From: a virus
Strand: one strand, 5' to 3'
IMG/VR virus record: IMGVR_UViG_3300034279_001199
Coordinates: 1 to 36,138 of that record
Length of the DNA: 36,138 bases
Below the pieces are notes generated by a model. The model was given only the letters and a program-made list of their open reading frames with translations. It searched no databases and was not told the DNA's origin. Shown here piece after piece: positions 1 through 36,138 of the stretch (position 1 is the stretch's first letter; every line of letters starts with the position of its first letter). Made by a program: the position numbers and the translations under genes.

Positions 1-68
1 GCTGCGCCCACTTGCGGTCACGCTCGGCGCCGGGCTCCGTCTGCGCGATGAGCTCAACGGCGGCGAAG
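1..68. repeat. left copy of 68-bp near-identical terminal direct repeat
   Basis: Bases 1-68 match bases 36071-36138 with only three differences (positions 28, 29 and 35). The repeat lies inside the endolysin reading frame, which continues across the joined ends without interruption. This is the mark of a circular assembly or a terminally redundant genome. The mismatches point to population variants rather than an exact physical terminal repeat. Confidence 0.9.
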
Positions 69-97
69 TGCTTGGAGATTCGATCGGTGGGCTGCAT
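1..97 (-). CDS. endolysin, M15-family peptidase, 5' part (continues at the right end of the window)
   Basis: This is the start of the lysis gene completed at 36138-35634. ATG at 97 is preceded by GGAGCCCAG and begins MQPTDRISKHFAAVELIAQ. When the 68-bp terminal overlap is joined, the frame runs on into 35634-36138 and gives an intact protein of about 177 residues. The fragment has no catalytic residues; those are in the right-hand part. Confidence in the join is high because the frame, the ribosome site and the overlap all agree. Confidence 0.85.
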   Translation of the reverse strand, partial: MQPTDRISKHFAAVELIAQTEPGAERDRKWAQ

Positions 98-121
98 CTG
101 GGCTCCGTTGGGCGGATGGTA

Positions 122-361
122 TCACGGATCGCGCCGCAACACCTGCGGATACACGGTCAGCCCGCCAGCGTGGAAGCTCGGCCGCACCGGGCGACACGGC
201 GCGCCCATGATCTGTGCCCGCTCACAATCGGCGGTTGTGGTCGTGATGGCGGCCAAGAGCGCGCGCGCCACCGGATCGGGCTCCGCTTGGATTGCGGTGA
301 TGCTCTTGGCAAACCGGATGGCGGCGTCGGCCAGCGCGGCGGACTTCTCCGCGGGCGTCAC
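122..361 (-). CDS. small hypothetical protein in the lysis region
   Basis: 79 residues from a GTG start that overlaps the stop of the upstream lipoprotein gene as GTGA. The N-terminal half is helical and alanine-rich (TPAEKSAALADAAIRFAKS). No signal peptide, membrane segment or known motif is visible; two cysteines occur (around residues 49 and 58). It lies between the lipoprotein and the endolysin, so a lysis-related role is possible by position only. I do not recognise the family. Confidence 0.6.
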   Translation of the reverse strand: MTPAEKSAALADAAIRFAKSITAIQAEPDPVARALLAAITTTTADCERAQIMGAPCRPVRPSFHAGGLTVYPQVLRRDP

Positions 362-621
362 CACGCCACCATCGCGACGATCTCCAGCCCCGGCGTGCAG
401 TCCGCCCGGTAGTCCCAAAGGTCCGCACGCCACACGAGGTCAAGCGGCACACAGCCGCCATCCGGCCAACACTCCCAAGCCAGCACGGCAGACGGGCCAG
501 CGCCGATCCCCGTGGAGCCCGTAGCGGGGCAGGTGGAATAGCCGACGTCAGGACCGGTCGGGGCGGTAGTCTCGGCGGCGGTGCAGGCGGTGAGGATCAG
601 CAGCGGGATGATGTGGCGCAT
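358..621 (-). CDS. small lipoprotein, candidate outer-membrane spanin
   Basis: 87 residues with a short lipoprotein signal: MRHIIPLLILTAC fits the lipobox L-T-A-C with the cysteine at residue 13. The mature part is rich in Cys, Trp and Asp/Pro (ECWPDGGC) with no further membrane segment. A GGAGAGCCACACC ribosome site precedes the ATG. It sits between the last tail gene and the endolysin. Small phage lipoproteins there are often o-spanins (Rz1-like) that help disrupt the outer membrane; the family match is by size, lipobox and place only, and it could also be a superinfection-exclusion lipoprotein. Confidence 0.65.
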   Translation of the reverse strand: MRHIIPLLILTACTAAETTAPTGPDVGYSTCPATGSTGIGAGPSAVLAWECWPDGGCVPLDLVWRADLWDYRADCTPGLEIVAMVAW

Positions 622-633
622 GGTGTGGCTCTC

Positions 634-2166
634 CTACCGTCCCGATAGCGCGTCATCCCGAAGCGTGCAGGTGATTCTGAGCGACGTCGCCGACCTCTCG
701 ATCGCCGACACCACCGCAGCGCGCCGGGACAGCCGCAGACCAGTGTCCGTCAGGTCCACCGCCATGCCGATCTGTAGCTCGCGGTCACCGCCGGACCCGT
801 AGCGCGCCGCGTCCGCGATGAAGCTGAGCTCACGCCGCGGCATCGCAAGCTGTGTCATCCGGTCGGATAGCATCCGCGAGGCGCTGGCATCGTCCCACAC
901 CAGCCGGCTTTCGATCTCGACAAGGTCCGCCGATTCGCCGGCCGTCATCATCGCGTGGCGGGCATGGGCAGACGCGTCGGGGGTGATGACCTTGCGTCGG
1001 GTGTAGGCGCTGCGGGCGATGTCGTAGCCGTAGCTAAACACCACCGACGACAGCGGCTCACCCCGGTAGGTGACGCGGCTCGCGCGCGCAAAGCCTGGGC
1101 CTTCGACAAGATGCGCCACCGCGTGGTGCGCCCCGTCGATCCACGGCCAGATCACGAGGCCCGCCCCGTCTGCGCCCGTGACGATCGACGCGGGCAGCAA
1201 CGGCAGGAACTGCGCGCCGATCAGCCCGAGCGCCGGTGTGCGCTGGTCGAAGTACCCGTCGAACCGGTAGCGATCGAGGAACGACGCGCAGCCCCCAAAC
1301 GAGCCGACGTCAAGCCGCGCCGTTGACGCGCTCGCAATCATCTGCAGTAGCGAGCCAGCGCCAGCGGGAAGGCCTGCCGCGCTCTCCCACGACGTCGCCA
1401 TCACCGAGCCGTCCGAGTAGTCCAGACCCTCTGACGCGTGGTTGATGGACGTCAGCGTCACCGAGGTCCCGTACCCGTCCGTGTCCGCCGATAGCGCCGA
1501 CGTCGAAGCCGCGGCAACCATCGTCGGCGTGGCGCCGCTGGTGTTGTCGATCCCCCAGACGCGCACCGATCCCGAAGCCCGAGCCCCAGACACAAGCAGC
1601 GCAACGGCAGCACCGGCCGCGGCGATCCCGTAAGCCGGCACGGCTGGCGCAGTCGTCGAGCCCGGCGAGCCCACCACGATCGGATAGCCCTGGCCGATGG
1701 CGGAGCTGTTCGCCGAGGGCCAAGCCGTCGCGTCGATCTTGCCCGTCGCGAGGTAGGCGCCGCCCTCGGAGAACCGCCGCGCCCGGTCCACCTGCGACAG
1801 CCGATCCCAGCCGATGCGCGACTCCAGCCCGATCGGCGGCCAGAGCCCACGGTCATCGTCCGGCGACTCCGACAGCGTCACCGTCAGCGGCTCACCGTCG
1901 ATGTCATAGCTCGCTTCCACCCACCGGCTGGCGATGATCAGGCGGTCCCCGAGGTATAGCGACCCGCGGCCCGAGTGCGGATGCGCGCCGGCTTCGACAA
2001 GCGCAGCGACGGACAGCCCGCGCGGACGGAACGACACCTCAACCTGACGTCGAGACGCACCGCCATCGTAGAGCCGCGCGACCTCGGTCCACTGCGGATT
2101 GATGTCGGTCGCCTCTCCGCGAGATCCGGCCCACTCCCAGACGAGGCGCCAAGCGGCGGCGGTCAC
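634..2166 (-). CDS. tail-tip / baseplate-hub-like structural protein
   Basis: 510 residues, starting with a GTG that overlaps the stop of the upstream large tail gene (GTGA). It is the last tail gene in transcription order, after tape measure and the 1056-residue tip protein, where siphophages usually keep distal tail, hub or central-fibre proteins. The N-terminus (WRLVWEWAGSRGEATDINPQW) and the C-terminal part, with alternating beta-type stretches such as ELQIGMAVDLTDTGLRLSRR, look structural. The middle is Ala/Gly/Ser-rich. No enzymatic motif is seen. The exact family is not recognised. Confidence 0.6.
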   Translation of the reverse strand: MTAAAWRLVWEWAGSRGEATDINPQWTEVARLYDGGASRRQVEVSFRPRGLSVAALVEAGAHPHSGRGSLYLGDRLIIASRWVEASYDIDGEPLTVTLSESPDDDRGLWPPIGLESRIGWDRLSQVDRARRFSEGGAYLATGKIDATAWPSANSSAIGQGYPIVVGSPGSTTAPAVPAYGIAAAGAAVALLVSGARASGSVRVWGIDNTSGATPTMVAAASTSALSADTDGYGTSVTLTSINHASEGLDYSDGSVMATSWESAAGLPAGAGSLLQMIASASTARLDVGSFGGCASFLDRYRFDGYFDQRTPALGLIGAQFLPLLPASIVTGADGAGLVIWPWIDGAHHAVAHLVEGPGFARASRVTYRGEPLSSVVFSYGYDIARSAYTRRKVITPDASAHARHAMMTAGESADLVEIESRLVWDDASASRMLSDRMTQLAMPRRELSFIADAARYGSGGDRELQIGMAVDLTDTGLRLSRRAAVVSAIERSATSLRITCTLRDDALSGR

Positions 2167-5100
2167 GGTTCCTCCTCCACGACCAGTGTGGCAACACGGA
2201 AGCCCTCAGCGTACCCGCCCACACCTTGCGCTGCCCCGAAGCCTGCCCACTCACGTCGGAATGCGCTGGAGGTGATGCGCCCGTAGATCGCATCACGCGC
2301 CCAGCCGGTGACGTGCGCGACCACGACGTCGCCCGAACCCGACTCGACCGGCACGCTCGGCAGCCAGCACAGCGGCTCGCCAGCCCACTCCCTGAACAGC
2401 CCTTCCAGCGCCAGCGGATCGCCCCACCGATCAGCCGCCGGTGCCGCGCTCGCGTGCGACGACACCACTACGTAGTCAGGCGACCCGCCGCGCCGGATCT
2501 GCGTCACGTCGACCGCGGTGTCGACGATCGCGACTTCGGCCCGCCGCGTGTTCGGCCGTCGCTGGGTGAGCGAGCGCCCGCCGGTCGGAAGGTCGGTCAG
2601 GACGGCGCCCGTGTCCGTGCCGTAGGCGGTCTTCCTGTCCCACCCGCGCCCGAGGAAGCGGATCGGCCCGGCGCAGACCTGCCCGATCTGCCGGTAGCCG
2701 CTGGGTCCGGTCGGGGTTGCGCTGTCGATGTCGAGGCGCAGTTGGGTGACGCTCGCCGTTCCGCGCAGGTACCAGACGAGCAGAGCGCGCGGCGGGTGGA
2801 TCTTCACGGTCCCGCTCGCCGTCGTCTCGGTCCCGTCGATCCCGTCGACGGTGATCACGGCGCGACGCTCAGCGACGGTCGCGCCCGAGGTCAGGACGCC
2901 GGACGTGTTCGCGATGATGGTTCGCACGTCACCGCTCGCGAACTCGATCGCGCCGCCAACCATCTCCCCCTCGGCAAGCCAAACCGTCGACGTCGCGCCG
3001 CCCGCCGTCGAAGGCCGAACCGTCGAGCCCGAACGCTGCCCCGTGAAAGAGATCCGCAGGTCCACCGACTGGATCAGCGTGGCGCCGTCGTAGACATCCA
3101 CGACCGGCGCGCCCTGCAGCCCCGTCAGGTAGATGCCCACGGCGTCGCTGTCAGCGTAGGCGGCGAGGCCCGTGTCGCCGTCCACCGTGTAGCGCAGCGA
3201 GACGTCCGACGACCACGACGAGCTGGCGCGCCAAGGGTTGCGGGGCGACGGGCTGTGGCTAGGCAGGGTCGCGGCCTTTGGATAGGCGCTGGTCACGGGG
3301 ATCGTGTAGTCCAGCCCGTCACGGACGGCCGGGCCACCGCGAGCCTGCAGCGACGCACCACCGACAGCCCAAGCCGCGGACGGTCCAGCGGTCAACGGGA
3401 TCGGCTGCAGGTCAGACCACGTCACACCGTCGCTCAGGTCTGACGATTTGGCGATGGTCTGGTAGCTTAGCGACAGAATGTCGGCATCAGTCGAAGCAGC
3501 CGTGACAACGCGACAGCGGATGTCGTCGCCGGGGTCCGTCAGCGACGTCATCGCCGCAAGCGCCGTCCACCCGCGCTGATAGCCGGGCGCTGTGTGGACG
3601 TGCTCTCGGTGCCAGACGTAGGCGCGCGCGGCGCTTTGGTCGACGACGGCGAAGACCTCTACGTAAGAGCCGGCGGCGTACCCCGTGGAGACGTAGGACC
3701 CTGCCGATCCGCCCTCGTCGTGGGCGCGGATCGATGTCGTCGACAGCTCAACATGAATGCCAGCGCCGGGGATGCGCAGCCGAAGCTGTAGCGGCGTGGT
3801 GCTGATAGACGAGTTGACCCGCACCACGGCACGGAAGAAGCCCGAAAGACCCTGCGTTGTTGTCGTTTCGTCTCGGTTGTTGCGCGCAACCACGCCAATG
3901 CCGGTCGCGATGTTCTCGCCGGTGAGCGCGCTCAGGGTCCGCGTCGGCGCTCCGGTGTCCGTGTCGGTCCAGCCTGCGGCGTTGAGGGTCTGGCTGGGGG
4001 TGTAGTTGTAGGTCCACCCGGTCGACTCGGAGCCCATCGTGATCGACGACGTGCCGCCGAAGCGCAGCTCCATGATCCCGCCGGTCGGCGCCGTGCCTGT
4101 CGACGGGTTGGCGAAGACCAACGTCTGCCCGCGCACCGTGACCGCGTTCGCGCTGCAGTAGCCGGTGCCGGTCGGGGGCCGGACGCCGAAGCTCTGCGAG
4201 TCGCCCACCCACGTCCGACCCCAATCCGAAGACCACCGCGGAGACAGCGACTCGGCAAGCAGGACCACGGGGTAGGTGATGCCGTCCCATGCGATGCAGA
4301 CCGTGTCGCCCGAGCTTGTGGCGCTGGAGATCGTGATCGCGGTGGCCGCCAACATCTGCGCTTGCGGCGTGCCGGAGAAAAACGCCAGCGCCTCGGAGTC
4401 AGTCGATCCGCCCGCGTCAGTGGTGACGGTCGCCATGAACGCGCCCGCGACCACAGCCAGATCCTGCAGCCGTCGAGCGTTCGCCGCAGTGCCGCCGGTC
4501 TGGCCTGCGTAGGAGAAGGCGACGCCACCGTCTGAGGACCAATACTGATTCGTCAGGGTCGACACGCCGACAACGCCCACCATCATCATCACGACGCCAC
4601 CGAGCGAAGCCGCACGCAGCCGGGTCGGAAGCACGGTGTCAGACGACGTCCACCGCGCCGCGTAGCCGGTCGCGCTCACGTCGACGTTGCTCCGCTGCAG
4701 GGTCCACGTCACGCCCGAGTCGGTGGAGCGCCAACAGTCGACAGTGAAGGTCGCGCCCGCGTCGCTGGACGCAAGAACATAGGCATGAACGGCGCCGTCG
4801 GGAACCACGCAGACGCCGCAGACCGGGCCCGTCAGCACGCCCTGCACGGTGCCAGCGATGAGGACCGCGCTGGACCACGTGCCGGTGACGGGGTCGCGGG
4901 TCTTGCTGTAGTAGGCGAAGACCGAGCCCGCGTCGACGCCGTACACCAGCACGACCGTCCCGTCAGCCATGACCGCCGCCTGCTGCTGGCGACCCTCCAC
5001 CGAGGTCACCTGCTGGTAGCCGGTCGCGACGGTCGGACGTTCGCGGCCGTACCAATCGCCGGTGCTGTTGACCCGCGCGACGACTCCGCAGGCCACGCCG

Positions 5101-5333
5101 TCAGGCATCCCGCCGTTGACGACGCGCGCGCTGATCGAGGTGGTGCCGCTGGACGGGGTGCCCGAGGTCAGCAGCGTCAAGCGCCCGGTTCCGGTGTAGG
5201 TCGCGCGGCCAAACTCGGGGGAAGCCTCGTCGTAGTCCGTGCCGAGCCGGTGATCGGCGGCCAGCGACTCCGACAGCGCCCACGGCAGAATGAAGCCTGA
5301 GAGGTAGCCGCTGGTAGGCGTGATCTTCGTCAT
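2163..5333 (-). CDS. large tail-tip / adhesin protein with BNR (Asp-box) repeats
   Basis: 1056 residues, directly after the tape measure gene and coupled to it by an ATGA overlap. The N-terminal half carries Asp-box-like motifs typical of sialidase beta-propellers: STDSGVTW near residue 202, a weaker SSDGGVAF near 264 and SSDWGRTW near 366. The rest is Thr/Ser/Gly-rich beta sequence. The position suggests the receptor-binding or distal tail protein. Asp boxes mark propeller folds that often bind or cleave glycans, but no catalytic sialidase residues were identified, so binding is safer than cleavage. It is the longest protein in the genome. Confidence 0.65.
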   Translation of the reverse strand: MTKITPTSGYLSGFILPWALSESLAADHRLGTDYDEASPEFGRATYTGTGRLTLLTSGTPSSGTTSISARVVNGGMPDGVACGVVARVNSTGDWYGRERPTVATGYQQVTSVEGRQQQAAVMADGTVVLVYGVDAGSVFAYYSKTRDPVTGTWSSAVLIAGTVQGVLTGPVCGVCVVPDGAVHAYVLASSDAGATFTVDCWRSTDSGVTWTLQRSNVDVSATGYAARWTSSDTVLPTRLRAASLGGVVMMMVGVVGVSTLTNQYWSSDGGVAFSYAGQTGGTAANARRLQDLAVVAGAFMATVTTDAGGSTDSEALAFFSGTPQAQMLAATAITISSATSSGDTVCIAWDGITYPVVLLAESLSPRWSSDWGRTWVGDSQSFGVRPPTGTGYCSANAVTVRGQTLVFANPSTGTAPTGGIMELRFGGTSSITMGSESTGWTYNYTPSQTLNAAGWTDTDTGAPTRTLSALTGENIATGIGVVARNNRDETTTTQGLSGFFRAVVRVNSSISTTPLQLRLRIPGAGIHVELSTTSIRAHDEGGSAGSYVSTGYAAGSYVEVFAVVDQSAARAYVWHREHVHTAPGYQRGWTALAAMTSLTDPGDDIRCRVVTAASTDADILSLSYQTIAKSSDLSDGVTWSDLQPIPLTAGPSAAWAVGGASLQARGGPAVRDGLDYTIPVTSAYPKAATLPSHSPSPRNPWRASSSWSSDVSLRYTVDGDTGLAAYADSDAVGIYLTGLQGAPVVDVYDGATLIQSVDLRISFTGQRSGSTVRPSTAGGATSTVWLAEGEMVGGAIEFASGDVRTIIANTSGVLTSGATVAERRAVITVDGIDGTETTASGTVKIHPPRALLVWYLRGTASVTQLRLDIDSATPTGPSGYRQIGQVCAGPIRFLGRGWDRKTAYGTDTGAVLTDLPTGGRSLTQRRPNTRRAEVAIVDTAVDVTQIRRGGSPDYVVVSSHASAAPAADRWGDPLALEGLFREWAGEPLCWLPSVPVESGSGDVVVAHVTGWARDAIYGRITSSAFRREWAGFGAAQGVGGYAEGFRVATLVVEEEP

Positions 5334-6907
5334 GCGTGGAGCCCTCGCCGAGCCATGCCGTAACCCGGATCGGGGCCAGCGAACGATCGCGCGAGTCGAG
5401 GCGCGCCGTCGACGACAAGGTAGGTGGGCGCCGCTGCGGGGGCTTGGCCTGCGTTCGCGCGGTTGATGCCCTCTTGGCCGCCGAGCGCGCGCATCGCCTG
5501 AGCGGTGAGTACGGCGGTGCTTTCGTTCTGGCGCGTCGTCATGCCGGACTGCGCGATCTCGTCGGGGAGGATTCCACCGCGGTGGAACTTGGGCTGCTGA
5601 GCTGCGATGAGGCCGATCTGCACGGCACCAGCTGCACCAGCAACGGCAGCAAGCGCCGCGCCAACCGCGATCGGAGGGATCGTCAGGTTCGACGCGATGG
5701 CCTGAAACATCGAAATCGTAGCCGACGCGATGGCCGCTGCTTTCTCAATCGCAAACTGCTTTTTCTTCGCGCGCCTCGTGTCTTGCTCGGTGCCTCGGAT
5801 GATCGCGTTTCCGATGCCGAGCACGATCGTGGCAAAGTTGGCGGCCGTACCTGCCGCCACGTTGAGGTAGCTTGACCACTCGCCGGCCACTTGCTGCGCG
5901 GTCTTCTTCGCACTCTCGGCGCGCGCCGTGTCGAGCGCGATTAGCGGATCCTCTTTGAAGTCGAACTCCTGCATGCGGAACCCGATCCCGCCCATCTCCC
6001 CGCCGAAGGTCTGCACGCCCTGCTGTGCGTCCTGCGCCCCCTGCGGCTGCGCATGGAACGCGGCGATGTTGGCGGCGTCTGCGCTGGCCTGCGCGCTACG
6101 GGCAATGTCCCGTTCCATGAGCGCGTCGAGCGCGGCGCTTTCCTCTTCAAGCCTGCGCGCGCGCTCCTCTGCGGCCTTCGCGGCGGCTTGTGTCGCGGCG
6201 GTGTTTGTCTGCACGGCGGACGTGTGCGCCTGCGTCGTCTGCGTCGTCTTCTGCGCCGCGACCCCGGCGGCCTGCATCGCGTCGTAGATCTCCTTGGCCG
6301 CCTTCGTCGCGTCCTTGCCCGCTTGGTCGAAAGACCAAGTCCGAATCAAGCTTTCGACGTACTCCAGCGCATAGGCCGTACCCATCAAGAACTTGCTGAC
6401 AGTCGGGGCGATCCTGACGGCAATCTCTGTTGCCCACCCGCCCATCTGCGAAGACAGCGCGGTCATCGCGGCAGACGCCTGCTCAAGCGCGAGCACGTCA
6501 CCAGAGGAGATGATGCCCCGGTTTTGCAGGCTGTTCAGCGAGTCGCGGTAGCTCTCCACGTTCTTGAAGACGTCGAAGACCGCGGCACCGATCTTGACAA
6601 ACGCGCCGATAACGAGCCCGGCGCCAACCGCCATCGTGGCTTGTTTCTTGCCGACCCGCTCAATGAGGTCGCCGTAGTCATCGAGCGGCCCGGTGATCGC
6701 GCTGAACGATCCGCCGGTTGCGTTGTTCACCTTGTTTAGGTCGCCAAGCCGATCGCTTAGGCTGCGGGTCGTCTTGCTGGCTTCGGCCGCAGCGTCACCC
6801 GCGGCGCGCTCGGCGGTGGCCAGCTTCCTCGTCGCAGCCTCCGCCTTCGCGACACCTGCGACATAGCCGGAAACGTCGGCATCAAGCTTGATCGTTTCGC
6901 CGGCCAT
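5330..6907 (-). CDS. tail tape measure protein
   Basis: 525 residues. It starts MAGETIKLDADVSGYVAGVA, typical of tape measure proteins, followed by Ala/Lys/Glu coiled coil (about residues 15-55 and 200-290), a hydrophobic C-terminal stretch around residues 400-435 (AAVAGAAGAVQIGLIAAQQ) and the common PKFHRGG ending motif. It measures tail length and is threaded through the tube. At roughly 0.15 nm per residue the tail would be short, about 80 nm. It overlaps the small chaperone ORF by 26 bp upstream and the tip gene by ATGA downstream. No sheath gene is present, so the tail is non-contractile. Confidence 0.85.
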   Translation of the reverse strand: MAGETIKLDADVSGYVAGVAKAEAATRKLATAERAAGDAAAEASKTTRSLSDRLGDLNKVNNATGGSFSAITGPLDDYGDLIERVGKKQATMAVGAGLVIGAFVKIGAAVFDVFKNVESYRDSLNSLQNRGIISSGDVLALEQASAAMTALSSQMGGWATEIAVRIAPTVSKFLMGTAYALEYVESLIRTWSFDQAGKDATKAAKEIYDAMQAAGVAAQKTTQTTQAHTSAVQTNTAATQAAAKAAEERARRLEEESAALDALMERDIARSAQASADAANIAAFHAQPQGAQDAQQGVQTFGGEMGGIGFRMQEFDFKEDPLIALDTARAESAKKTAQQVAGEWSSYLNVAAGTAANFATIVLGIGNAIIRGTEQDTRRAKKKQFAIEKAAAIASATISMFQAIASNLTIPPIAVGAALAAVAGAAGAVQIGLIAAQQPKFHRGGILPDEIAQSGMTTRQNESTAVLTAQAMRALGGQEGINRANAGQAPAAAPTYLVVDGAPRLARSFAGPDPGYGMARRGLHA

Positions 6908-7007
6908 CTCGCCACCTCACGGCCCAAAGTGCTGCAACCTCGGCCTGCTGTACGGGGTCCAGATCCCACCATTCGATCCCACGCTCCCAGCGGAGCGCGG
7001 CGATCAT
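6882..7007 (-). CDS. second tail assembly chaperone ORF (likely frameshift partner)
   Basis: 41 residues (MIAALRWERGIEWWDLDPVQ...), read from an ATG overlapping the stop of the 7004-7534 ORF as ATGA. It lies between the first chaperone ORF and the tape measure gene, the standard place for the second half of the gpG/gpGT-type chaperone pair. The same frame stays open upstream of the ATG and reads SAGWGADDLMIAALRW, so it could also be made as the tail of a -1 frameshift product from the T5 run at 7034-7038. Tryptophan-rich, with no other motif. Confidence 0.7.
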   Translation of the reverse strand: MIAALRWERGIEWWDLDPVQQAEVAALWAVRWRDGRRNDQA

Positions 7008-7534
7008 GAGGTCGTCGGCTCCCCAGCCTGCGGAAAAACCTCAACCTGCCTCGCGACCTCGGAGGGCTCTGGCGCCGCGCCTCGCAACCTGCTGATCAGG
7101 TAGTCCGCGCACTCCCGCCCGATCCGCAGGATCATCATCGGGTCCCATCCGGCCTCGATCATCTCGCGGACAGCGGCTAGGCCCGACGCGCGCAGCGGGT
7201 CAGCCTCCGCGGAGTAGCCCTTCCCGTGCCACGCGATGCGCGCTTTGAGCCCGTTGTCATCGCCGTCGCCGACCCACGTTAGAAGGATCGCGTGCCCGCA
7301 CACGGCCTCGATCCGGCCGGTAGCGGCGACCTCGGCGGCGATGGCGGTAGCGAGCGCGTCGGGATCTGACGCCGACTCGATCGCCCGAGCCGTCTCCGCG
7401 CAGTCGTTGACGGCATCGCGGTACGCGCTCAGGAACGAGCGCATCTCGTAGACCGTGCAGCGCGGGCGGATCTTGAACGTCTCGCCGTCGCCGAGGTCGA
7501 TCGTGTGCGTTGCAGGCTTAGTCGCGGGCCTCAT
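7004..7534 (-). CDS. tail assembly chaperone
   Basis: 176 residues, between the tail tube gene and the tape measure gene. It begins with a beta-type segment (HTIDLGDGETFKIRPRCTVYEM) and continues with helices, including GWDPMMILRIGRECADYLISR. Proteins in this place keep the tape measure soluble and recruit tube subunits; many are expressed in two forms by frameshifting into the following small ORF, which is present here. ATGA couplings link it to both neighbours. Family assignment rests on gene order, size and the two-ORF arrangement. Confidence 0.7.
   Translation of the reverse strand: MRPATKPATHTIDLGDGETFKIRPRCTVYEMRSFLSAYRDAVNDCAETARAIESASDPDALATAIAAEVAATGRIEAVCGHAILLTWVGDGDDNGLKARIAWHGKGYSAEADPLRASGLAAVREMIEAGWDPMMILRIGRECADYLISRLRGAAPEPSEVARQVEVFPQAGEPTTS
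7034..7038 (-). other. candidate -1 ribosomal frameshift site (T5 run)
   Basis: The minus strand reads GAG GTT TTT CCG near the end of the first chaperone ORF. A -1 slip on the TTT codon moves ribosomes into the frame of the 41-residue ORF and makes a fusion of about 217 residues. It is not a perfect X-XXY-YYZ heptamer, because GTT would have to re-pair with GGT. The site is inferred from place and from the natural look of the fused sequence. Confidence 0.4.
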
Positions 7535-8052
7535 GCGAGCCTTGTCACGGTGGGCTCAGCGTTGGCGCTGGAGATCGTGAAGGTGCAGAAGATGCCATCG
7601 GGCCGGACCTCGCGCTGAACGCCGGGCTCGACACAGCACGAGGTGAACACCTGGGTGGACCCCTTGTTGCTGCCGACCGTTGGGATCGTCTCGGTCATCG
7701 TGATCGTCATCAGGTCGCTGTTGGTGTCGGTCTTTGTCCACGACGCGATGTAGCCAGCGTCCCCGGTCTGCCGGATCAGATCCATCAGCACGGCGTCCGT
7801 GGAGAAGGCGCCAGCGTCGCGCACGCGCGCGGTGATGGCGATCATGGACGGGCCGGCTTGCTCACCCTTGCGCGGCGTTCCAGCCATGTCTCCGTTTTCA
7901 TCGCGCATACGGACGACGGTGTAGCCGCCGTGGGTCACCTGATAGGAGCCCTCGGAGAAGTTGAGCGTGTAGTCTTTCGGCGTCCCGCTGGCGTCCTTGA
8001 AGACGACCGTCAAGCCGCGCCGGTTGCGGGGGATGTTGACTTCTGCGGCCAT
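7531..8052 (-). CDS. major tail protein (tail tube subunit)
   Basis: 173 residues from the ATG at 8052, chosen because a perfect AGGAGG lies just upstream (AGGAGGCCGCGC). The reading frame stays open further upstream, but that extension is Arg/Pro-rich and overlaps the terminator gene. The sequence is beta-rich (GLTVVFKDASGTPKDYTLNF, TSDLMTITMTETIPT-like stretches), as expected for tail tube proteins of the gpV type. It lies between the tail terminator and the chaperones, the usual place of the tube gene. Its own strong ribosome site fits a protein needed in many copies. Confidence 0.75.
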   Translation of the reverse strand: MAAEVNIPRNRRGLTVVFKDASGTPKDYTLNFSEGSYQVTHGGYTVVRMRDENGDMAGTPRKGEQAGPSMIAITARVRDAGAFSTDAVLMDLIRQTGDAGYIASWTKTDTNSDLMTITMTETIPTVGSNKGSTQVFTSCCVEPGVQREVRPDGIFCTFTISSANAEPTVTRLA

Positions 8053-8062
8053 GCGCGGCCTC

Positions 8063-8479
8063 CTAGTAGGTGTCCATCTGGATGACGTCGAAGCTGACCG
8101 AGACGAGGTAACACGCGCCCAGCCGGTCAACGCTGGTCGAGTCGTAGACGGCATGAGCCGCGCCGCTGACGAAGCCCGCGGTTGTCTCCAGCGCGGCACG
8201 GATCGCGCGGGCGGCGTCGAGCGCGGCCGTCTGCGACGAGCTCGCCGACCAAGGGCCACCGCAAAGCGTGCGCACCGTCAGAGCGTGCCGCGTGGTGTCG
8301 CTGTCACCGGAGATCGAGCCCGCGCCCGGCTCCAGGCCGACGGCCACCCACACAGCCGCACCGCTGGAACCGACGGCCCATGACGGCCAACGCTCGGGGT
8401 TCTGATCTGCGGGCAGCGTGTAGCCAGCGCCGGTTAGCGCCGTGCCGATCGCCGTGTTGAGGTCAGCCCACGCGCCCAT
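8063..8479 (-). CDS. tail terminator / tail completion protein
   Basis: 138 residues, MGAWADLNTAIGTALTGAGY at the start, mixed alpha/beta with alternating stretches such as YLVSVSFDVIQMDTY at the end. Size, the N-terminal helix and the place between the HK97 gp10-like gene and the tube gene fit tail terminators (lambda gpU-like or DUF3168-like), which cap the growing tube and join it to the head. The start overlaps the preceding stop by one base. Assignment is by context and general look. Confidence 0.65.
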   Translation of the reverse strand: MGAWADLNTAIGTALTGAGYTLPADQNPERWPSWAVGSSGAAVWVAVGLEPGAGSISGDSDTTRHALTVRTLCGGPWSASSSQTAALDAARAIRAALETTAGFVSGAAHAVYDSTSVDRLGACYLVSVSFDVIQMDTY

Positions 8480-9015
8480 CAGCGCCCCCGCAGCGGAGCT
8501 AGCGCGGATGCGACGGCTTGCCGCCTGAGCGTGGCGACGAGGTCGTCTAGAACCTCTGCGGCGACCTCGCGGACCAAGGGCTTGACGTAGGTGTTGACCA
8601 CCGTCTGCGTGCGCGGCGTGCCTTTGCGGTGGACGTACAGCGCATAGGGCGCCTGATTCGTCAGCTCGATGTTGCTACGGACGCCGCCGCGGCTGCCGAC
8701 CTTTGCGCGCCAGCCCGAGTAGAAGAGCCCCTTCCGGTACGTCTTGCGGCTGACCTTGCGCACGCGGTCAAGCAGCCGATCGGCGGCGGCCTGCACCACG
8801 CGGCCCACGATCGCCGCGGCGGTCTTGTTGGTCGCCAGCGCCGCGATCTCGGGCGACGTCAGGACGCGGTCTAGGCGGATCTCCAGCCCAGACCCGCCGG
8901 ACACCGAGCCGGGGCCAGCGCCGCCGAGCTTGACCAGAATCTCCCGCTGCACGTCGAAGCGCAAAAGCGGACGATTCTTCCGGTCGCCGATGGTGGTGGA
9001 GACGGGCGGCGCCAT
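8479..9015 (-). CDS. HK97 gp10-like neck / head-tail joining protein
   Basis: 178 residues. The segment IELTNQAPYALYVHRKG matches the typical N-x-x-P-Y-A-x-Y-V-H-x-G signature of HK97 gp10-like proteins, and the preceding helices are basic (RLLDRVRKVSRKTYRKG). These proteins act between connector and tail terminator. Gene order (adaptors, gp10-like, terminator, tube) supports it. Starts and stops overlap both neighbours by one base. Confidence 0.75.
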   Translation of the reverse strand: MAPPVSTTIGDRKNRPLLRFDVQREILVKLGGAGPGSVSGGSGLEIRLDRVLTSPEIAALATNKTAAAIVGRVVQAAADRLLDRVRKVSRKTYRKGLFYSGWRAKVGSRGGVRSNIELTNQAPYALYVHRKGTPRTQTVVNTYVKPLVREVAAEVLDDLVATLRRQAVASALAPLRGR

Positions 9016-9728
9016 CAGCGAGCCCCTGCAGGACCGGGGCGCGGGAAGCCGACATCACCGGGCGAACCGGGCAGCGTGTCAGGGCCAACGCCCGTCGCGT
9101 CGCCAAACGCCAGCGGAGCACGGGACCACCAGTCTTCATACTCGGTGTCGAGCGATCGGGCTTCGTCCGCGAAGTGCTGCGCGCCAGTCAGGCTAAACGC
9201 GCTGCGATGGATGATGCTCAACGCTCGGAGCATCGCGGGAAACGACAGCGGGCCAGCGTCCCAGAGATCCATCGCCGTCGCCGACGAAAGCTCAGTGCTG
9301 CCGACGATCCGCCGCAGGACGTCGGCCGTCGCGATCTCGCACTCCACCTCCCAATCGGAGCGGCCGGCGGGGTAGCCGGTGCCGAGCCACGCCCGAAAGC
9401 CGATCACCTGCAGCGTTGAGACGAGGTTCCAGCGGCTGTCCAGCGTGCGCGAGACGTACACCGGGCGCTGAATGTCGGCCGTGAGCGGCGAGGTCAGCGA
9501 CCAGACCTCATACGCCCCGGTGCCGAGCTCCAGATCGGAAGGAACCGTGATCGTGACCGACCCCGACGTCACCGAGCCCGAAGCGGCCGACGTGCCGGCG
9601 CGGTTGTACAGCACGTAGGTGCCGGTAACCGTGGCCTGCGTGGTGCCGCTGTGGATCGAAAGCTGCCGCGCCACGGACTGACCCCGTGGCACGATCGCTG
9701 GCTTGGTGAGGGCGGGGACGTAGGCCAC
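9015..9728 (-). CDS. probable head-tail connector with N-terminal beta domain
   Basis: 237 residues from a GTG start. The first ~95 residues are a beta-rich Ser/Thr/Gly segment (TQATVTGTYVLYNRAGTSAA, GSVTITVPSDLELGTGAYEV). Residues 100-200 are mainly helical (DWEVECEIATADVLRRIVGS) and the end is a Pro/Gly-rich tail. It lies between connector-type genes, so an adaptor or neck role is likely; the beta domain could sit on the outside of the neck. I do not recognise a specific family. Confidence 0.55.
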   Translation of the reverse strand: MAYVPALTKPAIVPRGQSVARQLSIHSGTTQATVTGTYVLYNRAGTSAASGSVTSGSVTITVPSDLELGTGAYEVWSLTSPLTADIQRPVYVSRTLDSRWNLVSTLQVIGFRAWLGTGYPAGRSDWEVECEIATADVLRRIVGSTELSSATAMDLWDAGPLSFPAMLRALSIIHRSAFSLTGAQHFADEARSLDTEYEDWWSRAPLAFGDATGVGPDTLPGSPGDVGFPRPGPAGAR

Positions 9729-9730
9729 GC

Positions 9731-10273
9731 TCAGGCGCTCCAGGCAGCGGAATCAGCGACGCCAGGGCGAACGAGGCAGCTATACGCCGCGTCGCTCACG
9801 GAATCAGCGGAGACCGCGAAGAAGTACAGAGTCTCATCGGCGGAATTGGTGGCCGTGCAGGCAAAGGCCCCGGTCGCATCGGTGCGGACGAGCGCGCGGC
9901 CGGAACCGGAGCCCACGATCGCGCCGGTGGTCGCCGACCCGTAGCTGAGCGTGGCGGATGCGCCGACCGCAAAGCGAGACGAGCTGCCGACGATTAGCAC
10001 CTCGCGCGCGGAGGTGATCGGCGTTCCGTCGGTGCGGTTGAGCTGCATCGTGAGGGCCGCGGTGGTCGCGCCGCCAGTGGCGTTCGGGACCGTGAGAACG
10101 CCGGTCACGACGGTGTCGGAGACGGTATCGCCGGCAAAGGTGAGCCTACCGGCAGACGAGACGGTAAGGATGGTCGTCCCGCTGGAGTTGATGACGGTGA
10201 GCGCGCCGGTGTCGTCGACGGTAAGCGAGGCCGAAGACCCCGCAACGCCGCCGGTCTGGAAGAGGTTGGGCAT
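9731..10273 (-). CDS. beta-rich virion surface protein (head fibre or decoration candidate)
   Basis: 180 residues, almost wholly Ser/Thr/Gly/Ala/Val beta sequence (ASLTVDDTGALTVINSSGTT). The early part resembles the repeating beta turns of phage fibre stems, and the later part (GTPITSAREVLIVGSSSRF, GAFACTATNSADETLYFFAV) resembles an Ig-like domain. It lies among head and neck genes rather than tail-fibre genes, so a head fibre or neck-decorating protein is plausible. A GGAGC ribosome site precedes the ATG. No enzymatic motif. Confidence 0.5.
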   Translation of the reverse strand: MPNLFQTGGVAGSSASLTVDDTGALTVINSSGTTILTVSSAGRLTFAGDTVSDTVVTGVLTVPNATGGATTAALTMQLNRTDGTPITSAREVLIVGSSSRFAVGASATLSYGSATTGAIVGSGSGRALVRTDATGAFACTATNSADETLYFFAVSADSVSDAAYSCLVRPGVADSAAWSA

Positions 10274-10279
10274 GTTCGG

Positions 10280-10663
10280 CTAGCTCCGCGTGTCGAAGGG
10301 GTCAGAGGGTGCGGTCCCGAGTGCCCGGATGATGGCCTTCGGGATGGTCGGGGTGGACGCCGAAGCCGCTGCGGCCTTCACGTCCCAATCATCGGCCTGC
10401 TGTTTGAGCAGGTCATAGTTGCTCGTCTGCGTCACCGAGCCTCGGTCATTGCTAAAGTCCTGCGCCTCGCGAGCCACGCGCCCAGCAAGGCACCGGTAGC
10501 CCTCAGCGACAGCACCTTGCCACGTCCCGCGGTCGGCGATCCAGTCGTTGATCTCGTCGTCGGAGAACGTCCACAGGCGCGCGCCGCCGGTGTCGTTGAG
10601 CGCGCGCCTTGCCCGGTTGAGGCCCGACGACGATCCAGCGGTGTAGCTGGCGAGCACGGCCAT
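10280..10663 (-). CDS. head-tail adaptor protein (gp6/gp15-like)
   Basis: 127 residues, helical, with the layout common to first adaptors: RARRALNDTGGARLWTFSDDEINDWIADRG, then long amphipathic helices (VAEGYRCLAGRVAREAQDFS) and a short C-terminal tail. These proteins bind under the portal and extend the DNA channel. It follows the major capsid gene and the 56-residue ORF, a normal place. Recognised by pattern, not by database search. Confidence 0.65.
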   Translation of the reverse strand: MAVLASYTAGSSSGLNRARRALNDTGGARLWTFSDDEINDWIADRGTWQGAVAEGYRCLAGRVAREAQDFSNDRGSVTQTSNYDLLKQQADDWDVKAAAASASTPTIPKAIIRALGTAPSDPFDTRS

Positions 10664-10666
10664 GGG

Positions 10667-10837
10667 TCACCGCTTGCGGGTAGGTGCTGCCGTAGCGACG
10701 GGCTCGGTCTTGGCCTGCCCATCCAGACGATCGAAGATCGCGAGCGCGACACGCAGGATCTCGCGGTGGTACTCCGCTGGCGCGCCGAGCCTTTCGGAAT
10801 CGGCAAGCCGGCGAGCAGTCGCAAGATCCCGCGGCAT
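10667..10837 (-). CDS. small hypothetical protein after the capsid gene
   Basis: 56 residues, MPRDLATARRLADSERLGAP at the start, helical and basic at the end (PTRKR). Its ATG overlaps the stop of the major capsid gene as TGATG, so it is translated by coupling. It stops three bases before the adaptor start. No family recognised; the coupling and tight spacing are the evidence that it is a gene. Confidence 0.6.
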   Translation of the reverse strand: MPRDLATARRLADSERLGAPAEYHREILRVALAIFDRLDGQAKTEPVATAAPTRKR

Positions 10838-11847
10838 CAGCTCACGGCCTTGTTGGCGCAGTAGGCGCCGCGGAAGTCGCGCACGCCAGCGCCGAAGCGG
10901 TAGGCACACTGCACGATGTGGACCCTGCGCGAGTCGTCGCGGTACACGGTGACGCTGGGTGCGCCCGAGTCGTACACGTCGACACCAGCGTCGGCGGTGG
11001 TGACCCACCACGCATCGGCATCGTCGGTCAGGTACGGGTGGATCAGCGGCTCCAGCGTGCCCTTCATCGCGTTGATCGCGTTGGTGCTGTCGGCCGGCGA
11101 GCCCTCGGACTGCAGGATCTGCAGGGCGGTGGTGCGCAGCCCGCGAGGCACGACGAGGTACCGCGGGTTGACGATGACGCGCTTGCCGCGCTCGTCGACC
11201 GCGTTGGTGATGCTCATCGCGGTCAGCACGGTGTCGAGGTTGGTGGCGCTGAGCGCAAGCGACACCGTGAGGTTGACGCCCTGCGATCCGGTGTTCGTGA
11301 CACCCTTGAGCGGGTGCGCGTTGCCGGTCGCGGCAAACCACGGCTTCCCGTCGTAGATGAACTTCGGGTAGGCGTCCGCGTTGCCGACGTAGGAGCCGTC
11401 GAAGTACTCCTGAGAGCCGGCGCTGAGCGTGCCCTTCTGCAGCATCCCGGCGATCCGCAGATCCTTCGAAATGATCGCGTTCTTGGCGTAGCTTGCGACG
11501 AACTTGCGAACGAGGCCTTCAACGCGGCCTTGGGCGTTCTCGGCCTCAAGCAGCGAATCGGGGATCTCGATCTCGTCGGCGTACTCGTCGGCGCTGACAA
11601 GGACCGGGTAGCCTTCACCCATGCGCTGCGAGTTGACGCGCTCGCCGTCGCGGCGCTTGGACGGCGTGCCCACGCCGATGATGCCGACCGACTTGTCACC
11701 GAAGGGCGCATCCGACATCGCGGCGATCGCCATGACGTTCGTGAACTTCGGGTAGTAGGCCTGATCGGGCTGGTACTCGTCGGCGACGATGCGGTAGCCG
11801 AGGTTGGTGACGAACTTTGGAAGCTCGGTAGCGGAAAGCGAAGGCAT
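10837..11847 (-). CDS. major capsid protein
   Basis: 336 residues. The N-terminal arm (LPKFVTNLGYRIVADEYQPD) is followed by mixed alpha/beta segments, among them EIEIPDSLLEAENAQGRVEG, a long helical spine and NPRYLVVPRGLRTTALQILQ, which is typical of the P-domain of HK97-fold shells of the Mu gpT type. Gene order (portal, scaffold, decoration, capsid, adaptors) fits. It is coupled to the decoration protein by a one-base overlap. No N-terminal delta domain or protease is seen, which agrees with the separate scaffold gene. Confidence 0.85.
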   Translation of the reverse strand: MPSLSATELPKFVTNLGYRIVADEYQPDQAYYPKFTNVMAIAAMSDAPFGDKSVGIIGVGTPSKRRDGERVNSQRMGEGYPVLVSADEYADEIEIPDSLLEAENAQGRVEGLVRKFVASYAKNAIISKDLRIAGMLQKGTLSAGSQEYFDGSYVGNADAYPKFIYDGKPWFAATGNAHPLKGVTNTGSQGVNLTVSLALSATNLDTVLTAMSITNAVDERGKRVIVNPRYLVVPRGLRTTALQILQSEGSPADSTNAINAMKGTLEPLIHPYLTDDADAWWVTTADAGVDVYDSGAPSVTVYRDDSRRVHIVQCAYRFGAGVRDFRGAYCANKAVS

Positions 11848-12272
11848 CAGACCACCCCAGCAGGCGTGCGGACGATCCGAACGATCGCGCGGTTGTTGGT
11901 GACGTCGACCTGCATGATCTCGACGCAGTCATCCGTGGAGGCGGTGACATCGAGCGAGGTCGGGCCGGCAAGGTCGCACATCTTGCCCAGCATGGCTTGG
12001 GTGATCGTGCCGGTCCCGACGGTGTAGCGGTAGAGGGTGGCCGTCGAGACGTCGACGCCGCACGTCGCGTCGCCGTCAGCAGCGCCACCGGTGACGGTGT
12101 CGAAGGCGACGCCGATCGGGTCGTTGCCGCCCGCCGCAGCCGGGCTGAGGTAGCCGCTGGAGTCGAGCACGACGAGATCGCCGGCGACGATCGAGGCGGA
12201 CGCGGTGACGAGGTAGGGAAGGATCTGGCGGTCGCCAGACACATACCCAAGATCGAGATTCGGGGTCGGCAT
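11847..12272 (-). CDS. capsid decoration protein
   Basis: 141 residues, beta-rich with the usual order of head-stabilising proteins: VTASASIVAGDLVVLDSSGY, then PIGVAFDTVTGG and a C-terminal strand pair NNRAIVRIVRTPAGV. These trimeric or monomeric proteins bind the outside of the shell. It lies directly upstream of the capsid gene and has a strong AGGAGG ribosome site (AGGAGGCGAC), as expected for a protein made in hundreds of copies. DUF2190-like by general look. Confidence 0.7.
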   Translation of the reverse strand: MPTPNLDLGYVSGDRQILPYLVTASASIVAGDLVVLDSSGYLSPAAAGGNDPIGVAFDTVTGGAADGDATCGVDVSTATLYRYTVGTGTITQAMLGKMCDLAGPTSLDVTASTDDCVEIMQVDVTNNRAIVRIVRTPAGVV

Positions 12273-12284
12273 GTCGCCTCCTGG

Positions 12285-12884
12285 CTACTTGGGGCCGAAC
12301 TTCTTGAACATGGCTTTGATCGTGGACACTTCGAGTCCCGCCAAATCCTTGCGCTCACTCCGAACCCAGGCTTCCTCTGCGGGCGTGAGATCCGCCCCTG
12401 CCCCGCCGCCGCTCACCGGTGCCGCGCCGCCAGCCGGGTAGGTGGCGGGTGCAGGCGTAGGGGCCGCGGCTTGCGCCTTGACCAGCGTCAACATGCGGGC
12501 GATCGTCGGCTCGTCGGTGATGCCGTCAAACGCTGCCCGCTGCTCAGGGGTGAGCGATGCGATGGCTGCGGCGTTGGCCTCCTTGAGCTTGTCGTTCTCC
12601 GCGCGTTTGTGCTCGCGCCACGCCTCGGCATCAGCCTTCAAGGCCTCGGCATCGGCGATCCGTTGCGTGAGCGCGGCGTTCTCCTTGGCGAGAGCGTCAC
12701 GCTCCGCCGTCGTCTGGGTCGCGCGAGCATTGAGTGCCCGCCGTTCTCCGCGCAGCCGCTTGACCTCTTCCCCGAGGCCCCGCACATCGCGATCGATGAT
12801 GCGCTCTTCGTCGCCCTCCAGCACAACGATCTGCGCCGGCTGGCCTGGGTCCACAGGATTCGCGCTAGGAATGACCGGATCCAC
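12285..12884 (-). CDS. capsid scaffolding protein
   Basis: 199 residues from a GTG start. Residues about 25-95 form a charged coiled coil (VKRLRGERRALNARATQTTA). A Pro/Ala/Gly-rich linker follows, and the end is a basic helix, STIKAMFKKFGPK, like the capsid-binding tail of scaffold proteins. It is placed between portal and capsid genes. It would guide procapsid assembly and leave before packaging. No protease motif is present, so the capsid probably matures without a fused protease. Confidence 0.75.
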   Translation of the reverse strand: MDPVIPSANPVDPGQPAQIVVLEGDEERIIDRDVRGLGEEVKRLRGERRALNARATQTTAERDALAKENAALTQRIADAEALKADAEAWREHKRAENDKLKEANAAAIASLTPEQRAAFDGITDEPTIARMLTLVKAQAAAPTPAPATYPAGGAAPVSGGGAGADLTPAEEAWVRSERKDLAGLEVSTIKAMFKKFGPK

Positions 12885-12975
12885 CCTGACCCCTACGCCC
12901 AGATGCGGCCTAAAGCCGAGCGGTGGCGACCCGCGATGAGGTTCTTCGACACCTTGTCACGGGCTCGACAATCTG

Positions 12976-14538
12976 TCAAGCGGCCGGCGTTTCTGGCGAC
13001 GGCTCGGCAGGGTCAGGCGTGTCGTCGGCCATGCCTTCGATCGCCCCAACCCCATCCATCTGCAGCATCCGAAGCAAGGCCTCGGCACGCTGGATGGCGT
13101 CGATCGTCCCGCCCTGCCGCGCCTGCAGCTCGGCCTGAGCAGCGCGGGCATACTCGCCGGGATCGCGGCTGTCGGAGGTGACGCCCATCGCCTGCAGGTG
13201 CTTGATGACGTCTTCGCTGGTCATGAAGCCGGCGTTCGCGAGCTCGGCGTAGAGTCGCGCCAAGAGCGTCACGTCTTGCGACACCGCCGGCCCGCCGTCG
13301 ATCTCCACCACGTCGGAGCCCTCGCCCCATGGCGTGTTGGTCATCATCGCCAGCGCGTAGCCCATGGCAAGCTCGGCGCCGTCGAAGAACGCCTCACGGA
13401 TCGGGGAGATGAACCCCACGAAGGCCTGCGAGCGGAGCGACAGCGCGGCGCCCGACGACGACGCCGAAGCGTCCGCAAACATGAACTCGGGCAACGTCTG
13501 CACCATCGCGGCGCGGGCCGACTCCATGGTCTTGACGATCACGTCTGCGCCGGCAAACGACGGCTCCAGATACTTGAGGTCCGAGTCTTGTGGAATCGCG
13601 ACCGTCCGGCCCTGCTGCTGCAGCGTCGCGTTCTCGCCGAGGTCGACGCCGACGCCGACCACAAGCGGGTTTGAGTGCCGCGTGCCGAGCGTCTGGATCT
13701 GCTTGAGGTAGCTGTCAAACGCCGCCACCGCTGCATCGTAGCCGTACCCAGCCTGACAGCAAAACGAGCCATCCAGCACGGGCATGAAGCACAACCGGAC
13801 GACGGGCACGACGCCGAGCGGGTTCGGCCCGCTTTCCTCGGCGATGAGCACGCCGTCAACGTAGGCACGGACATCCGTCGGCGTCAGGATGCGCCGGTAC
13901 CTGCGCGGCTCGGGCGCCATCTCGATCGACCCGTCCGGCATCACCGTCTCTTCGGGCGGCAGCACCACATCAATGATCGCGCGGATGACGTCGATCCCGG
14001 TCCGGTCGTAGGTGAGCTGGTACGCCTCATAGGGGTGGAGCACGATCCGCGGGATCGCGGCCGCCGTCTGCACCACCTCCAACAGCGCCTCGCCCTCGCT
14101 GCAGACGGTGCGCGCCCAGAGGTGGCGCCGCTCGTCGATCTTCGAGGCTTCCCACACCTGATCGATCTGCACTCGGAGCGCGGCGCGGGCGTCTTCGTCG
14201 GTCACACTGGAGTCGACCGACACGCGCCACTCGGGGCTGGCGATGGACGCCGCGTCGACGTTGACCACAAAGGCGATGTCGCGGTAGAGCCGCTGCGCCT
14301 CGGCGCTGATGTTGTTCGCGCTGTCGAGCGCGCGGAACAAGCCCATGTCGCGCACCTCGGCGTCACTGTAGCCGAGCGCGAGGTAGGACCGACGACGACG
14401 GATGACCTCGGCGATCCGTGTCTCCCGGCTCTCGGGCCACTCGCGGCCCATGCGGACCCTCAGGTTGTTGCGCGCGTTGATCTGCGCCGATGACGAGTAT
14501 CCGCGCGTGTCGTAGGTCACGCCTCCGTTGCCTGCCAT
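12976..14538 (-). CDS. portal protein
   Basis: 520 residues. The ATG at 14538 overlaps the large-terminase stop (TGATG); the upstream 30 codons in frame lie inside the terminase gene and are ignored. The sequence has the usual portal layout: an N-terminal helical part (RRRRSYLALGYSDAEVRDMG), a central mixed domain with IVLHPYEAYQLTYDRTGIDV, long stem and crown helices, and a Pro/Glu-rich acidic end. It forms the dodecameric DNA entry ring. Assignment rests on size, place after the terminase and overall pattern. Confidence 0.8.
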   Translation of the reverse strand: MAGNGGVTYDTRGYSSSAQINARNNLRVRMGREWPESRETRIAEVIRRRRSYLALGYSDAEVRDMGLFRALDSANNISAEAQRLYRDIAFVVNVDAASIASPEWRVSVDSSVTDEDARAALRVQIDQVWEASKIDERRHLWARTVCSEGEALLEVVQTAAAIPRIVLHPYEAYQLTYDRTGIDVIRAIIDVVLPPEETVMPDGSIEMAPEPRRYRRILTPTDVRAYVDGVLIAEESGPNPLGVVPVVRLCFMPVLDGSFCCQAGYGYDAAVAAFDSYLKQIQTLGTRHSNPLVVGVGVDLGENATLQQQGRTVAIPQDSDLKYLEPSFAGADVIVKTMESARAAMVQTLPEFMFADASASSSGAALSLRSQAFVGFISPIREAFFDGAELAMGYALAMMTNTPWGEGSDVVEIDGGPAVSQDVTLLARLYAELANAGFMTSEDVIKHLQAMGVTSDSRDPGEYARAAQAELQARQGGTIDAIQRAEALLRMLQMDGVGAIEGMADDTPDPAEPSPETPAA

Positions 14539-16001
14539 CACGCCCCCACAAGCCGCATCGGCTGCGCCGGTTGAATCCGCGTCGACATGCTGGCGAGGTA
14601 CCACAGAAGCACGCTCATCGCATCCCACAGATCATCGTGGTCCGTGTCCGGCACGCTCACGATCTGCGCCACGAAGGCCGCCACCCAAGGCGCGGACACC
14701 GGAAGCTTGATCTCACCCGACGCCCAGCGCGCAAGGTAGGGGTGCATCCGCTGCACCTTGTCGCCGCGCCCAGCGACGGACACGGCAACCACGGTCAGCC
14801 CGCGTCGACGCAGCGCGGGGATCCAGGCCTGCCCGACGCTCGTGTCTTCGATCGCTACCGTGACCTGCCGATTCGTCACGCCGCGGTACTCTGCCGCGAG
14901 GTCGGCTAGGCGTTGCTCGGTGTCTGGACCATCGCGACGCACGGCCTCGGCGTGCAGGATGTAGACCTCGTTCCGGAGGATGCCGCTGACGACGATTCCC
15001 GTGGGATCGTTGTGGTCCGCTGTCTTCGCGGCCGGGTCCACCGAGATCACGATCTGCGCGCAAGCCTTCGCCTGCCCATGCGCGTCCGCCTCGTACCGAT
15101 GCCCGCACCACGCGTCGAGGATGACCGAGCCACCTTCGCGCGTCGGCCGCTGCTGGTAGAGGCTCGACCAGATTGGCGAAGCGTCGACGAGGTGCGGCAT
15201 GGATGCGTGCCACTCGGCGCCGTAGCGTTCGGGCCAAAGGTACTCTCCGGTCGCGCGGCCGTCTTGCTCGCCCGCCTCCGCTCGACAGCGCCACGTCATC
15301 CGGCGCAGGCGCCCAGGGTATTCCGACTCGATCCACCCGCTGATGTCGTCAAGCCCGCGGCGCGTCTCCATCAGGACCAGCGGCCCACCTTCGGAGCGGC
15401 TGACGACGTCCTCTAGCAGCCACCGTCGCGTGCTCCGCTTCCATGCCTGCGACCGCTGCCGCTCGGCGCTGCCGGTGACGTCGTCGACAACGGTCAGACG
15501 CGAGCCGATGCCGCCGGTAGCCACCCCGGATCCGACGCCAACGAAGCGCCCGCCGCCCACTGTCAGCCAGCTCGTTCGCTGCCACGTCTCGCCGGGCGCC
15601 AAGTGCGGGAACGCACCGCCCAACCGCTCCACCATCGCGCGCGCAGCCATGCTGACGTCGTCGGCACGGTCGTCGGTGGACGTCGCGTAGAGGACCGACG
15701 CGCCCGGAATCAGCGCCATCACGCGGGCCGGCAAGACGCGCCCGACGTGCTCGCTCTTGCCGTGTCGAGGCGGCGCCTCCAGGGCCCACCACGTACCGCG
15801 GCCGGCGACAGCATCGGCGGCGATCTCATCGCACACCGCGGAGATCGAGCGTGCGAACCGGTGCGGGACGTAGCGGCGGCGGTCGCGGTACCACGCGGTC
15901 GCGATCGTGCTCCGGTTGACGCACCGCCGCGCAAGGTCAGCCTCTGCCGCCTCCCGGATGATCGCGGCCTCGTCCACCTGCGGTGTCGGCTTGCGTCTCA
16001 C
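14538..16001 (-). CDS. terL: terminase large subunit
   Basis: 487 residues from a GTG at 16001 that overlaps the upstream stop (GTGA). The frame extends upstream but only as Arg/Gly-rich shadow. ATPase: Walker A-like APPRHGKS at residues 76-83, Walker B-type LTVVDD, and a coupling-type motif LMETRR. Nuclease (RNase H-like): ISVDPAAKTADHNDPTG with the first acidic residue, AIEDTSVGQAW, and the late DTDHDDLWDAM with conserved Asp residues. The motor packages DNA into the procapsid through the portal. All key motifs are visible, so function is secure. Confidence 0.92.
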   Translation of the reverse strand: MRRKPTPQVDEAAIIREAAEADLARRCVNRSTIATAWYRDRRRYVPHRFARSISAVCDEIAADAVAGRGTWWALEAPPRHGKSEHVGRVLPARVMALIPGASVLYATSTDDRADDVSMAARAMVERLGGAFPHLAPGETWQRTSWLTVGGGRFVGVGSGVATGGIGSRLTVVDDVTGSAERQRSQAWKRSTRRWLLEDVVSRSEGGPLVLMETRRGLDDISGWIESEYPGRLRRMTWRCRAEAGEQDGRATGEYLWPERYGAEWHASMPHLVDASPIWSSLYQQRPTREGGSVILDAWCGHRYEADAHGQAKACAQIVISVDPAAKTADHNDPTGIVVSGILRNEVYILHAEAVRRDGPDTEQRLADLAAEYRGVTNRQVTVAIEDTSVGQAWIPALRRRGLTVVAVSVAGRGDKVQRMHPYLARWASGEIKLPVSAPWVAAFVAQIVSVPDTDHDDLWDAMSVLLWYLASMSTRIQPAQPMRLVGA

Positions 16002-16219
16002 GTCGATCCCGCCAAGAGCTCCAGCGCCCTCACCTTCGCCTCTTGCAGCGTCCCGTTGACGAGGTCGCCACCACCAGCGGACACCCACCAGCCCGGCCCC
16101 ATCGGCTCGATCTCCACGACGACGACGCCACCCACGACGAGGTGAGCGCCTCCGCCGTGTCGAGGCTGCCACACGGTACCGCTCCCGGCCGTTTGCGCGT
16201 GGGTACCGCTACCGGTCAT
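15998..16219 (-). CDS. small hypothetical protein upstream of terL
   Basis: 73 residues, MTGSGTHAQTAGSGTVWQPR at the start, then a Gly/Val beta stretch (HLVVGGVVVVEIEPMGPGWW) and a C-terminal helix (TLQEAKVRALELLAG). The ATG overlaps the previous stop as ATGA and its own stop overlaps the terL start as GTGA, so it is fully coupled. The beta-beta-alpha order could be a small adaptor fold. Family not recognised. Confidence 0.65.
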   Translation of the reverse strand: MTGSGTHAQTAGSGTVWQPRHGGGAHLVVGGVVVVEIEPMGPGWWVSAGGGDLVNGTLQEAKVRALELLAGST

Positions 16220-16614
16220 GCCCCATCCATCGCGTCGAACGCCGCGCGGGTGATGTCGTCGCCGGGTGAGGGGCGGTCGTCCCGGTCCACGTCGAGCCAC
16301 AACAGCAGCGCGGTCGCCGCCTCGTGATGCCCGAACTCCTCCAGTTCGTGCGCGGCCTCGGGGATCTCGGACCACAAGAGCGTGTCGTACACCGGCTCCT
16401 CATCGATCCGCACCTCGTGGACCACGCGACCGCAGAGGTCAATCACGGCGGCAATGGTGAGCCCTGCGCGCGGTGGGTAGTCCAGCCCCGGCGCGATGTC
16501 GTTGGAGTCGACCGGCGCGATCCTCGGCGTCGCCCGGTAGCCAAGCCTTGGCACGGCGCGAGCGAGGCTCATCGCCAGACCGATCGGCAGCACGTCCCGG
16601 TTGACGTCACCCAC
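16216..16614 (-). CDS. hypothetical acidic protein
   Basis: 132 residues. The start MGDVNRDVLPIGLAMSLARA leads into a mixed alpha/beta body (GLTIAAVIDLCGRVVHEVRI) and an acidic Asp/Glu-rich C-terminal half (WSEIPEAAHELEEFGHHEAA, LDVDRDDRPSPGDD). It overlaps the upstream gene by 8 bp and couples to the next by ATGA. It is one of four small genes between the two terminase subunits. No function can be given. Confidence 0.65.
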   Translation of the reverse strand: MGDVNRDVLPIGLAMSLARAVPRLGYRATPRIAPVDSNDIAPGLDYPPRAGLTIAAVIDLCGRVVHEVRIDEEPVYDTLLWSEIPEAAHELEEFGHHEAATALLLWLDVDRDDRPSPGDDITRAAFDAMDGA

Positions 16615-17236
16615 GGGTCACCACCAACGCCAGCCGGGCATAGTCGTTGCCAGAGAGCGCGAGGAAGGCGGGATCGGTGATCACGCCGTTGATGGAAATC
16701 TCGGCGCCGGCTTTGCCTGACCCGTAGTTCCTGATCGTGACCGCGTGCTGAATGGGGAACGTCTGCGCGGGCTCGGCTTCGGCGTCAGCATCAAGCCTTG
16801 CCCGGAGGTCGACGGTCTCACGCATCAGGGCGGCAACACGCGCCGGCACGTTGCTGTGGTAGGTCTCGCCCATCGCCAGCGCGGCAGCGTTCACCCATGC
16901 GCGGTACTGGTTGGCGTTGACCTGCGCCTCATGCGCCGCGGCAACCACCCGCCTCGCCGCCTCGCTCAGCGTCTCGCCGTCGGTGGCGCCGAGGATGGTT
17001 CGGGCGTCGTCGAGCATGGAGCCCATGCCGAGCACGCGGCTGGCCTGCGCGTCCCGCTGCCGGTACGCCTGATCCCGCTCAGCGATGGCGAGGTCGAGGG
17101 CTTCCTCTGCGGCTTTGGCGCTGGCGAGGTGGTGGAGGGCGGTCGCGACAACCCTGCTTAGGACGCTCGTCTCGGTGGCGCAGTTGCCCGCGATCTCGTG
17201 CAACGCTGCCTCGCTCATCGGCTCAAACGTGCTCAT
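16607..17236 (-). CDS. hypothetical coiled-coil protein
   Basis: 209 residues from the ATG at 17236, chosen because it overlaps the upstream stop (ATGA) and follows GGAGCCACACC. The first ~150 residues are almost all helix (LHHLASAKAAEEALDLAIAE) and probably coiled coil; the last ~50 are beta-type (TIRNYGSGKAGAEISINGVI). Acidic overall. Members of this kind are common in phages as unknown structural or regulatory proteins. Not recognised further. Confidence 0.65.
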   Translation of the reverse strand: MSTFEPMSEAALHEIAGNCATETSVLSRVVATALHHLASAKAAEEALDLAIAERDQAYRQRDAQASRVLGMGSMLDDARTILGATDGETLSEAARRVVAAAHEAQVNANQYRAWVNAAALAMGETYHSNVPARVAALMRETVDLRARLDADAEAEPAQTFPIQHAVTIRNYGSGKAGAEISINGVITDPAFLALSGNDYARLALVVTRG

Positions 17237-17700
17237 GGTGTGGCTCCTTCTTCGGTTGTCTGCGGCACCGGCATCCACCGCCGGGCCTCTTCGTCACTGA
17301 TCTCGGTGATGCGACCGGGCAGGCGTTCGTAGTGGTCGAGGATGTCCCGAAACCACTCCATCCGCTTGCGGTGCTCATCCTGCACTAGCACCATCGCGCG
17401 CCCGTCGATCATCATCGGGCGGCTCATAACGGTGATGACCACGCGCTCCCCGCGGTGGACCCATCGGCCTTGCCACCGGTCGACGTCGGCAGCTCGCGCC
17501 TTCGCTTCGGCATCCTGGCGGCGCTCGACGGCCTCGCACGCATCCTCCATCGCTTCGGCGTCGCGAACGTGTCCGCGCGCCCGGAGGTCGCCGACGACGG
17601 TCCACGCGAACGCGATCCACTCGTCGCCGCGCTCGTCGAGCGGGACAGCGAGCGCGCTTCGGCGGCGCTTGTCGAGGGTGGTGCGAGGCTGCTTCGACAT
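17233..17700 (-). CDS. hypothetical protein, first gene after the terS gap
   Basis: 155 residues from the ATG at 17700 (MSKQPRTTLDKRRRSALAVP). Longer in-frame starts would add a basic, low-information N-terminus, so they are rejected. Charged and Trp-rich with a central strand segment GRWVHRGERVVITVMSRPMM and a helical, Arg/Glu-rich C-terminus. The upstream ribosome site is weak, unusual for this genome, and a 194-bp non-coding gap precedes it, so it may open its own transcript. Function unknown. Confidence 0.6.
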   Translation of the reverse strand: MSKQPRTTLDKRRRSALAVPLDERGDEWIAFAWTVVGDLRARGHVRDAEAMEDACEAVERRQDAEAKARAADVDRWQGRWVHRGERVVITVMSRPMMIDGRAMVLVQDEHRKRMEWFRDILDHYERLPGRITEISDEEARRWMPVPQTTEEGATP

Positions 17701-17749
17701 CGTTGTTTTCGCTTGGTTATGCCACAAGGTACACCGGCAACCCGCGCGC

Positions 17750-17774
17750 GTCCAGCGCTTTCGTTTGGCTGGAC
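17750..17774 (-). promoter_or_regulatory. hairpin in the 194-bp gap upstream of the 17700 gene
   Basis: GTCCAGC at 17750-17756 pairs perfectly with GCTGGAC at 17768-17774 (7 bp, 11-base loop). The gap 17701-17894 is the longest break in the late head/tail genes and contains TTGCCG-type and AT-richer stretches near 17710-17740 that could serve as a promoter, but no convincing -35/-10 pair was found. The hairpin may be a transcript end, a processing site or part of a leader. Confidence 0.35.
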
Positions 17775-17894
17775 CTGGGGATTTTCCGCGGGTACCTAAC
17801 TTTGCGCGGATGAAGCACGGTGAACGCCGCGCCTCGTTTGGCAACGGCCTCTAGCGGTGAATCTGTTTGAAGTGGCGGCGCTCTGTCGGCCGGC

Positions 17895-18347
17895 TCAGAG
17901 GTCGTCAGGTACGCCAGCGTCCTTGTCGCTCCTCTCGGCCAGCACCTCGGCGATCTTCGTGCGAAGGTCGACCTGCACCGGGCCGCCTTCGGGGCCGCTG
18001 AGCTCCAGCCGCTCACGTGCGCACTCATCGATTCGATGCGCCCCAAGCCACGCCTGCGCCGCTCGCCAGTCGCCGCCGAGCGCGGCCTTTGTGCGCACCG
18101 AGACCATCGCCTGCGCGATCTTGCTCTTGGCTGCGCGGACCTGTGCGGCAAAATCGGCAAAGCGTTGCTCACCGGAGTCGGCGCGCGCGATGTAGTCATG
18201 CAGCGTCGTCACGCTGATACCTGCACTTTCGCACGCCAGCCGGTCAGAGCACCCCATGCGGATCGCGTCACACACCGCCTTCGTCATCGCGTCGCTCAGC
18301 ACCAGCGGGCGACCTCGTGGGCGCTTCGACTCCCGGCGCTTAGGCAT
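17895..18347 (-). CDS. terS: terminase small subunit
   Basis: 150 residues. The ATG at 18347 is chosen because GGAGGCGGCCA stands directly upstream; longer in-frame starts run into the tRNA-like sequence. The N-terminus is a basic arm (MPKRRESKRPRGRP) followed by a helix-turn-helix (DRLACESAGISVTTLHDYIA), the DNA-recognition pattern of small terminases, then long helices for ring formation and an acidic end (ERSDKDAGVPDDL). It recognises the packaging site and stimulates TerL. Four small genes separate it from terL. It overlaps the mom-like stop by a few bases. Confidence 0.8.
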   Translation of the reverse strand: MPKRRESKRPRGRPLVLSDAMTKAVCDAIRMGCSDRLACESAGISVTTLHDYIARADSGEQRFADFAAQVRAAKSKIAQAMVSVRTKAALGGDWRAAQAWLGAHRIDECARERLELSGPEGGPVQVDLRTKIAEVLAERSDKDAGVPDDL

Positions 18348-19122
18348 TGGCCGCCTCCGCATGGAGCGTCGGGGTCGGATTCGAACCGCCAATCTCCGGC
18401 TGGACACCGGAGCCCTCCACAGGCCGACGCGCGCCACGGTACATCCGGACTTCATCCGGGATGCTTGCGAAAGGTATCACCGGAACCGTCAGGCGGCTCG
18501 CCCACGTCGGGTCGATGAACCGGACATAGCGCAACTGGTAGCCGGGCAGCGGGCGCGCACCGGCAGCAAGGAACGGCGCCAGCGACGCCCCGCCGCCGAT
18601 GTCGACGCCGTACCGTTTGCCTGCTTCGATTCGGGTCGCCTGACCGGCCGTGGTCAGGCTCTTGGCGGTCGTCACGAACCCATCCGGGAAGCGCACGATC
18701 TGCCCGTTTTCCTTGATCCCTGTCAGCACGAACCCGCTGGCCCGGTAGATCGTCCCGTCGCCGCACTGGCACCCATCGGCGAACGACACGCACCACTTCA
18801 CCTGCGGCGCCTGCTTTGCGAACATGCGGAAGGCGATCGCCAGCGCGCGGGATTCACTGTTGCGCGGGAGGGCCTCGTCGAACGCCATCCTGTTCAACTC
18901 GATCACGCTTTCCCACGGCGCGTCACGCACGAGGGGCAAGATCTTGCGGCGGTCGAGCGGCGGCCCGAACTGCATGGCGCCGTGCAGTCGCCCGCCGATA
19001 AAGGCGCCGAGGCTGATCTGGCTGTTCTGGACTACAGACCCCGAGTAGTGAACGCGCTTCACGATGTCGTCAGCGTCCCGCCGGGTGATGGGCCGGATCT
19101 CGATCGACTTCGCGTCACCCAT
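18340..19122 (-). CDS. mom: Mom-like GNAT-fold adenine DNA modification enzyme
   Basis: 260 residues from the ATG at 19122, preceded by GAGG and overlapping the ParB-like stop by 8 bp. Family marks: H-Y pair in RVHYSGSV (residues 25-26), LHGAMQFGPP (46-55), IELNRMAF (74-81) with SESRALAIAFRMF after it, and WCVSFADGCQCGDGTIYRASGF (110-131). Together these match the GNAT-related Mom family, whose Mu member adds a glycinamide-type group to adenine N6 and blocks restriction. The last ~35 codons are unusual: they coincide with a tRNA-like sequence, and the translated part (IGGSNPTPTL) is what a T-arm reads as. Whether those codons matter to the protein is unknown. No Com-type translational regulator gene was recognised. 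Confidence 0.8.
   Translation of the reverse strand: MGDAKSIEIRPITRRDADDIVKRVHYSGSVVQNSQISLGAFIGGRLHGAMQFGPPLDRRKILPLVRDAPWESVIELNRMAFDEALPRNSESRALAIAFRMFAKQAPQVKWCVSFADGCQCGDGTIYRASGFVLTGIKENGQIVRFPDGFVTTAKSLTTAGQATRIEAGKRYGVDIGGGASLAPFLAAGARPLPGYQLRYVRFIDPTWASRLTVPVIPFASIPDEVRMYRGARRPVEGSGVQPEIGGSNPTPTLHAEAANA
18362..18430 (-). tRNA. compact tRNA-Gly(UCC)-like sequence inside the mom-like gene
   Basis: 69 nt ending in encoded CCA. The acceptor stem is a perfect 7 bp (GCGUCGG with CCGACGC). The anticodon arm is a perfect 6-bp stem (CUCCGG/CCGGAG) around loop UGUCCAG, giving anticodon UCC. The T-loop is canonical UUCGAAU on a stem of GGCGG with CCG-A-CC, one bulged A. The main bacterial glycine identity bases are present: G1-C72, C2-G71, U73, C35 and C36. 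Odd points: position 33 is G instead of U, there is no 8-9 linker, and the D-arm shrinks to CCU-GUGG-AGG. So it could be charged with glycine yet be poor at elongation. It lies wholly within the mom-like reading frame, same strand. It may instead be a decayed tRNA or an old attachment-site relic. Confidence 0.55.
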
Positions 19123-19741
19123 GGAACGCCTCGGCGATGCGTGCGAGCGCGTTTCCGTTGCGGTTGGTGTTGCCGGTGCCCACGAACGGCCCCGCGTCGA
19201 TCGCGTCGCGTAGCGCCGCTTCGACCCGCTCGTGCTGGTCATAAGTCAGCGTGAAAGTCATCTGCCGGAACTCGGGAGCGCCGTCCGGCAGCGCCGCGAA
19301 GGGGTCCTCCGGCGTCGCGCAATCAGCCTTACCGAGAATCGCATTAAGCTCGTCAGCAGACCACCCGAGCCCGTCGAGCGCGGTCTGCTCAGCGTCAAGC
19401 GAGCGCATGACCTCGGCCAGCCCCTCCTCATCCCACGGCGTGATCTCGCTCAGCTTGTTGTCCGCCAGCGCGAGCGCCTCGGCCTGGGCTTCGTCGATGT
19501 CGAGGAAGCGCACCGGCACCTCAGCGAGCCCGAGCTTCTTGGCGGCCTTCCAGCGGGTGTGTCCCGCGATGATCTGCCGGTTCTCCAGCCGCGCGATGAT
19601 GGGCGAGCTGAACCCGAAGCGGCGGATCGACTCGGCCACGCGGTCGACCGGTTCGCCGTCGTTCTTGCGCGGGTTCTTCTTCCACGGCTTGAGCGACGCG
19701 ATCGGCTCGTAGGTCGCCGCTGGTTCGCTTTCGCTGGGCAT
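19115..19741 (-). CDS. ParB/sulfiredoxin-fold nuclease-like DNA-binding protein
   Basis: 208 residues from the ATG at 19741, with GGGAGGTGAGA just upstream. Residues about 12-85 are a ParB N-terminal domain: LKPWKKNPRKND, VAESIRRFGFSSPIIA and the IIAGHTRWKAAKKLG motif. An Asp/Glu-rich helical region follows. Such proteins often stand next to phage terminase and DNA-modification genes; they bind or nick DNA, and some hydrolyse CTP. It opens the late operon and precedes mom and terS. Its exact task is not known. It is transcribed divergently from the early genes at 19880. Confidence 0.8.
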   Translation of the reverse strand: MPSESEPAATYEPIASLKPWKKNPRKNDGEPVDRVAESIRRFGFSSPIIARLENRQIIAGHTRWKAAKKLGLAEVPVRFLDIDEAQAEALALADNKLSEITPWDEEGLAEVMRSLDAEQTALDGLGWSADELNAILGKADCATPEDPFAALPDGAPEFRQMTFTLTYDQHERVEAALRDAIDAGPFVGTGNTNRNGNALARIAEAFHG

Positions 19742-19804
19742 TCTCACCTCCCACACCCATCCTACCTCGCCAGCCGCCCGCCGTCTTTCTCGTCTTCGCG
19801 TTCG

Positions 19805-19857
19805 CTTTCTTCTCTTTAATCGTTGCCGCACGAATCGAGAAAGCTTAAGTGTGGAGC
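19805..19857 (+). promoter_or_regulatory. early promoter copy 1 (53-bp repeated element)
   Basis: This 53-bp stretch matches 20326-20378 at 37 of 53 positions. It has an AT-rich pyrimidine leader (CTTTCTTCTC), a -35-like TTGCCG at 19823-19828, a 17-base spacer containing GAATC and AGA, and a -10-like TAAGTG at 19846-19851. It lies 23 bp before the 19880 gene. Conservation of the whole element between two gene starts, and its AT content in a GC-rich genome, are the main evidence. Confidence 0.6.
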
Positions 19858-19879
19858 ACAACCAACGCGGAGCCACACA

Positions 19880-20323
19880 ATGAACGCCACCTTGACCCAC
19901 ACCTGCCCGAAGTGCGCTGGCGTCGGCACGATGCCCTTCCGCCACATCCACAACGGCGTCTGCTTCCTGTGCAACGGCGCGAAGGCCGTCAGCGAGCGCA
20001 CCGCGGCGCGTTGGCTGGCATCGGAGATGGGTCCGGCTCCCCGGCTGCAGGCCGCCACGAACGCACCCAAGGCGCCCGCGCAGCCGTTCAAGTCCATCAC
20101 CCTCGGCGACTTCGGCACCGTGCGGATCTCCAGGCTGGATGACGGCACCTTCACCGCCCGTGACCTGCTCGTGACCGACTCCGACGGCGACGCCGATAGC
20201 TACTGGCTGCGCTTCTCCGTCGCTGGCGGCCGGGTCAAGGTCGACTCCGAGCACATCCAGAACGGCATGATCCCGCACTGGCGCCGCGCCGAGCGCGCTT
20301 TGCAGGCCGCGCTCAAAGTCTGA
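19880..20323 (+). CDS. early protein with DnaJ-type zinc finger
   Basis: 147 residues from the ATG at 19880, after GGAGCCACACA. The N-terminus has two CxxCxG-type knuckles, CPKCAGVG and CFLCNGAKAV, like half of a DnaJ zinc finger. The C-terminal half is beta-rich (FKSITLGDFGTVRISRLDD, WLRFSVAGGRVKVDSEHIQ). It is the first gene behind promoter copy 1, so it is probably expressed early. A role in host takeover or regulation is possible but only inferred from place; the family is not recognised. Confidence 0.7.
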   Translation: MNATLTHTCPKCAGVGTMPFRHIHNGVCFLCNGAKAVSERTAARWLASEMGPAPRLQAATNAPKAPAQPFKSITLGDFGTVRISRLDDGTFTARDLLVTDSDGDADSYWLRFSVAGGRVKVDSEHIQNGMIPHWRRAERALQAALKV

Positions 20324-20325
20324 AT

Positions 20326-20378
20326 CTTTCTTCTCCAATATCGTTGCCTACTGAATCCAGACAGCTTATCCTCTGAGC
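20326..20378 (+). promoter_or_regulatory. early promoter copy 2 (53-bp repeated element)
   Basis: Second copy of the element at 19805-19857. -35-like TTGCCT at 20344-20349, 17-base spacer, -10-like TATCCT at 20367-20372, then 42 bp to the ATG of the next gene. It starts three bases after the stop of the 19880 gene, so the two early genes each carry their own copy rather than sharing one promoter. Confidence 0.65.
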
Positions 20379-20414
20379 GTGGGCGGCCTGAGTCGCCCGA
20401 TGGGAGCCACCGAC

Positions 20415-20642
20415 ATGTCAGCAGCATCCAAGCGAATCGGCGCGGCCTTGAAGGTCAACAACAACATCGCATACCGGTCGGAGCCCAACGGGTCCGGCAT
20501 GACTCGCGGCTGGTTTAGGCAGAAGCCGGCCGGCGGCTGGACCTACCTCGGCGCGAGCGAAGCGGAGGTAATGAACGACATCCGTGAACAGGAAGAGTAT
20601 CGCGCCGACTTCGACCAGCAGCAGCGCGACGCCAACCGCTGA
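20415..20642 (+). CDS. small early hypothetical protein
   Basis: 75 residues from the ATG at 20415, behind GGGAGCCACCGAC. It reads MSAASKRIGAALKVNNNIAY at the start, has aromatic beta residues in the middle (RGWFRQKPAGGWTYLGASEA) and ends in a charged helix (EYRADFDQQQRDANR). Small soluble proteins of this kind behind a strong early promoter are often host-takeover factors, but nothing specific is recognised. Confidence 0.65.
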   Translation: MSAASKRIGAALKVNNNIAYRSEPNGSGMTRGWFRQKPAGGWTYLGASEAEVMNDIREQEEYRADFDQQQRDANR

Positions 20643-20710
20643 CACCACCCCGACCCAGCCCACGCCGCGCGCGGGCTGCATCGGCATGATGCCGCACTAA
20701 GGGAGCCACG

Positions 20711-20977
20711 ATGGAAGTCACAAACGAAGCCGGCGCACTTGATCTGACCCGCTCATGGTTCGCCCACCGCGAGACAGAACGGCGCAAGCTCGATCTCCCG
20801 CCGCGTCCGCTGCCGGACCTTGCTGACCGGTTTGCGCGGTGGGCCGTTGATCAGGATGCTTGCGCACGGATGTGCCGCAACGCCAGCCAGCCGTCCGCCG
20901 CCGATGGCCACGAAGCCGCCGCGAAAGTGCTGCGCGCTGCCGCCAAAGACGCCGCGTCCGAGACGGTGCCGGCATGA
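20711..20977 (+). CDS. small early hypothetical protein
   Basis: 88 residues behind AAGGGAGCCACG. Mostly helical and charged: WFAHRETERRKLDLPPRPLP, then DACARMCRNASQPSAADGHE and an Ala/Lys-rich helix. Two cysteines are close together (CARMC). The 68 bp before it (20643-20710) contain a short GC-rich inverted repeat but no clear terminator. It is coupled to the next gene by ATGA. Not recognised. Confidence 0.6.
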   Translation: MEVTNEAGALDLTRSWFAHRETERRKLDLPPRPLPDLADRFARWAVDQDACARMCRNASQPSAADGHEAAAKVLRAAAKDAASETVPA

Positions 20978-21351
20978 AGATCCACGGCCAAACCTTCACC
21001 CCCAGCGATGTCACCCGCCTGACGATCAAGCACACCGGCCCCAACGGCACCGGCCTGCTCGACCTCACCGGCCCCGCAGCAGCCGCAGCGATGCGCGAGA
21101 TCGCCCGGCACAGCCGCGCCAACCTCAAAGGCAATCCGCCCGGAGCGCGCCCCGTGTTCCCCAATCGCATCCTCCGCCACATCGAGACAACGCACCCCGC
21201 CACCGTCCACAGCGCGGCGGAATCGGTCGGATGCAGCGTCGGACGGGCGCGGGCGATCGTCGCGGAGCTGGTCGAGGCTGGCGAGGTGGTCGAGGGCGAG
21301 CCGTTGCCTTCGCGGCGCGGGTCGCCGACGAAGACGTACCGCGCGAAGTAG
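20974..21351 (+). CDS. winged-helix DNA-binding protein
   Basis: 125 residues from the ATG at 20974 that overlaps the previous stop. The N-terminal half (MKIHGQTFTPSDVTRLTIKH) includes a basic, proline-containing segment. The C-terminal half has a clear winged-helix pattern: HPATVHSAAESVGCSVGRARAIVAEL is helix-turn-helix, followed by the wing VEAGEVVEGEPLPSRRGSPT. It probably regulates phage or host transcription. It is the last gene of this early operon, immediately before the terminator. Confidence 0.7.
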   Translation: MKIHGQTFTPSDVTRLTIKHTGPNGTGLLDLTGPAAAAAMREIARHSRANLKGNPPGARPVFPNRILRHIETTHPATVHSAAESVGCSVGRARAIVAELVEAGEVVEGEPLPSRRGSPTKTYRAK

Positions 21352-21354
21352 CTA

Positions 21355-21388
21355 CCCCGCGCAGGCGGGCGGCCTGCGCGGGGTTTCT
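21355..21388 (+). terminator. terminator between convergent operons
   Basis: CCCCGCGCAGG at 21355-21365 pairs with CCTGCGCGGGG at 21373-21383 (11 bp, 7-base loop), followed by TTTCT. It lies four bases after the 21351 stop and just before the stop of the opposing operon at 21392. The stem is very strong; the T tract is short, so it works best for the plus strand but may also stall the minus-strand transcript. Confidence 0.8.
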
Positions 21389-21391
21389 GCG

Positions 21392-21595
21392 TCAGCGCAT
21401 CGCGTCCGAGGGTGCAGATGGCGGCGGGTTGAGCGCGTCGGCAGCGGCCCGGCATAGCTCCTCATGGGCCTGCCAGCGTTCGGCCATCTCCAGCAGGCGG
21501 ATCGCATAGTCCGCGTGGAGGTCAACGCGCACGCCCAGCCGCTTGCTGTTGCGAATGTGGGCGCCGGTCGCTCTCAGAAACAGTGCATCATCCAT
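21392..21595 (-). CDS. small hypothetical protein, last gene of the replication operon
   Basis: 67 residues from the ATG at 21595, overlapping the helicase stop by one base (TGATG). Helical: MDDALFLRATGAHIRNSKRL, then DYAIRLLEMAERWQAHEELC, and a Pro/Ser tail. It has no recognised domain. Being coupled to the helicase it may act with replication, but that is only position. Confidence 0.6.
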   Translation of the reverse strand: MDDALFLRATGAHIRNSKRLGVRVDLHADYAIRLLEMAERWQAHEELCRAAADALNPPPSAPSDAMR

Positions 21596-23046
21596 CACAA
21601 TCCCCCGCTTTTCATGAAGTCTTCGTACCCGCCCAGCTTGTGCGTCTGCTCGCGCTCGCTGTAGAACTCGGTCGACTGCCCAGCCCATCGGACCTCAGCC
21701 GTTCCCGTGCGCCCGTTGCGGTGCTTCGCGACGATGATCTCTGCTTCGTGCGGGCTCGCGTCCGGGTTGTAGACGTGGTCCCGATAGACGAACATCACCA
21801 CGTCAGCGTCTTGCTCGATGCCGCCAGAGTCGCGAAGGTCGGACATCCTCGGCCGCTTGTCTTCGCGCTGCTCGCACTGGCGGTTGAGCTGCGCGAGGCA
21901 GATGATCGTAAGCTTCGTGGACTTCGCGAGCCGCTTCATGCGCTCCGTGATCTCCGCGATGGCGCTCGCGTCCGTCTGCCCGCCCCGCTGCTTGCGCATG
22001 ATGAGCCCGAGGTAGTCCACCACGACAGCGCCGATCTCCACGCCCTTGGCCGCGCCCCACCTCACCAGCCTGCGGACCCGCGCTTCAATGTCATCCATGC
22101 TCGCGGACCCGATGCTGGCGACCTTAATCGGCGCCCTGGCCAGCTCGCGCGCGTTGACCAGCGCATCCCACGACGCCTCGCCCACGCGCCCCTCGGCGAG
22201 CTCGCGCGCACTCAGGCCTTCAAGGATCCCGATCGGCACGCCCTTGTCGAACGCATCCACCCGCCGAGCAACGCGCGCAAGGTCACCCATCGCGAGCTCG
22301 GCCCCCTCCATCTCCAGCGCGAAGACGGCGACGATCCCGCCTTGCTGCGCAATCTGCTTCGCAAAGCCCATCGCGAGCGACGTCTTCCCCATCGCCGGGC
22401 GCGCGCCGACGATCACGAGCTGCCCAGGCCCGAAGCGCGGCACGATCTCCGCAAGCTCCGGTAGCCCGACGGCGTACCCCGGCAACGGCTCGCCCTTGCT
22501 GGCGCGGTCGACCCGCTCAAAAGCCCCGTCGATCAGGTCGTTCCATTCCAGCCAGTCGCTCTCAATGCTGGTTCCCGTCGCCACCGAGTCGAGCTGCGAC
22601 ACCAGCTCCGCCGTGATCTCCTCTGCCGTGCCCACCTCGTCGAACGCAGCCTCCACCTTCGCCTGCATGGTCGCGATCAGACGCCGTAGCCGCGCCTTCT
22701 CGGCGATGATCTTCGCGTAGTGGGGCAGGCTGGCAGTCGAGGGGCAAAAGTCGTGCAGCCCCGTGATGTACGCGAGCCCGCCGTACTGCTCATCATCCCC
22801 GCCGCGGTAGGCCCGCTCGGTCACGCTCACGAGGTCGACCGCCTCGGCGGCGTTGTGCATATGGACCATCATCAGCCACAAAGCGGCATGATCTGGCCGG
22901 TAAAAGTCGGTCGGCTTGACGATCTCGGCGCACTCCTCGATCTGGCGCGGCGAGTCGATGACGCCGCCCAACAGCGCCCGCTCGGCGTCAAGCGCTTGCG
23001 GGAAGATCCGCGCGTCGAGAACCTGCGACTCTTGCCGGCGGTTCAT
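21595..23046 (-). CDS. dnaB: replicative DNA helicase, DnaB family
   Basis: 483 residues, ATG overlapping the initiator stop (ATGA). N-terminal DnaB domain at residues 16-110 (PQALDAERALLGGVID, FYRPDHAALW), linker helices, then the RecA-like motor: Walker A GARPAMGKT at 214-222, Walker B-type VVVDYLGLIM, and the downstream AQLNRQCEQREDKRPRMSDL with SGGIEQDADVVMFVYRD. All hallmarks of a complete hexameric helicase. It lies right after the initiator, as expected for a theta-replicating phage that brings its own helicase. Confidence 0.93.
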   Translation of the reverse strand: MNRRQESQVLDARIFPQALDAERALLGGVIDSPRQIEECAEIVKPTDFYRPDHAALWLMMVHMHNAAEAVDLVSVTERAYRGGDDEQYGGLAYITGLHDFCPSTASLPHYAKIIAEKARLRRLIATMQAKVEAAFDEVGTAEEITAELVSQLDSVATGTSIESDWLEWNDLIDGAFERVDRASKGEPLPGYAVGLPELAEIVPRFGPGQLVIVGARPAMGKTSLAMGFAKQIAQQGGIVAVFALEMEGAELAMGDLARVARRVDAFDKGVPIGILEGLSARELAEGRVGEASWDALVNARELARAPIKVASIGSASMDDIEARVRRLVRWGAAKGVEIGAVVVDYLGLIMRKQRGGQTDASAIAEITERMKRLAKSTKLTIICLAQLNRQCEQREDKRPRMSDLRDSGGIEQDADVVMFVYRDHVYNPDASPHEAEIIVAKHRNGRTGTAEVRWAGQSTEFYSEREQTHKLGGYEDFMKSGGL

Positions 23047-24506
23047 GCCGTCACCCGCTCGTAAGCCGCGACGAACTGCGCCCGGATGATTCCACGGTTG
23101 TGGTCGCCAGCGTCGCAAATCTTCGCCCAGCCTCCGATCGCCGCAATCGCCGCGGCCCGTCGCGCCTGCTCTGCGGGATCGTGGCTCAACGTCGAACCGC
23201 GGACCCCGAGCGACAGACGCGGGGAGCCGTGCATCGCGCGGATGGTGGTGAGCATATCATCCCACGCGGTCGCGCCGTTTGTGCTCTGGCGGGCTTGTGG
23301 CGCGTTCTGAGGCGCTGGACGACTCTCGGTATGGCCAGCGCCGCCCGAAGCCTCTGAAGGCCGTTTGGCGCCAATCTGTGCAGCGTCCAAGACGGCTTGC
23401 TCGGCCGCCGCATCCAACCGCCGAACGAAGTCAGTCGTCCCGCGGCACAGCGCCGACAGATCGGGCCGCTTGTCGAGGCACCACGGATCGCGCGCAGCCT
23501 GAGCGAAGCGGGCGACGATCCGCGCCTGACCTTCCTTCGCCATCGTCTCGGCGATCAAGCGGCCGTCGCCCTTCGCGGGATCCCAGCGGCGCACCTTGCC
23601 GCTGATCGTGTCGTAGCTCTGGCAAACGGCGCCCCACGCTTCGAGGTCAAGCGGGGCGCCCTGCTTGCCCTTGCCGCGCTTCGGCTTGGAGGCGACCGCC
23701 GCCCCCTGCTCAGGCTTACGAGCCACGAGCTCAGCGCGATCAGGGGACGGCGGCGCGGTCCCGGCGTCCGTAGCCGGTGCAGCGTCCGCCGTCGATGGGA
23801 GGGAGGGGCGCGAGGCCTCGGGTGGGTGGGTCGTTGCCCCGTCGTTGTCGATCGGGTCGGTGTCCGTCGTCGGCTTGCTGCCGGTGAGCAGGCCGTCAAG
23901 GTCTTCGCGAGATGGGATGCGCCTCCGGTCGATCGTGATGGCGTCAGGTGGCATCGGTGGCTCCGGGTGCATGGCGCTCGCGTCGCGCGCTGCATGTGTT
24001 GTTTCTGTGGTTGTGGGTTGTGGGTTGTGGGTTGTGTCACCCACCGTGCCAACCTCTGAAAGCCCATACTCGAATGCCAACTTCTCCAGAGAATCAGGCA
24101 ACACGGTTGGGTGAATGCTGGGCGAGCGTTGGGTTAGCTCTGGGCGAGCGTTGGGCGAGACGGCAGCGGATTGTGCAGGTGCAACCGTTTCCGCTGGGCG
24201 ACCTTTGGGCGACCTTTGGGCGAGCGTTGGGCGAATGGCTGGTTCGTCAGATTCCTTCGTTGGGTCTGACCATTCGTGCCGGGAGGCGAGCAGCCCGCGC
24301 ACGGTTGCCTCCGTCCAGCCCCAGCGAGCAGCCAGCGCCCGGCGGGATGGGAACGCGTGGACGCGACCGCTTGACGCGAGGTCAAGGTGTCGGGCGAGAT
24401 CAAGCGCGGCGGCTTCACGAGGCCACGGCAGCGGGCCTTTCTCGAAGATGCAGATCAACCCGTCGACAGTCCCGATGGGGACCGCCAACCACGGCGCTCG
24501 CTTCAT
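23043..24506 (-). CDS. replication initiator protein (lambda O-like)
   Basis: 487 residues from the ATG at 24506 with GAGG upstream. The N-terminal ~100 residues (MKRAPWLAVPIGTVDGLICI) contain a helix-turn-helix region, HAFPSRRALAARWGWTEATV, like initiators that bind iterons. A long Pro/Thr/Ser-rich low-complexity middle (about 110-300) is followed by a helical C-terminal domain (LDLEAWGAVCQSYDTISGKV...FAQAARDPWCLDKRPDLSAL) that could contact DnaB. The DNA of the linker holds the 11-bp iterons and a G-rich tandem repeat. An initiator gene carrying the origin, followed by dnaB, mirrors the lambda O-P order. Sequence similarity to O was not tested. Confidence 0.65.
   Translation of the reverse strand: MKRAPWLAVPIGTVDGLICIFEKGPLPWPREAAALDLARHLDLASSGRVHAFPSRRALAARWGWTEATVRGLLASRHEWSDPTKESDEPAIRPTLAQRSPKGRPAETVAPAQSAAVSPNARPELTQRSPSIHPTVLPDSLEKLAFEYGLSEVGTVGDTTHNPQPTTTETTHAARDASAMHPEPPMPPDAITIDRRRIPSREDLDGLLTGSKPTTDTDPIDNDGATTHPPEASRPSLPSTADAAPATDAGTAPPSPDRAELVARKPEQGAAVASKPKRGKGKQGAPLDLEAWGAVCQSYDTISGKVRRWDPAKGDGRLIAETMAKEGQARIVARFAQAARDPWCLDKRPDLSALCRGTTDFVRRLDAAAEQAVLDAAQIGAKRPSEASGGAGHTESRPAPQNAPQARQSTNGATAWDDMLTTIRAMHGSPRLSLGVRGSTLSHDPAEQARRAAAIAAIGGWAKICDAGDHNRGIIRAQFVAAYERVTA
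24009..24036 (+). repeat. four tandem 7-bp repeats, possible G-quadruplex
   Basis: GGTTGTG is repeated four times without error at 24009-24036, leaving a GG and three GGG tracts with TTGT between them. This could form a two-tier quadruplex or an easily melted region. It is inside the initiator gene, about 70 bp from the iteron array, and encodes Thr/His/Asn/Pro-type low-complexity residues on the minus strand. Confidence 0.7.
24108..24238. repeat. 11-bp iteron array, putative replication origin
   Basis: Nine 11-bp units starting TGGG stand head to tail: five at 24108-24162 and four at 24195-24238, separated by 32 bp. The commonest form TGGGCGAGCGT occurs three times exactly (24119, 24141, 24217), TGGGCGACCTT twice (24195, 24206); the others vary in the last bases. 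Eleven bp is one helical turn, so all units face the same side. The array is not a multiple of three, so the coding frame does not explain it. An array of this kind in an initiator gene is the lambda-type ori arrangement. Confidence 0.7.
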
Positions 24507-24551
24507 GTTGGCCTCGTCAATCGCTGGTCTGCCGCTCCGTCTCAGGATGAG

Positions 24552-24610
24552 ACCGGGCTGAGCATCGCTTCGCAGGGGCTGGCCGGCCCGGTTCTGCTCT
24601 GCGATGCTCA
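24552..24610 (-). promoter_or_regulatory. interlocked inverted repeats before the initiator gene
   Basis: In the 130-bp gap 24507-24636 two stems interleave. ACCGGGC (24552-24558) pairs with GCCCGGT (24586-24592), and TGAGCATCGC (24559-24568) pairs with GCGATGCTCA (24601-24610), both perfectly. The order A-B-A'-B' allows only one stem at a time or a pseudoknot, as in attenuators or protein-binding leaders. It stands 46-104 bp upstream of the initiator start and could control its dose. Confidence 0.5.
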
Positions 24611-24636
24611 ACCGCGAGAGAGGCACAATCAGGGTA

Positions 24637-24894
24637 TCAAGGCCGCAGCACCGCCGCAATCAGGACGATGACGAGCAGCCCGCACAGCCAACCGCCGCCA
24701 GCGCAGCCGGTGACGATGATCAGCGCGCCACCCATCGCGGCGTGGTGCTGGTCGAGCGTCTGGCCAGCTTGCGGGCCTTGGGCGGCGAGAGCGAAGTACA
24801 TGGCGAGAGTGAATGCGGTGACGATGGCGCTCCATCCGAGGAGGGCGAGGGCTTTGATCTTGCTGGAGGTCGTGGGGAGGATCTGGTCGGACAT
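24637..24894 (-). CDS. small membrane protein with two transmembrane segments
   Basis: 85 residues behind GGAGCCACCC. Two hydrophobic helices: ALALLGWSAIVTAFTLAMYF (residues ~14-36) and GALIIVTGCAGGGWLCGLLV (~56-82), with a short polar loop between them. The size would suit a holin, but it lies among replication genes rather than lysis genes, so an early inner-membrane protein, for example in exclusion or membrane anchoring, is equally likely. Confidence 0.65.
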   Translation of the reverse strand: MSDQILPTTSSKIKALALLGWSAIVTAFTLAMYFALAAQGPQAGQTLDQHHAAMGGALIIVTGCAGGGWLCGLLVIVLIAAVLRP

Positions 24895-24973
24895 GGGTGG
24901 CTCCTTGTTGGGTCTTGGGTTGGGTTGAAGCGGCGGAACGTCTCCCGCCGGTTTGCACGCTCAGGGGTAAGCG

Positions 24974-25531
24974 TCAGTCTGCACGGTGAATCCACCCGCG
25001 TCGGTTGCGGCGAGCCGGCGGCCCGTAGCGGTCAAAGCGGTAGTCATCCACGGCGGCATACACGCAGCGATGCCAGTCGAGCCACAGCCACAACGCCTTG
25101 GTGCATTTGTGCCACTCCGACGGCGACGGCTTGACGGGAACCCCCACCGCGCGGTCGCCGTCTCGCCGCGGGATAGCCGCGATCCGGTCGACCATCGCGA
25201 CGGCGACACCTTTCCTCACCTGCCTGACCCGCTCCACCGAAAGTCCGAACGCCGCGCCGGCATCGGCCAGCGCATCGCTGGTCCATGCTGCGACGACGAG
25301 GCCGTCGTGAGGTGTCCGCTGGCTTGCGATCGCGCCGGCCTCTGCCTTGCCCACAAGGTCGATCTGCCACGGCTCATAGGGTGGCTCCCATGGGTCGACG
25401 AGATCGGGCATCTCGCCGCGTTCGCAGTCGAGCGCGTCTACTTTCAGATCGGACCGACGCGTGCCGGTGACGGTCTTGTAGATCGCGCCGTACTCCGCGT
25501 TGGTTGCGGTGCCCGTGATCCCGCGCTTCAT
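24974..25531 (-). CDS. hypothetical protein with helix-turn-helix
   Basis: 185 residues from the ATG at 25531, behind GGAGCCACCC. The middle reads SDALADAGAAFGLSVERVRQVRKGVA, which looks like a helix-turn-helix of the kind in sigma-like or replication regulators. The N-terminal ~75 residues are acidic and Trp/Pro-rich (LVDPWEPPYEPWQIDLVG), and the C-terminus is Trp- and Arg-rich (WHKCTKALWLWLDWHRCVYA). No sure family. Upstream of it stands a 22-bp sequence shared exactly with the gene upstream. Confidence 0.6.
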   Translation of the reverse strand: MKRGITGTATNAEYGAIYKTVTGTRRSDLKVDALDCERGEMPDLVDPWEPPYEPWQIDLVGKAEAGAIASQRTPHDGLVVAAWTSDALADAGAAFGLSVERVRQVRKGVAVAMVDRIAAIPRRDGDRAVGVPVKPSPSEWHKCTKALWLWLDWHRCVYAAVDDYRFDRYGPPARRNRRGWIHRAD

Positions 25532-25534
25532 GGG

Positions 25535-25556
25535 TGGCTCCGTTGGTTGTGGGTCA
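25535..25556 (-). repeat. 22-bp intergenic direct repeat, copy A
   Basis: Exact 22-bp repeat of 25967-25988. On the minus strand it starts with the TGA stop of the 25554-25964 gene, runs through CCCACAACCAAC and ends in the GGAGCCA ribosome site of the next gene. A third, looser version precedes the 24894 start. Such shared gene-border sequences can be recombination points between small early genes. Confidence 0.75.
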
Positions 25557-25964
25557 GATGGTGGGTGGTGGTGCGTCGGAGCGCGGGACGCAGACGAACG
25601 GCGAGCCGGTGCCGCCGTCCATCGGGTCCGCCCAGACCCGGAAGGCCATCCGATCGTCCCCCTCTTCGACCTCGCCGTCAGGGTGGGTCGTTCGGTAGTG
25701 GACCGCGACGATCGCGTGCTCCACCTTTTCGACGGTCCAGACCTCGCCGTCCCTCCATTCGACGCGGTCGCCGGGCTCGGGGTTGTTGAGCACGTCTTCG
25801 GCGGCGCGGGGCGCAAGCGTGACCGGCCGCTCCAAGGTCCACGTCAGCGACTCATTCCAGCACCACAGCACGCGAGCGCCGAGGCTGGAACCGGTGCCGA
25901 CGACAATCCCGACGCGGTCGGGGTCTGCGGCGTCTCTGACTTCTTGGCCTTGTTTCAGGCTCAT
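25554..25964 (-). CDS. hypothetical protein with beta-barrel-like sequence
   Basis: 136 residues behind GGAGCCATC. It alternates beta stretches and turns: DRVGIVVGTGSSLGARVLWC, then PGDRVEWRDGEVWTVEKVEH and FRVWADPMDGGTGSPFVCV, the look of an SH3 or KOW-type small barrel, often seen in phage proteins that contact nucleic acid or RNA polymerase. No identification beyond that. Cysteine near each end. Confidence 0.65.
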   Translation of the reverse strand: MSLKQGQEVRDAADPDRVGIVVGTGSSLGARVLWCWNESLTWTLERPVTLAPRAAEDVLNNPEPGDRVEWRDGEVWTVEKVEHAIVAVHYRTTHPDGEVEEGDDRMAFRVWADPMDGGTGSPFVCVPRSDAPPPTI

Positions 25965-26172
25965 GATGGCTCCGTTGGTTGTGGGTCAGGTTGTGGGAGA
26001 GGTCTTGCGCGGACGACTTGCCGTCGCGGCTCGACACCGTGGCCTCGTACTCGCCGGGCAGCATTTGGTTGGTTCTGACGCAGCGGCGGATCGCGTCGAT
26101 CGCGCCGATCGCGGCGCCTTCGTGGAAATCCCAGACGCCACCCTTGAACATGTTGACGGTGTAGCGGGTCAT
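25852..26172 (-). CDS. small hypothetical protein, probably frameshifted near its end
   Basis: 106 residues as the frame stands (MTRYTVNMFKGGVWDFHEGA...). The first ~60 residues look natural, but the rest is Arg/Pro/His-rich and overlaps the next gene by 113 bp. The 22-bp border repeat at 25967-25988 contains a TGA that ends the equivalent gene downstream, but here it is out of frame by one base. A single-base indel near 26000 would restore a protein of about 61 residues. Either a real mutation or an assembly error. The start is coupled to the upstream stop (ATGA). Confidence 0.5.
   Translation of the reverse strand: MTRYTVNMFKGGVWDFHEGAAIGAIDAIRRCVRTNQMLPGEYEATVSSRDGKSSAQDLSHNLTHNQRSHHEPETRPRSQRRRRPRPRRDCRRHRFQPRRSRAVVLE
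25967..25988 (-). repeat. 22-bp intergenic direct repeat, copy B
   Basis: Identical to 25535-25556 over all 22 bases. It is placed immediately before the start of the 25554-25964 gene and provides its ribosome site. Here the internal TGA is out of frame with the upstream gene, the main sign that the upstream gene has shifted frame. Confidence 0.75.
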
Positions 26173-26549
26173 GGCGACACCTCGGCCACCAGCAGCACGT
26201 AAGGCGCCGCCAATCGAGCATCGCCTCCACGCTCGCGCATCTCCGCACACAGGCGGATCGCGTCGTCAAGCGTCGAAGGGCGAGCGGTGTACCTACCGCC
26301 GACCCACGTCCAGCCGTGCGGCTTCGCGGGCGCGGAATCGGGCCGCTTGTCGCTCGGGTCGGTCGCGTCGGGGTCGGAGCGGACGGCCGCGATCGTCTCT
26401 ACGGACTGGATCGGCAGCGGCTCGGGGAGCCGGCCCATCTCGGCGTCGATCAGGCGTTGCACGGCTTTGCTCAGCGGAAAGCCGTTGGCGCGCACCCAAG
26501 CTACGCGGTCGGCTCCTACGCTGGCGGTGATCAGGTCTGGTCTGGTCAT
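26169..26549 (-). CDS. hypothetical protein
   Basis: 126 residues from the ATG at 26549, chosen because it overlaps the methyltransferase stop (ATGA). N-terminal MTRPDLITASVGADRVAWVRANGFPLSKAVQRL could be a ribbon-helix-helix-like DNA-binding start; a Pro/Asp-rich linker follows, then a helical end with RLCAEMRERGGDARLAAPYV. It is coupled on both sides. Function unknown. Confidence 0.6.
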   Translation of the reverse strand: MTRPDLITASVGADRVAWVRANGFPLSKAVQRLIDAEMGRLPEPLPIQSVETIAAVRSDPDATDPSDKRPDSAPAKPHGWTWVGGRYTARPSTLDDAIRLCAEMRERGGDARLAAPYVLLVAEVSP

Positions 26550-27739
26550 GGGGATCCCCATCGGTGGTCTGATATTTCGGGCATGGTGGCTCCTATGAAG
26601 ATCGCCGCGACTTGCGGGACGATCGCGTTTCCGTAGCCGCGAAGGCTTCCTTTGCGGCTTCCTGCCATTCCTCGGGGTAGCCTTGCAGCCAGCGGGGCAG
26701 CTCCACGTTGAGTTGGCCGCAGGTTTCCATCTGAGCAGGCGATCCAGTCGCAGTCGCTCCAAAAGCCTGGCGCGGGACAGTGTCCATTCTCGGGCGGCCG
26801 TCCTGTCTCGTCATCGACGTTGACAGATCCCCCGTGTCCTTCCAGTCGCGCGTTGCCGGCGTTGCCCAGCCGCTCGCCAGCCGCGCTTGGCCTGGCAGTT
26901 TCAAGAACACCGGCCGCGACCCGTCCGGCTTCACCGGCCCGTAGCAGTGGGTCGATCCCGTCGCGTCGTTCACGATCGGGGTTGACCAGCCCACCAGCGC
27001 CGCAACCGCTCCGAGATCCGGCCCATGCCTGCGCATCGCCTCGCGAATCGCGCCCTCCTCTGATCTGACGCCCTTCTCTGCCAGGCTGGCGGTCGGTGTC
27101 GGCCACCCACAGAGCGCCGGAACCGCCTGCCCCGGCGTCATCCCGAAGCCGTTGTTCCCGTTCTTCTGCTGGAGCTCTGCACGCCGCTCCAGCACCCGCC
27201 CCACATCCCGCGCCTCGAACGCGCTCGCGTCCGGCGTCGGCCAGCCCGACCCAGAACAGCCGTTGTCGGATGTGCGGCGCCCCGACGCCCGCAGCGCACA
27301 GATCGGCGGCCCCGACGGCATAGCCCACGTCTTCCAGGTCAAGGCGTACAGAGGCGAGCCAAGACCGGCCAGCCGCTGACGCAACCTGCTCTCCAAAGAC
27401 CGCTGGAGGTCGGCGCTCGCGGATGAGCTCAGCGAAGACGGGCCAGAGGTGGCGCTCGTCTGCGGTGCCGAGCCCTTTTCCAGCCGCGCTAAACGGCTGG
27501 CAGGGGCAGCTACCGGTCCAGACGGGGCAATCGTCAGGCCATCCGGCGAGGCGCAACGCAACGCTCCACCCGCCGATGCCTGCGAAGAAGTGGCATTGGT
27601 CGTAGGAAACAAGGTCATCTGGACGAACATCGGCGATGCTCCGCTGGTCAACGTCGCCCGGCGCGATGAGCCCGCGAGCGATCAGGCGACGAAGCCAGGC
27701 CGCCGCAAACGGGTCGATCTCGTTGTAGTAGGCGGCCAC
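26546..27739 (-). CDS. DNA cytosine-5 methyltransferase
   Basis: About 397 residues from the GTG at 27739 (VAAYYNEIDPFAAAWLRRLI, the typical family start); an earlier GTG at 27751 is possible. Motif I FFAGIGG (residues ~51-57), catalytic motif IV SCPCQPFSAAGKG with Cys near 80, motif VI as GEQVASA, motif VIII HIRQRLFWVG, and the terminal motif X RGYGNAIVPQVAA. The middle target-recognition part is Gly/Arg/Asp-rich and repetitive. All catalytic motifs are in one frame, so the enzyme should be active and would protect phage DNA from host restriction. It is upstream-coupled to the 26169 gene. Confidence 0.9.
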   Translation of the reverse strand: MAAYYNEIDPFAAAWLRRLIARGLIAPGDVDQRSIADVRPDDLVSYDQCHFFAGIGGWSVALRLAGWPDDCPVWTGSCPCQPFSAAGKGLGTADERHLWPVFAELIRERRPPAVFGEQVASAAGRSWLASVRLDLEDVGYAVGAADLCAAGVGAPHIRQRLFWVGLADAGRERVRGAGCGAGAGAACRAPAEEREQRLRDDAGAGGSGALWVADTDRQPGREGRQIRGGRDSRGDAQAWAGSRSGCGAGGLVNPDRERRDGIDPLLRAGEAGRVAAGVLETARPSAAGERLGNAGNARLEGHGGSVNVDDETGRPPENGHCPAPGFWSDCDWIACSDGNLRPTQRGAAPLAARLPRGMAGSRKGSLRGYGNAIVPQVAAIFIGATMPEISDHRWGSP

Positions 27740-27760
27740 GCTGCACCCCACGCAGGTCTA

Positions 27761-27791
27761 GTAACTACCCAAGCGCACGCTGTGTAGCTAC
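27761..27791. promoter_or_regulatory. pair of GTAnnTAC sites upstream of the cytosine methyltransferase
   Basis: GTAACTAC (27761-27768) and the perfect palindrome GTAGCTAC (27784-27791) lie 23 bp apart centre to centre, about two helical turns, in the gap 27740-27795. The spacing and symmetry suit a dimer-binding operator for the methyltransferase gene. No promoter boxes are clear. Confidence 0.35.
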
Positions 27792-27795
27792 CTGC

Positions 27796-27921
27796 CTACG
27801 ATTCCTGAATAAAAACCGCGCACCGCACGCAAACCGACCGCCAGACCGGCGCTTTCGGTGTGCCAACGTTGATGCGGAGCAAGAGCGCGCCGCAGAGACA
27901 GCGGGCCGGGACGTAGCTCAC
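27796..27921 (-). CDS. tiny protein with paired cysteine knuckles
   Basis: 41 residues from a GTG that overlaps the previous stop (GTGA), starting VSYVPARCLCGALLLRINVG. It carries CLC near the front and CVRC near the end (WRSVCVRCAVFIQES), spaced like a zinc ribbon. It is too short for automatic ORF lists, but the coupling, the ordered cysteines and the lack of overlap support it. Function unknown. Confidence 0.5.
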   Translation of the reverse strand: MSYVPARCLCGALLLRINVGTPKAPVWRSVCVRCAVFIQES

Positions 27922-28046
27922 CGCGTCAGCAGGAGGAGCGCCACGATCGACCACGCGATCACGGCGTCCTGGCACGACTCGGGGACGCGGAGGAGGAGGA
28001 AGTGCGCGAAGAACGCAGTGCAGGCGAGCCAGAGGGCGGCGATCAT
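27918..28046 (-). CDS. small membrane protein
   Basis: 42 residues, MIAALWLACTAFFAHFLLLR then SCQDAVIAWSIVALLLLTR: two short hydrophobic segments with a polar turn. The ATG overlaps the upstream stop (ATGA) and its own stop overlaps the next GTG, so it is coupled on both sides. It is probably an inner-membrane peptide of the early phase; role unknown. Confidence 0.55.
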   Translation of the reverse strand: MIAALWLACTAFFAHFLLLRVPESCQDAVIAWSIVALLLLTR

Positions 28047-28351
28047 CGCTCCACCTCCAGCGCCTTGATCTGCCCAGCCACGATCGCCGACGACTCCGCC
28101 CGCTGCACCACCGCCTGCACCGCCAACACAAGTCCGGGGAGATCGGCGAAGGGGTCGACGTGGGCTGGAGTGCCGATGGCGGTGGCGATCTGGCGGAGGG
28201 TGTCCACCATCGCGGCGCGCGCGGGACGCTCCGACAGCACGCCGAACGGGTTCTCGCGGCAGCGGCGGCACACGCCGTCATCGTCGAGGCGCGCGCGGGG
28301 GCCTTCGGTTTCGCAGGCGCGGCACGGCACATCATCTTGCGGGTCGGTCAA
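28043..28351 (-). CDS. small zinc-finger protein
   Basis: About 102 residues starting at a TTG (28351) that overlaps the HTH-gene stop (TTGA), with GGGGGTG upstream. Four cysteines in the first 35 residues, CRAC and CRRC (VPCRACETEGPRAR, DGVCRRCRENP), form a likely zinc ribbon. The rest is helical (DTLRQIATAIGTPAHVDPFA). It follows the regulator gene and so may be part of early control. The start is inferred; no ATG lies near. Confidence 0.55.
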   Translation of the reverse strand: MTDPQDDVPCRACETEGPRARLDDDGVCRRCRENPFGVLSERPARAAMVDTLRQIATAIGTPAHVDPFADLPGLVLAVQAVVQRAESSAIVAGQIKALEVER

Positions 28352-28608
28352 GACGCACCCCCGACCGGCCAAACGCCCGTCAACAGGTAGACCACCTCGG
28401 CACGCTCGCCGGGGTTGATCGCGCCGCGATCGCAGAGATCCAAGACCCGATGCGACGGACCACGACCGACACCAGCGCGCCGCAAAAGCTCGACAGAGCA
28501 ACCCATCTTGTCAGCCAACGCGGGCACCGACTGCACCCCTTCGCGCCGCTGCGCTCGCTCCAGGTACGGCTTGACCAGATCGGCCAAGCGACGTTCAACG
28601 TTCAACAT
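28348..28608 (-). CDS. HTH regulator, probable repressor of the early divergent region
   Basis: 86 residues from the ATG at 28608, behind AGGAGGTTCC. Residues 20-50 form a helix-turn-helix of the Cro/CI kind: GVQSVPALADKMGCSVELLRRAGVG. The end is hydrophobic (AEVVYLLTGVWPVGG). It opens the minus-strand operon and faces the recombination operon across a 201-bp gap with an inverted repeat at its own promoter. So it may control both sides and its own expression. No integrase is seen, so lysogeny cannot be claimed. Confidence 0.7.
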   Translation of the reverse strand: MLNVERRLADLVKPYLERAQRREGVQSVPALADKMGCSVELLRRAGVGRGPSHRVLDLCDRGAINPGERAEVVYLLTGVWPVGGAS

Positions 28609-28642
28609 GGAACCTCCTGACGCCAGCCTATTAGGACGTCGG

Positions 28643-28677
28643 CAGAACGTCTAGCAAACGTTCCGCGCTTTGTTCTG
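28643..28677. promoter_or_regulatory. operator candidate in the divergent promoter region
   Basis: Nested inverted repeats. GAACGT (28645-28650) and ACGTTC (28658-28663) pair around CTAGCAA, and CAGAAC (28643-28648) mirrors GTTCTG (28672-28677). On the minus strand the central TTGCTA could be the -35 of the HTH gene, with TAATAG 18 bases on as -10, so binding here would block it. A hairpin with stem TGCCCC/GGGGCA (28780-28797) precedes the rightward gene. Confidence 0.5.
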
Positions 28678-28809
28678 GTGACACGCGCTAGCCTAGTCTT
28701 CGCGTCGTTTTCGCGTTGTCGTGTCGTGTTTGATTTTCGTTCCGTTGCCGTTCGCGGTTGGTCGTGTGAAGTGTCGGTGTGCCCCGATGGTGGGGCAAGG
28801 AGGCCACAC

Positions 28810-29061
28810 ATGATGACCATGACCCCCGCGAAGCAGCCCGACGCAAACCGCAAAGTCGGAGACGTGTCCTACTACGGGTCCACCTTGCACACGGGCGCGC
28901 CGTTCGCGACGCTGTCGATCACCAGCTACCACCCCACCGTCACCTACGTGTCCACGCACATCAGCCGCAACGATGCCGACTGGGGCGCGCTGTCGGATGA
29001 TGAGTTTGTGACGGAGGCCCTTCGGGTTCTGGCGGACGCTGCGGCTTCGGTGCTCGGATGA
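28810..29061 (+). CDS. small early hypothetical protein
   Basis: 83 residues from the ATG at 28810, behind AAGGAGGCCACAC. Central beta stretches (DVSYYGSTLHTGAPFATLSI, VTYVSTHISRND) then a C-terminal helix. It is the first gene of the recombination operon; many phages put a small accessory protein there. ATGA links it to the nuclease gene. The 5' leader carries a 6-bp hairpin just before the ribosome site. Not recognised. Confidence 0.6.
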   Translation: MMTMTPAKQPDANRKVGDVSYYGSTLHTGAPFATLSITSYHPTVTYVSTHISRNDADWGALSDDEFVTEALRVLADAAASVLG

Positions 29062-30182
29062 CCGCCGGCCAGATCCTCACCTTCGCCACCACCGCCGACT
29101 GGGAAGCGTGGCGCGACACCCTCACCACGTCAATCACCGCCAGCGAGGCAGCGGCGGCAATGCGTCTCAGCCCGTACTGCACGGCGCGAATGCTCCAGCT
29201 CCGCAAGCAGGCGCCGCACCTCGCGGTATTCCCGTCCGGCTCGCAGCTTGCCCGCGGTTCGGCAGCGGAGCGCGACCTGTTCGCCATCTACGCCGGGCGG
29301 ACGGGCGCAGCGGTCGTTCCCAACGGCACGACGGTTTACGCCCACGACTGCGGCTGGCTCTTCGCCACGCCCGACGCTGCGGTGGGAACCGGCGGCGGCC
29401 TGGAGACGAAGCTCGACAGCGTGCGCGGCGCCGCCGCCGCATGGCCCGCCGACGGCACCGAGATCACCGACGTCCGCGCGCAGACCTACGACGCGACCGG
29501 CGAGACAGACCCGCGCCGCTGGATCGTGCGGCCGGACTACTGGGTGCAGGTGCAGATTCAGATGCTTTGCACCGGCTGGCCTTGGGTCGACTTCCTCGTG
29601 CAGTTGATCGGCTTTCAGGAAGTCGAGTATCGCCGCGTGCGAATCCACGCCGAGCCCGCCGAACAGGCCAAGATCCTCGCCTACCTTACCGGCTGGCGCG
29701 CCCGCCACCTTCTCGCCGACGTGATCCCACCGCCGATGCTCGACAGCGACGGCCAGCCGATCGACGACTTCGACGAGCTGGAGCGCATCGCGAAGTGGCG
29801 CTACCCGGAGCGACCCAAGACCCGCGAGATGACCGGCGAAGAACAAGCGTTGGCGCTGGAATACCTCGCGCTCAAGGCAGACGAGGCGCGCATCACGACG
29901 CGCAAGCAGCAGATCCGCGCCTTCTTTGTGGACGCCGCAGCGGACTGCAAGCGGCTGAACGGGGACGGCGTCCGGTTCCGTCAGGACATCAAGAACAAGC
30001 TCACCATCGAACCTGTCAAGGAACCTGCCCCGCGCGAGCATTGGCCGCGCCGCACAAAGCAGCCGCTCCCCAACGGGCAATCCGAATTCGTCATCATCGG
30101 CGGCGTGAACGTGCCGATCGACGGGAGCGACTTCGATCCGGTCGAAGACGGCTGGGAATCGACGCACGGTCAGGACCGCTAA
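29058..30182 (+). CDS. YqaJ-type viral recombination exonuclease
   Basis: 374 residues. The N-terminal part SITASEAAAAMRLSPYCTAR with GSQLARGSAAERDLFAIYA is the family start, followed by the catalytic block WLFATPDAAVG...GLETKLDSV (Asp, then E-x-K) and QVQIQMLCTGWPW with the conserved Gln. The C-terminus is helical (EEQALALEYLALKADEARI). It resembles lambda Exo-type nucleases that resect ends for RecT. The following gene is RecT-like, so the two form a phage recombination pair. Confidence 0.8.
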   Translation: MTAGQILTFATTADWEAWRDTLTTSITASEAAAAMRLSPYCTARMLQLRKQAPHLAVFPSGSQLARGSAAERDLFAIYAGRTGAAVVPNGTTVYAHDCGWLFATPDAAVGTGGGLETKLDSVRGAAAAWPADGTEITDVRAQTYDATGETDPRRWIVRPDYWVQVQIQMLCTGWPWVDFLVQLIGFQEVEYRRVRIHAEPAEQAKILAYLTGWRARHLLADVIPPPMLDSDGQPIDDFDELERIAKWRYPERPKTREMTGEEQALALEYLALKADEARITTRKQQIRAFFVDAAADCKRLNGDGVRFRQDIKNKLTIEPVKEPAPREHWPRRTKQPLPNGQSEFVIIGGVNVPIDGSDFDPVEDGWESTHGQDR

Positions 30183-30204
30183 CAACCACCATCGAGGCTA
30201 CCAA

Positions 30205-31002
30205 ATGAGCAACCAGAACACCGACCTGCAGAAATCCCAAGGCGGCGATCTCTTCGCCCTCGCTCGCGCCGCCGTTGACAACGGCCTCACCCCGAAGGGC
30301 ACGAACCATCAGCAGGCGTACCTCGCGATCGTCACCGGCGCCGAGCTTGGCCTCTCCCCCGCGCAGGCGATGCGCGCCGTGTCGGTCATCCAAGGCAAGA
30401 TCAGCATGAACGCGCAGGCGATGGCTGGTCTTCTCCAGAAGAACGGCGGCGCGCTCGTCTGGCACGAGAACACCGACAAGGCCGCCGACGTTGAGGTCTT
30501 CCTGCCCGCGACTGGTGCGGGGATGCCCCCGAGCCGCGCCCGCGTCCGCTTTACGATCGAGCAAGCCAAGCAGGCTGGCCTCAACAGCGGCGTGTGGCGG
30601 TCCTACCCTATGGCAATGCTCGCCAACCGCGCGATGTCGCAGGCGTGCCGTATGGCTGCGCCCAGCACTTTCATGGGCGTCTATGACCCCGAGGAGATCG
30701 ACAGCCTCGGCGAGCGTCCGCGCACCGTCAGCGCAACCGGCCCCGGCATCGCCTCCGTGGGCTACGACACGATCCCCGAGGCGCCGCAGATCGAGGCTGC
30801 GCCGCCGCTGCCTCCGAAGGTCGAGGCAATGCGCGCTCGCTTGGAGGCAAACGGCTGGCTCCCCGACGCCATCGCACACCTCGGAGAGCCCGCCGGGTGG
30901 AACCTCGCCGACGTTGCGGCGTGGGGCAAGGCGCGGCGCGAGGAGATCGAAGCGGCTGCGGCGAAGGTGGCGGCCTTTGGTGAGTCGGGGGGTGAGGAGT
31001 GA
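30205..31002 (+). CDS. recT: RecT-like single-strand annealing protein
   Basis: 265 residues. GTNHQQAYLAIVTGAELGLSPAQAMRAVSVIQGKI with NAQAMAGLLQKNGG is the hallmark of RecT family annealing proteins in phages, followed by a beta region and YPMAMLANRAMSQACRMA. The C-terminal ~80 residues are Pro/Ala-rich with a helical tail, as often. It would anneal strands resected by the YqaJ nuclease. GAGG ribosome site; the downstream gene overlaps by GTGA. Confidence 0.85.
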   Translation: MSNQNTDLQKSQGGDLFALARAAVDNGLTPKGTNHQQAYLAIVTGAELGLSPAQAMRAVSVIQGKISMNAQAMAGLLQKNGGALVWHENTDKAADVEVFLPATGAGMPPSRARVRFTIEQAKQAGLNSGVWRSYPMAMLANRAMSQACRMAAPSTFMGVYDPEEIDSLGERPRTVSATGPGIASVGYDTIPEAPQIEAAPPLPPKVEAMRARLEANGWLPDAIAHLGEPAGWNLADVAAWGKARREEIEAAAAKVAAFGESGGEE

Positions 31003-31415
31003 TCACCGTCCAGATCCCGGCCGCGATCCGCGTGTGTTCGCCCGTCATGTTCCTTGGTCATCCTGGCGTCGTCGTGGCGACAGACAACCGCGCGCCTACC
31101 GACCGCATGGGTGAGTGGGTCGTACAGTGGTCAGACGATGGCCCTGACGAGTACATGGCGTTTTGTGGCTCCACGGTCTCCGTGGCATCGGCTGACCTCG
31201 CCCTCATCATCTCCGACCCCACCGGAGCCGCGCATCTGGCGTGGTGGCTGCTCTACGCCGTTCGCTGGACCATGACCGAGCACGCCGCACGCATCGAAGC
31301 GATGGGTTGGACGCTCGCCGGCTATCAGGCGGCGATCGACTGCGCGGCGCGCGGGCTTCCTGCGGACATCGAGCGGTTGCGCGATTACGCGCTGCGGGTG
31401 GTGTCCAATGGGTGA
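30999..31415 (+). CDS. hypothetical protein
   Basis: 138 residues from a GTG overlapping the recT stop (GTGA). The N-terminal half is beta-type (VVVATDNRAPTDRMGEWVVQ, WSDDGPDEYMAF) and the C-terminal half helical (LAWWLLYAVRWTMTEHAARI). It overlaps the next gene by 8 bp. The family is not recognised; it lies between RecT and zinc-ribbon proteins. Confidence 0.65.
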   Translation: MITVQIPAAIRVCSPVMFLGHPGVVVATDNRAPTDRMGEWVVQWSDDGPDEYMAFCGSTVSVASADLALIISDPTGAAHLAWWLLYAVRWTMTEHAARIEAMGWTLAGYQAAIDCAARGLPADIERLRDYALRVVSNG

Positions 31416-31698
31416 ATCGCGCTGGACGATCTGCGGCGGATGCCTTGCGCCCGTCAACGTCGAGGTGACCGAGGCTGACGAGCATGCCGGCCGCGGGTGG
31501 ATGTACTCGTGTCCCGCCTGCGGCTGGATGACGGAGGAGACGCCGTCAAAGCTGTCGGAACACTTCGATCCGCCGACCGCGCTCGACAACCTTGCGAGGC
31601 TGGGCGCTGTGCTCGGCCGGCTTGCCGAAAGCGAGGCGCTGCCGAGGTCTGGCCGTGACGCTTGCCGCCTGCTGGCCGGCCTGGGGCGCCCGTCATGA
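31408..31698 (+). CDS. zinc-ribbon protein
   Basis: 96 residues. CGGC near residue 9 (WTICGGCLAPVNV) and CPAC near residue 35 (MYSCPACGWMTEE) make a treble-clef or ribbon type zinc site; a helical C-terminal half follows (LARLGAVLGRLAESEALPR). Such small zinc proteins are common in phage early operons and can bind DNA or RNA polymerase. Coupled on both sides. Confidence 0.65.
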   Translation: MGESRWTICGGCLAPVNVEVTEADEHAGRGWMYSCPACGWMTEETPSKLSEHFDPPTALDNLARLGAVLGRLAESEALPRSGRDACRLLAGLGRPS

Positions 31699-32072
31699 AC
31701 CCCGCGATCTGGCACGCCCTTACCCCCAACGCCGACAGCGTGGGCCTTACCCTCCAGCAGCACGCGACCGAAGACCGCCGAGCCGCACGAGTCGCCGTTC
31801 GCAAGCTCACCACGACCGAGGCCCGCCTTGACCTCGCGCACCTCGGGGGCATGGCGCTGGAGATCGACCGCCAAATCGCAACGCAGCCCCGGCGGCTGGC
31901 AAAGCGTTGGCGCTGGTCCATCCGTGCCGCTGACCGGCTCCTGACGAGCCTCCAACGCGCTCCGGTTGCGCCGGTCGTGTCTGCGCCTGCCCAGGTTGTC
32001 TGCGTGCCCGTGGGGGCTGCTACGGGCTCCAGCGTGGTGTTCGTGCAAATGAAGTCGAAGGTGCGGCGGTGA
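31695..32072 (+). CDS. hypothetical basic helical protein
   Basis: 125 residues from the ATG at 31695, overlapping the upstream stop. Mostly helix in the first 90 residues (TTTEARLDLAHLGGMALEID, RQIATQPRRLAKRWRWSIRA), basic, with a Val/Pro-rich beta-type tail (APAQVVCVPVGAATGSSVVF). Its stop overlaps the methyltransferase GTG. Unknown function. Confidence 0.6.
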   Translation: MNPAIWHALTPNADSVGLTLQQHATEDRRAARVAVRKLTTTEARLDLAHLGGMALEIDRQIATQPRRLAKRWRWSIRAADRLLTSLQRAPVAPVVSAPAQVVCVPVGAATGSSVVFVQMKSKVRR

Positions 32073-32649
32073 GCCCCCGTGTCCCGTTCCAGCGCATCGA
32101 AGGCGATGCGTACTACACGCCCGACGATGTGGCGGCGGCGTGCGTCCGCGCCATCGCGCCCCGCCTGCTTGCCGGTGACCCGCCGCTGATCATCGAGCCC
32201 AGTGCAGGCGGCGGCGCCTTCATCCGTGCGGTCAACGCGATCGGGCTGGATGACACCTACGCGATCGACATCAACGGCGACGCGGCCGGGCTCGGCCTCG
32301 CCACCACGTACAGCGTCGGCGACTTCGCGATGCTCGACATCGAGCCGCCGGCCTGCCGGACTTGGGTGATCGGCAACCCGCCCTACAGCCATGCACAAAG
32401 GCACGTCGAGCGCGCGCGATCTCGCTCGCGATGCCGGAGCGCGGCGAGTCTGGCGGTGTCGCGTTCCTGCTGCGGCTCGCCATGCTTGAAGGCAAGGGCC
32501 GCGCGTCGTTCTGGAGCGCCTACCCGCCAACCGAGGTTCACATTCTGACCCGTCGCCCATCGTTCACGGGCGGCAAAACCGACTCTTGCGCCTATGCGTT
32601 CTTCGTGTGGTGTGCTGGCGAGCGCGAGCCGCTTCGGTGGATCCCATGA
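32069..32649 (+). pseudogene. DNA methyltransferase (N6-adenine or N4-cytosine type), frameshifted
   Basis: Two frames join into one protein of about 193 residues. From the GTG at 32069: YYTPDDVAAACVRAI, motif I LIIEPSAGGGAFIRA and motif IV VIGNPPYSHAQRHVER. After about 32418 the fitting sequence, ISLAMPERGESGGVAFLLRL through REPLRWIP, is in the next frame and ends at 32649. Motif I and the NPPY site are typical of amino-methyltransferases. The shift lies in an eight-base CG run at 32411-32418; two bases too many would explain it. This could be a broken gene, a slippage-controlled (phase-variable) switch or a read error. The ATGA overlap with the next gene fits the second frame. Confidence 0.75.
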
Positions 32650-33095
32650 TCACGATCGCGATTCCCGGCCGCCCACCCACGTACCGCCGAGCGCGGAGCA
32701 AGGGCGCGATCCGCTTCCAAGACAAGGCCACGATCGCCGACCGGCAACGCATCTCCGCAGCCGTCGCCAGCGTCGAACCCTGCCCACCCGGCGCGCTCGC
32801 AGTGGACATCGTCGCGATCTGGCCAGCCGCCGCAGCCCGCAGCAAGGCGCGCAAGGGCCAGCCGCGACCCGTCATCGTCGAGTGGCGCGACCAAGACCCC
32901 GACGCCGACAACGTGGCGAAGGGCGTTTTGGACGGACTGCAAGCCGCTGGATGGCTGGACGAAGACAACCGCGTGGTGCGGCTGACTGCCTGCACCCTGA
33001 CCACCAACCAGCACGGGGCTGGCTGCACGCTCGTCACCGTGTCCAACCTTCTGCCCGACGCCGCAAGCGTCGCGCTTTCGTTGAGGACCGCATGA
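32646..33095 (+). CDS. rusA: RusA-family Holliday junction resolvase
   Basis: 149 residues from the ATG at 32646, overlapping the methyltransferase stop. Family marks: TIAIPGRPPTYRRARSKG with basic loop, then the catalytic stretch RDQDPDADNVAKGVLDGL (Asp-x-Asp-Asn, Lys, Asp) and GWLDEDNRVVRL (acidic pair). It resolves branched DNA left from recombination and replication before packaging. With YqaJ and RecT it completes a recombination set in this operon. Confidence 0.85.
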   Translation: MITIAIPGRPPTYRRARSKGAIRFQDKATIADRQRISAAVASVEPCPPGALAVDIVAIWPAAAARSKARKGQPRPVIVEWRDQDPDADNVAKGVLDGLQAAGWLDEDNRVVRLTACTLTTNQHGAGCTLVTVSNLLPDAASVALSLRTA

Positions 33096-34000
33096 GCGCC
33101 CTCCTGCCCCACCTCCGAACCGCCCGCACCCCTGCCGAGCTGGTCCGCCTGTCCGGCCTGCCTCACCCCGAGGTCGTTGCCGAGCTCCGCAGACTCGGCC
33201 GCCAGATCGTCGAGATCAAACCCACCACCATCCACGACCGGGCGATCCGGTACCGGGCCACGAATGACGCACCTCCAGCACGAGATCCTGCACGCGCTCC
33301 GAAGCCTCCCGAAAGGCGAGACGCTGACAGCCATCCAGATCCGTCGCCGGTGTCCGTCGATCTCGCCCAGCCTCGCGCCCGAGACGCTGACGAGGATGAT
33401 CGAGGCGACCGAGGGAGTGAGGCTCGCCGAGCCGCCGCGGGCCTCGCCGAGCGGGCGGACCGTGTTCGCCGCGCGATGGGCGCTGTCTCGGTAGCCGATG
33501 ATCCCGCGCTCGACTCCATGATCGCCGCGATCCGCCGGGCGCTCGCGGACGGAGAGTATCGAACCGTCTCCGCCATCACGGCCATCATCTGCGAGCATCG
33601 CGGCCCGACAAGGCGCGAGGCCGTTGACAAGGCGATGCGTGTCATGTACCAACGCCGCTTTCTGCGCAAGCTTCCGAGCGGACCGGCGCGCGCAGACCTC
33701 CGCGTCGGTGGAGCGCCGTCGCAAGCGTGGGCGCTGTCGGTCAGAGGCCGAGCGTGGCAGGGCTCGGTGCACATCATGGCCCGCAAGCGTGCGCTGCTGG
33801 CGCTGCTGGCCGCCGCTGGCCCGCTGACGACGAACGACTGCGAACCGGTGATGACCGGGCTGACCAAAAACCGGTGGCTCGGCATCCTGCTGGAGCTGCG
33901 CAAGGCTGGGCAAGTCGAGGTCGTTGGCGCGACTCACGTTGCCGACGACACCGGACGGCTTCGACCGGCGCATCTTTGGGGCGCTGTTGGCTCGCTCTGA
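33092..34000 (+). CDS. open frame with winged-helix segments; probably more than one gene
   Basis: The frame from the ATG at 33092 (overlapping the rusA stop) stays open for 303 codons. Residues 1-57 look like a winged helix (TPAELVRLSGLPHPEVVAEL, then GRQIVEIKPTT). Residues ~58-128 are Arg/Asp/Pro-rich, like a shadow frame. From ATG 33476 (MGAVSVADDPALDSM) natural sequence returns with two more winged-helix-like parts: LADGEYRTVSAITAIICEHR...MYQRRFLRKLP and KRALLALLAAAGPLTTNDCE...LRKAGQVEVVG. The middle overlaps a better-looking gene in another frame (33264-33494). I think this is gene 33092-~33265 and gene 33476-34000, with an indel hiding the first stop. Confidence 0.5.
   Translation: MSALLPHLRTARTPAELVRLSGLPHPEVVAELRRLGRQIVEIKPTTIHDRAIRYRATNDAPPARDPARAPKPPERRDADSHPDPSPVSVDLAQPRARDADEDDRGDRGSEARRAAAGLAERADRVRRAMGAVSVADDPALDSMIAAIRRALADGEYRTVSAITAIICEHRGPTRREAVDKAMRVMYQRRFLRKLPSGPARADLRVGGAPSQAWALSVRGRAWQGSVHIMARKRALLALLAAAGPLTTNDCEPVMTGLTKNRWLGILLELRKAGQVEVVGATHVADDTGRLRPAHLWGAVGSL
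33264..33494 (+). CDS. small winged-helix protein
   Basis: 76 residues, MTHLQHEILHALRSLPKGET at the start: helix, LTAIQIRRRCPSISPSLAPE as turn and recognition helix, and a wing with VRLAEPPRASPSGRTVFAAR. Composition and the ATGA sequence at its start resemble real coupled genes in this operon, while the other open frame over it looks artificial. If real, it is one of three or four successive winged-helix proteins. Confidence 0.55.
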   Translation: MTHLQHEILHALRSLPKGETLTAIQIRRRCPSISPSLAPETLTRMIEATEGVRLAEPPRASPSGRTVFAARWALSR

Positions 34001-34199
34001 GCCCCTACGCCACGCCCGAGGCTGCTACTGGTGCGGCCACCTCGGCAGCGTCGAGCCCGTGCGGTTTACGCTGCCGGCGGCCTGTGATGCCCCACCGTCG
34101 CCGCTCGTCTGCGGCTGGCGGTGCGGGGATGGGCTGGCGGCTTGGGCGGATCGGCTGGTCGTCAGCGTCGAACGCGCGGCGTTGGCAGCAGGGCTCTGA
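33987..34199 (+). CDS. small zinc-binding protein, last gene of the operon
   Basis: About 70 residues from a TTG at 33987 behind GGGGCG, overlapping the end of the previous frame; a longer start at 33924 is possible. Cysteines in CYWCGHLG and later in LVCGWRCGDG give a four-Cys zinc site. The rest is helical (AAWADRLVVSVERAALAAGL). It ends nine bases before the shared terminator. Start uncertain. Confidence 0.45.
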   Translation: MARSEPLRHARGCYWCGHLGSVEPVRFTLPAACDAPPSPLVCGWRCGDGLAAWADRLVVSVERAALAAGL

Positions 34200-34207
34200 C
34201 GCAGAAA

Positions 34208-34245
34208 ACCCGCCCTAAGAACGCATCGTGGAGAGGCGGGCGGGT
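34208..34245 (-). terminator. terminator of the wrapped late operon
   Basis: On the minus strand ACCCGCC (34245-34239) pairs with GGCGGGT (34214-34208), followed by TTTTC. The loop is 24 bases, so the hairpin is not compact, but the stem end joined to a T run is typical. It lies between the last gene of the plus operon (34199) and the last minus gene (34268) and may serve both directions. Confidence 0.55.
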
Positions 34246-34267
34246 CTACTGCTGGCGGTCTACTCGG

Positions 34268-34537
34268 TCACGCGCCGGGCGACCAGCCGCCGCCAGCGAA
34301 CACGAACGAGCCGCCGATCTCGCCGTCAGGCCCGAACACCTGGGCGCCACCACGCGCGCGAAGGCTGGCGTAGGTCTCGCCCTCGATTGCGGTCGGCGGT
34401 GCAGGGATCGTCGGGACGGGCGGAGGCGCGGGCGGCTCGTGGCGCTCACCTTCGGGAATCGCGTCGAGGCCGGCGGCGAGCGCGTTGCAGGCGGAGCCGA
34501 TGGCGTAGAGGAAGGCGACGATCAGGAACTTCGGCAT
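34268..34537 (-). CDS. secreted proline-rich small protein, candidate spanin part
   Basis: 89 residues from the ATG at 34537 with GAGGTGCCC upstream. A signal-type start MPKFLIVAFLYAIGSACNAL is followed by a proline-rich stretch, HEPPAPPPVPTIPAPPTA, and a beta-type tail. The C in GSAC is a weak lipobox. Proline-rich short exported proteins near endolysins are typical of outer-membrane spanins; with the better lipobox protein at 358-621 there are two candidates, so the role remains open. Confidence 0.5.
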   Translation of the reverse strand: MPKFLIVAFLYAIGSACNALAAGLDAIPEGERHEPPAPPPVPTIPAPPTAIEGETYASLRARGGAQVFGPDGEIGGSFVFAGGGWSPGA

Positions 34538-34544
34538 GGGCACC

Positions 34545-34928
34545 TCAGGAGGAGTGACGGACATCAACACAAGCAGAGCAGAACTTGACCAACTGGTCGG
34601 ACTTCTGCGCGGTCGTCAGGCCGGACCACCAAGACGCCGCGCTGTTCGTCCAAGGGCTCCCGCTCGGAGCGGACGCGAGCGCCGCGAAGATGGAGTCAAC
34701 GGCCGACAGCGAGCCGGTTCCGGCAAGGTACTTCGCGCCGGCGCGGCGAATGTCGTCGACCAGATCGAGCGTGGCATTCGACGTTGCCCACTTGCTGGCG
34801 TCGGTGCCGCAGACCTCGGACGGGTACAGGCGCCCGAGGCTGCATCCGGTGTGGAAGCCCGGCCCGCTGCGGTGCATGGTCACGAAGCCGTTGTGGTCGC
34901 TCGTTCCGTCGTTGATGCTGCTACCCAT
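34545..34928 (-). CDS. hypothetical late protein
   Basis: 127 residues from the ATG at 34928, behind GAGGGGAACAAC. It reads MGSSINDGTSDHNGFVTMHR, rich in Ser/Gly/Asp with a few cysteines (TGCSLGRLYPSEVCG, KFCSACVDVRHSS). No signal peptide or membrane segment. It lies within the lysis-end of the late operon, between two membrane or exported proteins. It might be a small virion protein. Not recognised. Confidence 0.55.
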   Translation of the reverse strand: MGSSINDGTSDHNGFVTMHRSGPGFHTGCSLGRLYPSEVCGTDASKWATSNATLDLVDDIRRAGAKYLAGTGSLSAVDSIFAALASAPSGSPWTNSAASWWSGLTTAQKSDQLVKFCSACVDVRHSS

Positions 34929-35256
34929 GTTGTTCCCCTCGGAGCGCGTCGAGCGCGCCTTGTGATGTGCGCTGGATGACGCGCACCGCTGAGTATCCGC
35001 GTTGGGCCGCAATAAACAGCGGGTCAAGGTAGGGATGCACCGGCAGATCCGCCACAGCCTTGTCGAACTGGTCGGCCGCGATCCCGACGAGCCGCAGCTC
35101 TTCGACGTGGTAGGCAATCATCTTGAGGCACACCGCGTGCTCGCGCGCCTCTGCCGCCGCGCGCCGCTGCTCTGCGACGATCCACAGCACCAGCACCACG
35201 GCCAACACTGCCGACGTGAAGCACGCGCCTGCAATATGCAATGCTTCTAGCGTCAT
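34921..35256 (-). CDS. membrane protein with single N-terminal segment, candidate inner-membrane spanin
   Basis: 111 residues from the ATG at 35256. One hydrophobic helix near the N-terminus (AGACFTSAVLAVVLVLWIVA) followed by a long charged helix, EQRRAAAEAREHAVCLKMIA. This Rz-like layout (short cytoplasmic start, one membrane segment, periplasmic coiled coil) fits an i-spanin. A longer start at 35307 is possible but neither ATG has a ribosome site; the 35256 start is reached by coupling from a tiny ORF (35279-35253). Overlaps the next gene by 8 bp. Confidence 0.5.
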   Translation of the reverse strand: MTLEALHIAGACFTSAVLAVVLVLWIVAEQRRAAAEAREHAVCLKMIAYHVEELRLVGIAADQFDKAVADLPVHPYLDPLFIAAQRGYSAVRVIQRTSQGALDALRGEQHG

Positions 35257-35279
35257 AGTCTGGTGCAGGCTGTTCGCAT
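35253..35279 (-). CDS. eight-codon leader ORF
   Basis: ATG at 35279 behind GAGGGGGGCCGCCC encodes only MRTACTRL, and its TGA overlaps the ATG of the membrane protein gene at 35256 (ATGA). That downstream gene lacks a ribosome site of its own, so the mini-ORF could bring ribosomes to it. The function would be translational control rather than a peptide. Chance occurrence cannot be excluded. Confidence 0.35.
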   Translation of the reverse strand: MRTACTRL

Positions 35280-35328
35280 GGGCGGCCCCCCTCGTACCGT
35301 TTACCATGTTCGCGATACGTGTGCCTGC

Positions 35329-35634
35329 TTACCTCTTGGCTGGTGGCGCCGCCTCGCGGGCCTCGCGCTCGTCGCGTTCGCGGATCGCGTCGGCGATGGC
35401 CACCCGCTGTTCGAGCGTCGTGATGCGGACAGCAAGCCCGCCGATCTCGGTCCTCATCGACGTATCCAGCGTTTCGATCCGCGCTTGGATGGACGTCGTG
35501 CCGGTGTAGACCTGCCACGCCAGCACAATCACGGCGAGGGCTCCAGCGCCGCCTTTGGCGACCAGCTCCACCAGCGGGCCGAGGGCTGCCAGCGTGTCGA
35601 CTTTGGGCGGGGGCATGGGTGCGTCTTCAGCCAT
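35329..35634 (-). CDS. holin-like or spanin-like membrane protein
   Basis: 101 residues from the ATG at 35634 overlapping the endolysin stop. One transmembrane segment at residues ~28-45 (GGAGALAVIVLAWQVY) and then a coiled coil (ARIETLDTSMRTEIGGLAVRITTLEQRV) with a charged end. Directly after the endolysin, this is where holins stand; the single segment plus coiled coil also resembles Rz. No sequence match settles the choice. Confidence 0.55.
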   Translation of the reverse strand: MAEDAPMPPPKVDTLAALGPLVELVAKGGAGALAVIVLAWQVYTGTTSIQARIETLDTSMRTEIGGLAVRITTLEQRVAIADAIRERDEREAREAAPPAKR

Positions 35635-36138
35635 CACGCCACCTCACGAGGCGACCACGCCGGGTAGCCGTCACCATCGGCCGCAGTGTGCGTCGCCCAG
35701 GGCTTGCTGGCGGCGCCCGCATACGGGCCACTCGGGAGCCCGACGATCGCGACGTGGACCCATCCACCCATGCCCTTACCCATCGGCTTGTCGAGGCCGT
35801 CAGCGTCTGCCGAAAGCGTCTCGGCGATGACCTGCCGCAGCCGATGGGGCATCCGCTCGCGGTGCTGCCAGATCAGGGCGATCAGGGCGAGCGGGGTCAT
35901 CCCGTCGATCTGGATGTCGACCGCCTGCCCGTGGTTGTGCTGCGAGCCCGAGCCCGGTCGAAGCCCGCTGGTGATGCGGATCGGCTTGCCGGCGATGGCG
36001 CGGATCACTTCGAGATCGGCCGCCAGCGCCTCCAGCGCGTTGAGGACCGCCGGGGTCGCGAGCGGCGAACGCTGCGCCCACTTGCGGTCACGCTCGGGAC
36101 CGGGTTCCGTCTGCGCGATGAGCTCAACGGCGGCGAAG
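35634..36138 (-). CDS. endolysin, M15-family peptidase, 3' part (begins at the left end)
   Basis: The frame is open to the right edge and joins 1-97 across the terminal repeat (complete length about 177 residues). The catalytic block, in whole-protein numbering: RITSGLRPGSGSQHNHGQAVDIQI with S75-x-H77-xx-G80-x-A82-x-D84, and GWVHVAI with H138, the zinc-ligand pattern of D-Ala-D-Ala-type M15 peptidases. It would cut peptidoglycan cross-links. There is no signal peptide, so a holin is needed for release. The GTG at 36008 is internal, not the start. Confidence 0.85.
   Translation of the reverse strand, partial: FAAVELIAQTEPGPERDRKWAQRSPLATPAVLNALEALAADLEVIRAIAGKPIRITSGLRPGSGSQHNHGQAVDIQIDGMTPLALIALIWQHRERMPHRLRQVIAETLSADADGLDKPMGKGMGGWVHVAIVGLPSGPYAGAASKPWATHTAADGDGYPAWSPREVA
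36071..36138. repeat. right copy of 68-bp near-identical terminal direct repeat
   Basis: Matches 1-68 with three differences. Two are silent in the endolysin frame and one changes a proline to alanine (the right copy codes Pro). See left copy for meaning. Confidence 0.9.

Follow-up and report, generated by a model that had tools for sequence, protein, structure and literature searches.

The window, the whole stretch of DNA analysed here, comprises 36,138 bases (IMG/VR virus record IMGVR_UViG_3300034279_001199, positions 1 to 36,138). On its minus strand, a ParB-like gene is followed by mom and the terminase small subunit gene; the genes for the terminase large subunit and the portal come farther along, and a tRNA-Gly-like RNA element lies inside the 3' end of mom:

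17895 to 18347, minus strand: terminase small subunit gene, overlapping the mom stop (PHROG 4102, E 1e-16; likely start ATG at 18347)
18340 to 19122, minus strand: mom gene, 260 amino acids (PF25680, E 4e-42; fold match to 8BV8, Z 22)
19115 to 19741, minus strand: ParB/sulfiredoxin-like gene, overlapping the mom start (PF02195, PHROG 620; inferred start codon)
18362 to 18430, minus strand: tRNA-Gly-like RNA element, 69 nt, compact form (model R1, 56.1 bits, E 9.5e-12)
18424 to 18430, minus strand: acceptor stem 5' strand GCGTCGG, with G1 and C2, pairing perfectly with 18366 to 18372
18394 to 18412, minus strand: anticodon-like hairpin CTCCGG TGTCCAG CCGGAG, with covariation in relatives
18402 to 18404, minus strand: UCC at the glycine-anticodon position, with C35 and C36 (C35-C36 in 61/62 relatives)
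18373 to 18390, minus strand: T-arm GGCGG TTCGAAT CCG-A-CC, the bulged A being 18375 (bulged A in 62/62 relatives)
18366 to 18372, minus strand: acceptor stem 3' strand CCGACGC, pairing with 18424 to 18430
18362 to 18365, minus strand: discriminator U73 and encoded CCA (relatives: U73 62/62, CCA 47/62)

The ORF at 18340 to 19122 scores 144.6 bits against Pfam PF25680 (cut-off, 27.1) and matches PHROG 1384, 'Mom-like', at E 4e-43. Its AlphaFold model (pLDDT 88) has phage Mu Mom, 8BV8, as its top PDB match (Foldseek E 2e-18); in VIA the two align at Z 22.0 over 198 residues with an rmsd of 4.1, and the next best match reaches Z 14. The matches ranked below Mu Mom are ordinary acetyl-CoA GNATs, and no Fem or other aminoacyl-tRNA transferase is among the 50 best structure matches listed, where absence carries no weight. 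Ser91 is invariant across the Mom alignment and is the equivalent of Mu Ser124, the site of the S124A mutation in 8BV8, which is labelled 'inactive'. Judged on sequence and predicted fold, we assign this ORF to the Mom family as a true member. The terminase small subunit gene is a neighbor outside the Mom/RNA system. The ParB/sulfiredoxin-like gene may be a component of it; such a gene is often found next to mom, and it lies immediately ahead of mom, or of what remains of mom, in the window (19115-19741), in Psychrobacter phage Y8A (L009 5397-6008), in phiEf11 (L386 990-1511), and in an Anaerococcus prophage relic (L155 158-445). At 26546-27751 the phage also encodes a DNA cytosine methyltransferase-like protein (PF00145, residues 75-171), its second enzyme for DNA modification.

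An initial annotation had placed a 69-nt tRNA-like sequence at 18362-18430 on the same strand inside the 3' end of mom, and both its coordinates and its strand proved correct. Read 5' to 3', the element is GCGTCGG CCTGTGGAGGG CTCCGG TGTCCAG CCGGAG ATT GG-CGG TTCGAAT CCG-A-CC CCGACGC T CCA. The sequence confirms the 7-bp acceptor stem, the 6-bp hairpin presenting UCC, and the encoded CCA that the annotation described, along with U73, G1-C72, C2-G71, C35, and C36, which together make up the bacterial GlyRS identity set. It likewise confirms the departures from a canonical tRNA, with G33 in place of U33 and no normal D-arm; a further departure, the bulged A in the T-stem, was overlooked and is invariant in the family. 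Standard tools overlook it in the window: ARAGORN made no tRNA call for the element, the best Rfam match was tRNA-Sec below threshold (16.9 bits, E 0.5), and single-sequence folding was unremarkable (z -1.8), so that the window alone is weak evidence. The originally noted combination of features occurs once in the window, whereas 120 composition-matched Markov windows contain it 0 times. No second copy of the element was found elsewhere in the window, and the exact 3' half used as a pattern found no match in IMG/VR.

Relatives supply what the single sequence lacks. The first seven from IMG/VR and Psychrobacter phage Y8A follow the same plan in other letters, at or just past the mom stop, with acceptor pairs such as GCGCCCG/CGGGCGC, GCGCATC/GATGCGC, and GCGCGCG/CGCGCGC, each followed by TCCA. 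A degenerate pattern for the 3' half occurred in at least 119 IMG/VR stretches and 56 GTDB contigs, and the 7-bp acceptor stem was fully paired in 173/183 occurrences; pattern matches in L136 (Yersinia) and L164 were random, lacked stems, and were discarded. Because sequences found this way are selected by the pattern, we trained a covariance model, R1, on 30 of them, keeping the window's own sequence out, and ran it on loci picked independently of the RNA. R1 scores the window element at 56.1 bits (E 9.5e-12), and this comparative evidence is what we regard as decisive for it. Among 79 window-like IMG/VR loci fetched through Mom protein similarity alone, 77 have a match at the 3' end of mom on the same strand (E 7e-17 to 1e-4). 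In 301 Chloroflexota genomes, R1 matches lie directly upstream of mom for 10 of 11 strong Pfam Mom matches (E below 1e-40), and none of the 10 weak ones (E above 1e-20) carries the element.

The pattern-found set agrees. A mom ORF was present in the fetched piece for 159/182 elements, on the same strand in all 159, and many of the remaining 23 are truncated by contig or piece ends. The search for tRNA-Gly-like sequences beside other mom genes that the initial annotation proposed found them widely. Standard tools see little of this family: ARAGORN labels 22 elements or their neighbors as tRNA-Gly, most copies tested fall below the Rfam RF00005 threshold, and no matching RNA family was found in Rfam. 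BLASTN of a long-form element against phages gave weak matches only, those listed being mostly annotated tRNA-Ala genes. We consider it all but certain that this is a conserved tRNA-Gly-like RNA functionally linked to Mom.

The 77 protein-sampled matches comprise 62 distinct sequences, which formed the conservation set. In these, 94.5% of cells are paired, compared with 69.7% in shuffles and 34 to 46% when the structure is slid, and double-changed cells number 302 versus 82 in shuffles, with double changes at 19 of 21 pairs, in an R1-fitted alignment that biases such counts toward the model. An earlier MAFFT alignment of a differently chosen set gave the same picture (91.4% paired versus 68.8%). 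The anticodon hairpin was placed by structure-based alignment, as best pairing alone often chose the D-arm. Covariation, the 77/79 and 10/11 linkages, and the shared strand in 159/159 bear out, at the level of sequence, the proposal that the RNA and Mom are one system; the outcomes named beforehand as speaking against it (no covariance with tRNA models, absence beside other mom genes, stems left unpreserved) were checked, and none occurred.

What is held constant is informative. U73, G1-C72, C2-G71, and the bulged A are each present in 62/62 copies and C35-C36 in 61/62. Position 34 varies among A, U, and C, all four bases (G, U, A, and C) occur at position 33, and 47/62 copies encode CCA. GlyRS identity bases that never change, next to a position 34 free to vary and a CCA that need not be encoded, form a signature of selection for glycylation; a protein-coding or purely mRNA-regulatory role would predict no such invariance. 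The Mom tail encoded by the element is predicted to be disordered (pLDDT under 50), so the constraint acts on the RNA. On these grounds the earlier impression that the element looks chargeable is upheld, and the RNA is very probably charged with glycine. The companion claim that it is poor for translation also stands: the loss of U33, a T-stem bulge in the EF-Tu-binding region, and the frequent loss of the D-arm across the family all argue against use on the ribosome.

The position of the element relative to mom differs among clades, with some having it at the 5' end and others at the 3' end, past the stop, or over 1 kb away. Where it is at the 3' end, mom reads through the whole element in 96/117 cases, 83 of them in one frame (GGxxPTxxLH), and the mom stop falls inside or before the element in the other 21/117. 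Where it is at the 5' end (Chloroflexota, Bacillota, and others), the reading frame of mom likewise stays open across the element, and in 49/57 cases mom has no in-frame start codon except ahead of the element or within it. In-frame nesting, at either end of mom, is usual. A tRNA gene nested in frame means that one transcript can yield Mom or the RNA, hardly both, and such an either/or transcript may act as a brake on a toxic enzyme. In one Dehalococcoidia MAG (L139 7770-7920), the element sits in frame at the end of a ParB-like ORF instead of mom.

Across the family, the arrangement is not uniform. In the Mom tree, 3'-element rows, the window among them, cluster in a single well-supported group, 5'-element rows occur in several deep groups, and most Mu-type Moms are among the element-free rows; the 5' rows were found by pattern, so their frequency in the tree is meaningless, and for Chloroflexota the Pfam sampling provides it instead. 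Mu-type loci lack an R1 match in 78/80 cases. The two exceptions, whose Moms are 68 to 69% identical to that of Mu, have a canonical tRNA-Gly(UCC) gene just upstream of mom that ARAGORN calls, and these are the only tRNAs in the 38 Mu-type loci scanned. The 382 kb of Mu-type loci otherwise contain no R1 match even at E 10, so the false-positive rate of R1 is low. Distant marine Moms (about 30% identity) include five loci with a tRNA-Gly-like gene about 90 to 150 nt upstream. These genes (L361, L362, L363, L368, and L373) are of a second type, which has a normal T-arm and loops like TGTCCAG but does not encode CCA. In Salinibacter phage B2_17, an annotated tRNA-Gly lies 33 nt past mom (R1, 84 bits); there (L190 3049-3660), mom is apparently split over two frames, and the tRNA-Gly ends in TCTA rather than TCCA. 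The tRNA-Gly genes beside Mu-type, marine, and B2_17 Moms point to independent recruitment.

Among isolated phages, no R1 match was found in Mu, JD024, PAN70, pAEv1818, Sorpresa, phiSA_BS1, a Salmonella phage, Phynn, or an Enterococcus phage, DSL-LC03 and PMBT69 have weaker matches only, distant from mom, and the element is absent from six further isolated-phage Moms. A tRNA 1.2 kb upstream of mom in phiEf11 is tRNA-Asn and was not counted. Because Mu and most Mu-type Moms lack the element, Mom chemistry does not depend on a private RNA. Psychrobacter phage Y8A (L009, OQ059336) has tandem elements at 6662-6729 and 6734-6802, in the interval that separates mom from the terminase gene; its other mom, far away at record positions 39405-40049, lacks one. 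The authors who described Y8A ran tRNAscan-SE and reported that it had no tRNA genes (PMC10434257). Elements also occur without mom. The Anaerococcus prophage relic (L155 158-1599) consists of a ParB-like gene, an element, and a terminase-like gene with mom absent, and the genome that carries it has no Pfam Mom. Acidophilic Bacillota MAGs hold solitary strong elements (L137, L140, L151, L156, L169, L174, and L183), and most of these genomes are without a Pfam Mom. Elsewhere, two mom-like ORFs lie in tandem within one phage at L043 4729-6071 (minus strand), as they do at L033 1111-2416 (plus strand), and in Microbacterium phage Lupine (L381 1474-3597) the genes after mom encode a polynucleotide kinase and an RNA ligase, which together often serve tRNA repair.

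We propose, with a probability of roughly 0.7, that the element serves the Mom system as its own, non-proteinogenic tRNA-Gly and that Gly-tRNA is the glycine donor of Mom. The modified base of Mu is purin-6-yl glycinamide, according to the title of Swinton 1983 (cited in PMC3874153 and PMC4461284). This base amounts to adenine plus 57 Da, one glycine residue, and a glycyl-tRNA ester is an activated acyl donor of the right composition; Fem enzymes already use glycyl-tRNA as a glycine donor outside the ribosome (PMC2045680). From a conserved, structured RNA that keeps the glycine identity set, is linked to mom, and is nested within it, we infer a route of processing, charging, EF-Tu avoidance, glycine donation, and rearrangement. 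The mom transcript would include the element, which would fold and be freed by host tRNA-processing enzymes, the host adding CCA where it is unencoded. Host glycyl-tRNA synthetase would read U73, G1-C72, C2-G71, C35, and C36 and charge it, while the bulged T-stem, the often missing D-arm, and altered positions 33 and 34 would hold it off EF-Tu and the ribosome. Mom, with its GNAT fold, would transfer the acyl group of the glycyl ester to N6 of a DNA adenine. The new alpha-amine would then attack C6 through a five-membered spiro intermediate (a Smiles-type rearrangement) with release of the amide nitrogen, converting N6-glycyl-adenine to the isomeric purin-6-yl glycinamide known from Mu; the glycine nitrogen would become N6, and the original N6 of adenine would become the amide nitrogen. 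Nesting would let each transcript give Mom or its tRNA, possibly limiting a toxic enzyme. Moms that lack the element need host Gly-tRNA or some other donor, and phages such as Mu would draw on the former. We also lean, somewhat less confidently, toward the broader view that Mom family-wide, including in Mu, is an aminoacyl-tRNA-dependent DNA glycyltransferase, that many phages encode a private, nested, non-translating tRNA-Gly for it, and that the rearrangement swaps the nitrogens.

Several observations count against the donor reading: Mu and most Mu-type loci lack the RNA, the next structural neighbors of Mom are acetyl-CoA GNATs, strong elements occur in Mom-less genomes, and published proposals are CoA based. 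One from Karambelkar in 2020 reportedly uses acetyl-CoA with iron, and a review suggested glycyl-CoA as the donor (PMC7824862).

The strongest alternative, which we nevertheless consider unlikely, is that the element mimics a tRNA in order to regulate the mom transcript that carries it: binding to GlyRS, or cleavage by RNase P, would control mom expression, and no glycine would be donated. Folding or cutting of an element inside the coding sequence would touch the mom mRNA, and mom was termed a lethal function needing special control in the title of Kahmann 1985 (cited in PMC4461284). However, the element lies at the 5' end in some clades and at the 3' end, beyond the stop, or more than 1 kb off in others, it keeps a full glycine identity that a mere cleavage site would not need, and separate canonical tRNA-Gly genes take the place of the element at other Moms. 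Less probable still is that the RNA binds Mom in some other way, as an inhibitor of a toxic enzyme (resembling a type III toxin-antitoxin system) or as a substrate that Mom modifies. Tight genetic linkage and Mom toxicity are compatible with an inhibitor, but neither role needs the joint retention of U73, G1-C72, C2-G71, and C35-C36, and one GNAT precedent for action on charged tRNA, the TacT toxins, is a toxin rather than a DNA modifier. An ordinary phage tRNA-Gly aiding translation is very improbable: tRNAs are common in phages and ARAGORN does label those 22 elements or neighbors, but U33 is unkept, the T-stem bulge is invariant, the D-arm is often missing, and the element is nested in a coding gene and strictly linked to mom rather than to tRNA arrays. 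Chance resemblance, a tRNA fossil, or an attachment site, in line with how little standard tools and single-sequence folding reveal, has a negligible probability against an R1 E value of 1e-11, covariation, 77/79 linkage, and no other copy in the window. Covariation, linkage, and unfit tRNA features led us to reject chance, an attachment site, and a translational tRNA.

A dedicated tRNA-Gly for Mom would bear on a donor question that dates to the 1983 description of the base and for which the published guesses are CoA based. The element lets that question be tested directly, with one RNA, one enzyme, and labelled glycine. To our knowledge, no earlier DNA base modification takes an amino acid from tRNA; if true, this would be the first, tying the translation apparatus to phage DNA protection, and confirmation would establish tRNAs as a possible source of the chemical group protecting viral DNA. 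Independently of the donor, the element represents a widespread RNA family absent from Rfam and mostly overlooked by ARAGORN, and a tRNA gene in frame within the gene of the enzyme it probably serves. No paper describing such an RNA or linking Mom to a tRNA turned up in the journal literature searched, which took in only a minority of subscription titles and no preprints; an earlier report may exist outside it.

Compared with known systems, the Mom protein belongs to a known family, and the new part is a DNA-modification system with a dedicated tRNA-like RNA. Phage Mu Mom (PF25680; 8BV8) shares family, fold, and invariant residues with the window Mom, including the mutated Ser, and converts adenine to N6-carbamoylmethyl (glycinamide) adenine. 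Mu has Com and lacks such an RNA near mom or anywhere in its genome, whereas the window has the nested RNA and a ParB-like neighbor. Canonical bacterial tRNA-Gly (RF00005) shares with the element the cloverleaf plan, U73, G1-C72, C35-C36, and CCA; the element differs in its bulged T-stem, its lack of U33, its reduced D-arm, and its nesting in a protein gene. L/F-transferase and TacT toxins combine a GNAT-type fold with an aminoacyl-tRNA substrate, but their targets are proteins or the charged tRNA itself, not DNA, and neither is among the 50 best structure matches listed, an absence without weight there. Staphylococcus has a dedicated non-proteinogenic tRNA-Gly unfit for translation, which sits outside the enzyme gene, in contrast to the nested window element. 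The FemABX peptidoglycan glycyl transferases likewise take glycine from glycyl-tRNA (PMC2045680), with a cell-wall precursor as the acceptor where the window system's proposed acceptor is DNA.
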